Below are positions 1-64,000 of a stretch of 64,000 bases of DNA, piece by piece. The translations under genes and the position numbers were made by a program. The notes below the pieces were generated by a model, which saw nothing but the letters and a program-made list of their open reading frames with translations, was not told the DNA's origin and ran no database searches. The DNA comes from Vreelandella piezotolerans. Lineage in GTDB: Bacteria > Pseudomonadota > Gammaproteobacteria > Pseudomonadales > Halomonadaceae. The stretch is from the NCBI RefSeq assembly GCF_012427705.1, contig NZ_CP048602.1:186001-250000 (forward strand). The letters are read 5' to 3'. The stretch's first letter is position 1; each line of letters begins with the position of its first letter.

Positions 1-397
1 CCAGCGGCGGGAAGAAGTCGTACACCTGTTCCAGCATGCGCTTGACGTTCTGCGGCTTCAGGTAGGCGCCCATCTCCAGGTTCTCTTTCACCGAGAGGCT
101 GGGGAAGACGTTTTTCTCCTGGGGGACGAAGCCCATGCCTCGCTCCACGAGTTGGTTGGGCGGTAAATTGTGGATGGGTTGGCCGTTGAGCAGGATTTCG
201 CCCTGGTTGACGTTCAGAAGCCCAAATACGGCTTTGAGCATGGTGGATTTTCCCGCGCCGTTGGGGCCGACGATGACGCCGACCTCGTCGGCATACAGGG
301 TCATATCGACCCCGTTCAAAATATTCATACTGCCATAACCGCCGTGCACGTCGCGTGCTTCAAGCAGTGGCTGGGGTGATGCCTGTGTCGATGACAT
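1..397 (-). CDS. Branched-chain amino acid/amide ABC transporter ATPase, LivF-like (3' part missing)
   Basis: Only the first 132 or so codons are inside the window; the gene runs off the left edge. The start is ATG at 395-397. The product shows a Walker A motif GPNGAGKST near residue 45 and the Q-loop region FVPQEKNVFPSLSVKENL, which is typical of the LivF branch of ABC ATPases (second ATPase of branched-chain amino acid, urea or amide importers). It lies 104 bases after a LivG-like ATPase on the same strand, so the two should form the cytoplasmic ATPase pair of one importer. Permease and binding-protein genes are not visible. The substrate cannot be told from this part; urea-type (UrtE) is an alternative. 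Confidence 0.9.
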   Translation of the reverse strand, partial: MSSTQASPQPLLEARDVHGGYGSMNILNGVDMTLYADEVGVIVGPNGAGKSTMLKAVFGLLNVNQGEILLNGQPIHNLPPNQLVERGMGFVPQEKNVFPSLSVKENLEMGAYLKPQNVKRMLEQVYDFFPPL

Positions 398-501
398 AAA
401 CGCGTCTCAGCAAGCGTCGCGCTGGGGTCTCCAGACGCGATCATGTTGTTGTAGCCGTGGGTGGGCTATTGGTCGTGACTGTGTGAAGCGTATTGCCGGG
501 G

Positions 502-1272
502 TTAGGCGGCATCCGAGCCGAAGTAGGCCTCGATGACTGCCGGGTCGTTCTGTATCGCTTCGATGTGTCCTTCCACCATGACGCTGCCCTGGGCCAGTAC
601 GATGACCGGATCGCAGAGCCGCGAAATCATGTCCATGTCGTGCTCGATGACCAGGAAGGTGTAGCCCATCTCACGGTTGAGCCGCTCGATATTGCCCATT
701 AAATCTCCCAGAAGCGTACGGTTCACCCCCGCGGCGATTTCATCGAGCAGGACGATCTTGGCATCGGTCATCATGGTGCGGCCAAGCTCCAGAAGCTTCT
801 TCTGTCCGCCGGAGAGATTGCCCGCAAGTTCGTTGCGCACATGGTGCAGGCCGACGAAGTCGATGACCTCCAGCGCGCGGCGGCGCACCTCGGCCTCTTG
901 CTCGCGCACCAGCGATGGCTTGAACCAAGTATTGAACAGATTTTCACCGGCCTGTCGGGGGGGCACCATCATCAAATTTTCCAGCGCGCTCATCTGGCTG
1001 AACTCGTGGGCAATTTGAAAGGTGCGTAGCAGTCCTTTGTGGAAACGCTGGTCGGCGCTCAAGGTGGTGATGTCTTCGCCATCGAGCAGGATCTGCCCGC
1101 TGTCCGGCGTCAGCGCCCCGGCGATCAGGTTGAAGAGCGTCGATTTACCGGCTCCGTTAGGGCCGATCATGCCGGTGATCGACCCTTTCTCGACTTGGAT
1201 CGAACAGTCGTTGATGACGTGTAGCCCACCGAACGCTTTATTGACGTGTTGTACTTCGATAAGCGGTTGCAT
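502..1272 (-). CDS. Branched-chain amino acid/amide ABC transporter ATPase, LivG-like
   Basis: This 256-residue protein has full ABC ATPase signatures: Walker A GPNGAGKST near residue 37, signature NLSGGQKKLLELGR near 153, Walker B IVLLDEIAAG and the switch histidine in VIEHDMD. Length and the GGLHVIND start fit LivG/UrtD-type subunits that energise branched-chain amino acid or amide uptake at the inner membrane. It precedes the LivF-like gene in the same direction, as in liv and urt operons. The gene upstream on this strand is an NSS symporter, so the permeases, if linked, must lie beyond the left edge. Substrate not resolved. Confidence 0.9.
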   Translation of the reverse strand: MQPLIEVQHVNKAFGGLHVINDCSIQVEKGSITGMIGPNGAGKSTLFNLIAGALTPDSGQILLDGEDITTLSADQRFHKGLLRTFQIAHEFSQMSALENLMMVPPRQAGENLFNTWFKPSLVREQEAEVRRRALEVIDFVGLHHVRNELAGNLSGGQKKLLELGRTMMTDAKIVLLDEIAAGVNRTLLGDLMGNIERLNREMGYTFLVIEHDMDMISRLCDPVIVLAQGSVMVEGHIEAIQNDPAVIEAYFGSDAA

Positions 1273-1326
1273 GGTGTCCTCGTAAGGCAGGCGGCCTCGT
1301 CACCGCCTGCAGCAGGGATATTGTTA

Positions 1327-2763
1327 TCAAGGTTTAGAGTGGCGCAGACGCTGGGCAAGCGCAAAAGCCGCCACGATGAGCAGTGCGCCGAGCGTTGGAA
1401 TCAGATACCCCTCGATGTGGGGTATCGTACGTAAAAAGACGAACGATACTGCCGCCGGCCCGACGAAACGCACTAAAAAGCGCCAGAAAGCGAACCAGGT
1501 GGCATTGGTGCCGAGCTCTTTCATGACTTCGCTCTGGGTCAGCGCCCAGCCGGCAAACAGGGCGATCAACAGGCCACCCAGCGGCATGAAGATATTGGTC
1601 AGCAGCTCGATGACATCGAAGGCGCTGCGTCCAAACAGCGTATGGAAAATCGTGCCTTCTGCCCAGACGTTGAAGCTGACCACCGTGAGTAGCCCCATGG
1701 CCCAAGCCGCAACGACCATGATGGTGACCGCCTGGGGACGCGTCATGTCGAAGCGCTCGACCAGGAACGCCGCGACCGGCTCGATCAGCGAAATGGAGGA
1801 GCTAATGGCGGCCCCCAATACTAGAATGAAGAACACACCACCGACCAAGGCGCCAAACGGCATCTCGGCAAAGGCCAGCGGCAGCGTCACGAACATCAGC
1901 CCGGGGCCCTGGCCGGTTTCCAGGCCCGCGCCGAACACCAGCGAGAAAATGGCCAGGCCCGCGACCATGGCAACGGCGGTATCGACGAACGCGACGGCAA
2001 TGGCCGTCCGTGTGAGCGACGCGTCGCTGGACATATAAGCGCCGTAAGCCATGATCGCGCCCATACCGAGGCTTAGGGTAAAGAACGATTGACCCATGGC
2101 CTGCAGCCAGCCTTCCAGGCTGAGATCGCCAATGTTGAAGGTGAACAGGAAGCTCGCTGCCGCGCCCACATCGCCATTGATGATGCCGTAAATCAGCACC
2201 ACGATCAGAATGACGAACAGCGCAGGCATCATGATGCGCAGGCCCGACTCTATGCCTTTATGAATACCCATCCCGACGATCAGCGAGGAACCCACGATGA
2301 ATAGCGTGTGGTACAGCGTCATTAATCCGGGCGAGGCGAGCAGCGCATTGAAGCCCTCGCTGATGGTTTGAGCGTCTGCGCCAACCAGCGAACCGGTGAG
2401 CATCAGCCAGGTGTAGTGCAGCGCCCAGCCCGCGATCACCGAATAAAAGCTCAAAATCAAAAAAGCGGAGGCGGCGCCCAGCCAGCCTATCGACTCCCAC
2501 GCCCGTGATGTGCGATGCGTTTTAGTCAAATGCCGCATACCCATGATGGGGCTTTGACGGCTGGTGCGCCCCAGCATGGTCTCGGCGATGAGGATAGGAA
2601 TGCCCACGGCAAAAATGGTCAGCGCGTAAATCAGGATGAACGCGCCGCCCCCATTTTCACCGGTGAGGTAGGGAAAGCGCCAGAGGTTGCCGAGACCGAC
2701 GGCAGAGCCCACCGCCGCCAATAAAAACGTGCCTTTGTGTGTCCAGACGTTATGACCGCTCAT
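1327..2763 (-). CDS. Sodium-dependent NSS-family symporter
   Basis: The product belongs to the neurotransmitter:sodium symporter (SNF) family, which imports amino acids or related solutes with Na+. The N-terminus carries the family signature GSAVGLGNLWRFPYL followed by ENGGGAF, which contributes the unwound first helix at the Na+ and substrate sites. About eleven or twelve hydrophobic spans follow. I chose the ATG at 2763 (478 residues) because the protein then begins MSGHNVWTHKG like family members; the open frame continues 26 codons further upstream without family-like sequence. It sits 54 bases before livG. Substrate unknown; Na+ coupling would suit a halophile. Confidence 0.9.
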   Translation of the reverse strand: MSGHNVWTHKGTFLLAAVGSAVGLGNLWRFPYLTGENGGGAFILIYALTIFAVGIPILIAETMLGRTSRQSPIMGMRHLTKTHRTSRAWESIGWLGAASAFLILSFYSVIAGWALHYTWLMLTGSLVGADAQTISEGFNALLASPGLMTLYHTLFIVGSSLIVGMGIHKGIESGLRIMMPALFVILIVVLIYGIINGDVGAAASFLFTFNIGDLSLEGWLQAMGQSFFTLSLGMGAIMAYGAYMSSDASLTRTAIAVAFVDTAVAMVAGLAIFSLVFGAGLETGQGPGLMFVTLPLAFAEMPFGALVGGVFFILVLGAAISSSISLIEPVAAFLVERFDMTRPQAVTIMVVAAWAMGLLTVVSFNVWAEGTIFHTLFGRSAFDVIELLTNIFMPLGGLLIALFAGWALTQSEVMKELGTNATWFAFWRFLVRFVGPAAVSFVFLRTIPHIEGYLIPTLGALLIVAAFALAQRLRHSKP

Positions 2764-3002
2764 GTGAAGGAGTGTCCGTATAGGGGTGCCAGGATGGGGG
2801 TAAGTATCCAAACACTTGTATGAATTATGGCATGTCAGCACCCCGAGGGCGTGCTGAGAATAGCGCTACTTTGCGATAGAACGTCAGCGCTTTCCAGCGT
2901 ACTAGCGTTTAGGGTGCGTTAACGAGCACGCTTGGCGATGAACCAAAACGCGCGGCTAGAGGGGCTGTCGTACGAAAAAGGTTGCTACGCTGAGAACTTA
3001 CA

Positions 3003-3030
3003 TAAAAAAGCCCGCGCGGTGGCGGGCTTT
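3003..3030 (-). terminator. Rho-independent terminator of typA
   Basis: Read on the minus strand, AAAGCCCGCC-ACC-GCGCGGGCTTT forms a GC-rich hairpin followed by a T run, 19 bases after the typA stop codon. Confidence 0.85.
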
Positions 3031-3048
3031 GTGTCGGCAGCGGTCAGC

Positions 3049-4875
3049 TTACTTTTTGCTGGAGCGCTTGCGCTCGTTCTCTTTGAGCAGTTTCTTACGT
3101 AGGCGGATAAAGCTCGGCGTTACTTCGACCAGTTCATCGGAATCGAGGAATTCGATGGCTTGCTCCAGAGTGAACTTCACTGGCGGGGTCAGTACGATGT
3201 TCTCGTCGTTGCCCGAGGCGCGCATGTTATCCAGCTTCTTACCTTTGGTGGGGTTGACCACCAGGTCGTTGGCACGGCTATGGATACCGATCAGCATACC
3301 TTCGTACACCTCGGTGCCGTGGTCGACGATCAGCTTGCCACGCTCTTGCAGCGTGTAAAGCGCGTAGGCCAGCGCTTTGCCGTCGACCATGGAGACCATG
3401 ACGCCATTACGACGCTCGATGGCGGCGTCGGGCTTTAGCGGGCCGTAGTGGTCAAAGCGGCTGGTTAGAATGCCGGTACCAGACGTCAGGGTCAGGAACT
3501 GGCCGCGGAAACCGATCAAACCACGGGCGGGAATGATGAAGTCCAGACGAACACGGCCTTTACCATCCGGGTTCATGTTGGTCATTTCGCCCTTGCGGTA
3601 GCCGAGCTCTTCCATGATCGAGCCTTGGTGCTGCTCTTCACAGTCGATGATGACTTCTTCGTAGGGCTCCTGCTTGACGCCGTCGATCTCTTTGATGATG
3701 ACCTCCGGACGGCCAACGGCCAGCTCGAAGCCTTCACGGCGCATGGTTTCGATCAACACCGACAGGTGCAACTCGCCACGGCCAGAGACTTTGAACTTCT
3801 CGGGGGTTTCGCCCTGCTCGACGCGCAGTGCCACGTTGTGGATCAGTTCTTGATCCAGACGATCCTTGATATTGCGGCTGGTAACGAACTTGCCGTCTTT
3901 ACCGGCAAACGGCGAGTCGTTGACCTGGAACGTCATGGAGACGGTCGGCTCATCGACGGTCAGCGGCGGCAGCGCTTCGACATTATTCACGTCGCACAGC
4001 GTGTCGGAGATCGCTAGATCTTCGATGCCGGTGATGCAGACGATATCGCCAGCGGTGGCTTCATCGGTCTGCACTCGCTCGAGGCCCATATGGGTCATCA
4101 CCTGGCCGACCTTACCCTTACGGGTCTTGCCTTCTTTAGTGATCACGCTGATTTGCTGGTTCGGCTTGACGCTGCCGCGAGTGATGCGGCCCAGGCCGAT
4201 GACGCCGACGTAGCTGTTGTAGTCCAGCGCTGAGATCTGCATCTGGAAGGGGCCGTCGACTTCGACCTTCGGCGGCTCGACGATGTCCACGATGGCTTGG
4301 AACATCGGGTCCATGTTGTCGGCCAGCTCTTCCGGATCCATGCCGGCAATACCGTTCAACGCCGAGCAGTAGATGATCGGGAAGTCGAGCTGCTCGTCGG
4401 TGGCGCCGAGGTTGTCGAATAGATCGAAAATTTGATCGATGACCCAGTCGGGGCGCGCGCCAGGACGGTCAATCTTGTTAACGACGACGATCGGCTTCAG
4501 GCCCTGGGAGAACGCTTTTTGGGTCACGAAGCGGGTCTGCGGCATCGGACCGTCAACGGCGTCGACCAGTAGCAGTACCGAGTCCACCATGGACATGACG
4601 CGCTCGACTTCACCACCGAAGTCGGCGTGCCCAGGCGTGTCGACGATATTGATGTGGTAACCCTTGCCATTACCATCCTGCCACTGAATAGCGGTGTTTT
4701 TGGCCAGGATGGTAATACCGCGCTCCTTTTCCTGGTCATTCGAGTCCATGATGCGCTCTTGGCCTTCGGCCTTACGGTCGAGCGTTCCGGACTGGCTTAA
4801 CAGTTTGTCTACCAAGGTAGTTTTACCGTGGTCTACGTGGGCGATGATGGCAATGTTGCGAAGATTCTCGATCAC
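3049..4875 (-). CDS. typA: Ribosome-associated GTPase TypA/BipA
   Basis: This 608-residue translational GTPase matches the usual length of BipA (about 607). The G domain opens with [20 protein letters not shown] (G1) near residue 8, then RGITI (G2), [12 protein letters not shown] (G3) and NKIDRPGA (G4). EF-G-like domains II, III and V and a BipA-specific C-terminal domain ending in Lys/Arg-rich residues follow. TypA binds the 70S ribosome and assists large-subunit assembly at low temperature and under stress. The start is a GTG at 4873-4875 with AGGAT upstream; the translation begins MIENLRNI, as in relatives. Monocistronic between its own promoter and terminator, divergent from birA. Confidence 0.97.
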
Positions 4876-4905
4876 GACGCGATCCTGCTGGAAAAATAGG
4901 GCGGC

Positions 4906-4911
4906 ATTATA
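4906..4911 (-). promoter_or_regulatory. Candidate -10 box of the typA promoter
   Basis: On the minus strand an exact TATAAT lies 31 bases before the typA GTG. No good -35 hexamer is visible at 16-18 bases, so this is a plausible but unproven promoter. Confidence 0.45.
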
Positions 4912-5038
4912 GGGTCTGGGGATGGTCTACTACCAGCGCTGTCTTAAACAAAGCAGCAAGTCAATAACCTAAACGCGGCAGTTTTCGCTGTTGTGACGCT
5001 TCCGTTAAGATAGGCGTTTTCCCAGTTGGGGCAAGCAC

Positions 5039-6022
5039 ATGACCATCGGTAACCTGATGCGTTTGTTAAGCGATGGCGAGGTTCATTCCGGTGAACAATT
5101 AGGCGAAGCGCTGGGCGTTTCCCGAGCCGCCGTGTGGAAACAACTAAAAAAATTAGAGGCGCTGGGTGTCGAGCTGGTGGCCGTCAAAGGGCGCGGCTAC
5201 CGGCTCGCCTACCCGTTAGAACCGCTGGAGGGCGCCAAGATCGTCGAACGGCTGCCCGCCGATGCCCGCCATTTACTGACACGGCTATTCGTCGAGGATC
5301 AGCTGCCGTCCAGTAACGAATATCTGCGCGAACGCTTTTCGCAAGGGGCGGGGCATGGCGAGGTCTGCTTCGTCGAGCTGCAAACGGCTGGGCGTGGTCG
5401 CAGGGGGCGAGTGTGGTCGACTCCCTGGGGGCAGAGCCTAATGGTGTCGATGGGGTGGCGCTTCGAGTCCGGCATCAATGCGCTGGAGGGGCTTAGTCTG
5501 GCCGTCGGTGTGGTGGTCTCCCAAGTGCTCGAACGTTATGGTGTGTCGCCCAAGTTGAAGTGGCCCAACGATGTGCTGCTGGCCGAGCAGGGTGGTGAAC
5601 TCGGTAAGCTGGCCGGTATTTTGATCGAGGTGACCGGCGACGCGGCTGGCCCCTGCGAAGTGGTCATCGGCATGGGCATGAATCTGTCATTGCCAGATAG
5701 CTTGCGCGCCACGATCGACCAGCCGGTGGCGGCGCTGTTCGATGCGCAGCCGGGCATTTCGCGTAATCAGCTAGCGGCAGACATGGTAGCAGGGCTTTTG
5801 AACATGCTGGCGGGGTTCGAAACCCGCGGGTTTGCTCCCTGGTTGAATGCCTGGAATCAGCGGCATGCCTACGCAGGCCTGCCCATCCGTGTGATTCAAG
5901 GCGAGCGTTCCAGCGATGCCGTCGCCGGGGATGTCGATGAAAGTGGTAACCTATGGGTTACTGAAAATGGTTACTCGCGACGCCTGGTCGGCGGTGAGAT
6001 TAGCGTACGTAGGCGCCTATGA
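5039..6022 (+). CDS. birA: Bifunctional biotin-protein ligase / biotin operon repressor BirA
   Basis: BirA activates biotin to biotinyl-AMP, attaches it to the BCCP subunit of acetyl-CoA carboxylase and, with the adenylate bound, represses biotin genes. The 327 residues contain an N-terminal winged helix (LSDGEVHSGEQLGEALGVSRAAVWKQ style, residues 8-35), so the repressor function is probably retained. The catalytic core has the adenylate-binding loop GRGRRGR near residue 119, KLKWPNDVL near 178 and KLAGILIE near 195. A C-terminal SH3-like domain follows. The stop overlaps the coaX start (ATGA), implying translational coupling. No bio genes are present in the window. Confidence 0.96.
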   Translation: MTIGNLMRLLSDGEVHSGEQLGEALGVSRAAVWKQLKKLEALGVELVAVKGRGYRLAYPLEPLEGAKIVERLPADARHLLTRLFVEDQLPSSNEYLRERFSQGAGHGEVCFVELQTAGRGRRGRVWSTPWGQSLMVSMGWRFESGINALEGLSLAVGVVVSQVLERYGVSPKLKWPNDVLLAEQGGELGKLAGILIEVTGDAAGPCEVVIGMGMNLSLPDSLRATIDQPVAALFDAQPGISRNQLAADMVAGLLNMLAGFETRGFAPWLNAWNQRHAYAGLPIRVIQGERSSDAVAGDVDESGNLWVTENGYSRRLVGGEISVRRRL

Positions 6023-6858
6023 TTTTGGATTTGGATATCGGCAACACGCTGTCGAAGTGGCGGCTCAAGGATGCCGAGAGCAGCGAGATCCGTTCGCGAG
6101 GCGCCGTGTGGACGCGAGAGGAGTGGCGTCCCGGGGCAGACATTCCCGATTTGGACGTCGTGGAAGCGGTACGTATCTCCAGCGTGGCCAGGACGGCCGT
6201 GCTTGAAGAGACCGTCGCGCTGCTGCGGCGCCAGGTGCGCCATGTGTACGTGGCTCGCTCGACGTCAGAGGCGCTCGGTGTCGTCAACGGCTACGAGGAG
6301 CCGGGGCGACTCGGCGTCGACCGCTGGATGGGGGCGCTGGCAGGCTACCAGCTGGCGGGGGGGTGCTGCGCGGTGGATTGCGGGAGTGCCATTACCATCG
6401 ACTTCGTCTTACCGGGTGGTATGCATCTGGGTGGTTTTATCATCCCAGGACTGCGGCTGATGAAAGAGAGCCTGAAGCTGGGAACACGCAATGTCGCCAT
6501 CGATCCGGAAAGCGAAGCCGATGCGCTACTAGAGCCGGGAAGGCGCACGGTGGATGCGGTGAACCATGGTATTTACATGGCCGCCGTTAGCGCCATCAAC
6601 CGCATTTACAGTGAAGTATGCGATCAGCAGGGGGTGACACTACCGGTGCTGCTGACCGGCGGCGATGCCCGTGTGGTATCCCGCGGCGTGCAAGTGCCTC
6701 ACGCGGTGTGGCCCGACATGGTCTATGGTGGGTTGGAGGCCTGCTATCCGCTCACGTTTGCCGAGCGTGCTGGAAAGATGTCGGGTGCGCCGCGAGTACC
6801 AGAGCCGGTATCATTAGAAAAAATTCGTGCAGGCCTTGCATTCTCGATGCTGCTTTGA
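6019..6858 (+). CDS. coaX: Type III pantothenate kinase CoaX
   Basis: CoaX phosphorylates pantothenate with ATP in the first step of coenzyme A synthesis and is insensitive to CoA feedback. The 279-residue product begins with the ASKHA phosphate motif DLDIGNTLSKW and has the second motif GVDRWMGALAGY and the metal-binding AVDCGSAITIDF region, then LTGGDA near residue 212. The start overlaps the birA stop by four bases; the birA-coaX pairing is common in gammaproteobacteria lacking the coaA-type kinase. The C-terminus is about 20-30 residues longer than many CoaX proteins, with no recognisable motif there. Confidence 0.95.
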   Translation: MILDLDIGNTLSKWRLKDAESSEIRSRGAVWTREEWRPGADIPDLDVVEAVRISSVARTAVLEETVALLRRQVRHVYVARSTSEALGVVNGYEEPGRLGVDRWMGALAGYQLAGGCCAVDCGSAITIDFVLPGGMHLGGFIIPGLRLMKESLKLGTRNVAIDPESEADALLEPGRRTVDAVNHGIYMAAVSAINRIYSEVCDQQGVTLPVLLTGGDARVVSRGVQVPHAVWPDMVYGGLEACYPLTFAERAGKMSGAPRVPEPVSLEKIRAGLAFSMLL

Positions 6859-6941
6859 CAGAATGCAGCGCGTTCCAGAGCGGATGCCGTGCTTTGAAGT
6901 GCTGCTTCCAGCAAGCTTTGATAAATAAAGAGTTTGCAGGC

Positions 6942-6969
6942 TTGACACCGTTTTGGAGGCTGGCATAAT
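6942..6969 (+). promoter_or_regulatory. Sigma70 promoter of the tRNA-Tyr-Gly-Thr cluster
   Basis: TTGACA at 6942-6947, a 16-base spacer and CATAAT at 6964-6969 stand 15 bases before tRNA-Tyr. The following GC-rich stretch (GTGCCGCC) resembles a stringent-response discriminator. Confidence 0.8.
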
Positions 6970-6983
6970 GTGCCGCCACAGCT

Positions 6984-7067
<84 letters not shown>

Positions 7068-7173
7068 GATTGATCGAGCGCTGAGTTAGTCAGCGCTTGG
7101 GAATGAAACGCCGGTAAGCGGGCATTAGCTACTGTTTCTCGTGCAACGGATTGTCATTCTGCAGGCAAGTTCG

Positions 7174-7247
<74 letters not shown>

Positions 7248-7261
7248 GTTTGATGTGTTTG

Positions 7262-7336
7262 GCTCATGTAGCTCAGGGGTAGAGCACACCCTTGGTAAGG
7301 GTGAGGTCGACGGTTCAATTCCGTCCATGAGCTCCA
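7262..7336 (+). tRNA. tRNA-Thr (anticodon GGT)
   Basis: A 75-base cloverleaf with acceptor stem GCTCATG/CATGAGC, anticodon GGT at 7294-7296, GGTTCAATTCC T arm and encoded TCCA end. In many relatives tufB follows this tRNA; here a terminator does. Confidence 0.97.
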
Positions 7337-7342
7337 TATTGC

Positions 7343-7371
7343 AAAAAAAGCGAGCGAAGCTCGCTTTTTTT
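7343..7371 (+). terminator. Rho-independent terminator after tRNA-Thr
   Basis: GCGAGC-GAA-GCTCGC hairpin flanked by seven A and seven T; it ends the Tyr-Gly-Thr transcript and could work in both directions. Confidence 0.9.
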
Positions 7372-7410
7372 GTCTTTGCTCTCCCATTGGGTGGAGGGTA
7401 AAAGTAAGGG

Positions 7411-7439
7411 TTGTCAGGTGGGGGTTTCTCCGCTATCAT
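7411..7439 (+). promoter_or_regulatory. Sigma70 promoter of the tRNA-Trp-secE-nusG transcript
   Basis: TTGTCA at 7411-7416, a 17-base spacer and TATCAT at 7434-7439, followed by a GC-rich discriminator, 46 bases before tRNA-Trp. Confidence 0.75.
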
Positions 7440-7484
7440 GGCGCCCGCTGTTGCGTAGGCGTTTGCTTGCGCACGTGACGATAC

Positions 7485-7560
<76 letters not shown>

Positions 7561-7632
7561 ACCTTCCCCAGGTTGGTATGTCTTTTCTAGAATTCCTTTG
7601 TCGCTCGCTGCACCCTTGGGAGTCTCGTTTTT

Positions 7633-8016
7633 ATGAAGCCTAGTTCCGTAAAACATGGCGAAGAGGTGCAACAGACGCGCCATGACGGGCTCAAGTGGGC
7701 GGCGGTTGTGGCGCTGCTTGTCGTTGCAGTCGTTGGTAATACCTATTTCACCGATGTTGGCCTGCTCTACCGCGTCTTAGGTGTGGTGGTGTTGTGTGCG
7801 CTTGCGGGTTTGATCGCCTTAACAACCACCAAAGGCCGTGACTTGGTTGAGCTTGCCATCAGCGCCAAGAAAGAGATTCAGCGCGTTGTATGGCCGACCC
7901 GTCCTGAAACCATCCAAACCACGGCGATCGTGCTAGTGGCTGTGCTGGTGGTGGGTCTGATGCTGTGGTTGATCGATACTCTTCTTGGCTGGGCGATGTC
8001 CGGCGTCATTGGTTAG
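7633..8016 (+). CDS. secE: Protein translocase subunit SecE
   Basis: SecE is the small essential membrane subunit of the SecYEG channel. This 127-residue copy is the three-helix form typical of gammaproteobacteria: spans near residues 20-40 and 45-63, then the amphipathic conserved segment [17 protein letters not shown] and a third span at about 95-120. It precedes nusG by eight bases, the universal secE-nusG arrangement, and follows tRNA-Trp. Confidence 0.96.
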
Positions 8017-8024
8017 GAGTTTTC

Positions 8025-8558
8025 ATGTCCAAACGTTGGTACGTCGTCCACGCTTATTCCGGCTTCGAAAAGCATGTCATGCGCTCGCTTATCGAGCGTG
8101 TGAAGATGTACGGCATGGAAGATCGCTTTGGCGAGATCCTGGTGCCGACGGAAGAAGTGGTTGAGATGCGTGACGGTAAGCGCCGCAAGAGTGAGCGCAA
8201 GTTCTATCCGGGCTACGTGTTAGTCGAGATGGAAATGGTGGATGAAACTTGGCACCTGGTGAATGAAACGCCGCGTGTCATGGGGTTCATTGGCGGCACC
8301 AAAGAGAAGCCCGCCGCGATTACCAGTCGCGAGGCGGAAGCCATTCTGCGTCGTGTGAAAGACGGCACCGACAAGCCGCGACCCAAAACCATGTTCGAGC
8401 CGGGTCAGTCCGTTCGTGTCATCGATGGTCCGTTTGCTGACTTCAACGGTGTCGTTGAAGAGGTGAACTACGACAAGAGCCGCCTGCAGGTCAGCGTGCT
8501 GATCTTTGGGCGTGCAACGCCTGTTGAGCTCGAGTTCTCGCAGGTAGAAAAAGAGTAA
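8025..8558 (+). CDS. nusG: Transcription termination/antitermination factor NusG
   Basis: NusG binds RNA polymerase, suppresses pausing and links it to Rho or to ribosomal S10. The ATG at 8025 with AGGAG nine bases upstream gives the standard 177 residues beginning [16 protein letters not shown]; the open frame extends further upstream inside secE and that part is ignored. The NGN domain covers about residues 1-120 and the C-terminal KOW domain starts near [17 protein letters not shown]. Confidence 0.97.
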
Positions 8559-8607
8559 TCTCAAAATGTTGCAGGCTGGTGTCCTATGCGCGCCAGTCTG
8601 GATTCAT

Positions 8608-8632
8608 GTAAAGCAGCCCAGCGCTGCTTTAC
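8608..8632 (+). promoter_or_regulatory. Perfect hairpin in the nusG-rplK gap, candidate L1 operator
   Basis: GTAAAGCAGC at 8608-8617 pairs perfectly with GCTGCTTTAC at 8623-8632 around a five-base loop. No T run follows, so it is not a terminator. It stands 48 bases before rplK, where ribosomal protein L1 represses the L11-L1 mRNA in Escherichia coli. Binding by L1 is inference. Confidence 0.5.
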
Positions 8633-8680
8633 GCGTACCGGGGAGCCGTCAGGCGCTATCACCCAACTGGAGTATTTACC

Positions 8681-9112
8681 ATGGCCAAGAAAGTACAGGC
8701 TTATATCAAACTGCAGGTTGCTGCAGGTAAAGCCAACCCGAGTCCGCCCGTAGGCCCCGCGCTGGGTCAGCATGGCGTGAACATCATGGAATTCTGTAAG
8801 GCGTTCAACGCTGCGACTCAAGAAATTGAGCCGGGCCTGCCGACGCCTGTCGTGATTACTGTCTACTCTGACCGTAGCTTCACGTTCGTCACCAAAACAC
8901 CGCCGGCCGCCGTTCTGCTCAAGAAAGCGGCTGGCATCAAGTCCGGTTCTGGTGAGCCGAACAAGAAGAAAGTCGGTACCGTGACTCGCGAGCAGCTCGA
9001 AGAGATCGCCAAGACCAAAGAGCCGGATATGACGGCTGCTGATCTCGACGCCGCGGTGCGCACCATCGCTGGTAGCGCTCGTAGCATGGGCTTAAACGTG
9101 GAGGGTCTCTGA
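8681..9112 (+). CDS. rplK: 50S ribosomal protein L11
   Basis: L11 builds the GTPase-associated centre on 23S rRNA and senses uncharged tRNA for RelA. The 143-residue product starts [20 protein letters not shown] and carries the proline-rich [13 protein letters not shown] segment and the C-terminal rRNA-binding domain ending [13 protein letters not shown]. Length equals the usual 142-143. It is two bases ahead of rplA, forming the L11 operon. Confidence 0.98.
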
Positions 9113-9114
9113 TC

Positions 9115-9807
9115 ATGGCTAAATTGTCTAAGCGCGCGAAAGTCATTCGCGAGAAAGTAGACCCGAACAAAGCGTACTCTCTGGAAGAAGCCGTTGCGCT
9201 ACTTTCCGAGCTGTCGACTGTCAAGTTCAAAGAGTCTCTGGATGTGGCGATCAACCTGGGTGTTGATCCGCGTAAATCCGATCAGGTCGTACGTGGCGCT
9301 ACCGTCATGCCTAACGGTACTGGTAAAGACGTTCGCGTAGCCGTCTTCACCCAAGGTGCCAATGCTGATGCGGCTAAAGAAGCCGGTGCTGACATCGTGG
9401 GTATGGACGATCTGGCTGAGCAAGTCAAAAAAGGCCAAATGGACTTCGACGTGGTCATCGCCTCTCCGGATGCGATGCGCGTTGTCGGTCAGTTGGGCCA
9501 AATTCTTGGTCCGCGTGGCCTGATGCCGAACCCGAAAGTAGGCACCGTGACGCCTGACGTGGCGACGGCGGTCAAAAATGCCAAAGCGGGTCAGGTGCGT
9601 TTCCGTACCGATAAGAACGGCATCATCCACACGACCCTAGGTAAAGTGGATTTTGACGCGGCGTCCGTTCAGGGCAACTTGGAAGCACTGGTAGCTGACC
9701 TGAAGAAGCTCAAGCCGAGCTCCTCCAAAGGCATCTACTTTAAGAAAATTACCCTGTCCACTACCATGGGCCCGGGTTTGACCATCGACCACTCTGCGCT
9801 GGTATAA
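9115..9807 (+). CDS. rplA: 50S ribosomal protein L1
   Basis: L1 forms the mobile L1 stalk at the E site and represses its own operon. The 230 residues start [19 protein letters not shown] and include the conserved [18 protein letters not shown] near residue 130 and [10 protein letters not shown] at the C-terminus. Coupled closely to rplK upstream; a long structured leader separates it from rplJ. Confidence 0.98.
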
Positions 9808-10105
9808 GCGAGTCGTCGGCAGGTTTTAGTAAGTACCGAGCAAGAACTTTGCGGTCCCTCGCTAGGCAGTCAGTCGAGCGAGGCGCCGTCAAAGACCGCA
9901 GGTGCCGCCTCGTCTTTTGAGACGGGGCGGCTTAATCGCCCTAGAGCGCCTGCGCAGATGGTGTGGCCGCCAGTTGGTTAACGCTTTTCGCAAGCCGCTT
10001 TCTGGTGAGCACCATCCCCCAAGGCTTCCAAGGCCAGCAGTATGCCTTGGAAGAGATGGTAACCACCGGAGCCTTGATGGGTTCCGGCACGAAGGAGTGA
10101 TCACT
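9808..10105 (+). promoter_or_regulatory. rplJ leader (L10 leader RNA)
   Basis: These 298 bases hold no gene. They contain strong structure, including a 12-pair hairpin at 9904-9931 (GCCGCCTCGTCT with loop TTTG and AGACGGGGCGGC, one wobble). The position between rplA and rplJ matches the L10 leader, where the L10-L12 complex binds and blocks rplJ translation. The rplJ Shine-Dalgarno GAAGGAG lies at its end. Regulation is known from the family; it is not proven here. Confidence 0.7.
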
Positions 10106-10612
10106 GTGCCACTAGCACTTGAAGGCAAGAAAGCGATTGTTGCCGAGGTCAGTGAAGCGGCCAAGGGCGCACTCTCCGTCGTAGTTGCCGATTCTCGTGG
10201 CGTTACGGTCAGCAAAATGACCGATCTGCGTAAGCAGGCCCGCGAGAACGGTGTAGAGCTTCGCGTTGTTCGTAACACGCTGGCTCGCCGCGCACTCGAA
10301 GGCACTCAGTGGGAGTGCCTGAACGAGAGCTTTGTTGGTCCTACTCTGCTGGCTTTCTCTACTGAGCATCCGGGCGCTGCCGCTCGTCTGTTCAAGGATT
10401 TCGCCAAAGATGAGAAGAACTTCGAAGTCAAAGCGTTGGCCTACGAAGGTGAGCTGATTCCGGCTGCTGACATCGATCGTCTAGCAACCCTGCCGACCTA
10501 CGACGAGGCGATTGCCAAGTTGATGTCGGTCATGAAAGAAGCCTCCGCTGGCAAGCTGGTTCGTACTCTGGCCGCACTGCGCGACCAAAAGCAAGAAGCC
10601 GAAGCTGCCTAA
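10106..10612 (+). CDS. rplJ: 50S ribosomal protein L10
   Basis: L10 anchors the L7/L12 stalk on 23S rRNA. I place the start at the GTG 10106-10108, seven bases after GAAGGAG, giving 168 residues that begin with [16 protein letters not shown] like other L10 proteins; the open frame continues 68 codons into the leader, which is not protein-like. Conserved parts include [20 protein letters not shown] and the C-terminal helix that binds L12 dimers ([16 protein letters not shown]). Confidence 0.97.
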
Positions 10613-10724
10613 GCAGCGTTTCTTGCAGGCGGCGTGAACGATCGAGTCGTAGCGTTGCCTGAACCAAGCAATGAACCCTGAGTTCTCGGTCGACCGAGAC
10701 TCCCGCAAAGTTAGGAATGAAACA

Positions 10725-11096
10725 ATGGCACTGACCAAAGACGATATCATCAATGCTGTAGCCGACATGTCCGTCATGGAAGTTGTCGAGCTGATCGAAG
10801 CGATGGAAGAGAAGTTCGGCGTTTCTGCAGCGGCGGCCGTGATGGCTGGTCCGGCTGCTGGCGGCGAAGCAGCTGCTGAAGAGCAGACTGAATTTGACCT
10901 GGTACTGGCATCTGCTGGTGACAAGAAAGTTAACGTCATCAAAGCCGTTCGTGAAATCACCGGTCTTGGCCTGAAAGAAGCCAAGGGTGCCGTTGACGGC
11001 GCGCCGGCGACCATCAAAGAAGCCATGTCTAAAGAAGACGCTGAAGCCGCTAAGAAGAAGCTGGAAGAAGCGGGCGCAACCGTCGAGCTCAAGTAA
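10725..11096 (+). CDS. rplL: 50S ribosomal protein L7/L12
   Basis: L7/L12 is the multicopy stalk protein that recruits translational GTPases. The ATG at 10725 gives 123 residues beginning [20 protein letters not shown]; the frame extends 18 codons further upstream without similarity. An Ala/Gly-rich hinge (about residues 38-55) joins the N-terminal dimerisation domain to the C-terminal domain with [20 protein letters not shown]. Confidence 0.97.
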
Positions 11097-11135
11097 TCCT
11101 TGTGCTGATGGCTTTACGCGCTGCGTAAGCTTCCA

Positions 11136-11172
11136 CGGCTGGCGGCGGGCTATCCCGCTGCCGGCCTTTTTC
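11136..11172 (+). terminator. Attenuator between rplL and rpoB
   Basis: The stem GGCGGCGGG-CTAT-CCCGCTGCC (one wobble pair) is followed by GGCCTTTTTCT, 45 bases after the rplL stop. In Escherichia coli a partial terminator at this place lowers rpoBC output relative to ribosomal proteins; the same role is likely. Confidence 0.7.
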
Positions 11173-11237
11173 TGTTGTAATATGCTGCAAGGCAACAGCA
11201 GAAGCGCTGCGGTAAAAAGCAGCAAAACAGTAAGACC

Positions 11238-11286
11238 GTTGTTGTGAAGCGTACGTTGTTGTGACGCGTCAGTTGTGAAGCGCGAG
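11238..11286 (+). repeat. Three tandem 17-base imperfect repeats before rpoB
   Basis: GTTGTTGTGAAGCGTAC at 11238, GTTGTTGTGACGCGTCA at 11255 and a shortened GTTGTGAAGCGCGAG at 11272 follow each other with a 17-base period. Function unknown; they lie about 170 bases before rpoB in the untranslated part of the transcript. Confidence 0.7.
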
Positions 11287-11457
11287 TGATGTTGGCAAGC
11301 GACAGCAAAGCGCGAACAGCACTACTGTAACACTGTTATCTATCAAGATTTTTGACGGCGAGCTACCGATTTAGGAGCTTGCTGTCTGCGTCTGAAACGC
11401 CCGCGGGGCAGATGACCACGCATCGGTCACCCATGGTGAACAAGCTGGGGAATACAG

Positions 11458-14400
11458 ATGGCTTACTCATATACTGAGAAAAAACGCATCCGCAAGGATT
11501 TCGGCAAACTGCCCCAAGTGATGGATGTGCCTTACTTGCTGGCCATCCAGCTTGATTCCTACTACGACTTTCTCCAGCAGGATCGTTCGCCCGACGAGCG
11601 CCACGAGGTTGGCCTGCACGCGGCGTTCAAGTCCGTGTTCCCGATCGAGAGCTTCTCAGGCAATGCGGCCCTGGAGTACGTGAGCTACCGTTTCGGTACG
11701 CCAGCGTTCGATGTCAAAGAGTGTCAGCTGCGTGGCGTGACCTATTCCGCTCCGCTGCGTGTCAAGGTTCGCTTGATCATCTACGATCGCGACTCTTCGA
11801 ACAAGGCCATCAAAGACATCAAAGAGCAGGAAGTCTACATGGGGGAGATCCCCCTGATGACCGAGAACGGTACCTTCGTCATCAACGGTACTGAGCGGGT
11901 TATCGTTTCTCAGCTCCACCGTTCGCCCGGTGTGTTCTTCGATCACGACAAAGGCAAGAGCCACTCCTCAGGGAAGTTGCTCTACTCTGCTCGCGTGATT
12001 CCTTACCGTGGCTCTTGGCTCGACTTCGAGTTCGACCCGAAAGACAACGTCTTCGTGCGTATCGACCGCCGCCGCAAACTGCCGGCTTCGGTATTGATGC
12101 GTGCGCTGGGCATGAGCACCGAAGAGATCCTCGACGAATTCTTCGAAACCAGCAAGTTCCACATCGAGAAGAGCGGTTTCTCGGTGGAGCTGGTACCGTC
12201 ACGTCTGCGCGGTGAAACGGCCACGTTCGACATCAAAGATGGCGAAGGCGGCGTCATCGTCGAAGAGGGCCGTCGGATCACTCAGAAGCACATTCGTCAG
12301 CTTGAAAAAGCCGGCCTTGAGCGTCTGGAAGTGCCGATGGAGTACCTGTTCGGCAAAACGCTGGCCAAAGACCAAATCGATACCAAAACCGGTGAGCTGA
12401 TCTGCCCGTGTAACACGGAAATCACTCCGGAAGTCCTCGAGCGTATGGCGCAGGGCGGTATCACGCATATCGAAACCCTCTACACCAACGACCTCGACTG
12501 CGGTTCGTTCATTTCCGACACTCTGAAGCTGGATACCACCGGCTCTCAGTTGGAAGCGCTGGTCGAGATTTACCGCATGATGCGCCCCGGCGAGCCGCCC
12601 ACCAAAGAGGCTGCCGAGACGCTGTTCCACAACCTGTTCTTCACCGAAGACCGCTACGACCTGTCGGGCGTTGGCCGGATGAAGTTCAACCGTCGCCTGC
12701 GCCGTGAATCCGACACGGGCTCTGGCGTATTGGATCGTAAAGACATCCTCGATGTCCTGCGTGAGCTGATCAATATCCGTAACGGCTTCGGCGACGTGGA
12801 CGATATCGATCATCTGGGTAACCGTCGTATTCGCTGCGTGGGCGAAATGGCCGAGAACCAGTTCCGCGTCGGTCTGGTGCGCGTCGAGCGTGCGGTGAAA
12901 GAGCGCCTTTCCATGGCGGAAAGCGAAGGCCTGATGCCGCAAGACCTGATCAACGCCAAGCCGGTTGCGGCGGCGGTGAAAGAGTTCTTCGGCTCCAGTC
13001 AGCTGTCTCAGTTCATGGACCAGAACAACCCGCTCTCCGAGGTGACCCACAAGCGTCGTGTGTCGGCACTCGGCCCAGGTGGTCTAACCCGTGAGCGTGC
13101 AGGCTTCGAAGTGCGCGACGTACACGCCACGCACTATGGCCGTCTGTGCCCGATCGAGACGCCGGAAGGCCCGAACATTGGTCTGATCAACTCGCTGGCG
13201 ACGTACAGCCACACCAATAGCTACGGCTTCCTGGAGACGCCTTACCGTAAGGTCGTCAATAGCCAGGTGACCGATGACGTGGTGCATCTCTCTGCCATCG
13301 AGGAGGGCGATTTCGTTATCGCCCAGGCCTCTGCTGCCGTAGATGAGTCTGGCAAGTTGAGCGATGACTTGGTGCAGGTGCGTCACCGTGGCGAGACGAC
13401 CTTCATGCGTCCCGAACAGGTGACGCTGATGGACGTGTCTCCGCGTCAGGTCGTCTCCGTAGCCGCCGCGCTGATTCCGTTCCTCGAGCACGACGATGCC
13501 AACCGCGCCTTGATGGGTGCGAACATGCAGCGTCAGGCCGTTCCGACCCTGCGCGCCGACAAGCCGCTGGTCGGTACCGGCATGGAGCGTTTCGTGGCCC
13601 GTGACTCCGGCGTGTGTGCCGTGGCGCGCCGCGGCGGCGTCATTGACTCCGTCGACGCGCGTCGTGTGGTGGTGCGGGTCAACGAAGATGAAATCATCGG
13701 CGGTGAAGCCGGTGTCGACATCTACAACCTGACCAAGTACACCCGTTCCAACCAGAACACCTGCATGAACCAGCGCCCCATCGTGCGCCCTGGTGACAAC
13801 GTGGCGCGTGGTGACATCCTCGCCGACGGTCCGTCCGTCGACATGGGTGACCTCGCGCTTGGCCAGAACATGCGTATCGCGTTCATGCCCTGGAACGGCT
13901 ACAACTTCGAGGACTCCATCCTGCTCTCCGAGCGTGTGGTTCAAGAAGACCGTTTCACCACGATCCACATCCAGGAGCTGACCTGTGTGTCCCGCGACAC
14001 CAAGTTGGGGCCGGAAGAGATCACCTCCGATATTCCCAACGTCGGTGAATCGGCGCTGGGCAAATTGGACGAAGCGGGCGTTGTTTACATTGGTGCCGAA
14101 GTCGGCCCCGGCGATATTCTGGTCGGTAAGGTCACGCCCAAAGGCGAAACCCAGCTGACGCCCGAAGAGAAGCTGCTGCGCGCCATCTTCGGTGAGAAAG
14201 CGTCTGACGTAAAAGATACCTCTCTGCGTGCTCCCACCGGCATGAAAGGGACGGTCATCGACGTTCAGGTCTTCACCCGTGACGGCGTCGAAAAAGACTC
14301 CCGTGCACTCTCCATCGAGCAGATGCAGCTGGACGAAGTGCGTAAGGATCTTCAAGAGACCTACCGCATCGCCGAAGATGCCACCTTTGAGCGTCTGAAG

Positions 14401-15534
14401 CGTACGCTGGCAGGTCAGGCCGTCAACGGCGGTCCGCAGCTGAAGAAAGGCGACGTGCTGGACGACGCGTATCTGGACGAACTGCCCCGTCAGCAGTGGT
14501 TCAAGCTGCGTATGCAGGACGAGTCCTACAACGAACTGCTGGCCCAGGCCGACGAGCAGCTCGAAAACCGTCGGAAAGAGATGGACGAGCGTTTCGAAGA
14601 CAAGAAGCGCAAGTTGACCCAGGGCGATGACCTCGCGCCGGGCGTGCTGAAGATCGTCAAGGTCTATATGGCGGTCAAGCGTCGTATTCAGCCCGGTGAC
14701 AAGATGGCCGGTCGTCACGGTAACAAAGGTGTTATCTCTGCGATCATGCCCATCGAAGACATGCCGTTCGACGAGAAGGGCGAGCCGGTGGACGTGGTAC
14801 TGAACCCGCTGGGTGTACCGTCGCGTATGAACGTCGGTCAGATTCTGGAAACCCACCTGGGTATGGCGGCACGCGGCTTGGGTGTCAAAATCGACGCCAT
14901 GCTGCGCGACGCCCGCGGTCAGCAAGTCGCTGAAATTCGTGACTTCCTGGGTCAGGTGTATAACACGCCGGGTACCCGCGTCGAGGATATCGACTCCTTG
15001 ACCGATGACGAAGTCATCGCGCTGGCGAAGAACCTAAAGGGCGGTGTGCCCATGGCCACGCCGGTGTTCGACGGTGCCAAAGAGCACGAAATCAAGCACC
15101 TGCTGAAGCTGGCGGACATTCCGGAGTCGGGCCAAATGACGCTGTACGATGGCCGTACCGGCGATGCGTTTGACCGTCCGGTGACCGTTGGCTACATGTA
15201 CATGCTGAAGCTCAACCACCTGGTAGACGACAAGATGCACGCGCGTTCTACCGGTTCTTACTCGCTTGTTACGCAGCAGCCGCTGGGTGGTAAGGCGCAG
15301 TTCGGTGGTCAGCGCTTTGGTGAGATGGAAGTGTGGGCGCTGGAAGCCTATGGCGCCGCGTACACGCTGCAAGAGATGCTCACCGTCAAGTCGGACGACG
15401 TCGAAGGCCGCACCAAGATGTACAAGAACATCGTGGATGGCGACCACACCATGCAGGCAGGCATGCCGGAATCCTTCAACGTACTCGTGAAGGAAATCCG
15501 CTCGCTGGGCATCGATATCGAGTTAGAGAGCTAG
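11458..15534 (+). CDS. rpoB: DNA-directed RNA polymerase subunit beta
   Basis: The 1358-residue product (Escherichia coli 1342) is the beta subunit of RNA polymerase. The rifampicin pocket is intact and wild type: [20 protein letters not shown] at about residues 516-536 keeps the Asp, His and Ser positions usually changed in resistant mutants. Other landmarks are the GNKGVIS segment near residue 1087 and the C-terminal region that clamps beta-prime ([20 protein letters not shown] near 1278). Ten bases separate the stop from rpoC. Confidence 0.99.
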
Positions 15535-15544
15535 GAGCCGTCCC

Positions 15545-19759
<4,215 letters not shown>

Positions 19760-19834
19760 CCAACGGTAGACAACGAGCAACACGAGTAGCTGGCCCAAAG
19801 AGCAGGGTCTTGTCGGCGAATACATCGGCAAGAC

Positions 19835-19864
19835 TTGACGCCACCTGGGGTCAGCCTTTAGAAT
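19835..19864 (+). promoter_or_regulatory. Sigma70 promoter of the str operon
   Basis: TTGACG at 19835-19840, an 18-base spacer and TAGAAT at 19859-19864, followed by GCGCAGCC. It stands 90 bases before rpsL. Confidence 0.75.
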
Positions 19865-19954
19865 GCGCAGCCTTTAACAGTGGGGCGGGTGCGCCCGCAT
19901 CCGCTGAAGGTACTTGTTAAAGGCTAAGGCAACCATTGGAGTCAGCTAAACACC

Positions 19955-20329
19955 ATGGCAACGATTAATCAGCTAGTGCGCAAGCCGCGCAAGCGCCCCG
20001 TCACTAAAAGTGACGTGCCTGCGCTTCAGGCATGCCCGCAAAAGCGCGGCGTTTGTACGCGCGTTTACACCACCACCCCGAAGAAACCGAACTCGGCGCT
20101 GCGTAAGGTTTGCCGTGTGCGCCTGACCAACGGTTTTGAAGTCTCTTCTTACATCGGTGGTGAAGGTCACAACCTGCAAGAACACTCTGTTGTTCTGATC
20201 CGCGGCGGTCGTGTAAAGGATTTGCCCGGTGTGCGTTATCACACCGTTCGTGGCGCCCTGGACACCTCTGGCGTTCAGAACCGTAAGCAGGGTCGTTCTA
20301 AGTACGGTACTAAGCGTCCGAAGTCCTAA
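19955..20329 (+). CDS. rpsL: 30S ribosomal protein S12
   Basis: S12 lies at the decoding centre. The 124 residues start [20 protein letters not shown]. The lysines whose change gives streptomycin resistance are wild type: [12 protein letters not shown] (Lys43 position) and [10 protein letters not shown] with the preceding Lys88 position. First gene of the str operon rpsL-rpsG-fusA-tuf, 90 bases after a good promoter. Confidence 0.99.
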
Positions 20330-20467
20330 GACGTCTTATCGCAGCATCAAGGGCTGCGGCGTTACCTTTCACACGAATATATCGGTCTGATAAGAGTAAG
20401 GTCGGGCGGCGCAACGAGCGACGTGAGTCCCGGGTTTACCTGAAGGATCCTTAATTGAGGGCTTATC

Positions 20468-20938
20468 ATGCCTAGAAGAAGAGTTGTAGCTAAACGCGAA
20501 ATCCTGCCGGATCCCAAGTTCGGAAGTGAGCGTCTGGCGAAGTTCATGAACCACCTGATGGTCAGCGGCAAGAAGTCCGTAGCTGAGCGCATCGTATACG
20601 GTGCGTTGGACAAGGTTGCCGAGCGTAGTAAAGAAGAGCCGCTGGAAATCTTCGACAAAGCGCTGGAAACCATCCAGCCGATGGTCGAAGTTAAGTCTCG
20701 CCGCGTAGGTGGTGCGACCTATCAGGTGCCGGTTGAAGTTCGTCCGTCACGCCGTCAAGCGCTGGCAATGCGCTGGCTGGTAGACGCTGCGCGTCGTCGC
20801 GGTGAAAAAACGATGGTTCAGCGTCTGGCAGGTGAAATGCTGGATGCCGCTGAAGGTAAAGGTTCTGCCGTTAAGAAGCGTGAAGACGTACACCGCATGG
20901 CAGAAGCCAACAAGGCCTTCTCTCACTATCGTTTCTAA
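20468..20938 (+). CDS. rpsG: 30S ribosomal protein S7
   Basis: S7 nucleates 30S head assembly and contacts E-site tRNA. The 156 residues start [20 protein letters not shown] and contain the conserved [16 protein letters not shown] segment. The 138-base gap to rpsL corresponds to the place where S7 represses the str mRNA in Escherichia coli; no specific fold was assigned here. Confidence 0.99.
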
Positions 20939-21105
20939 GCTCGGCGCTTCTAAGTTTGTGTCGCTTTTTGCCAGTTGCAGTGTGATTGAAAAGATGTTCG
21001 TCATGTTGCAACACGCCGCCGCTATCGTTGTCGATGGCGGCGGTGGCATAAGCAAAAAGTACACCGCTGGATTAACGAGCATCGCCAACTAACGGGAGTT
21101 TCACC

Positions 21106-23229
21106 GTGGCACGCAAGACTCCACTTAAGCGTTATCGCAACATCGGTATCGTGGCACACGTCGATGCGGGTAAAACCACAACGACCGAGCGCGTACTGTT
21201 CTACACCGGCCTTTCCCACAAAGTGGGTGAAGTGCATGACGGTGCGGCGACCATGGACTGGATGGAGCAGGAGCAGGAGCGTGGTATCACTATCACCTCG
21301 GCTGCAACGACCTGTTTCTGGCAGGGCATGAGTAAGCAGTTCGATGAGCACCGCATCAACATCATCGATACGCCTGGGCACGTTGACTTCACCATCGAAG
21401 TCGAGCGTTCTCTGCGCGTTCTCGATGGCGCGGTCGTCGTACTGTGCGGTTCCTCCGGCGTTCAGCCGCAGACCGAGACCGTATGGCGTCAGGCCAACAA
21501 ATACGAAGTTCCGCGTATGGTATTCGTCAATAAGATGGACCGTACCGGCGCTGACTTCTTCATGGTTGTCAACCAGCTGAAAGAGCGTCTGGGTGCCAAC
21601 GCTGTGCCGATCCAGATCAACTGGGGTACGGAAGAAGACTTCAAAGGCGTTATCGACCTGATCGAGATGAAAGCCATCTTGTGGGACGAAGAGAGCCTGG
21701 GCATGAACTTCGACCTCGTGGACATTCCGGCGGAGCTGCAAGAGACCGCTGAAGAGTACCGCGAGCAGATGGTCGAAGCGGCTGCCGAAGCCTCTGAAGA
21801 GCTGATGGACAAGTACCTTGAAGAAGGCGAGCTAACCGTCGCTGAAATCAAGGCAGGTCTGCGCGCTCGCACGCTGGCTAACGAGATCGTTCTGGTTACC
21901 TGTGGTTCTGCTTTCAAGAACAAAGGTGTTCAGGCGGTACTGGACGGCGTTATCGAGTACATGCCTTCGCCGACAGAAGTCAAGGCGATCGAAGGTGAGC
22001 TGGACGACAAAGACGGCACCGTCGCGACTCGTGAAGCAGACGATAGCGCTCCGTTCGCTGCACTAGCGTTCAAGATCGCCACCGACCCCTTCGTTGGTAC
22101 GCTGACCTTCATTCGCGTCTACTCAGGCGTTCTGAAATCTGGTGACGGTGTCTACAACTCCGTGAAGCAGAAGAAAGAGCGCGTTGGTCGTATCGTTCAG
22201 ATGCACGCCAACTCTCGCGAAGAGATCAAAGAAGTACTCGCAGGCGACATCGCTGCTTGTATCGGTCTGAAGGACGTCACTACAGGTGACACTCTGTGCG
22301 ACATCGATAACAAAATCGTTCTCGAGCGCATGGAGTTCCCGGATCCGGTCATCTCGGTTGCCGTTGAGCCGAAATCCAAGGCCGACCAAGAGAAGATGGG
22401 CGTTGCGCTGGGTAAACTGGCTCAGGAAGACCCCTCTTTCCAGGTCAAGACCGACGAAGAGACCGGCCAAACCATCATCTCGGGTATGGGCGAGCTGCAC
22501 CTGGACATCATCGTTGACCGTATGCGTCGCGAGTTCAAGGTAGAAGCGAACATCGGTAAGCCGCAGGTTGCCTACCGTGAAACGATTCGTGGCAGCGTCG
22601 AGCAGGAAGGTAAATTCGTACGTCAGTCCGGTGGTCGTGGTCAGTACGGTCACGTGTGGCTGCGTATCGAGCCGCTGACTGCAGAAGAGAAGGGTGAAGG
22701 CGAAGAAGAGATCTTCTTCAAGTTCAACTCTGAGATCGTAGGTGGTGTGGTTCCGAAGGAATACGTACCTGCGGTTGAGAAAGGTGCTTTCGAGCAGCTG
22801 CAAAATGGTGTCATCGCGGGTTACCCGATGATCGACGTCAAAGTATCGCTGTTCGATGGTTCCTACCATGACGTGGACTCTAACGAGACTGCGTTCAAGA
22901 TTGCTTCTTCTATGGCAGTGAAAGAAGGTGCCAGGAAGGCCAAGGCCGTGCTGCTGGAGCCGGTGATGAAGGTCGAAGTCGTGACCCCCGAAGAGTTTAT
23001 GGGTGACGTCATGGGCGACCTGAACCGTCGTCGCGGCCTGGTGCAGGGCATGGATGACTCTTCCTCTGGTAAAGTCATTCGTGCAACGGTGCCACTGGGT
23101 GAGATGTTCGGTTACGCAACCGATCTGCGCTCACAGACCCAGGGCCGTGCGAGCTACTCTATGGAGTTCGCGAAGTACGAGGAGGCGCCCTCCAGCGTCG
23201 TTGAAGCCGTCATCAACCAAAACGGTTAA
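21106..23229 (+). CDS. fusA: Translation elongation factor G
   Basis: EF-G drives translocation by GTP hydrolysis. The 707-residue product starts at GTG 21106 (ACGGGAG upstream) with [15 protein letters not shown] and has G1 [13 protein letters not shown]2 RGITITSA, G3 DTPGHVDF and G4 NKMDRTGAD, then domains II-V ending in a short C-terminal helix. Third gene of the str operon. Confidence 0.99.
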
Positions 23230-23258
23230 CCGTTAGCTAACGTAAAGAGGTTATAGCA

Positions 23259-24452
23259 GTGGCTAAGGAAAAATTTGAACGTTCCAAACCGCACGTCAAC
23301 GTCGGCACCATCGGTCACGTCGACCACGGTAAAACGACTCTGACAGCGGCCCTGACCCGCGTGTCTGCTGAGGTTTTCGGCGGCGACTGGCGTGAATTCG
23401 ATACCATCGATAACGCTCCGGAAGAGCGTGAGCGTGGTATCACCATCGCGACATCTCACGTTGAATACCAGTCTGAAGTGCGTCACTACGCACACGTTGA
23501 CTGCCCTGGACACGCTGACTACGTCAAGAACATGATCACCGGTGCTGCCCAGATGGACGGCGCGATCCTGGTATGTTCTGCCGCTGACGGCCCCATGCCG
23601 CAGACGCGTGAGCACATCCTGCTGTCTCGTCAGGTTGGCGTTCCGTTCATCGTCGTGTTCCTGAACAAAGCGGACATGGTCGATGACGAAGAGCTGCTCG
23701 AGCTGGTCGAAATGGAAGTTCGTGAACTTCTGTCCGAGTACGACTTCCCGGGTGACGACACGCCGATCATCACTGGTTCTGCCCTGATGGCACTGAACGG
23801 TGAAGACGAGAACGGCATGGGTACTACTGCGGTAGCTAACCTGATCAAAGCTCTGGATGACTACATCCCTGAGCCGGAGCGTGCGATCGACCAGCCGTTC
23901 CTGATGCCGATCGAAGACGTATTCTCTATCTCTGGCCGTGGTACCGTTGTTACCGGTCGTGTAGAGCGCGGTATCGTTAAAGCTGGTGAAGAAGTGGAAA
24001 TCGTGGGTATCCGCGACACCACCAAAACCACCGTTACTGGCGTAGAAATGTTCCGTAAGCTGCTCGACGAAGGTCGTGCAGGTGAGAACGTTGGTGCGCT
24101 GCTACGTGGTACTAAGCGTGATGACGTTGAGCGTGGTCAGGTACTGGCGAAGCCGGGCACCATCAACCCGCACACTGTTTTCGAAGCCGAAGTCTACGTA
24201 CTGTCCAAAGAAGAAGGTGGTCGTCACACCCCGTTCTTCAAAGGCTACCGTCCGCAGTTCTACTTCCGTACCACTGACGTTACCGGTACTTGTGAACTGC
24301 CGGAAGGCGTTGAAATGGTCATGCCGGGCGACAACGTGAAAATGGTTGTTACCCTGATCGCTCCGATCGCTATGGACGACGGTCTGCGCTTCGCGATTCG
24401 CGAAGGTGGTCGTACCGTTGGTGCTGGCGTTGTGGCCAAAATCGTTAAGTAA
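23259..24452 (+). CDS. tuf: Translation elongation factor Tu
   Basis: EF-Tu delivers aminoacyl-tRNA to the ribosome. The 397-residue protein starts at GTG 23259 after AAGAGG and has G1 [21 protein letters not shown] and NKADMVDD, with the kirromycin/GE2270-type domains II and III complete. It is the only tuf gene in the window, placed at the end of the str operon; the second site common in relatives (after tRNA-Thr) lacks one. Confidence 0.99.
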
Positions 24453-24473
24453 TCTGATTACTTGATGATAAGA

Positions 24474-24497
24474 GGGGGCTCTAGTGAGCCCCCTTTT
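24474..24497 (+). terminator. Terminator after tuf
   Basis: GGGGGCTC-TAGT-GAGCCCCC is an eight-pair hairpin followed by TTTT, 21 bases after the tuf stop; it separates the str and S10 operons. Confidence 0.88.
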
Positions 24498-24518
24498 CTG
24501 CGCACCAATCGCAAATGT

Positions 24519-24547
24519 TTGACATGTGCTGTTGGCGTGCCTATAAT
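24519..24547 (+). promoter_or_regulatory. Consensus sigma70 promoter of the S10 operon
   Basis: TTGACA at 24519-24524, exactly 17 bases, and TATAAT at 24542-24547: a full match to the consensus with ideal spacing. Transcription should start near 24554, leaving a leader of only about 58 bases before rpsJ, which holds a small GACGGC-TCGC-GCCGTC hairpin. Confidence 0.93.
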
Positions 24548-24611
24548 GCGCATCCTTTGAATGCGTGGGTAGACGGCTCGCGCCGTCGACATCCATTGGA
24601 GTTTAGGGCAA

Positions 24612-24923
24612 ATGCAGAACCAAAAGATTCGCATTCGGTTGAAAGCGTTCGACCATCGCCTGATCGATCAGTCCACAGCGGAGATCGTTGAAACCGCTAA
24701 GCGTACTGGTGCTCAGGTTCGTGGTCCGATTCCGCTGCCGACCAACCGCGAGCGCTACACCATCCTGATTTCACCGCACGTCAACAAAGATGCGCGTGAT
24801 CAGTATGAGATTCGTACTCACAAGCGTGTGCTCGATATCGTCGAGCCGACCGAGAAAACCGTTGATGCGCTGATGAAGCTCGATCTCGCCGCTGGCGTAG
24901 ACGTGCAAATCAAGCTCGACTAA
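24612..24923 (+). CDS. rpsJ: 30S ribosomal protein S10 (NusE)
   Basis: S10 is a 30S head protein and, as NusE, a partner of NusB and NusG. The 103-residue product begins [19 protein letters not shown] and keeps [14 protein letters not shown] and the [10 protein letters not shown] end. TTGGAG lies 11 bases ahead of the ATG. It heads the S10-spc-alpha block. Confidence 0.99.
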
Positions 24924-24925
24924 TA

Positions 24926-25010
24926 CACTAGACACTTTGCGGCCCAGCGCTCATCGATCATGTTTGAGCAGCAGCCGCCGCGCCGTGAGGCGCCACACAA
25001 TGTGCTAGTG
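24926..25010 (+). promoter_or_regulatory. Structured RNA between rpsJ and rplC
   Basis: The 148-base rpsJ-rplC gap is the longest within the S10 block. CACTAG (24926-24931) can pair with CTAGTG (25005-25010) and encloses two hairpins: GCTCA/TGAGC at 24949-24969 and GCGCC-GTGA-GGCGC at 24980-24993 with a GNRA-type loop. No T run follows. A role as an autoregulatory target of a ribosomal protein (for example L4) is inference. Confidence 0.5.
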
Positions 25011-25071
25011 GAATGCTCTGGAAAGGGCAGCCATAGCGGGTGATAGCCCCGTACACTATAGGAGACTGAGT

Positions 25072-25710
25072 ATGACTATCGGTTTAGTCGGTAAAAAGGC
25101 CGGGATGACCCGTGTCTTTACCGAAGATGGCGCATCCGTGCCCGTGACCGTTATTGAAGTTGATCCTAACCGTGTAACACGCGTCAAGACCATTGAGTCC
25201 GACGGTTACGCAGCGGTTCAGGTGACTACAGGTTCTCGTAAAGCCAAGCACCTCACCAAAGCGCAAGCGGGTCAGTTTGCCAAGGCGGGTGTTGAGGCTG
25301 GTCGTTCACTGATGGAATTCCGCCTTGCAGAAGGCGAAGAAGCTCCTGAAGTGGGTGGCGAACTCACCGTATCCCTCTTCGAAGCTGGTCAAATGATCGA
25401 TGTGACCGGCACCTCTAAGGGTAAAGGCTTCCAGGGTGCTGTTAAGCGCTGGAACTTCCGTACCCAAGACAACAGCCATGGTAACTCCCTGTCGCACCGC
25501 GCGCCGGGTTCTATCGGCATGTGTCAGACACCGGGTCGTGTATTCAAAGGCAAGAAAATGGCCGGTCAAATGGGTAACACCCGTTGCACCGTACAGAGCC
25601 TTGAGATCGTCCGTGTCGACGCCGAGCGTAACCTGCTGCTGATCAAGGGCGCAGTACCGGGTGCTACCGGTAGCGACGTTATCGTTCGCAGCGCCGTGAA
25701 AGCTGGCTGA
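25072..25710 (+). CDS. rplC: 50S ribosomal protein L3
   Basis: L3 initiates 50S assembly and reaches the peptidyl transferase centre. The 212 residues begin [20 protein letters not shown] and include the glutamine site region [20 protein letters not shown], where PrmB methylates Gln in relatives. AGGAGA precedes the start. Confidence 0.99.
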
Positions 25711-25725
25711 AGGGGATAATTACCA

Positions 25726-26331
25726 ATGAATCTGAATCTTGCTGCAGGCACGGGTACCGTTGAAGTAGCCGACGCCACTTTTGGCAAAGAATTCAACGAG
25801 GCGCTGGTGCACCAGGTCGTTACCGCCTATTTGGCTGGTGGCCGTCAGGGCACGCGCGCTCAAAAGAACCGTTCCGACGTACGTGGTGGTGGTAAGAAGC
25901 CGTGGCGTCAGAAAGGTACCGGTCGTGCACGTGCCGGTACTATCCGCTCTCCGCTGTGGCGCAGCGGCGGTGTCACTTTCGCGGCGCGTCCACAGGACTA
26001 CACCCAGAAAGTTAACCGCAAAATGTACCGCGCGGCGATGCGTTCCATCCTGTCTGAGCTGGTACGTCAAGAGCGCTTGGTCGCTGTTGAAGAGTTCAGC
26101 GTAGAAGCGCCGAAGACCAAGCAGGTCGCTGCCAAGCTGAAAGAGCTCAACCTTGAGAAAGTGTTGATCGTCACTGAAGAAGTCGATGAAACGCTCTATC
26201 TGGCCGCACGCAACCTTCCCCACGTTGACGTGGTGGATGTCGCTGCAGCTGATCCGGTGAGCCTGGTTGCCTTTGATAAGGTCCTGGTCACCGTCTCCGC
26301 CCTGCGTAAATTCGAGGAGAAGCTGGCATGA
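25726..26331 (+). CDS. rplD: 50S ribosomal protein L4
   Basis: L4 lines the peptide exit tunnel and in Escherichia coli represses the S10 operon and inhibits RNase E. The 201-residue copy has the tunnel loop with [18 protein letters not shown] and [11 protein letters not shown] near residues 60-90. Its stop overlaps the rplW start (ATGA). Confidence 0.99.
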
Positions 26332-26624
26332 ACCAGGAACGCGTATTCAAGGTTCTGCTTGGACCGCACGTGACCGAAAAGGCCGCGATGGCAGCCGAGC
26401 GCAACCAGTACGTTTTCAAGGTGGCAAGCGATGCTACCAAGCCCGAGATCAAAAAAGCCGTTGAAGCACTGTTCGGCAAGAAGGTCGGCAGCGTTCAGGT
26501 GCTGAACGTCAAGGGTAAAACTAAGCGTACTGCTCACGGCGTTGGCCTGCGTAAGGGTTACCGCAAAGCGTATGTGACCCTGGCTGCGGGTGAAACGCTC
26601 GAAGACTTCTCTGGCGCCGAATAA
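26328..26624 (+). CDS. rplW: 50S ribosomal protein L23
   Basis: L23 sits at the tunnel exit and is the docking site for trigger factor and SRP. The 98 residues start [19 protein letters not shown] and include the conserved loop [16 protein letters not shown]. It overlaps rplD by four bases, so translation is probably coupled. Confidence 0.99.
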
Positions 26625-26641
26625 GGGCAGGAGTACGGATA

Positions 26642-27472
26642 ATGGCAATCGTCAAGACCAAACCCACATCCGCCGGTCGTCGCCACGTCGTCAAGATCGT
26701 TGGTGAGGAACTGTATAAAGGCCGTGCCTATGCACCGCTTTTGGAAAAGCAGTCCAAGTCCGGTGGCCGTAACAACTACGGTCGCATCACCACCCGCCAC
26801 GTGGGCGGTGGGCACCGTCATCACTATCGGTTGATCGACTTCAAGCGCACCAAAGATGGCATTCCGGCCACCGTTGAGCGTTTGGAGCACGACCCGAACC
26901 GCAGTGCGCACATTGCACTGCTGAAGTATGCCGATGGCGAGCGTCGTTACATCATTGCACCGAAAGGTGTCAGCGCGGGTGACGTGCTGGAGTCTGGTGT
27001 CAACGCGCCCATCAAGAAAGGCAATGCCTTGCCGCTGCGCAACATCCCGTTGGGTTCTACCGTTCACGGTATCGAACTGAAGCCGGGTAAAGGCGCGCAG
27101 ATTGCTCGCAGTGCCGGTACTAGCGCTCAGCTGGTTGCTCGTGAAGGTAACTACGCCACCCTGCGTCTTCGCTCTGGCGAAATGCGCAAAGTGTTGGCAG
27201 AGTGCCGCGCAACCTTGGGTGAAGTGAGCAACTCCGAGCACAGCCTGCGTCAACTTGGCAAGGCCGGTGCGAAGCGCTGGAGAGGTGTGCGTCCGACTGT
27301 TCGCGGTGTCGCGATGAACCCGGTGGATCACCCGCACGGTGGTGGTGAAGGCCGCACCAGTGGTGGTCGTCACCCGGTATCCCCGTGGGGCGTACCGACT
27401 AAGGGTCATAAGACGCGTAAGAACAAGCGCACCGACAAGCTGATCGTTCGTCGTCGTAATAAGACACGTTGA
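26642..27472 (+). CDS. rplB: 50S ribosomal protein L2
   Basis: L2 supports the peptidyl transferase centre and subunit joining. The 276-residue protein contains the invariant [14 protein letters not shown] loop near residue 226, with the histidine once tested for catalysis. It starts [19 protein letters not shown]. Length is within two residues of family norm. Confidence 0.99.
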
Positions 27473-27505
27473 TCTAAATTGCCAAGACATTAAGAGGTAA
27501 CGGCT

Positions 27506-27781
27506 GTGCCACGTTCACTTAAGAAAGGTCCCTTCATTGACCTTCATCTTTTGAAGAAGGTAGAGGCTGCAGTGGAGAAGAACGACCGCAAACCGATCAA
27601 GACTTGGTCGCGTCGTTCGATGATCCTGCCAAACATGGTAGGCCTCACCATTGCTGTCCATAACGGTCGCCAGCACGTCCCGGTGCATGTTTCCGAGGAA
27701 ATGGTTGGCCACAAACTGGGCGAATTCGCTGCCACTCGCACGTATCGCGGGCATGCGGCGGACAAGAAAGCCAAACGGTAA
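27506..27781 (+). CDS. rpsS: 30S ribosomal protein S19
   Basis: S19 forms the 30S head with S13 and contacts A-site tRNA. The 91-residue product starts at GTG 27506 (AAGAGGTAA upstream) with [20 protein letters not shown] and keeps [21 protein letters not shown] and [12 protein letters not shown]. Confidence 0.99.
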
Positions 27782-27799
27782 GCCAGAGAGGATTAAGAG

Positions 27800-28132
27800 A
27801 TGGAAGTCACAGCTAAGCTGAGTGGCGCTGCTTTATCCGCACAGAAGGCCCGTTTGGTGGCTGACCAGGTGCGCGGTAAACCGGTCGCCGAAGCGCTTGA
27901 TCTGCTGACCTTCTCACCGAAGAAGGCTGCCAAACTGGTCAAGAAAGTGCTTCAGTCCGCCATCGCGAATGCGGAAGAAAACAACGGCATGGACATCGAC
28001 GAGCTGCGTGTCTCGACCATCTGCGTCGATGAGGGCATGACGCTCAAGCGTATCAAGCCGCGCGCCAAAGGCCGTGCGGACCGTATCTTGAAGCGCACCT
28101 GCCACATCACCGTCAAGGTAGCCGAGAAGTAG
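27800..28132 (+). CDS. rplV: 50S ribosomal protein L22
   Basis: L22 extends a beta-hairpin into the exit tunnel (macrolide resistance site). The 110-residue product starts [20 protein letters not shown] and has the hairpin segment [18 protein letters not shown] near residue 80, with no insertion. Confidence 0.99.
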
Positions 28133-28143
28133 GAGTCGACCAG

Positions 28144-28848
28144 ATGGGTCAGAAAGTCAATCCAACAGGCATTCGACTGGGCATCGTCAAAGACCATGCT
28201 TCTGTCTGGTATGCCGAGCGCGGCGCCTATGCCGATAAGCTCAACAACGATCTCGAAGTGCGCAGCTTCCTGGAAGAGCGTCTGAAAAACGCTTCCGTAA
28301 GCCGCATCCACATCGAGCGTCCGGCTAACAACGCCCGCATCACCATTCACACTGCCCGCCCGGGTATCGTGATTGGTAAAAAAGGTGAAGATGTCGACCG
28401 TCTGCGTCGCGATCTGACCGAGATGATGGGTGTTCCGGTTCATGTGAACATCGAAGAAGTTCGCAAGCCGGAGCTGGATGCCAAGCTGGTCGCTGCCAAC
28501 GTAGCGGGTCAGCTGGAGCGTCGCGTCATGTTCCGTCGTGCCATGAAGCGCGCGGTACAGAACGCAATGCGTCTTGGCGCTGGCGGCATCAAGATTCAGC
28601 TGTCAGGTCGTCTGGGTGGTGCCGAAATCGCACGTACCGAATGGTACCGCGAAGGTCGCGTTCCGCTGCACACTCTGCGTGCGGACATCGACTACGCCAC
28701 TTACGAAGCTCACACCACCTACGGCGTCATCGGCGTCAAAGTGTGGATCTTCAAGGGTGAAATCCTCGGCGGTATCGAGGAAGTACGTGCCAAGGCGAAG
28801 CAACAGCAGCCTGCCGGCAACGCGCCCAAGAAGAAAGGTTCCAGGTAA
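28144..28848 (+). CDS. rpsC: 30S ribosomal protein S3
   Basis: S3 shapes the mRNA entry channel and has helicase activity together with S4. The 234 residues contain an N-terminal KH domain with [15 protein letters not shown] near residue 77 and a C-terminal domain with [21 protein letters not shown] Lys/Gln-rich tail closes the protein. Confidence 0.99.
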
Positions 28849-28863
28849 GGGGAGAGCGAGTCG

Positions 28864-29277
28864 ATGTTACAGCCCAAGCGTATGAAATTCCGCAAGATGA
28901 TGAAAGGCCGCAACCGTGGCCTGGCGCATCGCGGAAGCAAGATCAGCTTCGGGGAGTACGGTCTCAAAGCAACCGGTCGTGGCCGCATCACTGCGCGTCA
29001 GATCGAAGCTGGCCGTCGTGCGATCACACGTCACGTCAAACGTGGCGGTAAGATTTGGATCCGCGTATTCCCGGACAAGCCGATCTCCAAGAAGCCGCTC
29101 GAAGTTCGTATGGGTAAGGGTAAAGGTTCAGTTGAGTACTGGGTAGCCCAGATCCAGCCGGGTCGGGTCCTGTACGAAATTGAAGGTGTGTCCGAAGAGC
29201 TGGCCCGTGAAGCATTTGAGCTGGCCGCCCAGAAGATGCCCCTGTCCACCACCTTTGCGAAACGGACGGTGATGTGA
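28864..29277 (+). CDS. rplP: 50S ribosomal protein L16
   Basis: L16 organises the A-site tRNA path. The 137 residues begin [20 protein letters not shown] and contain [20 protein letters not shown] and the [13 protein letters not shown] loop with the arginine region hydroxylated in relatives. Its TGA shares one base with the rpmC ATG. Confidence 0.99.
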
Positions 29278-29468
29278 TGAAAGCCCAGGAAATTCGTGAA
29301 AAGTCCGCAGGAGAGCTCAAAGAGCAGCTCCTCGAGCTCCTCCGCGAGCAGTTTAACCTGCGCATGCAGAAGGCCACTGGCCAACTGAGCCAGACTCATC
29401 TGCTCAAGCAGGTCCGTCGGGACATCGCCCGCGTTAAGACTGTGCTCAACGAGAAGGCAGGTGATTGA
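29277..29468 (+). CDS. rpmC: 50S ribosomal protein L29
   Basis: L29 lies beside L23 at the tunnel exit. I use the ATG at 29277, which overlaps the rplP stop by one base, rather than the in-frame GTG at 29274. The 63-residue helical-hairpin protein starts [20 protein letters not shown] and ends [14 protein letters not shown]. Confidence 0.97.
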
Positions 29469-29469
29469 G

Positions 29470-29730
29470 ATGGCCGAAGAGAAAAAAACACGTACGCTGA
29501 CCGGCAAGGTGGTCAGCGACAAGATGGACAAGTCCATCGTCGTTATGATCGAGCGTCGTGAGCGTCACCCGATCTACGGAAAATACGTTAAGCGCTCCAC
29601 CAAGCTGCACGCCCATGATGAGGCGAACCAGGCAAAGGCAGGCGATACGGTTTCCATTCAGGAGTGCCGTCCGCTTTCCAAGAAGAAAGCCTGGACGCTG
29701 GTCGAGGTGGTCGAGCAGGCCAAAGGTTAA
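29470..29730 (+). CDS. rpsQ: 30S ribosomal protein S17
   Basis: S17 is an early-binding OB-fold 30S protein. The ATG at 29470, one base after the rpmC stop, gives 86 residues beginning [20 protein letters not shown] with [20 protein letters not shown]. An in-frame GTG three codons earlier is less likely. Confidence 0.98.
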
Positions 29731-29780
29731 CCCCTGCGTCTGTCCAACCAGTGCAGTCAGATTAGGTTTGGAGAAAACCG

Positions 29781-30152
29781 ATGATTCAGACTCAGACAAT
29801 GCTGGATGTCGCCGACAACAGCGGAGCGCGCCGGGTGCAATGCATCAAGGTGCTAGGCGGTTCTCACCGTCGTTACGCCCGCGTTGGTGACGTCATTAAG
29901 GTAACGGTGAAAGAAGCGATTCCGCGCGGTAAGGTCAAAAAAGGCCAAGTGCTGAAAGCGGTGGTCGTTCGCACCCGTAGTGGCGTCCGTCGTAGTGACG
30001 GTTCGCTGATCCGTTTCGATGGAAATGCGGCAGTTTTGTTGAACAACACCAACGAACAGCCGATCGGCACGCGTATCTTCGGGCCGGTAACTCGTGAACT
30101 TCGTAACGAGAAGTTCATGAAGATCATTTCCCTAGCGCCTGAAGTGCTGTAA
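29781..30152 (+). CDS. rplN: 50S ribosomal protein L14
   Basis: L14 forms intersubunit bridges and is the docking site of RsfS. The 123-residue product starts [20 protein letters not shown] and contains [16 protein letters not shown] and the C-terminal [17 protein letters not shown]. This is the first gene of the spc part; the spacing (50 bases from rpsQ) leaves room for an internal start of transcription, but no clear promoter is seen. Confidence 0.99.
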
Positions 30153-30166
30153 GGAGCGAGGCGGAT

Positions 30167-30481
30167 ATGCAAAAGATCAAACGTGACGATGAAGTCATCG
30201 TCATCGCCGGGAAGGATAAGGGCAAGCGCGGCACCGTTAAGCGGGTACTAGAAAACCGCTTTGTGGTGTCTGGTGTGAACATGATCAAACGTCACACCAA
30301 GCCCAATCCCATGGCGGGTAATCAGGGCGGTATCGTCGAGCGTGAGGCTCCGATTCACGCGTCCAACGTAGCCATCTTCAATTCGGAGACCGGTAAGGCG
30401 GATCGCGTCGGCTTCCAAGTTAAGGAAGACGGTACCAAGGTACGTATCTACAAGTCGACGCAGACGCAGATCGACGCCTAA
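30167..30481 (+). CDS. rplX: 50S ribosomal protein L24
   Basis: L24 is an assembly initiator with a KOW motif ([20 protein letters not shown], residues 6-25). The 104 residues include [26 protein letters not shown] sequence with conserved HxKP. It follows rplN by 14 bases. Confidence 0.99.
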
Positions 30482-30499
30482 CGCGAGTCGGGTAGCAAA

Positions 30500-31039
30500 A
30501 TGGCGAACTTGAAAGAACGTTATCAAAACGAGGTGGTAGCTCAACTCAAAGAGCAGTTCAGCTACGCCAACGTAATGCAGGTACCCCGGATCACGAAAGT
30601 GACTCTGAACATGGGTATCGGCGAAGCGGTCAGTGATAAAAAGCTGATCGACAACGCCATCGGCGACCTGGAGAAGCTCTCTGGTCAGAAGCCGCTGGTG
30701 ACCAAGGCACGCAAGTCCATCGCGGGCTTCAAGGTGCGCGAAGGTTGGCCGATCGGTATCAAAGTGACACTGCGCGCAGAGCGTATGTGGGACTTCCTGG
30801 ACCGCCTGGTAAACATTGCGATTCCCCGCGTGCGTGACTTCCGTGGTCTTAACCCGAAGTCTTTTGACGGTCGCGGCAATTACTCTATGGGTGTGCGTGA
30901 GCAGATCATCTTCCCGGAGATCGAGTATGATAAGATCGATCGCGTTCGGGGGCTGGACGTCACTATCACTACTACCGCCAACACCGACGAGGAAGGCCGT
31001 GCGCTGCTAGCTGCACTGAACTTCCCGTTCAAGAAATAA
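30500..31039 (+). CDS. rplE: 50S ribosomal protein L5
   Basis: L5 binds 5S rRNA and the P-site tRNA elbow. The 179-residue product starts [20 protein letters not shown] and contains [35 protein letters not shown] and [15 protein letters not shown]. Confidence 0.99.
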
Positions 31040-31049
31040 GGGTTGGATC

Positions 31050-31355
31050 ATGGCTAAGAAAAGTATGGTAGAGCGTGAGCTCAAGCGTACTCAGCTAGTC
31101 GAGAAGTATGCGGCTAAGCGCGCAGAGCTCAAGAAAATCATCTCGGACGTGAACGCTTCTGAAGAAGATCGTTTCGAGGCGACGCTGAAGCTGCAGCAAC
31201 TGCCGCGCGACTCAAGCCCGGTGCGTCAGCGTAACCGCTGCCGCGTGACTGGCCGTCCGCACGGTTTTTACAACAAGTTCGGTCTCGGCCGTAACAAGCT
31301 GCGTGAAGCCGCCATGCGTGGCGACGTCCCTGGTCTGAAGAAGTCCAGCTGGTAA
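31050..31355 (+). CDS. rpsN: 30S ribosomal protein S14
   Basis: S14 is a 30S head protein. The 101-residue form is the long, zinc-free type: the two CxxC pairs of the zinc form are absent and the conserved end [19 protein letters not shown] is present. It follows rplE by ten bases. Confidence 0.99.
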
Positions 31356-31387
31356 CGCCACGTAGAATCATCAGGAGCGCACATTAA

Positions 31388-31780
31388 ATGAGCATGCAAG
31401 ACACTCTGGCGGATATGTTCACCCGTATCCGCAATGCGCAGATGGCCACCAAGGAGACGGCTACCATGCCGTCCTCCAAGCTGAAAGTCGAAGTGGCCCG
31501 CGTGCTAAAGGAAGAAGGCTACATTACCGACTTTACGGTGGCTGAAGGCGTTAAACCCGAGCTGACCGTTACTCTCAAGTACTTTGAGGGTAAGCCGGTT
31601 ATCGAGCACATTCAGCGGGTTTCCAAGCCGTCTCTGCGCCAGTATAAAGGCAAAGACAACCTGCCTAAGGTCGCCGATGGTCTGGGTATCGCGATTGTCA
31701 CCACCTCTAATGGTGTCATGACCGATCGTGCCGCGCGCCAAGCAGGCGTCGGTGGCGAAGTCATCTGCACCGTATTCTAG
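31388..31780 (+). CDS. rpsH: 30S ribosomal protein S8
   Basis: S8 binds the central domain of 16S rRNA and in Escherichia coli represses the spc operon at the rplE start. The 130 residues begin [20 protein letters not shown] and end with the conserved [15 protein letters not shown]. Confidence 0.99.
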
Positions 31781-31789
31781 GAGGCTGGA

Positions 31790-32320
31790 ATGTCCCGCAT
31801 AGCGAAATATCCGGTTAAAGTGCCTGCTGGTGTCGACATCAAAATCGACGCTGGCCAGCTGACCGCCAAAGGCGGCCAGGGCACGCTGTCTATGACCGTT
31901 CACCAAGACGTGGTGATCGCTCAAGAAGACGGCCAGCTGACCTTCGCCCCGAGTGAGTCTGCCAAGAGCTGGGCAATGGCCGGTACTACCCGCGCCTTGG
32001 TTCAGAACCTGGTCACGGGCGTATCTGAGGGTTTCACAAAAACTCTCGAAATTGTTGGCGTCGGTTATCGTGCCCAAGCTAAGGGCCAGACGCTCAATCT
32101 TTCACTGGGCTTCTCGCACCCGGTCGACTACGAACTGCCTAAGGGTGTTACGGCGGAAACGCCGAAAAATACCGTGATCGTGCTGAAAAGCGCGGACAAG
32201 CAGATGCTCGGTCAGTGCGCCGCGGAAATCCGCGCCTTCCGTCCGCCTGAGCCGTATAAAGGCAAGGGTGTACGGTACGCCGACGAGCAGGTGCGTCGCA
32301 AAGAAGCCAAGAAGAAGTAA
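31790..32320 (+). CDS. rplF: 50S ribosomal protein L6
   Basis: L6 supports the factor-binding site near the sarcin-ricin loop. The 176-residue product has two related folds; [20 protein letters not shown] and the C-terminal [20 protein letters not shown] are diagnostic. Confidence 0.99.
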
Positions 32321-32329
32321 GGCAGGGTT

Positions 32330-32680
32330 ATGAACGCGAAGAAAGAATCTCGTCTCCGTCGTGCCCGCCGCGCTCGCGCCAAGATCCGCGAGCTGGGCGT
32401 GTATCGCCTGTGCGTCAACCGTACCCCGCGTCACATCTACGCGCAGATTATCTCGCCGGATGGTGGCAAAGTGCTGGCCAGTGCTTCTACGCTGGACAAG
32501 GCACTGCGCGAGGGTGCGACCGGCAACACAGACGCGGCTACTAAGGTCGGTGCTCTGATTGCCGAGCGCGCTAAAGAAGCAGGCATCACCCAGGTGGCCT
32601 TCGACCGTGCTGGCTTTAAGTATCACGGTCGCGTCAAGGCTCTGGCCGACGCCGCTCGTGAAGGCGGCCTGGAATTCTAA
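32330..32680 (+). CDS. rplR: 50S ribosomal protein L18
   Basis: L18 carries 5S rRNA into the 50S subunit. The 116 residues start [20 protein letters not shown] (basic N-terminus) and contain [20 protein letters not shown] and the C-terminal [20 protein letters not shown]. Confidence 0.99.
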
Positions 32681-32691
32681 AGGGTTTTACG

Positions 32692-33192
32692 ATGGCGAAG
32701 AACGAACAGCAAAGCGGCGATCTGCAAGAGAAGTTAGTGCAGGTCAACCGCGTCGCCAAGGTGGTCAAGGGTGGTCGTATTTTCGGCTTCACCGCACTGA
32801 CCGTCGTTGGTGATGGTAAAGGTCGTGTCGGTTTCGGTCGTGGCAAGGCGCGTGAAGTGCCGGTCGCAATCCAGAAAGCGATGGATCAAGCTCGTCGCAA
32901 CATGGTCAAGGTCAACCTTGCAGGCAACACGCTGCAGTACCCCGTCAAAGCCCGTCACGGCGCTTCCAAGGTGTACATGCAGCCAGCCTCCGAAGGTACC
33001 GGTATCATCGCCGGTGGCGCCATGCGCTCTGTACTAGAGCTGGCCGGTGTCCACGATGTACTGGCCAAGTGCTACGGTTCCACCAACCCGGTTAACGTGG
33101 TGCGGGCGACTGTCAAAGGTCTCTCCTCCATGCAAGCACCGGAAGACGTGGCCGCCAAACGCGGTCTGTCTGTCGAAGCGATCACGGGGTAA
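32692..33192 (+). CDS. rpsE: 30S ribosomal protein S5
   Basis: S5 shapes the mRNA entry and translation fidelity. The 166-residue product has the S5 fold with [39 protein letters not shown] and [20 protein letters not shown]. No spectinomycin-type deletion in the VKGGR loop is seen. Confidence 0.99.
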
Positions 33193-33198
33193 GGCACC

Positions 33199-33381
33199 AT
33201 GGCAGCAACGATCAAGGTTACCCAGATCCGCAGCACCATCGGCGTTTTGCCCAAGCACAAGGCTACTATGAAGGGCCTGGGCCTGCGTCGCATCGGTCAT
33301 ACGGTTGAGCTGGAAGACACCCCTGCCGTACGCGGCATGATCCACAAGGTGACCTACCTTGTGCGCGTTGAGGGAGAGTAA
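33199..33381 (+). CDS. rpmD: 50S ribosomal protein L30
   Basis: L30 is a small 50S protein. The 60 residues start [20 protein letters not shown] and keep [20 protein letters not shown]. It lies between rpsE and rplO as in other spc operons. Confidence 0.98.
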
Positions 33382-33384
33382 TCC

Positions 33385-33819
33385 ATGAAACTCAATACCC
33401 TGAGCCCGGCACCGGGCTCCAAGCACGCTGAAAAGCGCGTTGGTCGTGGTATCGGTTCCGGTCTTGGTAAGACCGGTGGCCGTGGCCACAAAGGTCAGAA
33501 ATCTCGCAGCGGCGGTAGCGTCAAGCCAGGTTTCGAAGGCGGTCAGATGCCGCTGCAGCGTCGTCTGCCGAAGTTCGGCTTCACGTCCGCTAAATCGCTG
33601 GTATCTGAAGAAGTCCGCCTGGCCGAGCTTGCCAAGGTTGCCGGTGACGAGGTCACCATGGAAACCTTAAAGCAAGCCAACGTGCTGAAGGATGCAACGC
33701 AACACGCGAAGATCATCCTTTCTGGCGAACTGAACAAGGCGGTTACCGTTCGTGGTATCAAGGTCACCAAAGGTGCCCGTGAAGCGATCGAAGCCGCTGG
33801 CGGCAAGGTAGAGGACTAA
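33385..33819 (+). CDS. rplO: 50S ribosomal protein L15
   Basis: L15 is a late-assembly 50S protein. The 144 residues contain the Gly-rich basic N-terminus [20 protein letters not shown] followed by [17 protein letters not shown]. Its TAA is followed directly by the secY ATG. Confidence 0.99.
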
Positions 33820-35151
33820 ATGGCCAAGTCAGGAAATATGCCGGCGATGGGCAGCGGTCTGAGTGAACTGTGGGCGCGTTTGCGCTTCGTGCTCCTCGCC
33901 ATCGTGGTGTACCGTATCGGTGCCCACATTCCCGTTCCCGGTATCAATCCTGACCAGCTTGCTGCCTTGTTTAGGGAGCAACAGGGCACCATCCTAGGCA
34001 TGTTCAACATGTTCTCGGGTGGCGCCCTGGAGCGCATGAGCGTCCTCGCCTTGGGCATTATGCCCTACATATCGGCGTCGATTATCATGCAGCTCATGAC
34101 TGCGGTCTCCCCTCATCTTGAACAGCTCAAGAAAGAGGGCGAGGCTGGCCGCCGCAAGATCAGCCAGTACACCCGCTACGGCACGGTGATACTGGCACTT
34201 GTCCAGGCTACCGGCATGTCCGTGGGTCTGGCTAGCCAAGGCATCGCTTACAGCGCTGACTTCAGCTTCTATTTCACTGCGATCATCACGTTCGTGTCGG
34301 GCGCGGTGTTTATGATGTGGCTAGGTGAGCAGATCACCGAGAAGGGGATTGGCAACGGTATTTCGCTGCTGATCTTCGCGGGGATCGTCGCTGGGCTGCC
34401 CAGTGCCGTGGGGCAAGCGTTCGAGCTTGCTCGCAATGAAGGGGCCTGGAATGTTCTTCCGCTGTTAGCGCTGTCAGTGCTAGGTATTGCCACCGTTGCG
34501 TTCGTGGTGTTCATCGAGCGCGGTCAACGCCGCCTCAAAGTGAACTATCCGCGACGCCAAGTCGGCAATAAGATGTATGCAGGCCAAAGCAGCTACTTGC
34601 CTTTGAAGGTGAACATGGCCGGTGTTATTCCAGCCATCTTTGCTTCTAGCATCCTTCTCTTTCCGGCTTCGATCGGTCAGTGGGTAGGGGCTGGCGAAGG
34701 GATGGAGTGGTTGCAGCGTGCATCACAAGCGTTAGGCCCTGGCCAACCGCTTTACATCTTGCTTTTCGCGGCGGCAGTGGTATTCTTCTGCTTCTTTTAC
34801 ACAGCGCTGGTCTTCAATCCCAAGGATGTGGCTGACAATTTGAAAAAGTCAGGCGCCTTCCTGCCGGGCATTCGCCCCGGCGAGCAGACCGCTCGCTATA
34901 TCGACAAAGTGATGACGCGTCTCACTCTGTTCGGTGCCTTGTATATCACTGCGGTTTCCCTGATGCCCCAGTTCCTGATCGTAGCGTGGAACGTCCCGTT
35001 CTTCTTTGGCGGTACGTCGCTGCTGATCGTGGTAGTGGTCATCATGGACTTCATGGCCCAGGTGCAGTCGCATCTCATGTCGCATCAATATGACTCAGTG
35101 ATGAAGAAGTCCAACCTGAAAGGCTACGGTAGCGGCGGCATCATGCGCTGA
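33820..35151 (+). CDS. secY: Protein translocase subunit SecY
   Basis: SecY is the ten-span channel of the Sec translocon and partners the SecE encoded at 7633. The 443 residues contain the plug region after [30 protein letters not shown], the cytoplasmic loop with [20 protein letters not shown] and [20 protein letters not shown]. The start abuts the rplO stop. Length fits the family (443 in Escherichia coli). Confidence 0.99.
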
Positions 35152-35179
35152 GGCGCGCCGTTGCGAATTGGAGAGAACG

Positions 35180-35293
35180 ATGAAAGTTCGAGCTTCCGTA
35201 AAGAAGATGTGCCGTAACTGCAAGATCATTCGTCGCAATGGCGCTGTTCGCGTCATTTGCATCGAACCGCGGCACAAACAGCGTCAGGGCTAA
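35180..35293 (+). CDS. rpmJ: 50S ribosomal protein L36
   Basis: A 37-residue zinc-ribbon protein starting [20 protein letters not shown] with Cys11, Cys14, Cys27 and a histidine near 33 (RHKQRQG end). This is the zinc-containing form of L36, which under zinc shortage is replaced by a paralogue in some bacteria. GGAGAG lies ahead of the ATG; position after secY is standard. Confidence 0.97.
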
Positions 35294-35319
35294 ACCTGGG
35301 CTGTATTAAGCGGGTGCCG

Positions 35320-35356
35320 GCATACCCCTTGCCTTAGGGCTTATAAAGGGGTATGC
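35320..35356 (+). promoter_or_regulatory. 11-pair hairpin before rpsM (alpha operon leader)
   Basis: GCATACCCCTT (35320-35330) pairs perfectly with AAGGGGTATGC (35346-35356) around a 15-base loop that can form a small inner stem. It lies 58 bases before rpsM with no T run directly after it. In Escherichia coli S4 binds a pseudoknot at the rpsM start; whether this hairpin is the equivalent is inference. Confidence 0.55.
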
Positions 35357-35414
35357 TGTTGCGCCTTTTGTAGATGATTAAACGAGCAAGCCGCTCAAAT
35401 TTCGGAGTAAGCTG

Positions 35415-35771
35415 ATGGCCCGTATTGCAGGCGTCAATATCCCGGACAACAAGCATGCGGCGATCTCGCTGACCTATATCTTCGGGATTGGCCGTACTCG
35501 CGCTAAGCACATTTGTGCTGCTGCCGGTATCGCGCCGACTGCCAAGATCGTAGACCTGTCCAGCGATGAGCTGGATACCCTGCGTTCTGAAGTTGGTAAG
35601 TTCACCGTAGAAGGCGACCTTCGTCGTGATGTCACGCTTAACATCAAGCGTCTCATGGACTTAGGCTGCTACCGTGGTCTGCGTCATCGTCGTAGTCTTC
35701 CGCTGCGTGGTCAGCGGACCAAGACTAACGCGCGTACCCGTAAGGGCCCGCGTAAGCCGATCCGCAAATAA
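35415..35771 (+). CDS. rpsM: 30S ribosomal protein S13
   Basis: S13 contacts P-site tRNA and forms bridges to 50S. The 118 residues begin [20 protein letters not shown] and end with the basic tail [25 protein letters not shown] precedes the start. First gene of the alpha group. Confidence 0.99.
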
Positions 35772-35823
35772 CACGCAGGCTCTTTCATAGAGAGCCAGCG
35801 TATAGACAGGAATAGACATCAAC

Positions 35824-36210
35824 ATGGCTAACCCGCGTAGTAACCGTAAAAAGGTTAAAAAGCAGGTAGTGGATGCCGTTGCGCATATCCATGCCTCTTT
35901 TAACAACACGATCGTGACGATCACAGACCGCCAGGGCAATGCTCTCTCTTGGGCAACTGCCGGTGGTTCGGGTTTTCGTGGTTCTCGTAAGAGCACCCCG
36001 TTCGCTGCGCAAGTGGCAAGCGAACGTGCAGCGACTGCTGCAGCCGAGTATGGTGTGAAAAACGTAGACGTGCTGGTCAAAGGCCCCGGTCCCGGCCGTG
36101 AATCCGCCGTGCGCGCACTGAATGCCGCCGGCTTCCGCGTGCAAAGCATCGTAGACGCGACGCCCATTCCCCACAATGGCTGCCGTCCGCCTAAGAAACG
36201 CCGCGTTTAA
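35824..36210 (+). CDS. rpsK: 30S ribosomal protein S11
   Basis: S11 lines the platform near the exit of mRNA. The 128 residues contain [20 protein letters not shown] and the conserved end [18 protein letters not shown]. The Asn-Gly of PHNG is the site of isoaspartate formation known in Escherichia coli. Confidence 0.99.
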
Positions 36211-36222
36211 GGAGACAGATTC

Positions 36223-36843
36223 ATGGCTCGTTATATTGGACCTAAGTGCAAATTGTCTCGTCGTGAAGGCACCGATCTCTTCCTGAAGAGTGGCGTGACT
36301 CCCTTCGAGAAGAAGTGTAAATCCGAGCAGATCCCGGGTGTACACGGCCAGCGTCGTCAGCGTCTTTCCGACTACGGCTTGCAGCTTCGTGAGAAGCAGA
36401 AAGTACGCCGTATGTATGGCGTACTCGAAAAGCAGTTCCGCAACTACTACAAAGAAGCCGCTCGCCTCAAAGGTGCGACCGGTGAAGTATTGTTGCAGCT
36501 GCTCGAATCCCGACTGGACAACGTCGTCTACCGCATGGGCTTCGGCTCGACTCGCTCTGAAGCGCGTCAGCTGGTCAGCCACAAGGCGATTTCCGTGAAT
36601 GGCCGCACCGTTAACGTTGCTTCCTACCAAGTGAAGCCTGGTGACGTGGTCGCTATCCGTGAAAAGGCGAAGAACCAAGCCCGTATTCAAAACGCGTTGA
36701 CCATTGCGGCCAACCGTGGCGACATCGCTTGGATCGACATCGACGCCAAGAAGATGGAAGGCACTTTCAAGGCTCTGCCTGAACGCGGTGACCTGACTGC
36801 CGACATCAACGAAAACCTGATCGTCGAGCTGTACTCCAAGTAA
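36223..36843 (+). CDS. rpsD: 30S ribosomal protein S4
   Basis: S4 starts 30S assembly and in Escherichia coli represses the alpha operon. The 206-residue product is the zinc-free form, with [20 protein letters not shown] near residue 38 and an S4 RNA-binding domain ([20 protein letters not shown], then [13 protein letters not shown]). Confidence 0.99.
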
Positions 36844-36968
36844 GCAGTTTGATGTACGTTTCTGCTTCTTGAGGCCTGGGCGGGATAGCAAAGCTAACCG
36901 CCCAGATGCTCTTGAGTATTGTGCTTTAGAGTACTCAGTATCCGTTTGGCAGCCTGAAAGGTGTTCAT

Positions 36969-37964
36969 ATGCAGCGTTCAGTGACAGAGTTTCTTCGTCC
37001 TCGCGACATCAAGGTCGAAGAAATCAGCGCACATCATGCCAAAATCGTCCTCGAACCATTCGAGCGCGGCTTTGGTCACACCCTGGGGAATGCACTTCGT
37101 CGCATTCTGCTTTCATCCATGCCCGGCGCCGCTGTGGTAGAGGCTGAAATTGCCGGTGTAGAGCACGAATACAGTGCGCTCGAAGGGGTGCAGGAAGATG
37201 TCATCGAAATCCTCCTGAACTTGAAAGATGTTGCGATCAAGATGCACAGCCGCGATGAGGCGGTGCTCTCGCTGAACAAGCAGGGCCCAGCCGTCGTCAC
37301 CGCTGGCGACATTGCGCTTGATCATAGCGTCGAAATCGTCAACCCGGACCATGTCATTGCACACGTCAATGAAGGTGCCGAGCTGAAAATTCAGCTTAAG
37401 GTCGCGCTGGGTCGTGGTTACGAACCGGCTGACGCTCGTGGCTCTGATGAAGAGACCCGTGCGATTGGACGCCTGCAGCTGGATGCCACCTTCAGCCCTG
37501 TTCGCCGTGTTTCCTACTCGGTCGAAGCCGCTCGTGTCGAGCAGCGTACCGACCTCGATAAGCTGATTATCGACCTGGAAACCGACGGTACCCTGGATCC
37601 GGAAGAGGCTATCCGTCGCAGTGCGACCATTCTGCAAGAGCAGCTGGCCGCCTTCGTCGACCTGGAAGCTGATAAAGAGCAGGAAGTCGAAGAGGAAGAG
37701 GATCACGTCGATCCGATCCTATTGCGCCCCGTAGACGATCTCGAGTTGACCGTACGCAGCGCTAACTGCCTCAAAGCCGAGAATATCTACTACATCGGTG
37801 ATCTGATTCAGCGCACGGAAGTGGAGCTGCTGAAGACCCCGAACCTCGGTAAGAAGTCCTTGAATGAAATCAAGGATGTATTGGCAGCGCGCGGCTTGTC
37901 CCTCGGCATGCGGCTGGAAAATTGGCCACCCGCTAGCCTGAAGGACGACAAGGCCTCCGCGTAA
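36969..37964 (+). CDS. rpoA: DNA-directed RNA polymerase subunit alpha
   Basis: The 331-residue alpha subunit has the dimerising N-terminal domain ([20 protein letters not shown] near residue 34), a linker with an acidic cluster [13 protein letters not shown] near residue 240, and the C-terminal domain with [18 protein letters not shown], containing the arginine that binds UP elements. It lies between rpsD (125-base gap) and rplQ. Confidence 0.99.
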
Positions 37965-38003
37965 GCGTCGACTTGAGTCCCAGTTTGGTAAGGAATCACA
38001 ACC

Positions 38004-38390
38004 ATGCGTCATCGTAAGAGTGGTCGTCATCTGAATCGTACCAGCTCGCACCGTCAGGCCATGTTCAAGAACATGTCTGTCTCGCTGGTCGAACATGAAG
38101 TCATCAAGACAACCCTGCCCAAGGCCAAGGAACTGCGTCGCGTTATCGAGCCGCTGATCACCCTGGCAAAGCAGGATAGCGTTGCAAACCGCCGTTTGGC
38201 GTTTGCTCGTACGCGCTCCAAAGAAGCCGTCGGCAAACTGTTCAACGAGCTGGGTCCGCGTTACGCCGAGCGTCCGGGTGGTTACATCCGTATTCTCAAG
38301 TGCGGTTACCGCACCGGCGACAACGCGCCCATGGCGTACGTTGAGCTCGTAGACCGCCCGGTGGCTGAAGAAGAAGCCGTCGCTGAATAA
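38004..38390 (+). CDS. rplQ: 50S ribosomal protein L17
   Basis: L17 lies near the tunnel exit. The 128 residues start [20 protein letters not shown] and end in an acidic tail (EEEAVAE). Last gene of the block that began at rpsJ; a strong terminator follows. Confidence 0.99.
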
Positions 38391-38418
38391 GCGCTGCTCC
38401 TTCTGGTAGGCACAATGA

Positions 38419-38446
38419 AAACCGACCCTTTTGGGTCGGTTTTTTT
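38419..38446 (+). terminator. Terminator of the S10-spc-alpha block
   Basis: AACCGACCC-TTTT-GGGTCGGTT followed by a T run, 28 bases after the rplQ stop. Confidence 0.93.
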
Positions 38447-38587
38447 ATATCTGCGCTTTTTCCGCTGCTTTATCGAGATGAATGCTCTAAGGGAAGATCA
38501 ATTTAACGATAAGGCATGCTAGGCTAATGCAGCAGCCGTATGAACGGCCAAGCGTCGGGCAGTGTGATCAATCAGTAAGAGGTCGGT

Positions 38588-39979
38588 ATGGCAACAACAC
38601 GAGGAGTGAGCACAGCGGTTTGGGCGGCGCAGTGGCTACTGGTCATGCTGATGATGATGCTGATGGGTAGCGCCAACGCCCAGGCGAATCCTCGTTATGC
38701 AGGCATCGTTGTGGATCTCGAAAACGGCGAAGTGCTATACGCTGAAAATGCTGACGAGCCACGCTATCCTGCGTCGCTCACGAAAATGATGACACTCTAC
38801 CTAACATTCGAAGCGCTGGAGGAGGGAAGGCTAAGCCTCGATCAGCCGTTGCCCGTTTCTGCTCAGGCGGCTGCCATGCCGGCGACCAAACTATGGCTGT
38901 CGGCCGGTAGCTCCATTCCTGTGGATACGGCGATTCGTGCGCTAGCCGTGCGCTCTGCCAACGATGTGGCCGTGGTCGTGGCGGAAGCATTAGGTGGCAG
39001 CGAGCAGCGCTTTGCTAACCTGATGACAGTGAAAGCCCGTGAACTGGGGATGAACGCCACCACCTTCCGCAACGCCTCTGGGCTGCCCGATGACCAGCAA
39101 AGGACGACCGCGCGTGACATGCTGACGCTCTCGGTACGAGTCATGCAGGACTTTCCTCAATACTATCACTACTTCGGGTTGCAGGAGTTCACCTATCGTG
39201 GCACGCGCCATACCAGCCACAATCGCTTGGTGCGCGACTACCCGGGGGCCGACGGTTTGAAAACCGGCTTTATTCGTGCTTCGGGCTTTAACGTAGCCAC
39301 CACCGCCGTTCACAACGGTCGGCGGATGGTGGCCGTGGTGATGGGCGGATTTAGCTCCTCCTCGCGGGATACCCACATGGCGGATCTGCTGGACCGTAGC
39401 TTTATGCGCGCCTCGCTCAGAGATCAGCGCACTTGGTTGGCGAACACGAGCTTTTCCAGTGAGTTCATGGGCTTTGCCGGGCCTGCGCAACCGCTGCGAC
39501 AGTCAACGCCTGTTCGTCCCTCTACCCAGCCGATGGTAGCCAATGTCTCGGCAACGTCCCTCTCCCCGACACCGAGCGCTACACGAACAACGCCCGCGCA
39601 GGCCGTCGAATCTCAACTCATCGATGCTGCTGAGGCAGACCGTACGCCGCCCTCCGCGTCTCCAGATCCGCTGCAGGCCTTTATCGAGCGGGAGCAGGTA
39701 CTGGCCAGTGCGTCGCCTGAGGGGCAAGCAGCCTCGGCGAGTTGGGGCATACAAGTCGGAGCATTTAGCCAAGCGGCACAGGCAGAGCAGTTTGCTCGCC
39801 AAGCCGCACAGCGGTTGCCAACGAGCGTGGGAGGCCGCGTTGCCATCGATCCGCTTCAGGGGCCCACGACAGTGTTTCGCGCCCGTGTCGTCTCATTGAA
39901 CGAATCGCAGGCACGCCAAGCGTGCCAAGCGCTACAGGCGCAGGGCATGGACTGCATGGTGGTCAACGCGAGTCTTTGA
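38588..39979 (+). CDS. D-alanyl-D-alanine carboxypeptidase with C-terminal SPOR domain
   Basis: A peptidase S11 (PBP5/6 type) that removes the terminal D-Ala from peptidoglycan stem peptides in the periplasm. The 463 residues begin with a signal peptide ending near SANAQA (residue 35). The three penicillin-binding motifs are intact: SLTK near residue 61, SAN near 121 and KTG near 223. A Pro/Thr/Ser-rich linker (about 300-385) replaces the usual PBP5 C-terminal domain and membrane anchor. The last 75 residues form a SPOR domain (WGIQVGAFSQAAQAEQFA), which in other proteins binds denuded glycan at the division septum. It stands alone, between two terminators. Confidence 0.93.
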   Translation: MATTRGVSTAVWAAQWLLVMLMMMLMGSANAQANPRYAGIVVDLENGEVLYAENADEPRYPASLTKMMTLYLTFEALEEGRLSLDQPLPVSAQAAAMPATKLWLSAGSSIPVDTAIRALAVRSANDVAVVVAEALGGSEQRFANLMTVKARELGMNATTFRNASGLPDDQQRTTARDMLTLSVRVMQDFPQYYHYFGLQEFTYRGTRHTSHNRLVRDYPGADGLKTGFIRASGFNVATTAVHNGRRMVAVVMGGFSSSSRDTHMADLLDRSFMRASLRDQRTWLANTSFSSEFMGFAGPAQPLRQSTPVRPSTQPMVANVSATSLSPTPSATRTTPAQAVESQLIDAAEADRTPPSASPDPLQAFIEREQVLASASPEGQAASASWGIQVGAFSQAAQAEQFARQAAQRLPTSVGGRVAIDPLQGPTTVFRARVVSLNESQARQACQALQAQGMDCMVVNASL

Positions 39980-39995
39980 GCCGCATGATATCGCT

Positions 39996-40028
39996 GCCCC
40001 GCCAATCCCCGGTTGGCGGGGCTTTTTT
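39996..40028 (+). terminator. Terminator of the carboxypeptidase gene
   Basis: GCCCCGCCAA and TTGGCGGGGC pair over ten bases around TCCCCGG, followed by six T, 17 bases after the stop. Confidence 0.92.
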
Positions 40029-40084
40029 ATGCTGTGCGTCTGGGTGCGCAGCCACAATAATAAACGTAGAAGAGGAGACAACGG

Positions 40085-40960
40085 ATGACGCCCTCGCTAA
40101 AAGGCATTTTATTCATGTGCTTAGGCGTGCTGTTTTTGGCGCTTGGCGATGCGGTCTCTAAATGGCTGGGAGCCGTCCACTCGCCCTTACAGATCATCTT
40201 TTTCCGCACATTGGTATCGCTGCCGCTGATTGCCCTGTTGGCTTACGTAAGCGGCGGATTACGCAAGCTGCGTACTCGGCGTCCAGGCGTGCATCTGCTG
40301 CGCGGTTTGATTTACACCGCCACGATGGTCTGCTTCGTGTGGGGCTTGACCCTGCTGCCCTTGGCCGAGGCCACGGCGATTGCCTTCGTGGCACCCCTAT
40401 TCGTGACGCTACTCTCCGTACCGCTGCTGGGTGAGCGTATCGACCCGCCGGTGCTGGTGGCGTCGCTGCTAGGCTTCTTAGGAGTGCTGATCGTCGTGCG
40501 CCCTGGCGGTGATGCTTTCCAGCTGGGCGCAATGATCGTTCTTGCGGCGGCGGTGTTCTATGCGCTCATGATGGTGACGGCGCGGCGCTATGGCGCCAAC
40601 GAGCACCTATGGGCGATGGTGTTCTATATGACCATGGTGCCGCTGGTCGTGACGGCCGTGAGTTTGCCCTGGGTATGGCAAACCCCACAGCCGTGGCATT
40701 GGCTTGGATTTTTGGTATCTGGGGTGTTGGGTGTTGGTGCCACGGCATTCATTACTCTGGCCTTTCGCTATGCGCCTGCGGCCATTGCAGCCCCTTTCGA
40801 TTATACGGCCATGCTCTGGGCGGTGCTGTTGGGTTGGTGGTTCTGGGGAGAGCTGCCGGACCTTTGGGTATGGGTCGGCAGCGCGCTGATCATGTTGAGC
40901 GGCTTAGCTATCGCTTACCACGATCGACGCACTACCTTGAAACGCCGCCCAACGGCGTAG
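40085..40960 (+). CDS. DMT-superfamily EamA transporter
   Basis: A 291-residue inner-membrane protein with about ten hydrophobic spans arranged as two EamA repeats. The first repeat has GDAVSKWLGAVHSPLQIIFFR and LPLAEATAIAFVAPLFVTLL, the second has FRYAPAAIAAPFDYTAMLWA, hallmarks of drug/metabolite exporters (RhaT/YdcZ-like branch). The substrate cannot be told; the DMT family includes amino acid, nucleotide-sugar and carnitine transporters. GAAGAGG upstream supports the ATG at 40085. It ends three bases from the convergent dioxygenase gene, with no terminator between. Confidence 0.9.
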   Translation: MTPSLKGILFMCLGVLFLALGDAVSKWLGAVHSPLQIIFFRTLVSLPLIALLAYVSGGLRKLRTRRPGVHLLRGLIYTATMVCFVWGLTLLPLAEATAIAFVAPLFVTLLSVPLLGERIDPPVLVASLLGFLGVLIVVRPGGDAFQLGAMIVLAAAVFYALMMVTARRYGANEHLWAMVFYMTMVPLVVTAVSLPWVWQTPQPWHWLGFLVSGVLGVGATAFITLAFRYAPAAIAAPFDYTAMLWAVLLGWWFWGELPDLWVWVGSALIMLSGLAIAYHDRRTTLKRRPTA

Positions 40961-40963
40961 ACG

Positions 40964-41701
40964 TTAGGCAAACTGATAGACATCCATGGCCAGCACGCCG
41001 TGTTCGACGCTGTGATGACGCAGTGTTGCCTGTCCGCCCGCCCCCATGGCTACCAGAAGCGGCTGAAAGTGCTCGGGTGTGGGGTGATTACGTTCAGCAT
41101 CGGGGCCGCGTTGCCAGTGGATGAGTGCATCGCGGTCATCTTCTCGCAGCCTTGCATGCACCCACTCGGCGAAACGCTCGACCCAAGCCGGCACTTGACT
41201 GCCCTGAGCCTGCAGCTCGTAGAGATTGTGGGTCAAGCTGCCCGAACCGATCACCAGGATACCCTCCTGACGCAGCGGTGCGAGCTGCTCGCCCAGGGCG
41301 ATCAACTCGCTAGCACCCCAGCGGCTGGGCAGTGATAGCGACACCACCGGTATATCGGCATCCGGATGCATCAGTGACAGTGGCACCCACGCGCCGTGAT
41401 CCAGTCCGCGCTCCGTCTCCGTGGCGCCTAGCTGTTGGGCCAAACGTTTGGCCAAGACGGGTTCCCCAGGCGCTGGGTACTGCACGGCAAACAGGGCGTC
41501 GGGAAAACCGCCAAAATCGTGGATAGTCGTAGGTGTCGCGCTACGGCTCACCTGCAACCGTTCGGTCTCCCAGTGTGCTGAAACCACCACGACGGCCTTG
41601 GGTCGCAGAGTGCGGCCCAGCTTCCTCAAGAAGTGATGGGCTGGCGTGGGGGTGAGCGCCAGCATGGGAGAGCCGTGGGAGATGAAGAGACTCGGTAACA
41701 T
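40964..41701 (-). CDS. ygiD: Class III extradiol ring-cleavage dioxygenase, DODA/YgiD type
   Basis: A 245-residue LigB-superfamily enzyme similar to the 4,5-DOPA extradiol dioxygenase YgiD. The ATG at 41701 gives MLPSLFISHGSPMLAL; the frame extends ten codons further without similarity. Metal-ligand histidines are visible: SHGSP near residue 9, SAHWET near 46 and HGAWVPL near 103, with a further HNLYEL histidine late in the protein. It would open catechol rings using Fe(II) or Zn(II); the physiological substrate is unknown. It follows doxX by 56 bases in the same direction. Confidence 0.9.
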   Translation of the reverse strand: MLPSLFISHGSPMLALTPTPAHHFLRKLGRTLRPKAVVVVSAHWETERLQVSRSATPTTIHDFGGFPDALFAVQYPAPGEPVLAKRLAQQLGATETERGLDHGAWVPLSLMHPDADIPVVSLSLPSRWGASELIALGEQLAPLRQEGILVIGSGSLTHNLYELQAQGSQVPAWVERFAEWVHARLREDDRDALIHWQRGPDAERNHPTPEHFQPLLVAMGAGGQATLRHHSVEHGVLAMDVYQFA

Positions 41702-41757
41702 AGGATGCGCTCCAGTCAATGGGCCTGCCAACGTGTGATTCTCGGCAGGCCATTGGA

Positions 41758-42165
41758 TTATGCCAGTCGGCGGCTGATGACGAAGCTACCGCTGCCCAGG
41801 CCGGCTTGCACCAGGAGGGCCACGGCCCAGAACACTGGGAACTCCCAGCCGCCGCCGGGATTGGAGAAGACCCAGCCGTTACCGAGGTGTACCCAGGCGG
41901 CGCCGAGCAGCACCGGTACTAGCGCCAGACTCACCCAGCGGGTGTATAGGCCCAGCATCAGGGCCAAGCCTCCGCCGACTTCGGCGGCAATGGTCAAGTA
42001 AGCCATGAAACCGGGCAGGCCAAGCGATTCGAAGTAGCCCACCGTGCCAGGAAGCGTAAACACGAACACTTTCATCAGGCCGTGAGCCAGGGCCATCACA
42101 CCTAGGCTAACGCGCAGTAGGGCGGTTGCATGAAGGGTTGTCGTCGGGGTAGGTAACGTCGTCAT
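41758..42165 (-). CDS. DoxX-family membrane protein
   Basis: A 135-residue four-span protein. The ATG at 42165 follows GAGAGAG on the minus strand; ten more in-frame codons upstream are ignored. The DoxX signature is visible as RVSLGVMALAHGLMKVF and the middle GYFESLGLPGFMAYLTIAAE. DoxX proteins are often placed next to oxidoreductases and dioxygenases, as here; their biochemical role is uncertain, though links to thiosulfate or redox metabolism have been proposed. Same strand as the LysR gene 90 bases upstream. Confidence 0.88.
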   Translation of the reverse strand: MTTLPTPTTTLHATALLRVSLGVMALAHGLMKVFVFTLPGTVGYFESLGLPGFMAYLTIAAEVGGGLALMLGLYTRWVSLALVPVLLGAAWVHLGNGWVFSNPGGGWEFPVFWAVALLVQAGLGSGSFVISRRLA

Positions 42166-42255
42166 AGCACTCTCTCGCGTTTTGGGCATCACCATGGATG
42201 CGATGATGCTACTGTAGGCTAGCGAGAGGAGAAGATAATCTAACCGATGAGCACT

Positions 42256-43176
42256 TTACTGTTGCGATATACGCGATAATCCAAGCCCCTGTTCCCATAT
42301 GGGTGGGTCGCCCCAGGCATCGGCCAACTGATCGATGAAGTGCGCTACCTTGGCGGGTAGAAAACGCCGTGCGGGGTAGAGGGCGTGTATGTCTAGGTAG
42401 GTCGGCGGTAGGTCTAATAGAAGCGGCACCAAGTGCCCCCGCTGGACGCTCTCATGAATCAGAAAGCTGGGTTGTTGGGCGATGCCTAATCCCGCTTTTG
42501 CGGCATGGGTCAACATATCCCCATTATTGCTCTCCAGCGGCCCCGTGACGCTAACGTACTGCTGGCCGAAGCGCCAGTCGCCGCTGTTCTGCCCGCTGCG
42601 GTAGCGTAGGCAGTGGTGCTGCGCCAGGTCCCCGATGCGCAAAGGCGTACCGTACTGCGCTAAATAGCCGGGTGACGCGCACAGCACGAGCTGGCAGCGG
42701 GCTAGCCGTCTGGCGATCAGGCTGGAGTCGGGCAGGCTGCCGATGCGGATGGCGACATCATAGCCCTCCTCCAACAAATCTACGCGGCGGTCGTTGAGAT
42801 CGAGGCGTACATCGAGTGCGGGGTGCGCCTGCATGAACTGCGCTACCTGAGGCGCGAGATAGCGCGTGCCGAAACTCATGGGACCATTGATACGCAGCCG
42901 CCCGCTCACAGTGTGAGTGCCACTGCCGACATCGGCAGCGGCCTCCTCCAACGCCAGCAAAATGGCCTGGGCATGGGCTAAATAGCGCTCTCCCGCATCG
43001 GTAAGATGCAGCCGCCGCGTCGTGCGCTGGATCAATCGCGCGCCCAGCGTCTCCTCTAGCGCCATGACCTGCCGCGACACCCGCGTACGTGAAAGATCCA
43101 GTGCCTCGGCAGCGCGGGTATAGCTGCCAAGCTCCGCCACTTTGACGAAAGTGGTCAGCTGGTCGAGTCGACTCAT
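42256..43176 (-). CDS. LysR-family transcriptional regulator
   Basis: The 306-residue protein has an N-terminal winged helix-turn-helix (MSRLDQLTTFVKVAELGSYT, then TRAAEALDLSRTRVSRQVMA) and a periplasmic-binding-like effector domain, in the branch typified by DsdC/AaeR-like regulators with RRLHLTDAGERYL. Its ATG overlaps the thiE stop (ATGA), an unusual position that links it to the thiM-thiE mRNA. Downstream in the same direction are doxX and the extradiol dioxygenase, which are plausible targets. Ligand unknown. Confidence 0.93.
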   Translation of the reverse strand: MSRLDQLTTFVKVAELGSYTRAAEALDLSRTRVSRQVMALEETLGARLIQRTTRRLHLTDAGERYLAHAQAILLALEEAAADVGSGTHTVSGRLRINGPMSFGTRYLAPQVAQFMQAHPALDVRLDLNDRRVDLLEEGYDVAIRIGSLPDSSLIARRLARCQLVLCASPGYLAQYGTPLRIGDLAQHHCLRYRSGQNSGDWRFGQQYVSVTGPLESNNGDMLTHAAKAGLGIAQQPSFLIHESVQRGHLVPLLLDLPPTYLDIHALYPARRFLPAKVAHFIDQLADAWGDPPIWEQGLGLSRISQQ

Positions 43177-43787
43177 GGGGCGCGAAACGCCAGCGCCGCC
43201 CGGTAAGGGTCGGGCTGGCCGCAGATCGCAGAAATCACCGCCATCCCTTGGGCACCGGCGGCACTCACTTGGGCGGCGTGCTGCGCCTTTAAGCCGCCAA
43301 TCGCCACGCTGGGCAACGGGCAGGCGCGCACCAGCTCGGCCAGGCCCTCGAAGCCGATGGGCCGAGCATGATCCTGCTTGCTGGCAGTGGCGAAAATGGG
43401 GCCTAACCCGACGTAGTCCAACAGCGCGATGGGCGCGTCACGAAGCTGCGCGAGAGTGTTGATCGACAGTCCTAGAATGGCCTGCGGCCCCAGCGCCTCC
43501 CGCGCCTCTAGAACCGCGGTATCGCTCTGGCCAACATGCAGGCCGTCGGCGCCGCTGGCGACGGCCACGGCGAGTCGGTCGTTGATGATCAGCGGCACGT
43601 GGGTGCCCGCCAGCAGCCTTTTGAGGCGCTTGGCTTGTTCGATCATCGCCTCGTCGCTGGCATGCTTGTCGCGTAGCTGCACCACGGTCACGCCCCCTTT
43701 GACGGCGGCTTCCACCGTCGCTTCGAGGCCCGCTTCCGCGCACAGAGCGGCATCGGTCACCAAATAGAGCGAAAGATCACACGGCAT
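43173..43787 (-). CDS. thiE: Thiamine-phosphate synthase
   Basis: ThiE joins hydroxymethylpyrimidine diphosphate and thiazole phosphate into thiamine phosphate. The start at 43787 gives 204 residues beginning MPCDLSLYLVTDAALC; the longer open frame reads into thiM and is rejected. Motifs include VTVVQLRDKHASD, PLIINDRLAVAVASGADGLH and GLGPIFATASK with the pyrophosphate-binding loop. It overlaps thiM by 11 bases upstream and lysR by four bases downstream. Confidence 0.95.
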   Translation of the reverse strand: MPCDLSLYLVTDAALCAEAGLEATVEAAVKGGVTVVQLRDKHASDEAMIEQAKRLKRLLAGTHVPLIINDRLAVAVASGADGLHVGQSDTAVLEAREALGPQAILGLSINTLAQLRDAPIALLDYVGLGPIFATASKQDHARPIGFEGLAELVRACPLPSVAIGGLKAQHAAQVSAAGAQGMAVISAICGQPDPYRAALAFRAP

Positions 43788-44586
43788 GCAGCGTCTCCAC
43801 TTGGCTTTGCGACGAAAGATCCTCTGGAGTGAGCTGGTAAAGTGCATCCAGAAACGCGACCTGAAAGCTGCCCGGCCCCTTGGCCTGCTGACCCGCACGA
43901 TGCCCGGCGATGCCAAAGCACGCCAAGGCGGCCAGCGTCGCGGCCAGCGGGTGCTCGCGGTTGGCGGCAACGAACCCAGCCACCAAGGCGCTCAAGCCAC
44001 AGCCCAGCGTCGTAACGCGGGGCATCAGCGGATGGCCCCCGGTTAGCCGGACGTGGTGGCTACCATCGGTGATGACATCGGTCTCGCCGGTCATGGCGAC
44101 GATGCAGCGTTGCCGCTGGGCGAGCGTCATGGCGGCGTGAGTGGCGTCATCGACGGAGGCCGTGGCATCGACCCCACGCCCTTGGCTGGCCAAGCCGGCC
44201 AGCGCCATCACTTCCGAGGCATTGGCGCGAATGACGCTGGGGCGATGGGACAGCAGCGCCTGGCACACCCGCTGGCGGAACTCGGTGGCCCCGACGGCGA
44301 CGGGGTCCAGCACCCAGGGGGTGTCGGTCGTATCGGCCGTGCGCGCCGCCAGCTGCATCGACTCGGCCCAGGGAGCAGAGAGCGTGCCAATATTGATGGA
44401 GAGCGCGTTTGCCATCGCGGTAAATTCAGCGACTTCTTCGGCGGCGTGCAGCATGGCAGGCGATGCGCCCGTGGCCAGCAGCAGGTTGGCGGTACTGTTC
44501 ATGGCCACGTAATTGGTCATGCAGTGAACGAGCGGCGTGGACTCGCGCAGGGCAGCGAGCATATCGCCAAGTGGGTGGTAAGTCAT
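43777..44586 (-). CDS. thiM: Hydroxyethylthiazole kinase
   Basis: ThiM phosphorylates the thiazole alcohol in thiamine salvage. The 269 residues contain LVHCMTNYVAMNSTANLLLA at the substrate site and the ribokinase-like TTLGCGLSALVAGF loop with the catalytic cysteine near residue 195. GGGAGG lies six bases ahead of the ATG and sits inside a hairpin downstream of a TPP riboswitch, so expression should fall when thiamine diphosphate is plentiful. No thiD or thiazole synthesis gene is in the window, so the unit fits salvage. Confidence 0.96.
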   Translation of the reverse strand: MTYHPLGDMLAALRESTPLVHCMTNYVAMNSTANLLLATGASPAMLHAAEEVAEFTAMANALSINIGTLSAPWAESMQLAARTADTTDTPWVLDPVAVGATEFRQRVCQALLSHRPSVIRANASEVMALAGLASQGRGVDATASVDDATHAAMTLAQRQRCIVAMTGETDVITDGSHHVRLTGGHPLMPRVTTLGCGLSALVAGFVAANREHPLAATLAALACFGIAGHRAGQQAKGPGSFQVAFLDALYQLTPEDLSSQSQVETLHAV

Positions 44587-44591
44587 GGTTT

Positions 44592-44608
44592 CCTCCCGGG
44601 TAAGGAGG
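44592..44608 (-). promoter_or_regulatory. Shine-Dalgarno-sequestering hairpin before thiM
   Basis: On the minus strand CCTCC and the thiM Shine-Dalgarno GGAGG can pair around a seven-base loop. Together with the TPP aptamer just upstream this suggests control of translation initiation instead of transcription termination; no T run follows. Confidence 0.65.
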
Positions 44609-44621
44609 TGGTGGTAAGCAC

Positions 44622-44702
44622 CACGACTCCCTACGCCGGCGTTATCCGGTTCAGGTTCAAAGGGTGCTTCTCAGCCGCTGAACGGCGCCCCTGTCGTTGG
44701 TG
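44622..44702 (-). promoter_or_regulatory. TPP riboswitch (THI element)
   Basis: On the minus strand the conserved core is complete: GGGGCGCC, CTGAGAAGCACCC, TTTGAACCTGAACCGGATAA, CGCCGGCGTAGGGA. It lies about 40 bases upstream of thiM and senses thiamine diphosphate. Confidence 0.95.
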
Positions 44703-44751
44703 GGTACTATCCTAGCCTTGGACGGCGCTGTAAAGCCCGGTCAAAAACGCG

Positions 44752-45096
44752 TCAGCGAAACGCGATGCGGGTGCCGTACGTGAGCATTTCGTCAGGGGTG
44801 ATGGCTCGGCCCTGTACGCCAATCATTTCGTCGCCGCACTGATCGGCAAAGGTCAGCACGCCATGGGTTAAGCCGAGTTGGCCCAGGGCATCGCGAATTT
44901 CACCGGTTCCCAGAAAGGTGCTGACGCGACCTTGAGCGTCACATAGGTCCGAGACGCCATTAGCATGGTGAAAACGCACTTTGTAGATGCCATCCATGGA
45001 CTCGACTTCGACGATGGGGGAGAAGCCATTCTGAATCGCATTGCTCAACTGCTTCAATGTCAGGCGATCGCCAAGGGTCATATCGATAGCTGTCAT
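44752..45096 (-). CDS. DUF6482-like hypothetical protein
   Basis: A 114-residue cytoplasmic protein with no signal peptide or membrane span. The segment VEVESMDGIYKVRFHHANGV followed by LCDAQGRVSTFLGTGEIRDA and a Cys-x-Asp/Glu-Met near the C-terminus (CGDEMIG) resembles DUF6482 proteins of Pseudomonas and Halomonas, whose role is unknown. It begins with ATG at 45096 behind AGGAGC. Monocistronic upstream of the thiamine leader. Confidence 0.6.
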   Translation of the reverse strand: MTAIDMTLGDRLTLKQLSNAIQNGFSPIVEVESMDGIYKVRFHHANGVSDLCDAQGRVSTFLGTGEIRDALGQLGLTHGVLTFADQCGDEMIGVQGRAITPDEMLTYGTRIAFR

Positions 45097-45220
45097 GACG
45101 TGCTCCTATCGGACGCCATTCTCGGGGCATCACGGGTCACTATGTAAAATTGTCGAAATAGAATTGTAGAAGATTTGCATCGTTTTTCCAGGGGCATTCG
45201 GGGGCGCCTTGGCTTAGGTA

Positions 45221-45595
45221 TTAATGTACGGCATCTAGCGCATGCTGCTGGAGTTTGACCAGTGGAATGATCTCTAGCGTTCGCTCGTTAGTACCGGACA
45301 AAACGACCGGCGGTGCGAGTCCTACCTGTGCCGCTTCGGCCCAGCGGTGCGCGCAAAGACACCAGCGATCCCCGGGTTTCAAACCGGGAAAGCCAAACTC
45401 CGGCCGCGGTGTCACCAAGTCGTTGCCTTGCGCCTTGGAGAAGGCCAAAAACTCCTCGGTCACCATGGCGCACACCGAATGGATGCCGACATCGTCTGGC
45501 CCTACCCGACAAAAACCATCGCGATAGAAACCGGTTTTCGGAGAGTGGCAGCAGGGCGTTAGAGGTTCACCTAGCACGTTTAAATCACGGGACAT
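45221..45595 (-). CDS. DUF2237 family protein
   Basis: A 124-residue protein that matches DUF2237 along its whole length: NVLGEPLTPCCHSPKTGFYR, then CRVGPDDVGIHSVCAMVTEE, TPRPEFGFPGLKPGDRWCLC and RWAEAAQVGLAPPVVL. Several conserved cysteines suggest metal binding or redox function, but none is established. GGAG lies in front of the start (RC of ACTCCTCG). Confidence 0.88.
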   Translation of the reverse strand: MSRDLNVLGEPLTPCCHSPKTGFYRDGFCRVGPDDVGIHSVCAMVTEEFLAFSKAQGNDLVTPRPEFGFPGLKPGDRWCLCAHRWAEAAQVGLAPPVVLSGTNERTLEIIPLVKLQQHALDAVH

Positions 45596-45784
45596 AAAGA
45601 CTCCTCGGGGGCAGGCTGGAATTCTGCGTTCCTCGCCCTCATAACAGGGAATAACGCCTTCAAAGGCAGTGATGCACAGGCAGCGGGAAGCACGACGCTG
45701 TCGCCTAAGCCTTGTACAAAGTCATACGTCCGTCAAAGATTTTGCATCGCGTAAACACACGCATCACCCAACTAGGAGAGTCTC

Positions 45785-46318
45785 ATGTCGTATCAAGGTG
45801 AACAGCATCCGGGGGTGGCCCCGGCCGCTTCGCAAACCCAGGGCTTCCGCTTGAACCACACCATGCTGCGGGTCAAAGACCCTGAGCGGGCGCTGGCGTT
45901 TTACTCCAAGGTGTTTGGCATGCGGGTGCTCCGCCGTCTGGACTTCGAGGAGATGCAGTTTTCGCTCTACTTTCTGGCCAATGTCGAGGAGAGCGATCAT
46001 GTGCCGGAAGAGACCCAAGCACGCACCGCCTGGACCTTCAGCCAGAAAGGCCTGCTAGAGCTGACCCACAACTGGGGCACCGAAAACGAGCAGGACTTTG
46101 CCTACCATGATGGCAATGCGGAGCCGCAGGGCTTCGGGCACATCTGTTTTAGCGTGCCGGATTTGGAAGCGGCCCAAGCGTGGTTCGATGAGCATGACGT
46201 TACCTTCGTGAAGCGCGCCGACCAGGGCAAAATGAAGGATGTGGTCTTCGTCAAAGATGCCGATGGCTACTGGATCGAAGTGATTCAAGCCGACCGTATG
46301 GCAGGCATGGGCGACTAA
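45785..46318 (+). CDS. gloA: Lactoylglutathione lyase (glyoxalase I)
   Basis: GloA turns the hemithioacetal of methylglyoxal and glutathione into S-lactoylglutathione. The 177-residue product has the metal ligands of the family: His in LNHTMLRVKD, Glu in LLELTHNWGTE, His in GFGHICFSVPD and Glu in GYWIEVIQ. The length and the extra segment QARTAWTFSQKGLLE match the longer eukaryote-like, usually zinc-dependent class, rather than the short nickel class of Escherichia coli. TAGGAGAG precedes the ATG. The next gene follows by two bases. Confidence 0.95.
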   Translation: MSYQGEQHPGVAPAASQTQGFRLNHTMLRVKDPERALAFYSKVFGMRVLRRLDFEEMQFSLYFLANVEESDHVPEETQARTAWTFSQKGLLELTHNWGTENEQDFAYHDGNAEPQGFGHICFSVPDLEAAQAWFDEHDVTFVKRADQGKMKDVVFVKDADGYWIEVIQADRMAGMGD

Positions 46319-46320
46319 CG

Positions 46321-46686
46321 ATGGCTCATCTGCTGTTTCGGTTGCGCCATGTGACCGATGAAGAGGCCATGGAAGTCCGCCAACTGCTGGAAGAACATGG
46401 TTTCGACGTGTACGAAACCCAGGCGGGCTTTTTCCGCCTGGGAGTTGATGCCATCTGGCTGCGCGACCCAGCACAGCAAGACGATGCCGAGGCGGTGCTG
46501 GCGCGTTACCAGGCCGAGCGATTAGCCAAGGTGCGCCGTGAACACGAAGAGGCGCTGGCGCGTGATGATGCCCCTACGCTGTGGCGACGCTTCATGGCCC
46601 ATCCGCTTCAAGTCACGCTAGTGATCGTGGCGGTGCTTATGATCGCTCTGCTGACCTTACTGCCGTTCGTAGGACTCGCCCGCTAA
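46321..46686 (+). CDS. DUF6164 family membrane protein
   Basis: A 121-residue protein with a soluble N-terminal part that resembles a small ferredoxin-like DUF2007/DUF6164 domain (MAHLLFRLRHVTDEEAMEVR, VYETQAGFFRLGVDAIWLRD) and one C-terminal membrane span at about residues 95-117. It starts two bases after gloA, so the two are co-transcribed. The function is unknown. Its stop codon overlaps that of the convergent cupin gene. Confidence 0.75.
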   Translation: MAHLLFRLRHVTDEEAMEVRQLLEEHGFDVYETQAGFFRLGVDAIWLRDPAQQDDAEAVLARYQAERLAKVRREHEEALARDDAPTLWRRFMAHPLQVTLVIVAVLMIALLTLLPFVGLAR

Positions 46687-47360
46687 ACGTCGCACAGCGC
46701 GTTAGATAGGTGTCCGCGTTTGACGTACATCATGACCCCTGAGGGTCCAGCGCTAAGCCGCGGGGCAGCCCCCGGGGGATAGCGGCACCAGCTACCTGCC
46801 GGGTACTCGGTGTCTGCGTCACGTAGCGAGCCCTCCAGTACGAACAGCTCCAAGCCGCCCGGCAGTGCCGGATAGTCGATAATGACCTCGCCTTCCCAAC
46901 GCTCTAGGCTGACGCGTTCATGTTGATAGGTGTGCAGCATTTTGTAGGTGATGCCTGGCCGACGGTCGGGCTGCCAGGGCAGGCGGTGGGCGGGAATGGC
47001 GAGTTGGAGCAGGTCGTTTTCATCGAACTGATGAAGTTTCACCAGGATCAGCGCACCCTCGTCGCCAATGCGCGGCGTGTGTCCCGTGCCGATGGGGTTG
47101 CGTAGATAGCTGCCCGCTGGGTAACGGCCATGCTCATCGGCAAACACGCCTTCGAGCACCAAAATTTCCTCACCGCCTTCGTGGGTATGGCGGCTGAACT
47201 GGCTGTTGGGCGCGTAGCGCACCAGGCTCGTGGCGCGGGCCACCTCATCGCCAATGCGATCCAGCATCATACGTTCGACACCTGCGCTAGGCGAGGCCAC
47301 CCAGTGATACTGTTCCGGCGTGACACAGGCAAAGTGGCTAAAGTCGGCGTTTAGGCGCAT
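46683..47360 (-). CDS. ChrR-like bicupin protein
   Basis: A 225-residue cytoplasmic protein with two cupin halves, similar to ChrR-type cupins. The first half carries likely metal ligands (FSRHTHEGGEEILVLEGVFA near residue 50-70). The second half (GGLELFVLEGSLRDADTEYP) keeps the fold but lacks the histidines. I use the ATG at 47360; 27 more in-frame codons upstream are not cupin-like. No ECF sigma factor gene is adjacent, so an anti-sigma role is not supported; dioxygenase or acetylacetonase-like activity is an alternative. Confidence 0.8.
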   Translation of the reverse strand: MRLNADFSHFACVTPEQYHWVASPSAGVERMMLDRIGDEVARATSLVRYAPNSQFSRHTHEGGEEILVLEGVFADEHGRYPAGSYLRNPIGTGHTPRIGDEGALILVKLHQFDENDLLQLAIPAHRLPWQPDRRPGITYKMLHTYQHERVSLERWEGEVIIDYPALPGGLELFVLEGSLRDADTEYPAGSWCRYPPGAAPRLSAGPSGVMMYVKRGHLSNALCDV

Positions 47361-47444
47361 GGTCGTGGCTCTTTGCGGTGAAGTAAACAGTGGCAGCGGC
47401 GTTGTGGGTGTCAGTCTCCCCATCCCGCCAGCAAAATGCAATGC

Positions 47445-47473
47445 AAAAAAATACCGCCCTGATGGGGCGGTAT
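47445..47473 (-). terminator. Terminator of the zinc importer operon
   Basis: On the minus strand ATACCGCCC-CATCA-GGGCGGTAT forms a nine-pair hairpin followed by seven T, 20 bases after the znuA stop. Confidence 0.92.
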
Positions 47474-47492
47474 AGGGCCTTGCCGGCCTAGT

Positions 47493-48602
<1,110 letters not shown>

Positions 48603-48645
48603 AACATGCTCCTGATGATGTAAGAAAACGGAAAACGACGACTCG

Positions 48646-49536
48646 CTAGTGAGAATGCTCCATCGCCAGCGGCGTGGTTTTACGGCGAAGCTTGGCGGCC
48701 AAACTGTGGTAACGGCCAAACAGCGCCGAAAATAAATACGCCGCCCCGGCCAGCAAGATAATGCTCGGGCCTGATGGCGTGTCCAAATGGAACGACAGCA
48801 GCAGCCCGCCGGTGCTGGCCAGCATCGCCAACACCACGGCAATCCCCATCAATCCTTCCAAGCGCTTGCTCCAAAACCGTGCCGCCGTGGCGGGTAGCAT
48901 CATCAAGCCAACGGCCATCAGCGTGCCCAGTGTTTGGAAGCCAGCGGTCAAGTTGAGCACTAGCAGCCCTAAAAAGACGCTATGTACCCAGCTACTGCGA
49001 CGGTGCTGACCGCGCAAAAATAGCGGGTCCAAACACTCCACCACCAAGGCGCGGAAAATGATCGCCAGGGTGATGACGATCAGTGTGCTGATCGACGCAA
49101 TCAACAGCAGCGCCGTGGAGTTGATCGCCAAAATGGAGCCAAACAGTACGTGGGTTAAATCCACGCTGCTGCCCCCCATGGAGATCAGCATGACCCCAGC
49201 GGCCAGGGAAATGATGAAAAAGCTCGCCATGGCGGCATCTTCCCGCTGGCCACCCATTTTCGAGACCGCTCCCGCCAGCAAGGCCACCATCACCCCAAAT
49301 AGCACGCCACCCACGCTCATCACCGGTAGCGAAAAGCCCGCCAGCAAAAAGCCCAGCGCCACGCCGGGCAGAATTGCATGGGCCATGGCATCGCCAATCA
49401 GACTCATGCCACGCAGCACCAAAAACACCCCCAGCGGCGGGGCGGCCAGGGAGAGCGCGAGCCCGCCGACCACGGCGCGGCGCATGAAACCGTAATCGAA
49501 CGGGCTGACGAACCAGGTATTAAGCAGTTCCAGCAT
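48646..49536 (-). CDS. znuB: Zinc ABC transporter permease
   Basis: A 296-residue inner-membrane ABC-3 family permease with about eight or nine spans. Family features include GVFLVLRGMSLIGDAMAHAI near residue 35 and ALVVECLDPLFL in the coupling helix region, then QTLGTLMAVGLMMLPATAAR. The ATG at 49536 has GGGAGGG upstream; 14 more codons of open frame are ignored. It overlaps znuC by 17 bases and precedes znuA by 43. Confidence 0.94.
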   Translation of the reverse strand: MLELLNTWFVSPFDYGFMRRAVVGGLALSLAAPPLGVFLVLRGMSLIGDAMAHAILPGVALGFLLAGFSLPVMSVGGVLFGVMVALLAGAVSKMGGQREDAAMASFFIISLAAGVMLISMGGSSVDLTHVLFGSILAINSTALLLIASISTLIVITLAIIFRALVVECLDPLFLRGQHRRSSWVHSVFLGLLVLNLTAGFQTLGTLMAVGLMMLPATAARFWSKRLEGLMGIAVVLAMLASTGGLLLSFHLDTPSGPSIILLAGAAYLFSALFGRYHSLAAKLRRKTTPLAMEHSH

Positions 49537-50254
49537 GACGCCCTCCCAGCGTAAACGGCACCACTTGGGCGGGTGCATGCTGCTGATTGAGCGCGCTGGG
49601 GGCGACCCAGCGGCCGTGGCCAGCGCTCAGCATCAATACCTCATCGGCCAGGCGACGCAGGTGATCCATATCGTGCAGTACGATGATGATCGTGACGCCG
49701 TCGTCGGCCATTTGGCGCAGAATGCGAATCAAGATATCCACCGTGTCGCTGTCCACGTTGGCAAACGGCTCATCCAATAGCAGCAGTTCTGCCTCTTGCA
49801 TCAGCGTTCGCCCGATCAGCGCCCGCTGGCGCTGGCCACCGGACAGCTCGCCCAGGGGGCGGTGCGCCAAGTGAGAAATGCCCAAGCGCGCCATGATCTC
49901 ACGGCCCTTGCGGTAATGGGCGGCACAGTACCCTTTCAGCGCCCCGTGGCTTGGCCAACTGCCAGTCATCACCAGCTCTTCCACGCTCATCGGAAAGGTC
50001 AGATCCAGCGCTAACTGCTGGGGTAGCCAAGCGCGGCGAGCGTTATCCACCGTACACACCACCTTGCCACTAATGGGGCGCAGTTCGCCCATGATGGCCT
50101 GGATCAGCGTGCTTTTACCGGCCCCGTTCGCGCCGATGAGCGCGGTAATCGCACCGGGTTTGATATCGCCATCCACATGTTCGAGCACCGTACGGCGACC
50201 CTGAGCCAAATGCAGATCGTGAAGCTGCAAGCGCGATGAAGAACGCTCGCTCAT
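49520..50254 (-). CDS. znuC: Zinc ABC transporter ATPase
   Basis: A 244-residue ABC ATPase with Walker A GANGAGKST near residue 41, Q-loop LPQQLALDLTFPMSVEELV, signature LSGGQRQRALIGR and Walker B LLLLDEPFANVD, H-loop VLHDMDHL. The ATG at 50254 overlaps the stop of a 49-codon gene (ATGA). An in-frame ATG seven codons earlier (50275) and a much longer open frame exist but fit the coupling less well. The Gln/His-containing C-terminal end is short. It would power zinc import at the inner membrane. Confidence 0.92.
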   Translation of the reverse strand: MSERSSSRLQLHDLHLAQGRRTVLEHVDGDIKPGAITALIGANGAGKSTLIQAIMGELRPISGKVVCTVDNARRAWLPQQLALDLTFPMSVEELVMTGSWPSHGALKGYCAAHYRKGREIMARLGISHLAHRPLGELSGGQRQRALIGRTLMQEAELLLLDEPFANVDSDTVDILIRILRQMADDGVTIIIVLHDMDHLRRLADEVLMLSAGHGRWVAPSALNQQHAPAQVVPFTLGGRHAGTA

Positions 50255-50400
50255 AGCGGCCACCCGCTTGCCCATACCACTAGCCCCCACAGGGCCATCA
50301 GCGGCAGCGCCATCAGCCCAAGCCGCTTCGTGGCCGACAAGGACATCAGCGAAAAATGACAAGGACCTTCCTTATTGTGGCGATGCATGTGCTCACTCAT
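50251..50400 (-). CDS. 49-residue His-rich single-span membrane peptide, first gene of the zinc operon
   Basis: Read on the minus strand from ATG 50398-50400 to TGA 50251-50253. I do not recognise a family. The N-terminus MSEHMHRHNKEGPCHF carries four His and one Cys, a possible metal site; a linker with Lys-Arg follows, then one membrane span LGLMALPLMALWGLVVWASG and a short end. GTGAGGT lies seven bases before the start. Its stop overlaps the znuC start by ATGA, implying coupled translation, and a candidate Zur operator lies 27-42 bases upstream. It may be a small partner or sensor of the importer, or simply a leader peptide that sets znuC translation; neither is shown. Confidence 0.65.
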   Translation of the reverse strand: MSEHMHRHNKEGPCHFSLMSLSATKRLGLMALPLMALWGLVVWASGWPL

Positions 50401-50426
50401 CGAGCGACCTCACTTACCAATAAATA

Positions 50427-50442
50427 AGTTATAACATAACGT
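50427..50442 (-). promoter_or_regulatory. Candidate Zur operator
   Basis: GTTAT-AAC-ATAAC with further symmetric flanks resembles the AT-rich Zur palindromes of gammaproteobacteria (core GTTATA...TATAAC). It lies just upstream of the first gene of the zinc operon. No zur gene is in the window. Confidence 0.6.
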
Positions 50443-50537
50443 TTGGCGGAACTAAAAAAAGTGGCAGATATTTTACGCGCTCATCGCGTGCTGACAACGA
50501 TGAGCGCGCTCATCTTTGAGACGCAGAAAAAGTGCCC

Positions 50538-51203
50538 TTAGTAACGCCAAACGGCGCCAATCTGCTCAGGGGATACCACCAGCGCGTACTCGCCTTCCAG
50601 CGTGAGTGGGCCAAGCGATACGCGAGCGGGTTGGAAGCGATTGATAGCGCGGGTCGCCTGGTGGGGCTGCGTCCAAATTTGTAGCTCATTGATCAGCATG
50701 CCCGTCGCAAAGTTCATCGCGCCATCGCGCTCACGACCGTCGGCGGCAATGACCGCGCCCGCTACGGTATTCACCACCAACGAGCCAACCCGCGCCTCGA
50801 GCCCGCGGCGCTCCCGTTCCGCCTGGGCAAGCGACAGCCCTAGCGCCTGTACGCCGCTCAGATCGCCCTGCGCTTTCAAGCGTTCGTACTCCGCCAGCGC
50901 CGCCGGATGCGGTTGTCGGTCGGTCAGCATACCCCCTAGCGCTAACGCGGATTTCACCACGCCAACGCGGGCATCGAAACGGTCGTCCGGATCACTGGCC
51001 TCGCTCGATTGGTAGGCGTTATAGGCCAGGCTCGTGGCATAAACACCCGTCCATCCCCACTGCCAAACGTTGGCCTGCTGGGCACCGCTTTCGAATACTT
51101 CATCGTAAGCCGCCCAGTCATCCGCTGGCTGCGCCTGGGCGGGCAGTGCCAGCATCAGCGGAACTGCTGCGAAAAGCACGCGCAAATAAAGGGGTAATTG
51201 CAT
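50538..51203 (-). CDS. Hypothetical exported protein
   Basis: A 221-residue protein I do not recognise. The ATG at 51203, behind AGGCGG, opens a signal peptide LYLRVLFAAVPLMLALPAQA with cleavage before QPADD. The mature part has a WAAYDEVF start, a Tyr/Ala-rich YATSLAYNAYQSSEASDPDD segment, an alpha-helical stretch rich in Glu/Arg (QAERERRGLEARVGSL), and two mildly hydrophobic Gly/Ala segments that could be surface helices. The C-terminus is beta-rich. Likely periplasmic or membrane-associated; not obviously related to the zinc genes. A longer open frame adds 15 codons before the signal peptide and is rejected. Confidence 0.7.
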   Translation of the reverse strand: MQLPLYLRVLFAAVPLMLALPAQAQPADDWAAYDEVFESGAQQANVWQWGWTGVYATSLAYNAYQSSEASDPDDRFDARVGVVKSALALGGMLTDRQPHPAALAEYERLKAQGDLSGVQALGLSLAQAERERRGLEARVGSLVVNTVAGAVIAADGRERDGAMNFATGMLINELQIWTQPHQATRAINRFQPARVSLGPLTLEGEYALVVSPEQIGAVWRY

Positions 51204-51492
51204 GGGGAACCGCCTGAAAGACTGAGAAATGAGTGTTAAGCGTAGCATGGGGAGAGTACGCGTTTGTAAAAAGAGCGGGAGCAGGCAGCGTCCTGGCTAA
51301 CGCTCGTTGACTTGAAACCTCATGGTTCCTTCAAAGCCGTATAGGCACTGCTCAGGAGACTCCCGGGGTTCTCGGCCGGTTTCGATTGTCGTAGGGCTAC
51401 TAGCATCATCGTGAGCCTCGCTCATGCTCTGGCAGCTTTAGTTGAAAGGCAAGGGCGGGGCCAGTGAACCCCTACCCCGATGCTTTTTTTAC
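51204..51492. other. Non-coding stretch (289 bases)
   Basis: No gene was found. A CGGGG...CCCCG arrangement near 51457-51480 followed by a T run at 51483-51490 resembles a weak plus-strand terminator, but no plus-strand gene precedes it. Confidence 0.5.
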
Positions 51493-51804
51493 TTACTCCT
51501 TCTCCTCATCCTCTTCCCAGCGCTCCATGGCGCGTTTGTCGTCGGGTAGGCGGACCATGTCACCGATGTTGAGCTTTTTGTGCGACTGAAAGCGGTGGCC
51601 GTGCTGGTCGAGAATGGCGGCGACGCTGCCGATGCTGACGGCGTCTTCTTCCCGGTAGGCTTCGACTTTGACTCGGACGATGCGGCCCTGATAGCGAGCG
51701 GAGAGAATCGCGCCGGGGTATGGGAGCGTGTGGTCGGGGTCGTTTTTGAAAAAGGCGGCGACGCTTGCGCTACCGGGTTCATCCCATTCGACATGTTGAT
51801 GCAT
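51493..51804 (-). CDS. Hypothetical protein
   Basis: A 103-residue soluble protein without recognised family. The ATG at 51804 follows AAGGA; a longer frame adds 30 codons with no similarity to the body. The middle part (PYPGAILSARYQGRIVRVKV, later HKKLNIGDMVRLPDDKRA) is beta-rich and looks like a small SH3/KOW-type barrel, by eye only. The ends are acidic (WEEDEEKE), as is usual in halophile proteins. It is divergent from a diguanylate cyclase gene, with 146 bases between the starts. Confidence 0.65.
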   Translation of the reverse strand: MHQHVEWDEPGSASVAAFFKNDPDHTLPYPGAILSARYQGRIVRVKVEAYREEDAVSIGSVAAILDQHGHRFQSHKKLNIGDMVRLPDDKRAMERWEEDEEKE

Positions 51805-51950
51805 GGTCAGTGTCCTTACAGGAGTCGTTAGAAAATAAGCCAGCACATTCAGTGTAGTGTGCGTTAGCAGCACTCGGCCAATGTGCGTGGACACGCCTAG
51901 TCGATGCGCTTAACTTACCCCTCTAGGGGAACGTGGGAGGAGAAGGCGCC

Positions 51951-53585
51951 ATGCATCCGTACCGTGCGCTATTTGAGCAGTCGAGCACGCCGCTGTTCGT
52001 GGTGGAGCGTTCAGCGCACGAGGCGATGAACGTGTATGCAAACGCGGCCTTTCGGCACGCGGTGGGCTGGGTTGACGATAATAGCGACATGGCGCTGGCC
52101 AGCTGTTTTCCATTGGACGTGAATAACGTGCTGGCCGCCGTATATGCCTGCGATCAGCAACAGACCGTGCAGGAGCTGATGGTGACTTGGGCAGATGCCT
52201 CAAGGCGTTGGCAACTGCAGCTTTCTCCCGTGGTAGAGGGCGAGTATCGCGCAGTGTATGGGGCACTTCATGAGCTGGTTCTGCCATTTGGCGAATCTTT
52301 GGATGCGCTGCTGTCTCAGTTGCCGGGCTTCATCTACCAGTTGCACTACTCGCTGTCGGGTCACTGGCGTTACACCTACGTTGGCCAGCGGGTAGAAGAA
52401 ATGTTTGGGGTGAGCGTCGAAGAGGCGCTGGCCGATGCGCAAACATTGCTGGCCAACATTCATCCTGGCGACCGCGATACCGTCATCGCAAGCTCGCTGG
52501 AAAGCGCTCGCACGCTGACGCCAGGGAAACAGGAGTTTCGGATGTTTCATCGTCACGGCGAGATGCTGTGGGTGGAAGCCAGTGACCAACCCCGCCGCGA
52601 GCCCGATGGCAGCGTGCTGTGGACGGGGTATGCCAACGATATTACTCAGCGTAAAGCGCTCGAAGCGGCGCTGAAATCCAGCGAGCAGCGCTTTCGCCAA
52701 CTGGTGGAGCAGGCGAACGACATCATTTACACCCTCGATGCCGATGGCATGCTGACCTATATCTCGCCTAACTGGCCGCGCATATTGGGGCACGAGGTGA
52801 ACGAGGTGCTCGGGCGGCATATGAGCTTCGTTCTGCATCCGGAGGACTTAGAGGCGTGCCGTCGTTATATCGAAAACGTGTTTGTGACGGCCGAGCCGCA
52901 AGGGCTGATCGAGTACCGTGTGCAGCATGCCAACGGCGAGTGGCGCTGGCACTTTACCAACGGTGCGCCGTTGTTGGATGAGCAGGGCAACGTGATCAGT
53001 TTTATGGGCATCTCTCACGATATTACGCCACGACACGAAATGGAGCAGCGGGTGCTGCATTTGGCACAGCACGATACGCTGACCGACCTGCCCAATCGAG
53101 CGATGTTTTTTGGCGAGCTGACCAAGGCGCTGCGCTCGGGGGGCCAGTTGGCCTTCTTGTTCATTGACCTGGACAACTTCAAGCCGGTGAACGATCGCTG
53201 GGGCCACGCCGTTGGCGACCAGTTGTTAAAAGCGGCGGCACAACGCATGCGCGCCCGGCTGCGGGGCACCGATATGGTAGGACGAATCGGCGGCGATGAG
53301 TTCGTGGCGCTGCTGGGTGGTTCGGTCATGAAAGAGGACGCGTTAGCGGTCGCGCATCAACTCTGTTCAGCGCTGGCCGAGCCGTTTGCGCTGTTGGTGG
53401 GCGAGGTATGCGTCTCCGCCAGTATTGGCGTGGCGCTCTTTCCACTACACGCAAAGGATGAGGCCACCCTGATTCACTGCGCGGATCAGGCGATGTATCG
53501 CGCCAAAGCGGAAGGGCGTAATCGCGCTATCCTTTACTCTGCTTGTGAGTCAGGCAAGACTGCGGGCGTTGCATCGACAGACTGA
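51951..53585 (+). CDS. PAS-domain diguanylate cyclase
   Basis: A 544-residue cytoplasmic protein without membrane spans that should make cyclic di-GMP. Three PAS-type regions are visible: about 1-100 (ALFEQSSTPLFVVE), 115-235 (LLSQLPGFIYQLHYSLSGHW with the PAC-like VLWTGYANDITQRKALE) and 240-365 (QRFRQLVEQANDIIYTLDAD, then ISFMGISHDITPRHEMEQR). The GGDEF domain is intact: FLFIDLDNFKPVNDRWGH, inhibitory I-site RGTD five residues before GGDEF. No EAL domain. The ATG at 51951 has GGGAGGAG ahead; a GTG at 51933 is in frame. The last 52 bases overlap the convergent esterase gene. Confidence 0.93.
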   Translation: MHPYRALFEQSSTPLFVVERSAHEAMNVYANAAFRHAVGWVDDNSDMALASCFPLDVNNVLAAVYACDQQQTVQELMVTWADASRRWQLQLSPVVEGEYRAVYGALHELVLPFGESLDALLSQLPGFIYQLHYSLSGHWRYTYVGQRVEEMFGVSVEEALADAQTLLANIHPGDRDTVIASSLESARTLTPGKQEFRMFHRHGEMLWVEASDQPRREPDGSVLWTGYANDITQRKALEAALKSSEQRFRQLVEQANDIIYTLDADGMLTYISPNWPRILGHEVNEVLGRHMSFVLHPEDLEACRRYIENVFVTAEPQGLIEYRVQHANGEWRWHFTNGAPLLDEQGNVISFMGISHDITPRHEMEQRVLHLAQHDTLTDLPNRAMFFGELTKALRSGGQLAFLFIDLDNFKPVNDRWGHAVGDQLLKAAAQRMRARLRGTDMVGRIGGDEFVALLGGSVMKEDALAVAHQLCSALAEPFALLVGEVCVSASIGVALFPLHAKDEATLIHCADQAMYRAKAEGRNRAILYSACESGKTAGVASTD

Positions 53586-54520
53586 AACATGAAGTTTAGC
53601 GCCGCGGGTAGGCTGGCTCTCCAGACGCGCCAAGTATGGCCACCAGGGTAGAGGTCGAGCCGTACGTCACCAGGTTGAATACGTTCTATGGCTTGGCGCA
53701 GCTGGCGTGCATGGAACTCGGCGTCATAGACATCACGGCGTCCGGCGCTGATATAGAACGGGACAGGGGGCGTGTCGCCTTGCTCTGCCTCTGGGCGCGG
53801 CGTGACGCGTAGGCGGTAGCTTTCTAAATGGGCTGTGTAGTTGAGCTGCTCCCAAAGCGCTTGATCGAACTCGCCCTGCGCATTCAAAAACGCTGGATGT
53901 CGGTGAGCGGAAGAGTTTTTGGGTGGCGCAGGGATATAGCTGGCGGGGCTGAGGGCAGCGGCAGCGGCAAACAGCTCTGGACGTTCGAGGGCGAAATTCA
54001 CCGCGCCATAGCCACCAGCAGAGAGCCCCGCTACGCCACGTTGCTCGCGCGTCGTTCCCACATGATAGGTCGCTTCGATATGCGGCAGCAGGTCGTTGAA
54101 AAAAGCGCTACGGGCAGCTTCGTTATGCCCATCGACCCACCAACTGCGGCTGCCGGGCATGACGAATACCGCTGGAGGTAGATGCCCAGCCTCGATCAAA
54201 CGATCAGCCGTTTGTGGCAAGTTGCCTTTGGTTGCCCAGTCAAACTCGTTACCAAATGACCCGTGTAGCAGGTATACCACTGGGTGAGGCGCCGAGGCCT
54301 GAGGGTCATAAGCATCCGGTAAATAGATCGTATACGGGTAGTCATAACCCAGGGTGGGTGAAAAGAACTGTGCCCGCGAGACATCGCCCGCCAGGGCAAC
54401 GCTACTCAGTGCCAACCCACCCAAAACGACCATGATCGCGCGCATCCAGCCGGTGAGGCATTCAGAGACAGTGCGTCCGAGAGCGTGTAAAAGCGGGAAT
54501 CTGAGCGACTGTTCGAACAC
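53534..54520 (-). CDS. Exported esterase of the putative-esterase (PF00756-like) family
   Basis: A 328-residue alpha/beta hydrolase related to the esterase D/antigen 85 group. The GTG at 54520, five bases after GGAGG, gives a long n-region followed by a signal core MVVLGGLALSSVALAGD; an ATG at 54445 lacks a good Shine-Dalgarno. Motifs: YLLHGSFGNEFDW oxyanion region, nucleophile elbow GVAGLSAGGYGA, acid in YISAGRRDVYD and the histidine in LYPGGHTWRVW. Substrate unknown. Its 3' end overlaps the 3' end of the cyclase gene on the other strand. Confidence 0.87.
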   Translation of the reverse strand: MFEQSLRFPLLHALGRTVSECLTGWMRAIMVVLGGLALSSVALAGDVSRAQFFSPTLGYDYPYTIYLPDAYDPQASAPHPVVYLLHGSFGNEFDWATKGNLPQTADRLIEAGHLPPAVFVMPGSRSWWVDGHNEAARSAFFNDLLPHIEATYHVGTTREQRGVAGLSAGGYGAVNFALERPELFAAAAALSPASYIPAPPKNSSAHRHPAFLNAQGEFDQALWEQLNYTAHLESYRLRVTPRPEAEQGDTPPVPFYISAGRRDVYDAEFHARQLRQAIERIQPGDVRLDLYPGGHTWRVWRASLPAALNFMFQSVDATPAVLPDSQAE

Positions 54521-54632
54521 GAGGCCTCCAGGAATTTACCGTCGTTTAAAAGGTCGGACAACGCTGTAAGCCAGCCTGTTCATTGTCGTAAGCCCCTACA
54601 TCAGCTTAGCAGCGGGGCTTGGTGGAGGTTCG

Positions 54633-55658
54633 ATGCAGAAAATCGAGGAAATTTACTGGCTGCGCGCGTACGGCTGTGTCGCTGTGTTTCTCTTTCATTG
54701 GCTAGATCACCTGAATCAGCGCGTGGACAACGTCGTTACCGATCTCATGCGCATACCGCTGGTGCTGGGCACGCCTGTATTCCTGTTCATTTCGGTCTTT
54801 GTGTTTGCCGTCCGCTATGACAAGCAAGTACCGCCAGGTTTTCTATGGCAGCGAGTGAAGTACGTCATGCTGCCCTATTTAACGTACGGGTTCATCTATT
54901 CCACTGCCCAGTGGTGGCAACTGGCGGGCAGCGACAGCTCCGTGAATGTTTGGGAGAACGCAAAAGCCTACTTTATTTATGCGGGCTGGCATGGCTATTT
55001 TTTGATCATCGCCATGCAGTTCTATGCCGCTTATTGGGCCTTTACTCGTTGGCAGCTATGGCGCTTGCATCCGGTTCCTTGGCTATGGGGAGCTTGCTTG
55101 GTGAGTATGGCATATTGGGGGTTGGCGTATGCGTTGGCTATTGAGCCGCCGGGTTATTTGCTTTGGGTGGCTCCGTTGGGTTGGATCTATCTGTTCTTCT
55201 TGGCGCTAGTGCTGGTGCGCTATTACCCCTTAACGCCTTCTAGCCAGTTGATCGAACGGCCCGTTTGGCTACAAACCCTCTCGCAACCACGTTGGCTCTT
55301 GTTGTTCGTTGGCTTGATCGTGCTGGCCACGTTCGAGTATCGGCTGTCGTTCTCCTCGAAAGAGGTGTGGGTCATTCCCTTTTTTGTGCTGTTCACGCTG
55401 GCATTGATGCGTGGCTTAAAAGGGCGTAAAGCACCTGGATGGGTGCGCTATATCAATGCTTACTCGTTTGGTATTTATCTAGCGCATCCTATGTTTTTTA
55501 CGCTCACCGATACGCTAGTGGGCATTTCTACGTTGCCCCTGGCGGTTTATGCGCTGTTGCTCATCATGGTGGGTAGTGTGGGATCGATTCTGCTCAACAA
55601 AGTAGCCAATACCACCACATTGGGTGCCATGTTGCTGGGTAAGCGTTTAAAAATATGA
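54633..55658 (+). CDS. Membrane acyltransferase, family 3 (OafA/YrhL-like)
   Basis: A 341-residue inner-membrane protein with about ten spans. The N-terminal IEEIYWLRAYGCVAVFLFHW holds the family R-A...H pattern used for acyl transfer to sugars; VLGTPVFLFISVFVFAVRYD follows. Acyltransferase-3 proteins O-acylate lipopolysaccharide, exopolysaccharide or peptidoglycan precursors. A glycosyltransferase-like gene lies convergent downstream, which fits surface glycan work. GGTGGAGG precedes the ATG. Target unknown. Confidence 0.88.
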   Translation: MQKIEEIYWLRAYGCVAVFLFHWLDHLNQRVDNVVTDLMRIPLVLGTPVFLFISVFVFAVRYDKQVPPGFLWQRVKYVMLPYLTYGFIYSTAQWWQLAGSDSSVNVWENAKAYFIYAGWHGYFLIIAMQFYAAYWAFTRWQLWRLHPVPWLWGACLVSMAYWGLAYALAIEPPGYLLWVAPLGWIYLFFLALVLVRYYPLTPSSQLIERPVWLQTLSQPRWLLLFVGLIVLATFEYRLSFSSKEVWVIPFFVLFTLALMRGLKGRKAPGWVRYINAYSFGIYLAHPMFFTLTDTLVGISTLPLAVYALLLIMVGSVGSILLNKVANTTTLGAMLLGKRLKI

Positions 55659-55717
55659 ACGGTTCGACGGGTTGGTGAGCTGGCAGGTTGGCGTTAAGAG
55701 TCAAAGAGGGGCAGGCG

Positions 55718-56311
55718 CTAAGAGGAGGTGGGTGAGCGGCTTTGTGGCGAGCCTCGAGCAAGCCCAAGCGACTCGCCGCTTAGCGTTTTTAAACGCGTAG
55801 GGCAGGCGTATAGGCGCTGTAAAAAGTCGAGCAGTGCTGGCTCATCGAGCTCTGGATCGAAGCCTCCGATTCGCTCCAACCACGCACGGCGAATGGCAAT
55901 GTAGGGGGGAACGGTCACCGCCGAGCTGAGAAAGTGCAGCAACAGACGTTCCGAAAAGCGGGGAGTGGCGGCGTTGATGAGCAGCGCATCCGTCGCCGTG
56001 TCTAGCTGTGGATAGAGTAGGTACCAAAGCTGCGCCGCCATGGGTTCTTTATGCAGCGCAATCAGCAGCCAGTCTGCCTGGCTAATATACGCCGCTTGGT
56101 TGAGGCGTGCACCTAGGGTATGGGCAGGTGTCACCAAGCCGTGCGCGTGGTAACGCTTTTCGAGATCGGTGAGCCGTTCATCCGAGTGAGCACAGGTCAC
56201 GATAATGGGTAGGGCATGGTCAGCAAGACCGGATTGGCGAATCGAGCGCAGGTGGCGGGGTAGCAAAGCTCCTGTCACTGAAGCATCAACGATAAAGCAG
56301 ACCGTACCCAT
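55718..56311 (-). CDS. Glycosyltransferase-like protein (GT-A fold)
   Basis: A 197-residue soluble protein that resembles the core of family 2 glycosyltransferases. It has VCFIVDASVTGALLPRHLRS at the N-terminus, LGARLNQAAYISQADWLLIA with a nucleotide-sugar site, and the acceptor loop AIRRAWLERIGGFDPELDEP. The usual DxD metal motif is not obvious. The C-terminal tail after LARG is rich in Ser/Pro. It is shorter than most GT2 enzymes (usually 230 or more), so it may be a reduced or specialised form. No linked glycan operon is present apart from the acyltransferase. Confidence 0.72.
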   Translation of the reverse strand: MGTVCFIVDASVTGALLPRHLRSIRQSGLADHALPIIVTCAHSDERLTDLEKRYHAHGLVTPAHTLGARLNQAAYISQADWLLIALHKEPMAAQLWYLLYPQLDTATDALLINAATPRFSERLLLHFLSSAVTVPPYIAIRRAWLERIGGFDPELDEPALLDFLQRLYACPTRLKTLSGESLGLARGSPQSRSPTSS

Positions 56312-56457
56312 GCACGCGGCTTCCTTTTGTTATGAAAGCATCTCTGTTTGTAATTGATTGTAGATGTGGGTTTCTTTACGTAGCAAGAGAAAGTTTTTTA
56401 ACGAAAAAAACAGTGAGGCTGGCGAGTTATTCATTTTGGTGCGTCTTGAGTGTTATT

Positions 56458-56474
56458 TGCACCAAATGCGTGCA
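56458..56474 (+). promoter_or_regulatory. NtrC binding site upstream of glnA
   Basis: TGCACC-AAATG-CGTGCA differs from the NtrC consensus TGCACC-N5-GGTGCA by one base. Its centre is about 166 bases before the predicted sigma54 start. A reversed TTTGGTGC at 56435-56442 may be a second half site. Confidence 0.8.
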
Positions 56475-56604
56475 AGGAAATGACGGTCTAGGCGTTTGAA
56501 AAAGCAATTGCCACTCCCTTGCTGCATTAAGACGCATGGGATGAGTCATTTTTCATATTTTAAAACAAAGAGTTGTTGATATTTTTTTCCATTATGGTGC
56601 AGAG

Positions 56605-56621
56605 TTGGCATGCTCTGTGCT
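56605..56621 (+). promoter_or_regulatory. Sigma54 promoter of glnA
   Basis: TTGGCATGCTCTGTGCT carries the -24 GG (56607-56608) and -12 GC (56619-56620) at the exact required spacing of the consensus TGGCACG-N4-TTGC. Confidence 0.8.
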
Positions 56622-56866
56622 TGTAAGCCATAGGTAGTTTCATCAGCGGCTATTGAAGCGTAGGCAGACGCCTCCAGGCGTGCTACAACGATAGCCGGTC
56701 TGAAATGATCGCTGGGCGGTTTGTTATCCATCGTCGAACAAACGTTGAGCGAACAAAAAAGACAAACGCGCCACATGCAGCCGCGTGTTGAACGATTTGT
56801 TGAATAACACCTTTATCGATCGCTTACAGTTACACGCTTTAAGCCACGCTCATACCGGAGGACACT

Positions 56867-58273
56867 ATGTCAGCCAAGACTCTCGCGCTAATCGAAGAAC
56901 ATGATGTTAAGTGGGTAGATCTGCGTTTCACCGACACGCGCGGTAAAGAGCAGCACGTCACCGTACCGGCACGCGACGTGAACGAAGAGTTTTTTGAAAA
57001 CGGCCAGATGTTCGATGGTTCTTCCATCAACGGCTGGAAGGGCATCAACGAGTCTGACATGATCCTGCGTCCGGAAGACGGTACCGCCTTCCTCGACCCC
57101 TTCACCGAAGATGCCACACTGATTCTGCGTTGCGACATCATCGAGCCTGCCACTATGCAGGGCTACGATCGCGACCCGCGCTCCATCGCCAAGCGCGCCG
57201 AAGCCTACTTGCAGTCGACTGGCCTGGGTGACACTGCCTTCTTCGGTCCGGAGCCGGAATTCTTCATCTTCGATGAGGTGCACTGGAAAGCCGACATTCA
57301 AGGCGCCATGTACAAAATCACCTCTGACGAAGGCGCATGGGCGACCAGCAACCAGGTAGAAGGCGGCAACTTGGGCCACCGTCCGCGCGTGAAAGGCGGC
57401 TACTTCCCGGTACCCCCGGTCGACAGCTTCCACGATATCCGTGGTGCGATGTGTAACACCCTGGAAGCGATCGGTCAGACCGTCGAAGTTCACCACCACG
57501 AAGTGGCGAACGCCGGTCAGAACGAAATCGGCGTGAAGTTCAACACGCTGGTGAAGAAAGCCGACGAAGTTCAGGAAATGAAGTACGTGATCCACAACGT
57601 GGCGCACGCTTATGGCAAGACCGCGACCTTCATGCCGAAGCCGCTGGTGGGCGACAACGGCTCGGGCATGCACGTCCACCAGTCGTTCTGGAAAGATGGC
57701 CAGAACCAGTTCGCTGGCGACGAGTACGCGGGTCTGTCCGAAATGGCGCTGTACTACATTGGCGGTATCATCAAGCACGCTCGCGCGCTGAACGCCTTCA
57801 CCAACGCCTCTACCAACTCGTACAAGCGTCTGGTGCCGGGTTTCGAAGCGCCGGTCATGCTGGCCTACAGCGCCCGTAACCGTTCTGCGTCCATCCGTAT
57901 TCCGTACACCGCTAGCCCGAAAGGCAAGCGTGTCGAGACGCGCTTCCCCGACCCGACCGCCAACCCCTACCTGGCGTTCGCGGCGATGCTGATGGCGGGT
58001 ATCGATGGTATCAAGAACAAGATCCATCCTGGCGATGCCATGGACAAGAACCTGTACGACCTGCCGCCCGAGGAAGGCAAGTCCGTCCCGACCGTGGCCA
58101 ACAGCCTGGATCAAGCCCTGGAAGCGCTCGACGCTGACCGTGCGTTCCTGACCGAAGGCGGCGTGTTCACCGACGACATGATCGATGCCTACATCGAACT
58201 GAAGATGGAAGACGTCGAGCGTATTCGCATGACGACTCACCCGATCGAGTTCGACATGTACTACAGCTGCTAA
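56867..58273 (+). CDS. glnA: Glutamine synthetase type I
   Basis: GlnA forms glutamine from glutamate, ammonia and ATP as a dodecamer. The 468 residues include the N-terminal [16 protein letters not shown], metal-site [27 protein letters not shown], the NRSASIRIP segment and the adenylylation loop [10 protein letters not shown] with the regulatory tyrosine near 398, so control by GlnE is expected. CGGAGGAC lies ahead of the ATG. NtrC site and sigma54 promoter upstream, ntrBC downstream, and its own terminator. Confidence 0.99.
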
Positions 58274-58302
58274 GATCACCCTTGAGGTGTCGTTAGCCTG
58301 AA

Positions 58303-58326
58303 AACCCCGCCTCGGCGGGGTTTTTT
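58303..58326 (+). terminator. Terminator of glnA
   Basis: AACCCCGCC-TCG-GCGGGGTT followed by a T run, 29 bases after the stop. Confidence 0.92.
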
Positions 58327-58362
58327 CGTTGAGGCGAGGTAAGGAAAAGGGAGGAAGACGTC

Positions 58363-58905
58363 ATGATCCGTCGCTGGCACGTGCGCTATGCAAGAGGATT
58401 ATCCACAGGTGCTGCACTGCTATTGGGGATGTGGGTAAGCGCGGCGCTGGGGCAAACGGTGTATCGCGTGGTGGACGCCCAGGGCAAGGTGACGTTTACC
58501 GACAACCCAGAACGTGGCGGTGAAGCCGTCACGTTGGCACCGCTGCCCAGCGTGACGACGGTGCGCTCTGCCCCACCTGACAGCCGAACCCCGGGCCGCA
58601 CTCAGAGCCATCCCGGGCAACCGTTTATGCCTTATGACCGCTTTACCATCGTCAACCCGGCAAACAGCAGCGCCGTTCGGGGCGGCATGACGCCCGTGGA
58701 AGTGCAGGTGGTGCCGCCACTGCGGGACGACCACCAAATTCAACTGAGGGTGAATGGCGAACTGAGCCAATCCGCTCTGCATAGCGACGCCTTCTGGCTG
58801 GCGGGGTTACCTGTGGGAGCGCACCATATTCATGCGGAGTTGTTGGATAGCCAGGGCCGTGTGCAGCACCGCACCGATCCGGTGACTATTTTTATCACTG
58901 ACTAA
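58363..58905 (+). CDS. DUF4124 domain exported protein
   Basis: A 180-residue protein with a signal peptide (hydrophobic core TGAALLLGMWVSAALGQ) directly followed by a DUF4124 domain (TVYRVVDAQGKVTFTDNPE). A Pro-rich linker leads to a C-terminal beta-rich part (VEVQVVPPLRDDHQIQLRVN, VGAHHIHAELLDSQGRV) that looks like an Ig-type fold. Genes of this kind often sit between glnA and ntrB in related genomes. Role unknown; likely periplasmic. Confidence 0.85.
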   Translation: MIRRWHVRYARGLSTGAALLLGMWVSAALGQTVYRVVDAQGKVTFTDNPERGGEAVTLAPLPSVTTVRSAPPDSRTPGRTQSHPGQPFMPYDRFTIVNPANSSAVRGGMTPVEVQVVPPLRDDHQIQLRVNGELSQSALHSDAFWLAGLPVGAHHIHAELLDSQGRVQHRTDPVTIFITD

Positions 58906-59111
58906 TCGAGTGCACTATAATGGTGCAATGAGGCGGTGGGCTAGGCGGCTCATTGCGCTATTAAGGCTCGTCATCTCCCCGCTATCTGCCCACAAGCCGT
59001 GCATGCCGCCGCTTGCGCCGAATTGGCGCGCTTTTTGCAGATCCTCTCGCATACCTCTTTTGATGGATCAGTGCCATGTGTATTGATCGAAGCGACGTTT
59101 CAGGACACGCC

Positions 59112-60170
59112 ATGTATCAGCGCTTGCTCGAACACCTCACCACAGCAGTCCTGTTGCTCGACGGTGAACTCCGCGTTCGCTGGATGAACCCGGCGGCGGA
59201 AGCGCTGCTGGCCGTGAGCTTTAGCCGCGTGCAGGGGATCAGCCTCGATACGCTGTTGGGCGGAGACGAGAGCATCGACGACGTACTGGCCAAAGCACGC
59301 GATGCGTTTCATCCCTATACACAGCGTGAAGCGCGTATCACGCCGCTCAATAGCGAGCCGCTGACCGTCGATTATACCGTGACACCGCTGTCGGCCGACG
59401 AGCTGCTGTTGGAAGTCGAGCCGCGGGATCGGTTGATGCAAATCTCCCGAGAGGAGGCCCTTACCACCCGCCAAGAAACCATCAAAGTGCTGGCGCGGGG
59501 GTTGGCCCACGAGGTGAAAAATCCGCTAGGGGGCATTCGCGGTGCCGCGCAGCTGTTAGAGCGAGACCTGGATGACCCGGCCCTGCGCGAGTTTACCCAT
59601 ATCATCGTGGAAGAGGTTGACCGCTTGCGTGACTTGGTCGACTCCATGCTAGGGCCGAACCGTATCGTCAAGCATGAGCCGGTCAACATTCATAAAGTGT
59701 TGGAGCGCGTAAGGGCGCTGCTGATCGCCGAGCATCCTCAGGTGGTCGTCAGCCGCGACTATGACCCGAGCCTACCGGACCTGTCCGGTGATGAGGCGCA
59801 GATGATCCAAGCAGTGCTCAACGTGGCCCGCAACGCGGTGCAAGCCATGAGCGATGCAGGTACGCCCGCGCCCGAACTGACACTGCGTACCCGTGCGCGC
59901 CGCCAATTCACTTTGGGAGCCGAGCGGCACCGCCTGGTGAGCGAAGTCGGCATCATCGATAACGGTCCTGGCATCCCCGAGTCGCTACGCGACACCCTTT
60001 TTTATCCGATGGTCTCCGGCCGCGCAGAAGGGAGCGGTCTGGGGCTATCGATTGCCCAGTCAATACTGCACCAACATCAAGGATTGATCGAATGCGACTC
60101 TCGTCCCGGACACACCGAATTTCGTTTACTGATTCCATTGGTCATTAATTGCACCGGAGAAGCGTCATGA
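59112..60170 (+). CDS. ntrB: Nitrogen regulation sensor histidine kinase NtrB
   Basis: NtrB phosphorylates NtrC when nitrogen is short and, bound to PII, removes the phosphate. The 352 residues have an N-terminal PAS domain (VLLLDGELRVRWMNPAAEAL), the H box LARGLAHEVKNPLGGIRGAA with the phospho-histidine near 141, N box NVARNAVQAM and G boxes DNGPGIP and GSGLGLSIAQ. No membrane span, as expected. I prefer the ATG at 59112 with CAGGACA ahead over the ATG 12 codons earlier. It overlaps ntrC by four bases. Confidence 0.95.
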   Translation: MYQRLLEHLTTAVLLLDGELRVRWMNPAAEALLAVSFSRVQGISLDTLLGGDESIDDVLAKARDAFHPYTQREARITPLNSEPLTVDYTVTPLSADELLLEVEPRDRLMQISREEALTTRQETIKVLARGLAHEVKNPLGGIRGAAQLLERDLDDPALREFTHIIVEEVDRLRDLVDSMLGPNRIVKHEPVNIHKVLERVRALLIAEHPQVVVSRDYDPSLPDLSGDEAQMIQAVLNVARNAVQAMSDAGTPAPELTLRTRARRQFTLGAERHRLVSEVGIIDNGPGIPESLRDTLFYPMVSGRAEGSGLGLSIAQSILHQHQGLIECDSRPGHTEFRLLIPLVINCTGEAS

Positions 60171-61597
60171 CTGAGGCGACACGTACCGATGTTGCACGAG
60201 TGGTTATTGTCGATGATGACCGCGCTATCCGCTGGGTATTGGAGCGCGCTCTGGCGCAACCCGATCTGGAGGTCGAGTGTATCGAGCGTGCCGATACGGC
60301 GCTCGCACGCTTGCTGGAGAGCCCGCCGGATGTGCTGGTCACCGATATCCGTATGCCGGGCATCGACGGGTTGGATTTAATGGCACGGGTGCGTGATGCC
60401 CATCCGGATTTGCCTGTGATCGTCATGACCGCGCACTCCGATCTCGACAGCGCTGTCGCCTCCTATCAAGGCGGGGCATTCGAGTACTTGCCCAAGCCGT
60501 TCGATGTGGATGAAGCGCTCGCGCTGGTGCGCCGGGCCGTTGCCCATGCGCGTGAACGGCAGCGGCCGGTGAGTGTGCCGGAAGGTCTTAGCGCCGAGAT
60601 CATAGGTGAAGCGCCGGCTATGCAAGAGGTCTTCCGGGCGATTGGACGGCTCTCCCATTCGCATATCACAGTACTGATCAACGGTGAGTCGGGTACGGGC
60701 AAGGAGCGCGTGGCCCAGGCGCTGCATCAGCATAGTCCGCGCTCGGGAAAGCCGTTCATTGCCTTGAATATGGCGGCGATTCCGCGCGATTTGATCGAAT
60801 CAGAACTGTTCGGCCACGAGAAAGGCGCGTTTACTGGTGCTGCGCAGCAGCGCCAGGGGCGTTTCGAGCAGGCCAATGGCGGCACGCTGTTTCTCGATGA
60901 GATCGGCGACATGCCCGCCGAAACGCAAACCCGCCTGCTGCGCGTGCTGGCCGATGGCGAGTTTTATCGGGTGGGCGGGCATACGCCGGTGAACGTCGAT
61001 GTACGGATCATCGCGGCAACGCACCAGAACCTTGAATCACTCGTTGACGATGGGCGCTTTCGTGAAGACTTGTTTCACCGCCTGAACGTGATTCGTGTCC
61101 ATCTTCCGCGTTTGGCCGAGCGGCGCGAGGATATTCCACGCCTCACCCGGCACTTTTTGGCCGAAGCCGCCAAGGAGTTGTCCACCGACATTAAAGTATT
61201 GACCCCCGAAGCAGAAGCGCATCTGACCCGCCTGCCGTGGCCCGGTAACGTCCGTCAGCTCGAGAACATTTGCCGATGGCTAACGGTGATGGCTTCCGGT
61301 CGGGAGATTCTGGTCGAAGATTTGCCTCCGGAGCTACGCACCGTCGGCACGTCAGAGAGCAGCGTCCATGGCGACTGGCGCTCGGCGTTCCGTGATTGGG
61401 CCGATCATGCGCTGGCCGAAGGGCATACCCATTTGCTAGAAGAGGCCGTTCCTGACTTCGAGCGCATTTTGATCGAGACGGCGCTCAAGCACACCGGCGG
61501 GCGTAAAGGCGAAGCCGCCGAGCTGCTGGGCTGGGGGCGCAACACCTTGACACGCAAGCTTAAAACGCTGCTGCCTGCGTTGGCGGATGACGCCTAA
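60167..61597 (+). CDS. ntrC: Nitrogen response regulator NtrC
   Basis: NtrC activates sigma54 promoters such as glnA. The ATG at 60167 overlaps the ntrB stop (ATGA) and follows CGGAGAAG. The 476 residues hold a receiver domain with VIVDDD and the phospho-acceptor in VLVTDIRMPGIDG (about residue 54), an AAA+ domain with Walker A GESGTGKERV, the sigma54-contact loop EKGAFTGA and GGTLFLDEIGDM, and a Fis-type helix-turn-helix (GGRKGEAAELLGWGRNTLTR) at the end. Its stop overlaps the convergent gene by four bases. Confidence 0.97.
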   Translation: MTEATRTDVARVVIVDDDRAIRWVLERALAQPDLEVECIERADTALARLLESPPDVLVTDIRMPGIDGLDLMARVRDAHPDLPVIVMTAHSDLDSAVASYQGGAFEYLPKPFDVDEALALVRRAVAHARERQRPVSVPEGLSAEIIGEAPAMQEVFRAIGRLSHSHITVLINGESGTGKERVAQALHQHSPRSGKPFIALNMAAIPRDLIESELFGHEKGAFTGAAQQRQGRFEQANGGTLFLDEIGDMPAETQTRLLRVLADGEFYRVGGHTPVNVDVRIIAATHQNLESLVDDGRFREDLFHRLNVIRVHLPRLAERREDIPRLTRHFLAEAAKELSTDIKVLTPEAEAHLTRLPWPGNVRQLENICRWLTVMASGREILVEDLPPELRTVGTSESSVHGDWRSAFRDWADHALAEGHTHLLEEAVPDFERILIETALKHTGGRKGEAAELLGWGRNTLTRKLKTLLPALADDA

Positions 61598-62463
61598 TTC
61601 GTGGGCTCGTGGGTAAGGGCTGGAGGTAGAACAAAGACGGCATCGGCAAGCGCGGGGTCTGGGAGGCGGCACTCTGCCTGATCCCACGGCAGTAGGCTGA
61701 GGGTGTGTCGAATCCCCATCCCTTCGAGTTGGTGCTCTACGCCGTGGCCATAGGTGACGTGACCAAGGCCCATTAAGCCAACGGCTAACGCACCCTCTTT
61801 GACGGCGCCTGCAAGCCCGTGGGCCATGGCGGTATCCCAGGTGAGCTGCGCTTGGGTGAAGCGGGCTAGCATGGCAGGGTCCCCTTGCCCCATGCCATGC
61901 TGCTCGAATACCTCGGTCAAACGCTGCTGATAGACTGAACTGGCGGGTAGTGGGGTAGGAATCCCGTAGCGCTGGTCAGCGGGGACACGATCAAAGCCTT
62001 CTTGAACGAGCCGTTGGCGCAATTCTGGCGTGATGTTGAGAGCCACCAGCGGAATCGCTTGCAGTCGCGCGAAGTGAAGAATGGGCAAGTAGAGCTCGTC
62101 ATCGACTCCCCACGCGTCATCCCAGCGGCTTTCGGCCAGCAGCTCTGTCTCGGTCAGCTCGCCCGCTACCCAGCGGTCTAACACCGGCTGAGCGCTTCTT
62201 GGCAGCATCTCCAAGCCAACCACCATATCTTCGCGGAGAGCATGCAGCCCTGCGAGCGTGTGCAGCTGCCAGCGGTGATGATCCTCGACGTCGTGCTGTT
62301 CGCCCAGTAGTACGACCTGCTGTCGAGCGGCCTGGGCAAGCAGCGTTGGTGCGCCCACGGCACCGTCTGCTTGCCACCACTGCCCTGGTGACGGGCAATC
62401 GCCATAGGCGTGTCCCGTGGCAAGTGCCATCGTCAGCAGAATCCATGGCCACGTGGGGCGCAT
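61594..62463 (-). CDS. ChaN-family (haem-binding, Tiki-like) exported protein
   Basis: A 289-residue protein with a signal peptide (WPWILLTMALATGHAYG) without a lipobox cysteine at the cleavage point, although CPSP follows closely. The body matches the ChaN/cofactor-haem-binding family: VVLLGEQHDVEDHHRWQLHT near residue 50 and VVGLEMLPRSAQPVLDRW, later MAHGLAG and LMGLGHVTYGHGV near 240, the conserved histidines. ChaN binds haem on the outer membrane in Campylobacter; the Tiki relatives are metalloproteases. Either role is possible here. Confidence 0.85.
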   Translation of the reverse strand: MRPTWPWILLTMALATGHAYGDCPSPGQWWQADGAVGAPTLLAQAARQQVVLLGEQHDVEDHHRWQLHTLAGLHALREDMVVGLEMLPRSAQPVLDRWVAGELTETELLAESRWDDAWGVDDELYLPILHFARLQAIPLVALNITPELRQRLVQEGFDRVPADQRYGIPTPLPASSVYQQRLTEVFEQHGMGQGDPAMLARFTQAQLTWDTAMAHGLAGAVKEGALAVGLMGLGHVTYGHGVEHQLEGMGIRHTLSLLPWDQAECRLPDPALADAVFVLPPALTHEPTN

Positions 62464-62467
62464 TGTG

Positions 62468-62644
62468 TTAGCCCTTCTGAGCTTTGAGCCGGTTGATCTC
62501 GGCCAAAAGTGCTTCTGCTTCTTCGGTCAGCGTGGCGTTGGCTCGCATATCACCGTTGCGGGACGCCTCCATCGCCGCTTGAAGCTTACGCTCATAGGCT
62601 TGCTGAAGCTTTTTTTGAGGGTCGCGATTAAATAGACCGAACAT
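62468..62644 (-). CDS. DUF6435 family small protein
   Basis: A 58-residue protein starting MFGLFNRDPQKKLQQAYERK, followed by a long charged helix (NGDMRANATLTEEAEALLAE). This matches DUF6435, a small soluble coiled-coil-like family of unknown role. ATG at 62644 has GGAGAG seven bases ahead; the upstream GTG two codons earlier is rejected. It precedes the ChaN-like gene by four bases, so both are likely on one transcript. Confidence 0.8.
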   Translation of the reverse strand: MFGLFNRDPQKKLQQAYERKLQAAMEASRNGDMRANATLTEEAEALLAEINRLKAQKG

Positions 62645-62718
62645 GATCACTCTCCTTTTGTGTGTACACTATTTGTATAGCCATGAGGTGACAATGTCGA
62701 CTCTTAATCGTTCTTATT

Positions 62719-63252
62719 TTATGTAGCGCCGCGCTCACTCGTCGCGCATAGCGTTAAAAAACGACGAAAATCAACCAAGATCGTCTCCAAACTGTTATGC
62801 AGACGATGATCGTCGTCGATCATCCTGAGTGACAATCGCTGTGCCTGGGCGCGTTCAATAACGGGGCCAGGAGGTACCACATCATCCTGCCAACCGTGAA
62901 TGATATGCGTGTGCCGCGCTTGAATGGTGGGGGATGTTTCGGGGTATTTGGGTAAGCCAAGCGCAGGGGCAAGCAAAAAACAGCCCAGGACTGGTGTCCG
63001 AGCACTGACGGCGGCGCTTAACCAGCCACCAAGGCTAGACCCTGCCATGACGCAACGTGAGGGATCATCGCCGCGCTTCTGAAGTGCCTGCTGTAGATGA
63101 GCCAGCCGCTGGGCTGGCTCGTCCATGCCCCGGTAATCCATGACGACTGGCTCACAGTCATCTAGCTGTTCGGCAATGCCCTTGAGCGCTTGCATCTTTA
63201 GTGCGCCCGGGCCACTTTCCAAGCCATGTGAAAGGTAGACAGTCATCATCAT
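62719..63252 (-). CDS. YqiA-like alpha/beta hydrolase
   Basis: A 177-residue short esterase similar to YqiA/YcfP. It has TVYLSHGLESGPGALKMQAL at the start, the nucleophile elbow AGSSLGGWLS near residue 73, aspartate in HGWQDDVVPP and histidine in DDDHRLHNS. The start is the ATG at 63250-63252, two bases after the entericidin-like gene; the TTG earlier is rejected. Substrate unknown (short acyl esters in family members). Confidence 0.85.
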   Translation of the reverse strand: MMMTVYLSHGLESGPGALKMQALKGIAEQLDDCEPVVMDYRGMDEPAQRLAHLQQALQKRGDDPSRCVMAGSSLGGWLSAAVSARTPVLGCFLLAPALGLPKYPETSPTIQARHTHIIHGWQDDVVPPGPVIERAQAQRLSLRMIDDDHRLHNSLETILVDFRRFLTLCATSERGAT

Positions 63253-63254
63253 GG

Positions 63255-63386
63255 TCAATCCGCCGACCGCTGAATGGCTTCACCGCCTTGTTCGATATCT
63301 TGCCCCATTCCGCGAACGGTATTGCAGCCACCCAGCACCAACAGCGTTGCCAGCAGCAAAATGCCCAGTGCGACGGTACGTTTCAT
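63255..63386 (-). CDS. Entericidin-like small lipoprotein
   Basis: A 43-residue protein: signal MKRTVALGILLLATLLVLGG with lipobox LGGC at 18-21, so the mature lipoprotein has only 23 residues (CNTVRGMGQDIEQGGEAIQ). The NTVxGMGQDIxxGGxAI pattern is that of the entericidin A/B family, small membrane lipoproteins induced in stationary phase or by stress in enterics. GAGGAAAGG precedes the ATG. It lies two bases before the esterase gene, so the two are co-transcribed. Confidence 0.9.
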   Translation of the reverse strand: MKRTVALGILLLATLLVLGGCNTVRGMGQDIEQGGEAIQRSAD

Positions 63387-63727
63387 CGGCCTTTCCTCAT
63401 GCCTAAGTATGCCCATGCGAGCGTGAGAGTGTGATAAGTAACATAAGCGTTGTTGTCATCGACCGCTACCGTGAAACGAGGGATTTTGTCACGATGAGCT
63501 AACGTCTCATGTGCCAAAGGACGGGGGCAGCTCGTGCGAATTTGTCGCATGTGTCAGTTCGATACATAAAAATTCGCCCTCGTGGGCGCTTCTGTGCTTA
63601 ACTTGGCAGTGAGTGTTTTCTCTAAGTGATTGTTTTTTATGTTTTTATTTTTGTTTTTTCGAACGATGGCCTAGTGTCTGCAACACATTAAGTGTTATGA
63701 AGAGTATGACGTCAGTATCACCCTTTA

Positions 63728-63902
63728 ACAGCGTGAGCAGGCTGACAAGCAATCAAGGAGGGCAGGACGCCCAATCAGCACCAGGGAAGTGAAAGGACAC
63801 TCAGCCTGCTCACTCTTATCAACACAGGATGTGTTGGTCATCGACGCCAGGGAGTGGCAGCGGTGCAAAACAGCCATCTCGCTTCGGCGGGATGGTTTTT
63901 TT
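63728..63902 (+). ncRNA. Candidate CsrB/RsmZ-family regulatory RNA (CsrA decoy)
   Basis: The stretch has six GGA motifs before its terminator. Hairpins with GGA in the loop are GGGC-AGGAC-GCCC (63760-63772), AGTG-AAAGGA-CACT (63788-63801), AACAC-AGGAT-GTGTT (63821-63835) and GCCA-GGGAG-TGGC (63846-63858). A perfect 13-pair arm (63733-63745 with 63801-63813) closes the first part. A UUCG-capped terminator ends it. This is the architecture of RNAs that bind and titrate the translation regulator CsrA/RsmA. The 5' end is a guess: TATGAC (63705) or TATCAC (63716) could be the -10. No clear GacA/UvrY box was found. Confidence 0.7.
63874..63902 (+). terminator. Terminator of the candidate CsrB/RsmZ-like RNA
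   Basis: CCATCTCGC-TTCG-GCGGGATGG (nine pairs, one wobble) followed by seven T. Confidence 0.93.
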
Positions 63903-64000
63903 GCGTCAATTTTTAACGAGTAACTCTCTGATTTGTCTATTTTTTAATATTTACAGCGTTATTTGAACAGCACTTGTACAGATGAAGAAGGGGTTTTGGT

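Follow-up and report, generated by a model that had tools for sequence, protein, structure and literature searches.

The described zinc importer closest to the one examined here is AztABCD of Paracoccus denitrificans, which the available text of two reports places under Zur control (PMC5387054, PMC7731109) and in which, according to the accessible part of a third, AztD is a periplasmic chaperone (PMC7463823). Zinc ABC permeases designated ZniCBA are described in Klebsiella and Rhizobium leguminosarum, their binding proteins having been compared with AztC; in the available portions of these papers, the R. leguminosarum zniCBA operon has a Zur motif 153 bp before the ATPase gene, a distance that leaves room for a small gene, and no small protein is mentioned (PMC10797113, PMC12183173). 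The same name is used for a different system, an efflux system, in the accessible part of PMC11647595. Small genes that open operons are often missed in annotation.

Here we analyse a 64,000-nucleotide stretch of the genome of Vreelandella piezotolerans (contig NZ_CP048602.1, positions 186,001 to 250,000 of the forward strand), referred to below as the window, in which an original prediction had placed a His-rich 49-residue membrane peptide at the head of a zinc importer operon. We combine annotation of the operon, conservation of the peptide frame, and the distribution of the peptide among ATPase genes, and we offer a candidate role for its product.

Results and discussion

Organization of the operon

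Genes of the operon in the window are arranged in the order peptide-ATPase-permease-binding protein, and comprise the following features:

50427-50441, no strand assigned: Zur-type palindrome, recognized by the Zur consensus
50408..50411, minus strand: Shine-Dalgarno-like GAGG of the peptide, 8-11 nt 5' of the ATG
50251..50400, minus strand: peptide of 49 residues with a single membrane span, encoded by the operon's first gene (49 codons and a TGA stop)
50356..50391, minus strand: His/Cys-rich N-terminal segment (His4, His6, His8, Cys14, His15), predicted to be cytosolic from the K/R bias
50263..50322, minus strand: likely membrane span, approximately residues 27-46 by our own placing (AF2 helix, 14-44)
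50251..50254, minus strand: ATGA overlap of peptide stop and ATPase start
49520..50254, minus strand: AztA-like ATPase, 244 aa (NCBIfam AztA, 196.3 bits; cut-off 220)
48646..49536, minus strand: AztB-like permease (NCBIfam AztB, 260.6 bits, cut-off 280; ZnuB, 89.8, cut-off 284)
47493..48602, minus strand: AztC-like substrate-binding protein (NCBIfam AztC, 275.9 bits, cut-off 350; ZnuA, 93.1, cut-off 268)

The frame at 50251-50400 (minus strand) translates as MSEHMHRHNKEGPCHFSLMSLSATKRLGLMALPLMALWGLVVWASGWPL, with its four His and single Cys all within residues 1-16. Frame, Shine-Dalgarno sequence, ATGA overlap, His and Cys residues, and single span were all found where the original prediction had placed them.

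The best NCBIfam models of the ATPase, permease, and binding protein are AztA, AztB, and AztC, respectively, all scoring below their equivalog cut-offs. AztB and AztC lead the next-best models by 120 and 60 bits, and the runners-up for the ATPase are MntA (154.4 bits, cut-off 400) and ZnuC (101.9 bits, cut-off 306). Since the ZnuC, ZnuB, and ZnuA models fall far below the Azt models for all three proteins, identity with ZnuABC was rejected; of the predicted arrangement peptide-znuC-znuB-znuA, the gene order holds and the Znu names have to be replaced. An AztA score is weak evidence when taken alone, given that the distant ABC ATPases scanned with NCBIfam (20, out of 21 such loci) all scored 176-218 bits against AztA as well, and the label 'Azt-like' therefore rests on all three genes jointly. 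A manganese-type model ranked first in 19 of those 20, AztA doing so in one (L209). We class the importer of the window as belonging to an Azt-like branch, and not as AztABC in the strict equivalog sense. A very long loop rich in His, Asp, and Glu marks its binding protein (47493-48602, minus strand), the C-terminal end of which is an HD-repeat tail. The operon contains no aztD, and the gene 3' of aztC (46683-47357, minus strand) encodes a ChrR-like cupin with a weak match to the anti-sigma factor ChrR (43.4 bits, cut-off 124.5).

The candidate Zur box of the original prediction was borne out upstream of related operons. Of 86 distinct upstream regions from the Halomonadaceae, 84 have a Zur-type box matching at least 10 of 13 positions, against shuffle means of 6.3-8.4; because a score of 10 is also the 99th percentile of the shuffles for many regions, more weight attaches to the constant place of the box, approximately 40 nt 5' of the start. 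In the wider set of loci described below, a box matching 10 or more of 12 positions occurred in 56 of 94 loci, where shuffles predict 1.0. Where the peptide is present (43 loci), the box ends 93-304 nt 5' of AztA; where it is absent (13 loci), the distance is 18-43 nt in all but L314, which has 162 nt. The peptide is therefore the first gene after the box. The operon carries a Zur-type box at its promoter, at which binding of Zur is predicted. A promoter-like match (10 of 12; 0.2 expected) was also noted at 50497-50470, upstream of the box.

Conservation of the peptide in the Halomonadaceae

The peptide was matched at E <= 0.01 in 164 of 201 genomes and 15 of 24 genera of the family to which the window belongs (Halomonas, Vreelandella, Billgrantia and kin), counts that are possibly low given that the search scored part of the first-look candidates in each genome. 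Within the genus itself, 36 of 37 genomes have the peptide at E <= 3e-15, the sole miss (G018) being an 88% complete genome. The peptide lies directly 5' of the ATPase gene in 86 loci (46 from searches and 40 by place), all chosen for a matching peptide and some sharing a genome. The motif PCHFSLMSL is present in 87 of 87 peptides of these loci, which were found by tblastn with no requirement for the motif.

Bias towards synonymous change, which had been named as a further check, was likewise found. Mean diversity of the nine PCHFSLMSL codons was 0.09, 0.00, and 0.43 at positions 1, 2, and 3 in 136 non-identical core sequences gathered at 180 places, for which invariance of the motif is built in because the collecting pattern demanded it; the ratio of mean pN to mean pS was 0.34 (3893 of 9180 pairs, with pS 0.05-0.6). 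A Shine-Dalgarno-like 4-mer precedes 81 of 87 peptide starts, compared with 80 of 1131 control windows. The frame is a real gene, the amino acids of which are under constraint. We found no Rfam match at E <= 1 and no unusual RNA fold (z = -0.53). A metal-responsive RNA leader or riboswitch, which the original prediction had entertained, is thus disfavoured by the ordinary fold, the Rfam result, and conservation at the amino-acid level.

Among the Halomonadaceae genera without a direct match (one to three genomes examined per genus), a divergent form of the peptide occurs where an AztA-like ATPase exists (g24, g36, g38, g43), and no peptide was found in genera with other ATPases only (g29, g31) or in those with no ATPase at E <= 1e-30 (g26, g28, g45). 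One genome (G102, locus L075) has two copies of the peptide gene, at 2305-2445 and 9724-9864, separated by a long stretch of repeats that are approximately 70% alike; the first copy precedes an AztA-like gene that appears broken.

Distribution beyond the Halomonadaceae

Profile searches outside the genus returned short single-span peptides preceding ATPase genes. Judged by these matches and their gene context, the family extends beyond the Halomonadaceae: related single-span proteins of approximately 33-86 residues, for some of which we chose the start codon, open Azt-type operons in alpha- and gammaproteobacteria. Two cautions apply: short hydrophobic families are prone to over-collection, and the iterated profile covered regions near ATPase starts only. 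When 369 genomes of the class were searched with a profile, all nine matches at E <= 2e-4 adjoined an AztA-like gene (seven checked directly, the other two being Halomonadaceae loci of the 86-locus set). Weaker matches in L103, L104, L108, and L218 (E 0.0023 for L218) do have an AztA-like gene; another 16 (L105-L107, L109-L113, L217, L219-L225; E 3.9e-4 to 0.0097) have none in the available stretch and were dismissed as chance. The window's peptide is assigned to the family by its size, Arg-to-Trp spacing, single span, and place directly 5' of an AztA-like gene. In the wider family, 62 of 80 distinct loci have an NTGA in which the peptide stop and the AztA start overlap.

The reverse test, with the ATPase of L213 as query, identified 26 ATPase loci at E <= 1e-40 in the 369 class genomes. 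The peptide is present in 11 of the 12 loci at E <= 1e-70 (the miss being L234) and in both loci of the window's own genus (E 3e-44 and 6e-43); it was found in none of the 12 remaining loci (E 9e-49 to 6e-41). By this score the ATPase of the window, with E 3e-44, falls within the range of the peptide-less loci and is no nearer, so that model ranking is what sets it apart. At phylum level (398 genomes, AztA-like loci at E <= 1e-55), 58 of 68 loci have the peptide just 5' of the ATPase gene. None was found in 21 more distant ABC ATPase loci, a total that includes loci from the Halomonadaceae genera without a direct match and for which the 185-bit line between 'AztA-like' (scores >= 191) and 'distant' (<= 170) was set after the result had been seen. 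The peptide tracks a subset of metal ATPases; as the distant ATPases are mostly nearest to manganese-type models and not to ZnuC, canonical ZnuC loci are hardly sampled in this comparison.

Matches occurred in 39 named plasmid records, 16 of which were examined. The peptide is present in seven (Skermanella, Azospirillum, two Thioclava, Methylobacterium, Paracoccaceae bacterium La 6, and Neorhizobium) and was not found in nine (two Paracoccus, Shinella, Qingshengfaniella, Klebsiella, Sinorhizobium, Mesorhizobium, Bradyrhizobium, and Devosia). Annotation of the seven gives 'hypothetical protein' in three, lists no gene in two (from incomplete tables), and has no table for the stretch in two. Genes for DUF1007 proteins occur in the vicinity of the azt operon in L282, which lacks the peptide, and in L333, which has it.

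Peptide and AztA phylogeny

A midpoint-rooted AztA tree of 102 rows was built from a quick search, leaving out rows with duplicate AztA and rows below 185 bits and including few Halomonadaceae loci (two of the common type plus divergent ones). The peptide is present in 82 of the 85 rows outside one 17-row clade (SH-aLRT 98) and in none of the 17 inside it, which include five annotated aztABCD records. The three misses outside the clade are L331, on a long branch; L314, which by eye encodes a 30-residue version; and L234, which remains a miss. The window's own ATPase also sits on a long branch. A single loss in the AztABCD branch would be the simplest reading of this quick, midpoint-rooted tree.

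The N-terminal motif of AztB is FMQRAL in 16 of the 20 peptide-less rows (three R, one unread) and FMRRAL in 72 of 82 rows with it (two A, one Q, one K, six unread), a split that is no independent evidence because nearly all Q rows form one clade. Long His-rich C-terminal tails of AztA occur in eight rows with the peptide (e.g. L269, L287) and 11 without (e.g. L271, L274, L302). The peptide bears a His-rich tail in 19 rows, in none of which AztA has one too; this exclusion is not significant, as independence of the two tails would lead one to expect approximately 1.9 double cases in 82 rows.

Topology and the His-rich tail

Members of the family share a core of one Arg, approximately 11 residues, and a Trp within a single hydrophobic span, and most have a second Trp. 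Lys and Arg are in excess on the N side of the span in 77 of 80 members, tied in three, and reversed in none. By the positive-inside rule, such a bias indicates an N-in topology, which is therefore predicted for the peptide. AF2 modelled the window's peptide as one helix (residues 14-44, mean pLDDT 73.5) preceded by a low-confidence tail that is non-helical up to residue 13 (pLDDT 55-60 in the first 20 residues).

The His and Cys residues noted in the original prediction fail as a mark of the family, for a 38-residue relative in L102 has neither His nor Cys. Taking at least four His in 15 residues as the rule, a His-rich tail is present in 19 of 82 tree rows from six families (f1, f153, f239, f245, f255, f268), ten of the 19 falling in one f255 clade. 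The other 63 rows have no such tail, so zinc binding would be an add-on and not the shared core function, and the His/Cys tail of the window's peptide is best described as lineage-specific. That such tails recur nevertheless suggests cytosolic zinc binding where they occur.

Standing in databases and literature

The expectation of the original prediction that no described family would fit was upheld. Pfam gave no convincing family for the peptide (E <= 10) or for sets of 32 and 30 members (E <= 1), and NCBIfam none for the peptide (E <= 10) or 32 members (E <= 1), the weak and scattered matches having a best E of 0.026; a PDB sequence search with the peptide and family alignments found no relative. 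Where a name is given, among the 120 proteins listed out of 411 and in other listings, it is nearly always hypothetical or uncharacterized. The exceptions are P0060 ('DUF2946 domain-containing', UniRef), P0189 ('Cation transporter', UniRef), and P0193 (a zinc-transport binding-protein label), for all of which the Pfam column is empty. No description of the peptide was found in the accessible text of the literature on AztABCD and ZniCBA, a body of work in which subscription papers lay largely outside the search; such silence is no proof of absence. The family is apparently undescribed so far.

Proposed role of the peptide

Weighing these observations, we incline, with somewhat better than even confidence, to the reading that the peptide serves the Azt-type zinc ABC importer as a small accessory subunit with N-in topology; this importer class probably has an overlooked fourth part. 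Made first, from a transcript under the Zur-type box, and translationally coupled to AztA, the peptide would span the inner membrane, its N-terminus facing the cytosol, and its helix may pack against the AztB/AztA complex and stabilise or gate it. In the Halomonadaceae and several other lineages, the His tail (here also Cys) would probably bind zinc leaving the permease, and the zinc-bound tail could act as a hand-over site or as a feedback sensor on the ATPase. Association with the importer, zinc binding, and an effect on transport are predictions drawn from sequence and gene context. Counting against this reading, the clade of the annotated aztABCD operons, the kind worked on in Paracoccus, manages without the peptide.

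The same operon layout could be produced by a frame whose only task is to bring ribosomes to the ATPase gene, its product being functionless. The NTGA overlap in most loci (62 of 80) and the place of the peptide as first gene after the box are what such a coupling leader would have, and the available part of one report describes a small frame promoting transporter translation in mgtQ/mgtB (PMC8092293). The control scan of distant ATPases on AztA slightly lowered our confidence in an accessory subunit and raised that in a leader by still less. We regard the leader as unlikely all the same, because amino acids and not nucleotides are conserved; a span with fixed Arg and Trp is retained across classes, and the leader RNA has neither an unusual fold nor an Rfam match.

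Equally improbable, or a shade more so, is a stability or quality-control factor acting outside the working transporter, which would shield the permease from membrane proteases or guide it to them. A small single-span helix encoded first in the operon would suit such a factor, and a lineage with a stable permease could dispense with it, which would fit the peptide-less clade; it leaves the recurring His-rich tails unexplained, but nothing else speaks specifically against it. The tail might instead work at a distance from the importer, either influencing Zur or passing zinc on to some protein of the cytosol, for example a GTPase of the COG0523 type. Genes for GTP-binding proteins do lie near some operons (L281, L288), but GTPase genes are also near peptide-less operons, the checked scoring matches of unconditioned searches adjoin the ATPase gene, and many members have no His-rich tail; we give this explanation little credence.

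An extension of the accessory-subunit reading, which we put forward tentatively and think rather doubtful, is that Azt importers were originally four-part, that the cytosolic and often His-rich tail of the peptide reads zinc at the permease exit and gates the ATPase, and that the peptide was lost once, in the AztABCD branch. On such an origin, the peptide would have been overlooked because AztABCD, the branch that lost it, is the one studied at the bench. If the peptide is a subunit, a widespread class of zinc importers has an unrecognised component, reconstitutions and structures made from ATPase, permease, and binding protein alone are incomplete, and the His-rich tails offer a handle on zinc hand-over or on how an importer senses sufficiency.

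Comparison with known systems

AztABCD, as far as the available text describes it, resembles the window's system in Zur control and provides the nearest models for its ATPase, permease, and binding protein. It differs in that its five annotated records have no peptide, and in having AztD, where the window has the ChrR-like cupin gene 3' of aztC. ZnuABC is also a zinc ABC importer under Zur, but its models score far below the Azt models on the window's proteins. CbtB-type subunits are small His-containing membrane proteins of metal transporters; the peptide shares with them its small size, its His residues, its membrane span, and the neighbouring metal transporter genes, although neither it nor its relatives match such a family in Pfam. 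KdpF, CydX, AcrZ, and the LptC helix are small single-span accessories that each add one helix to a larger membrane complex and, although searches of Pfam, NCBIfam, and PDB gave no sequence relation to them, the peptide would work in the same manner.
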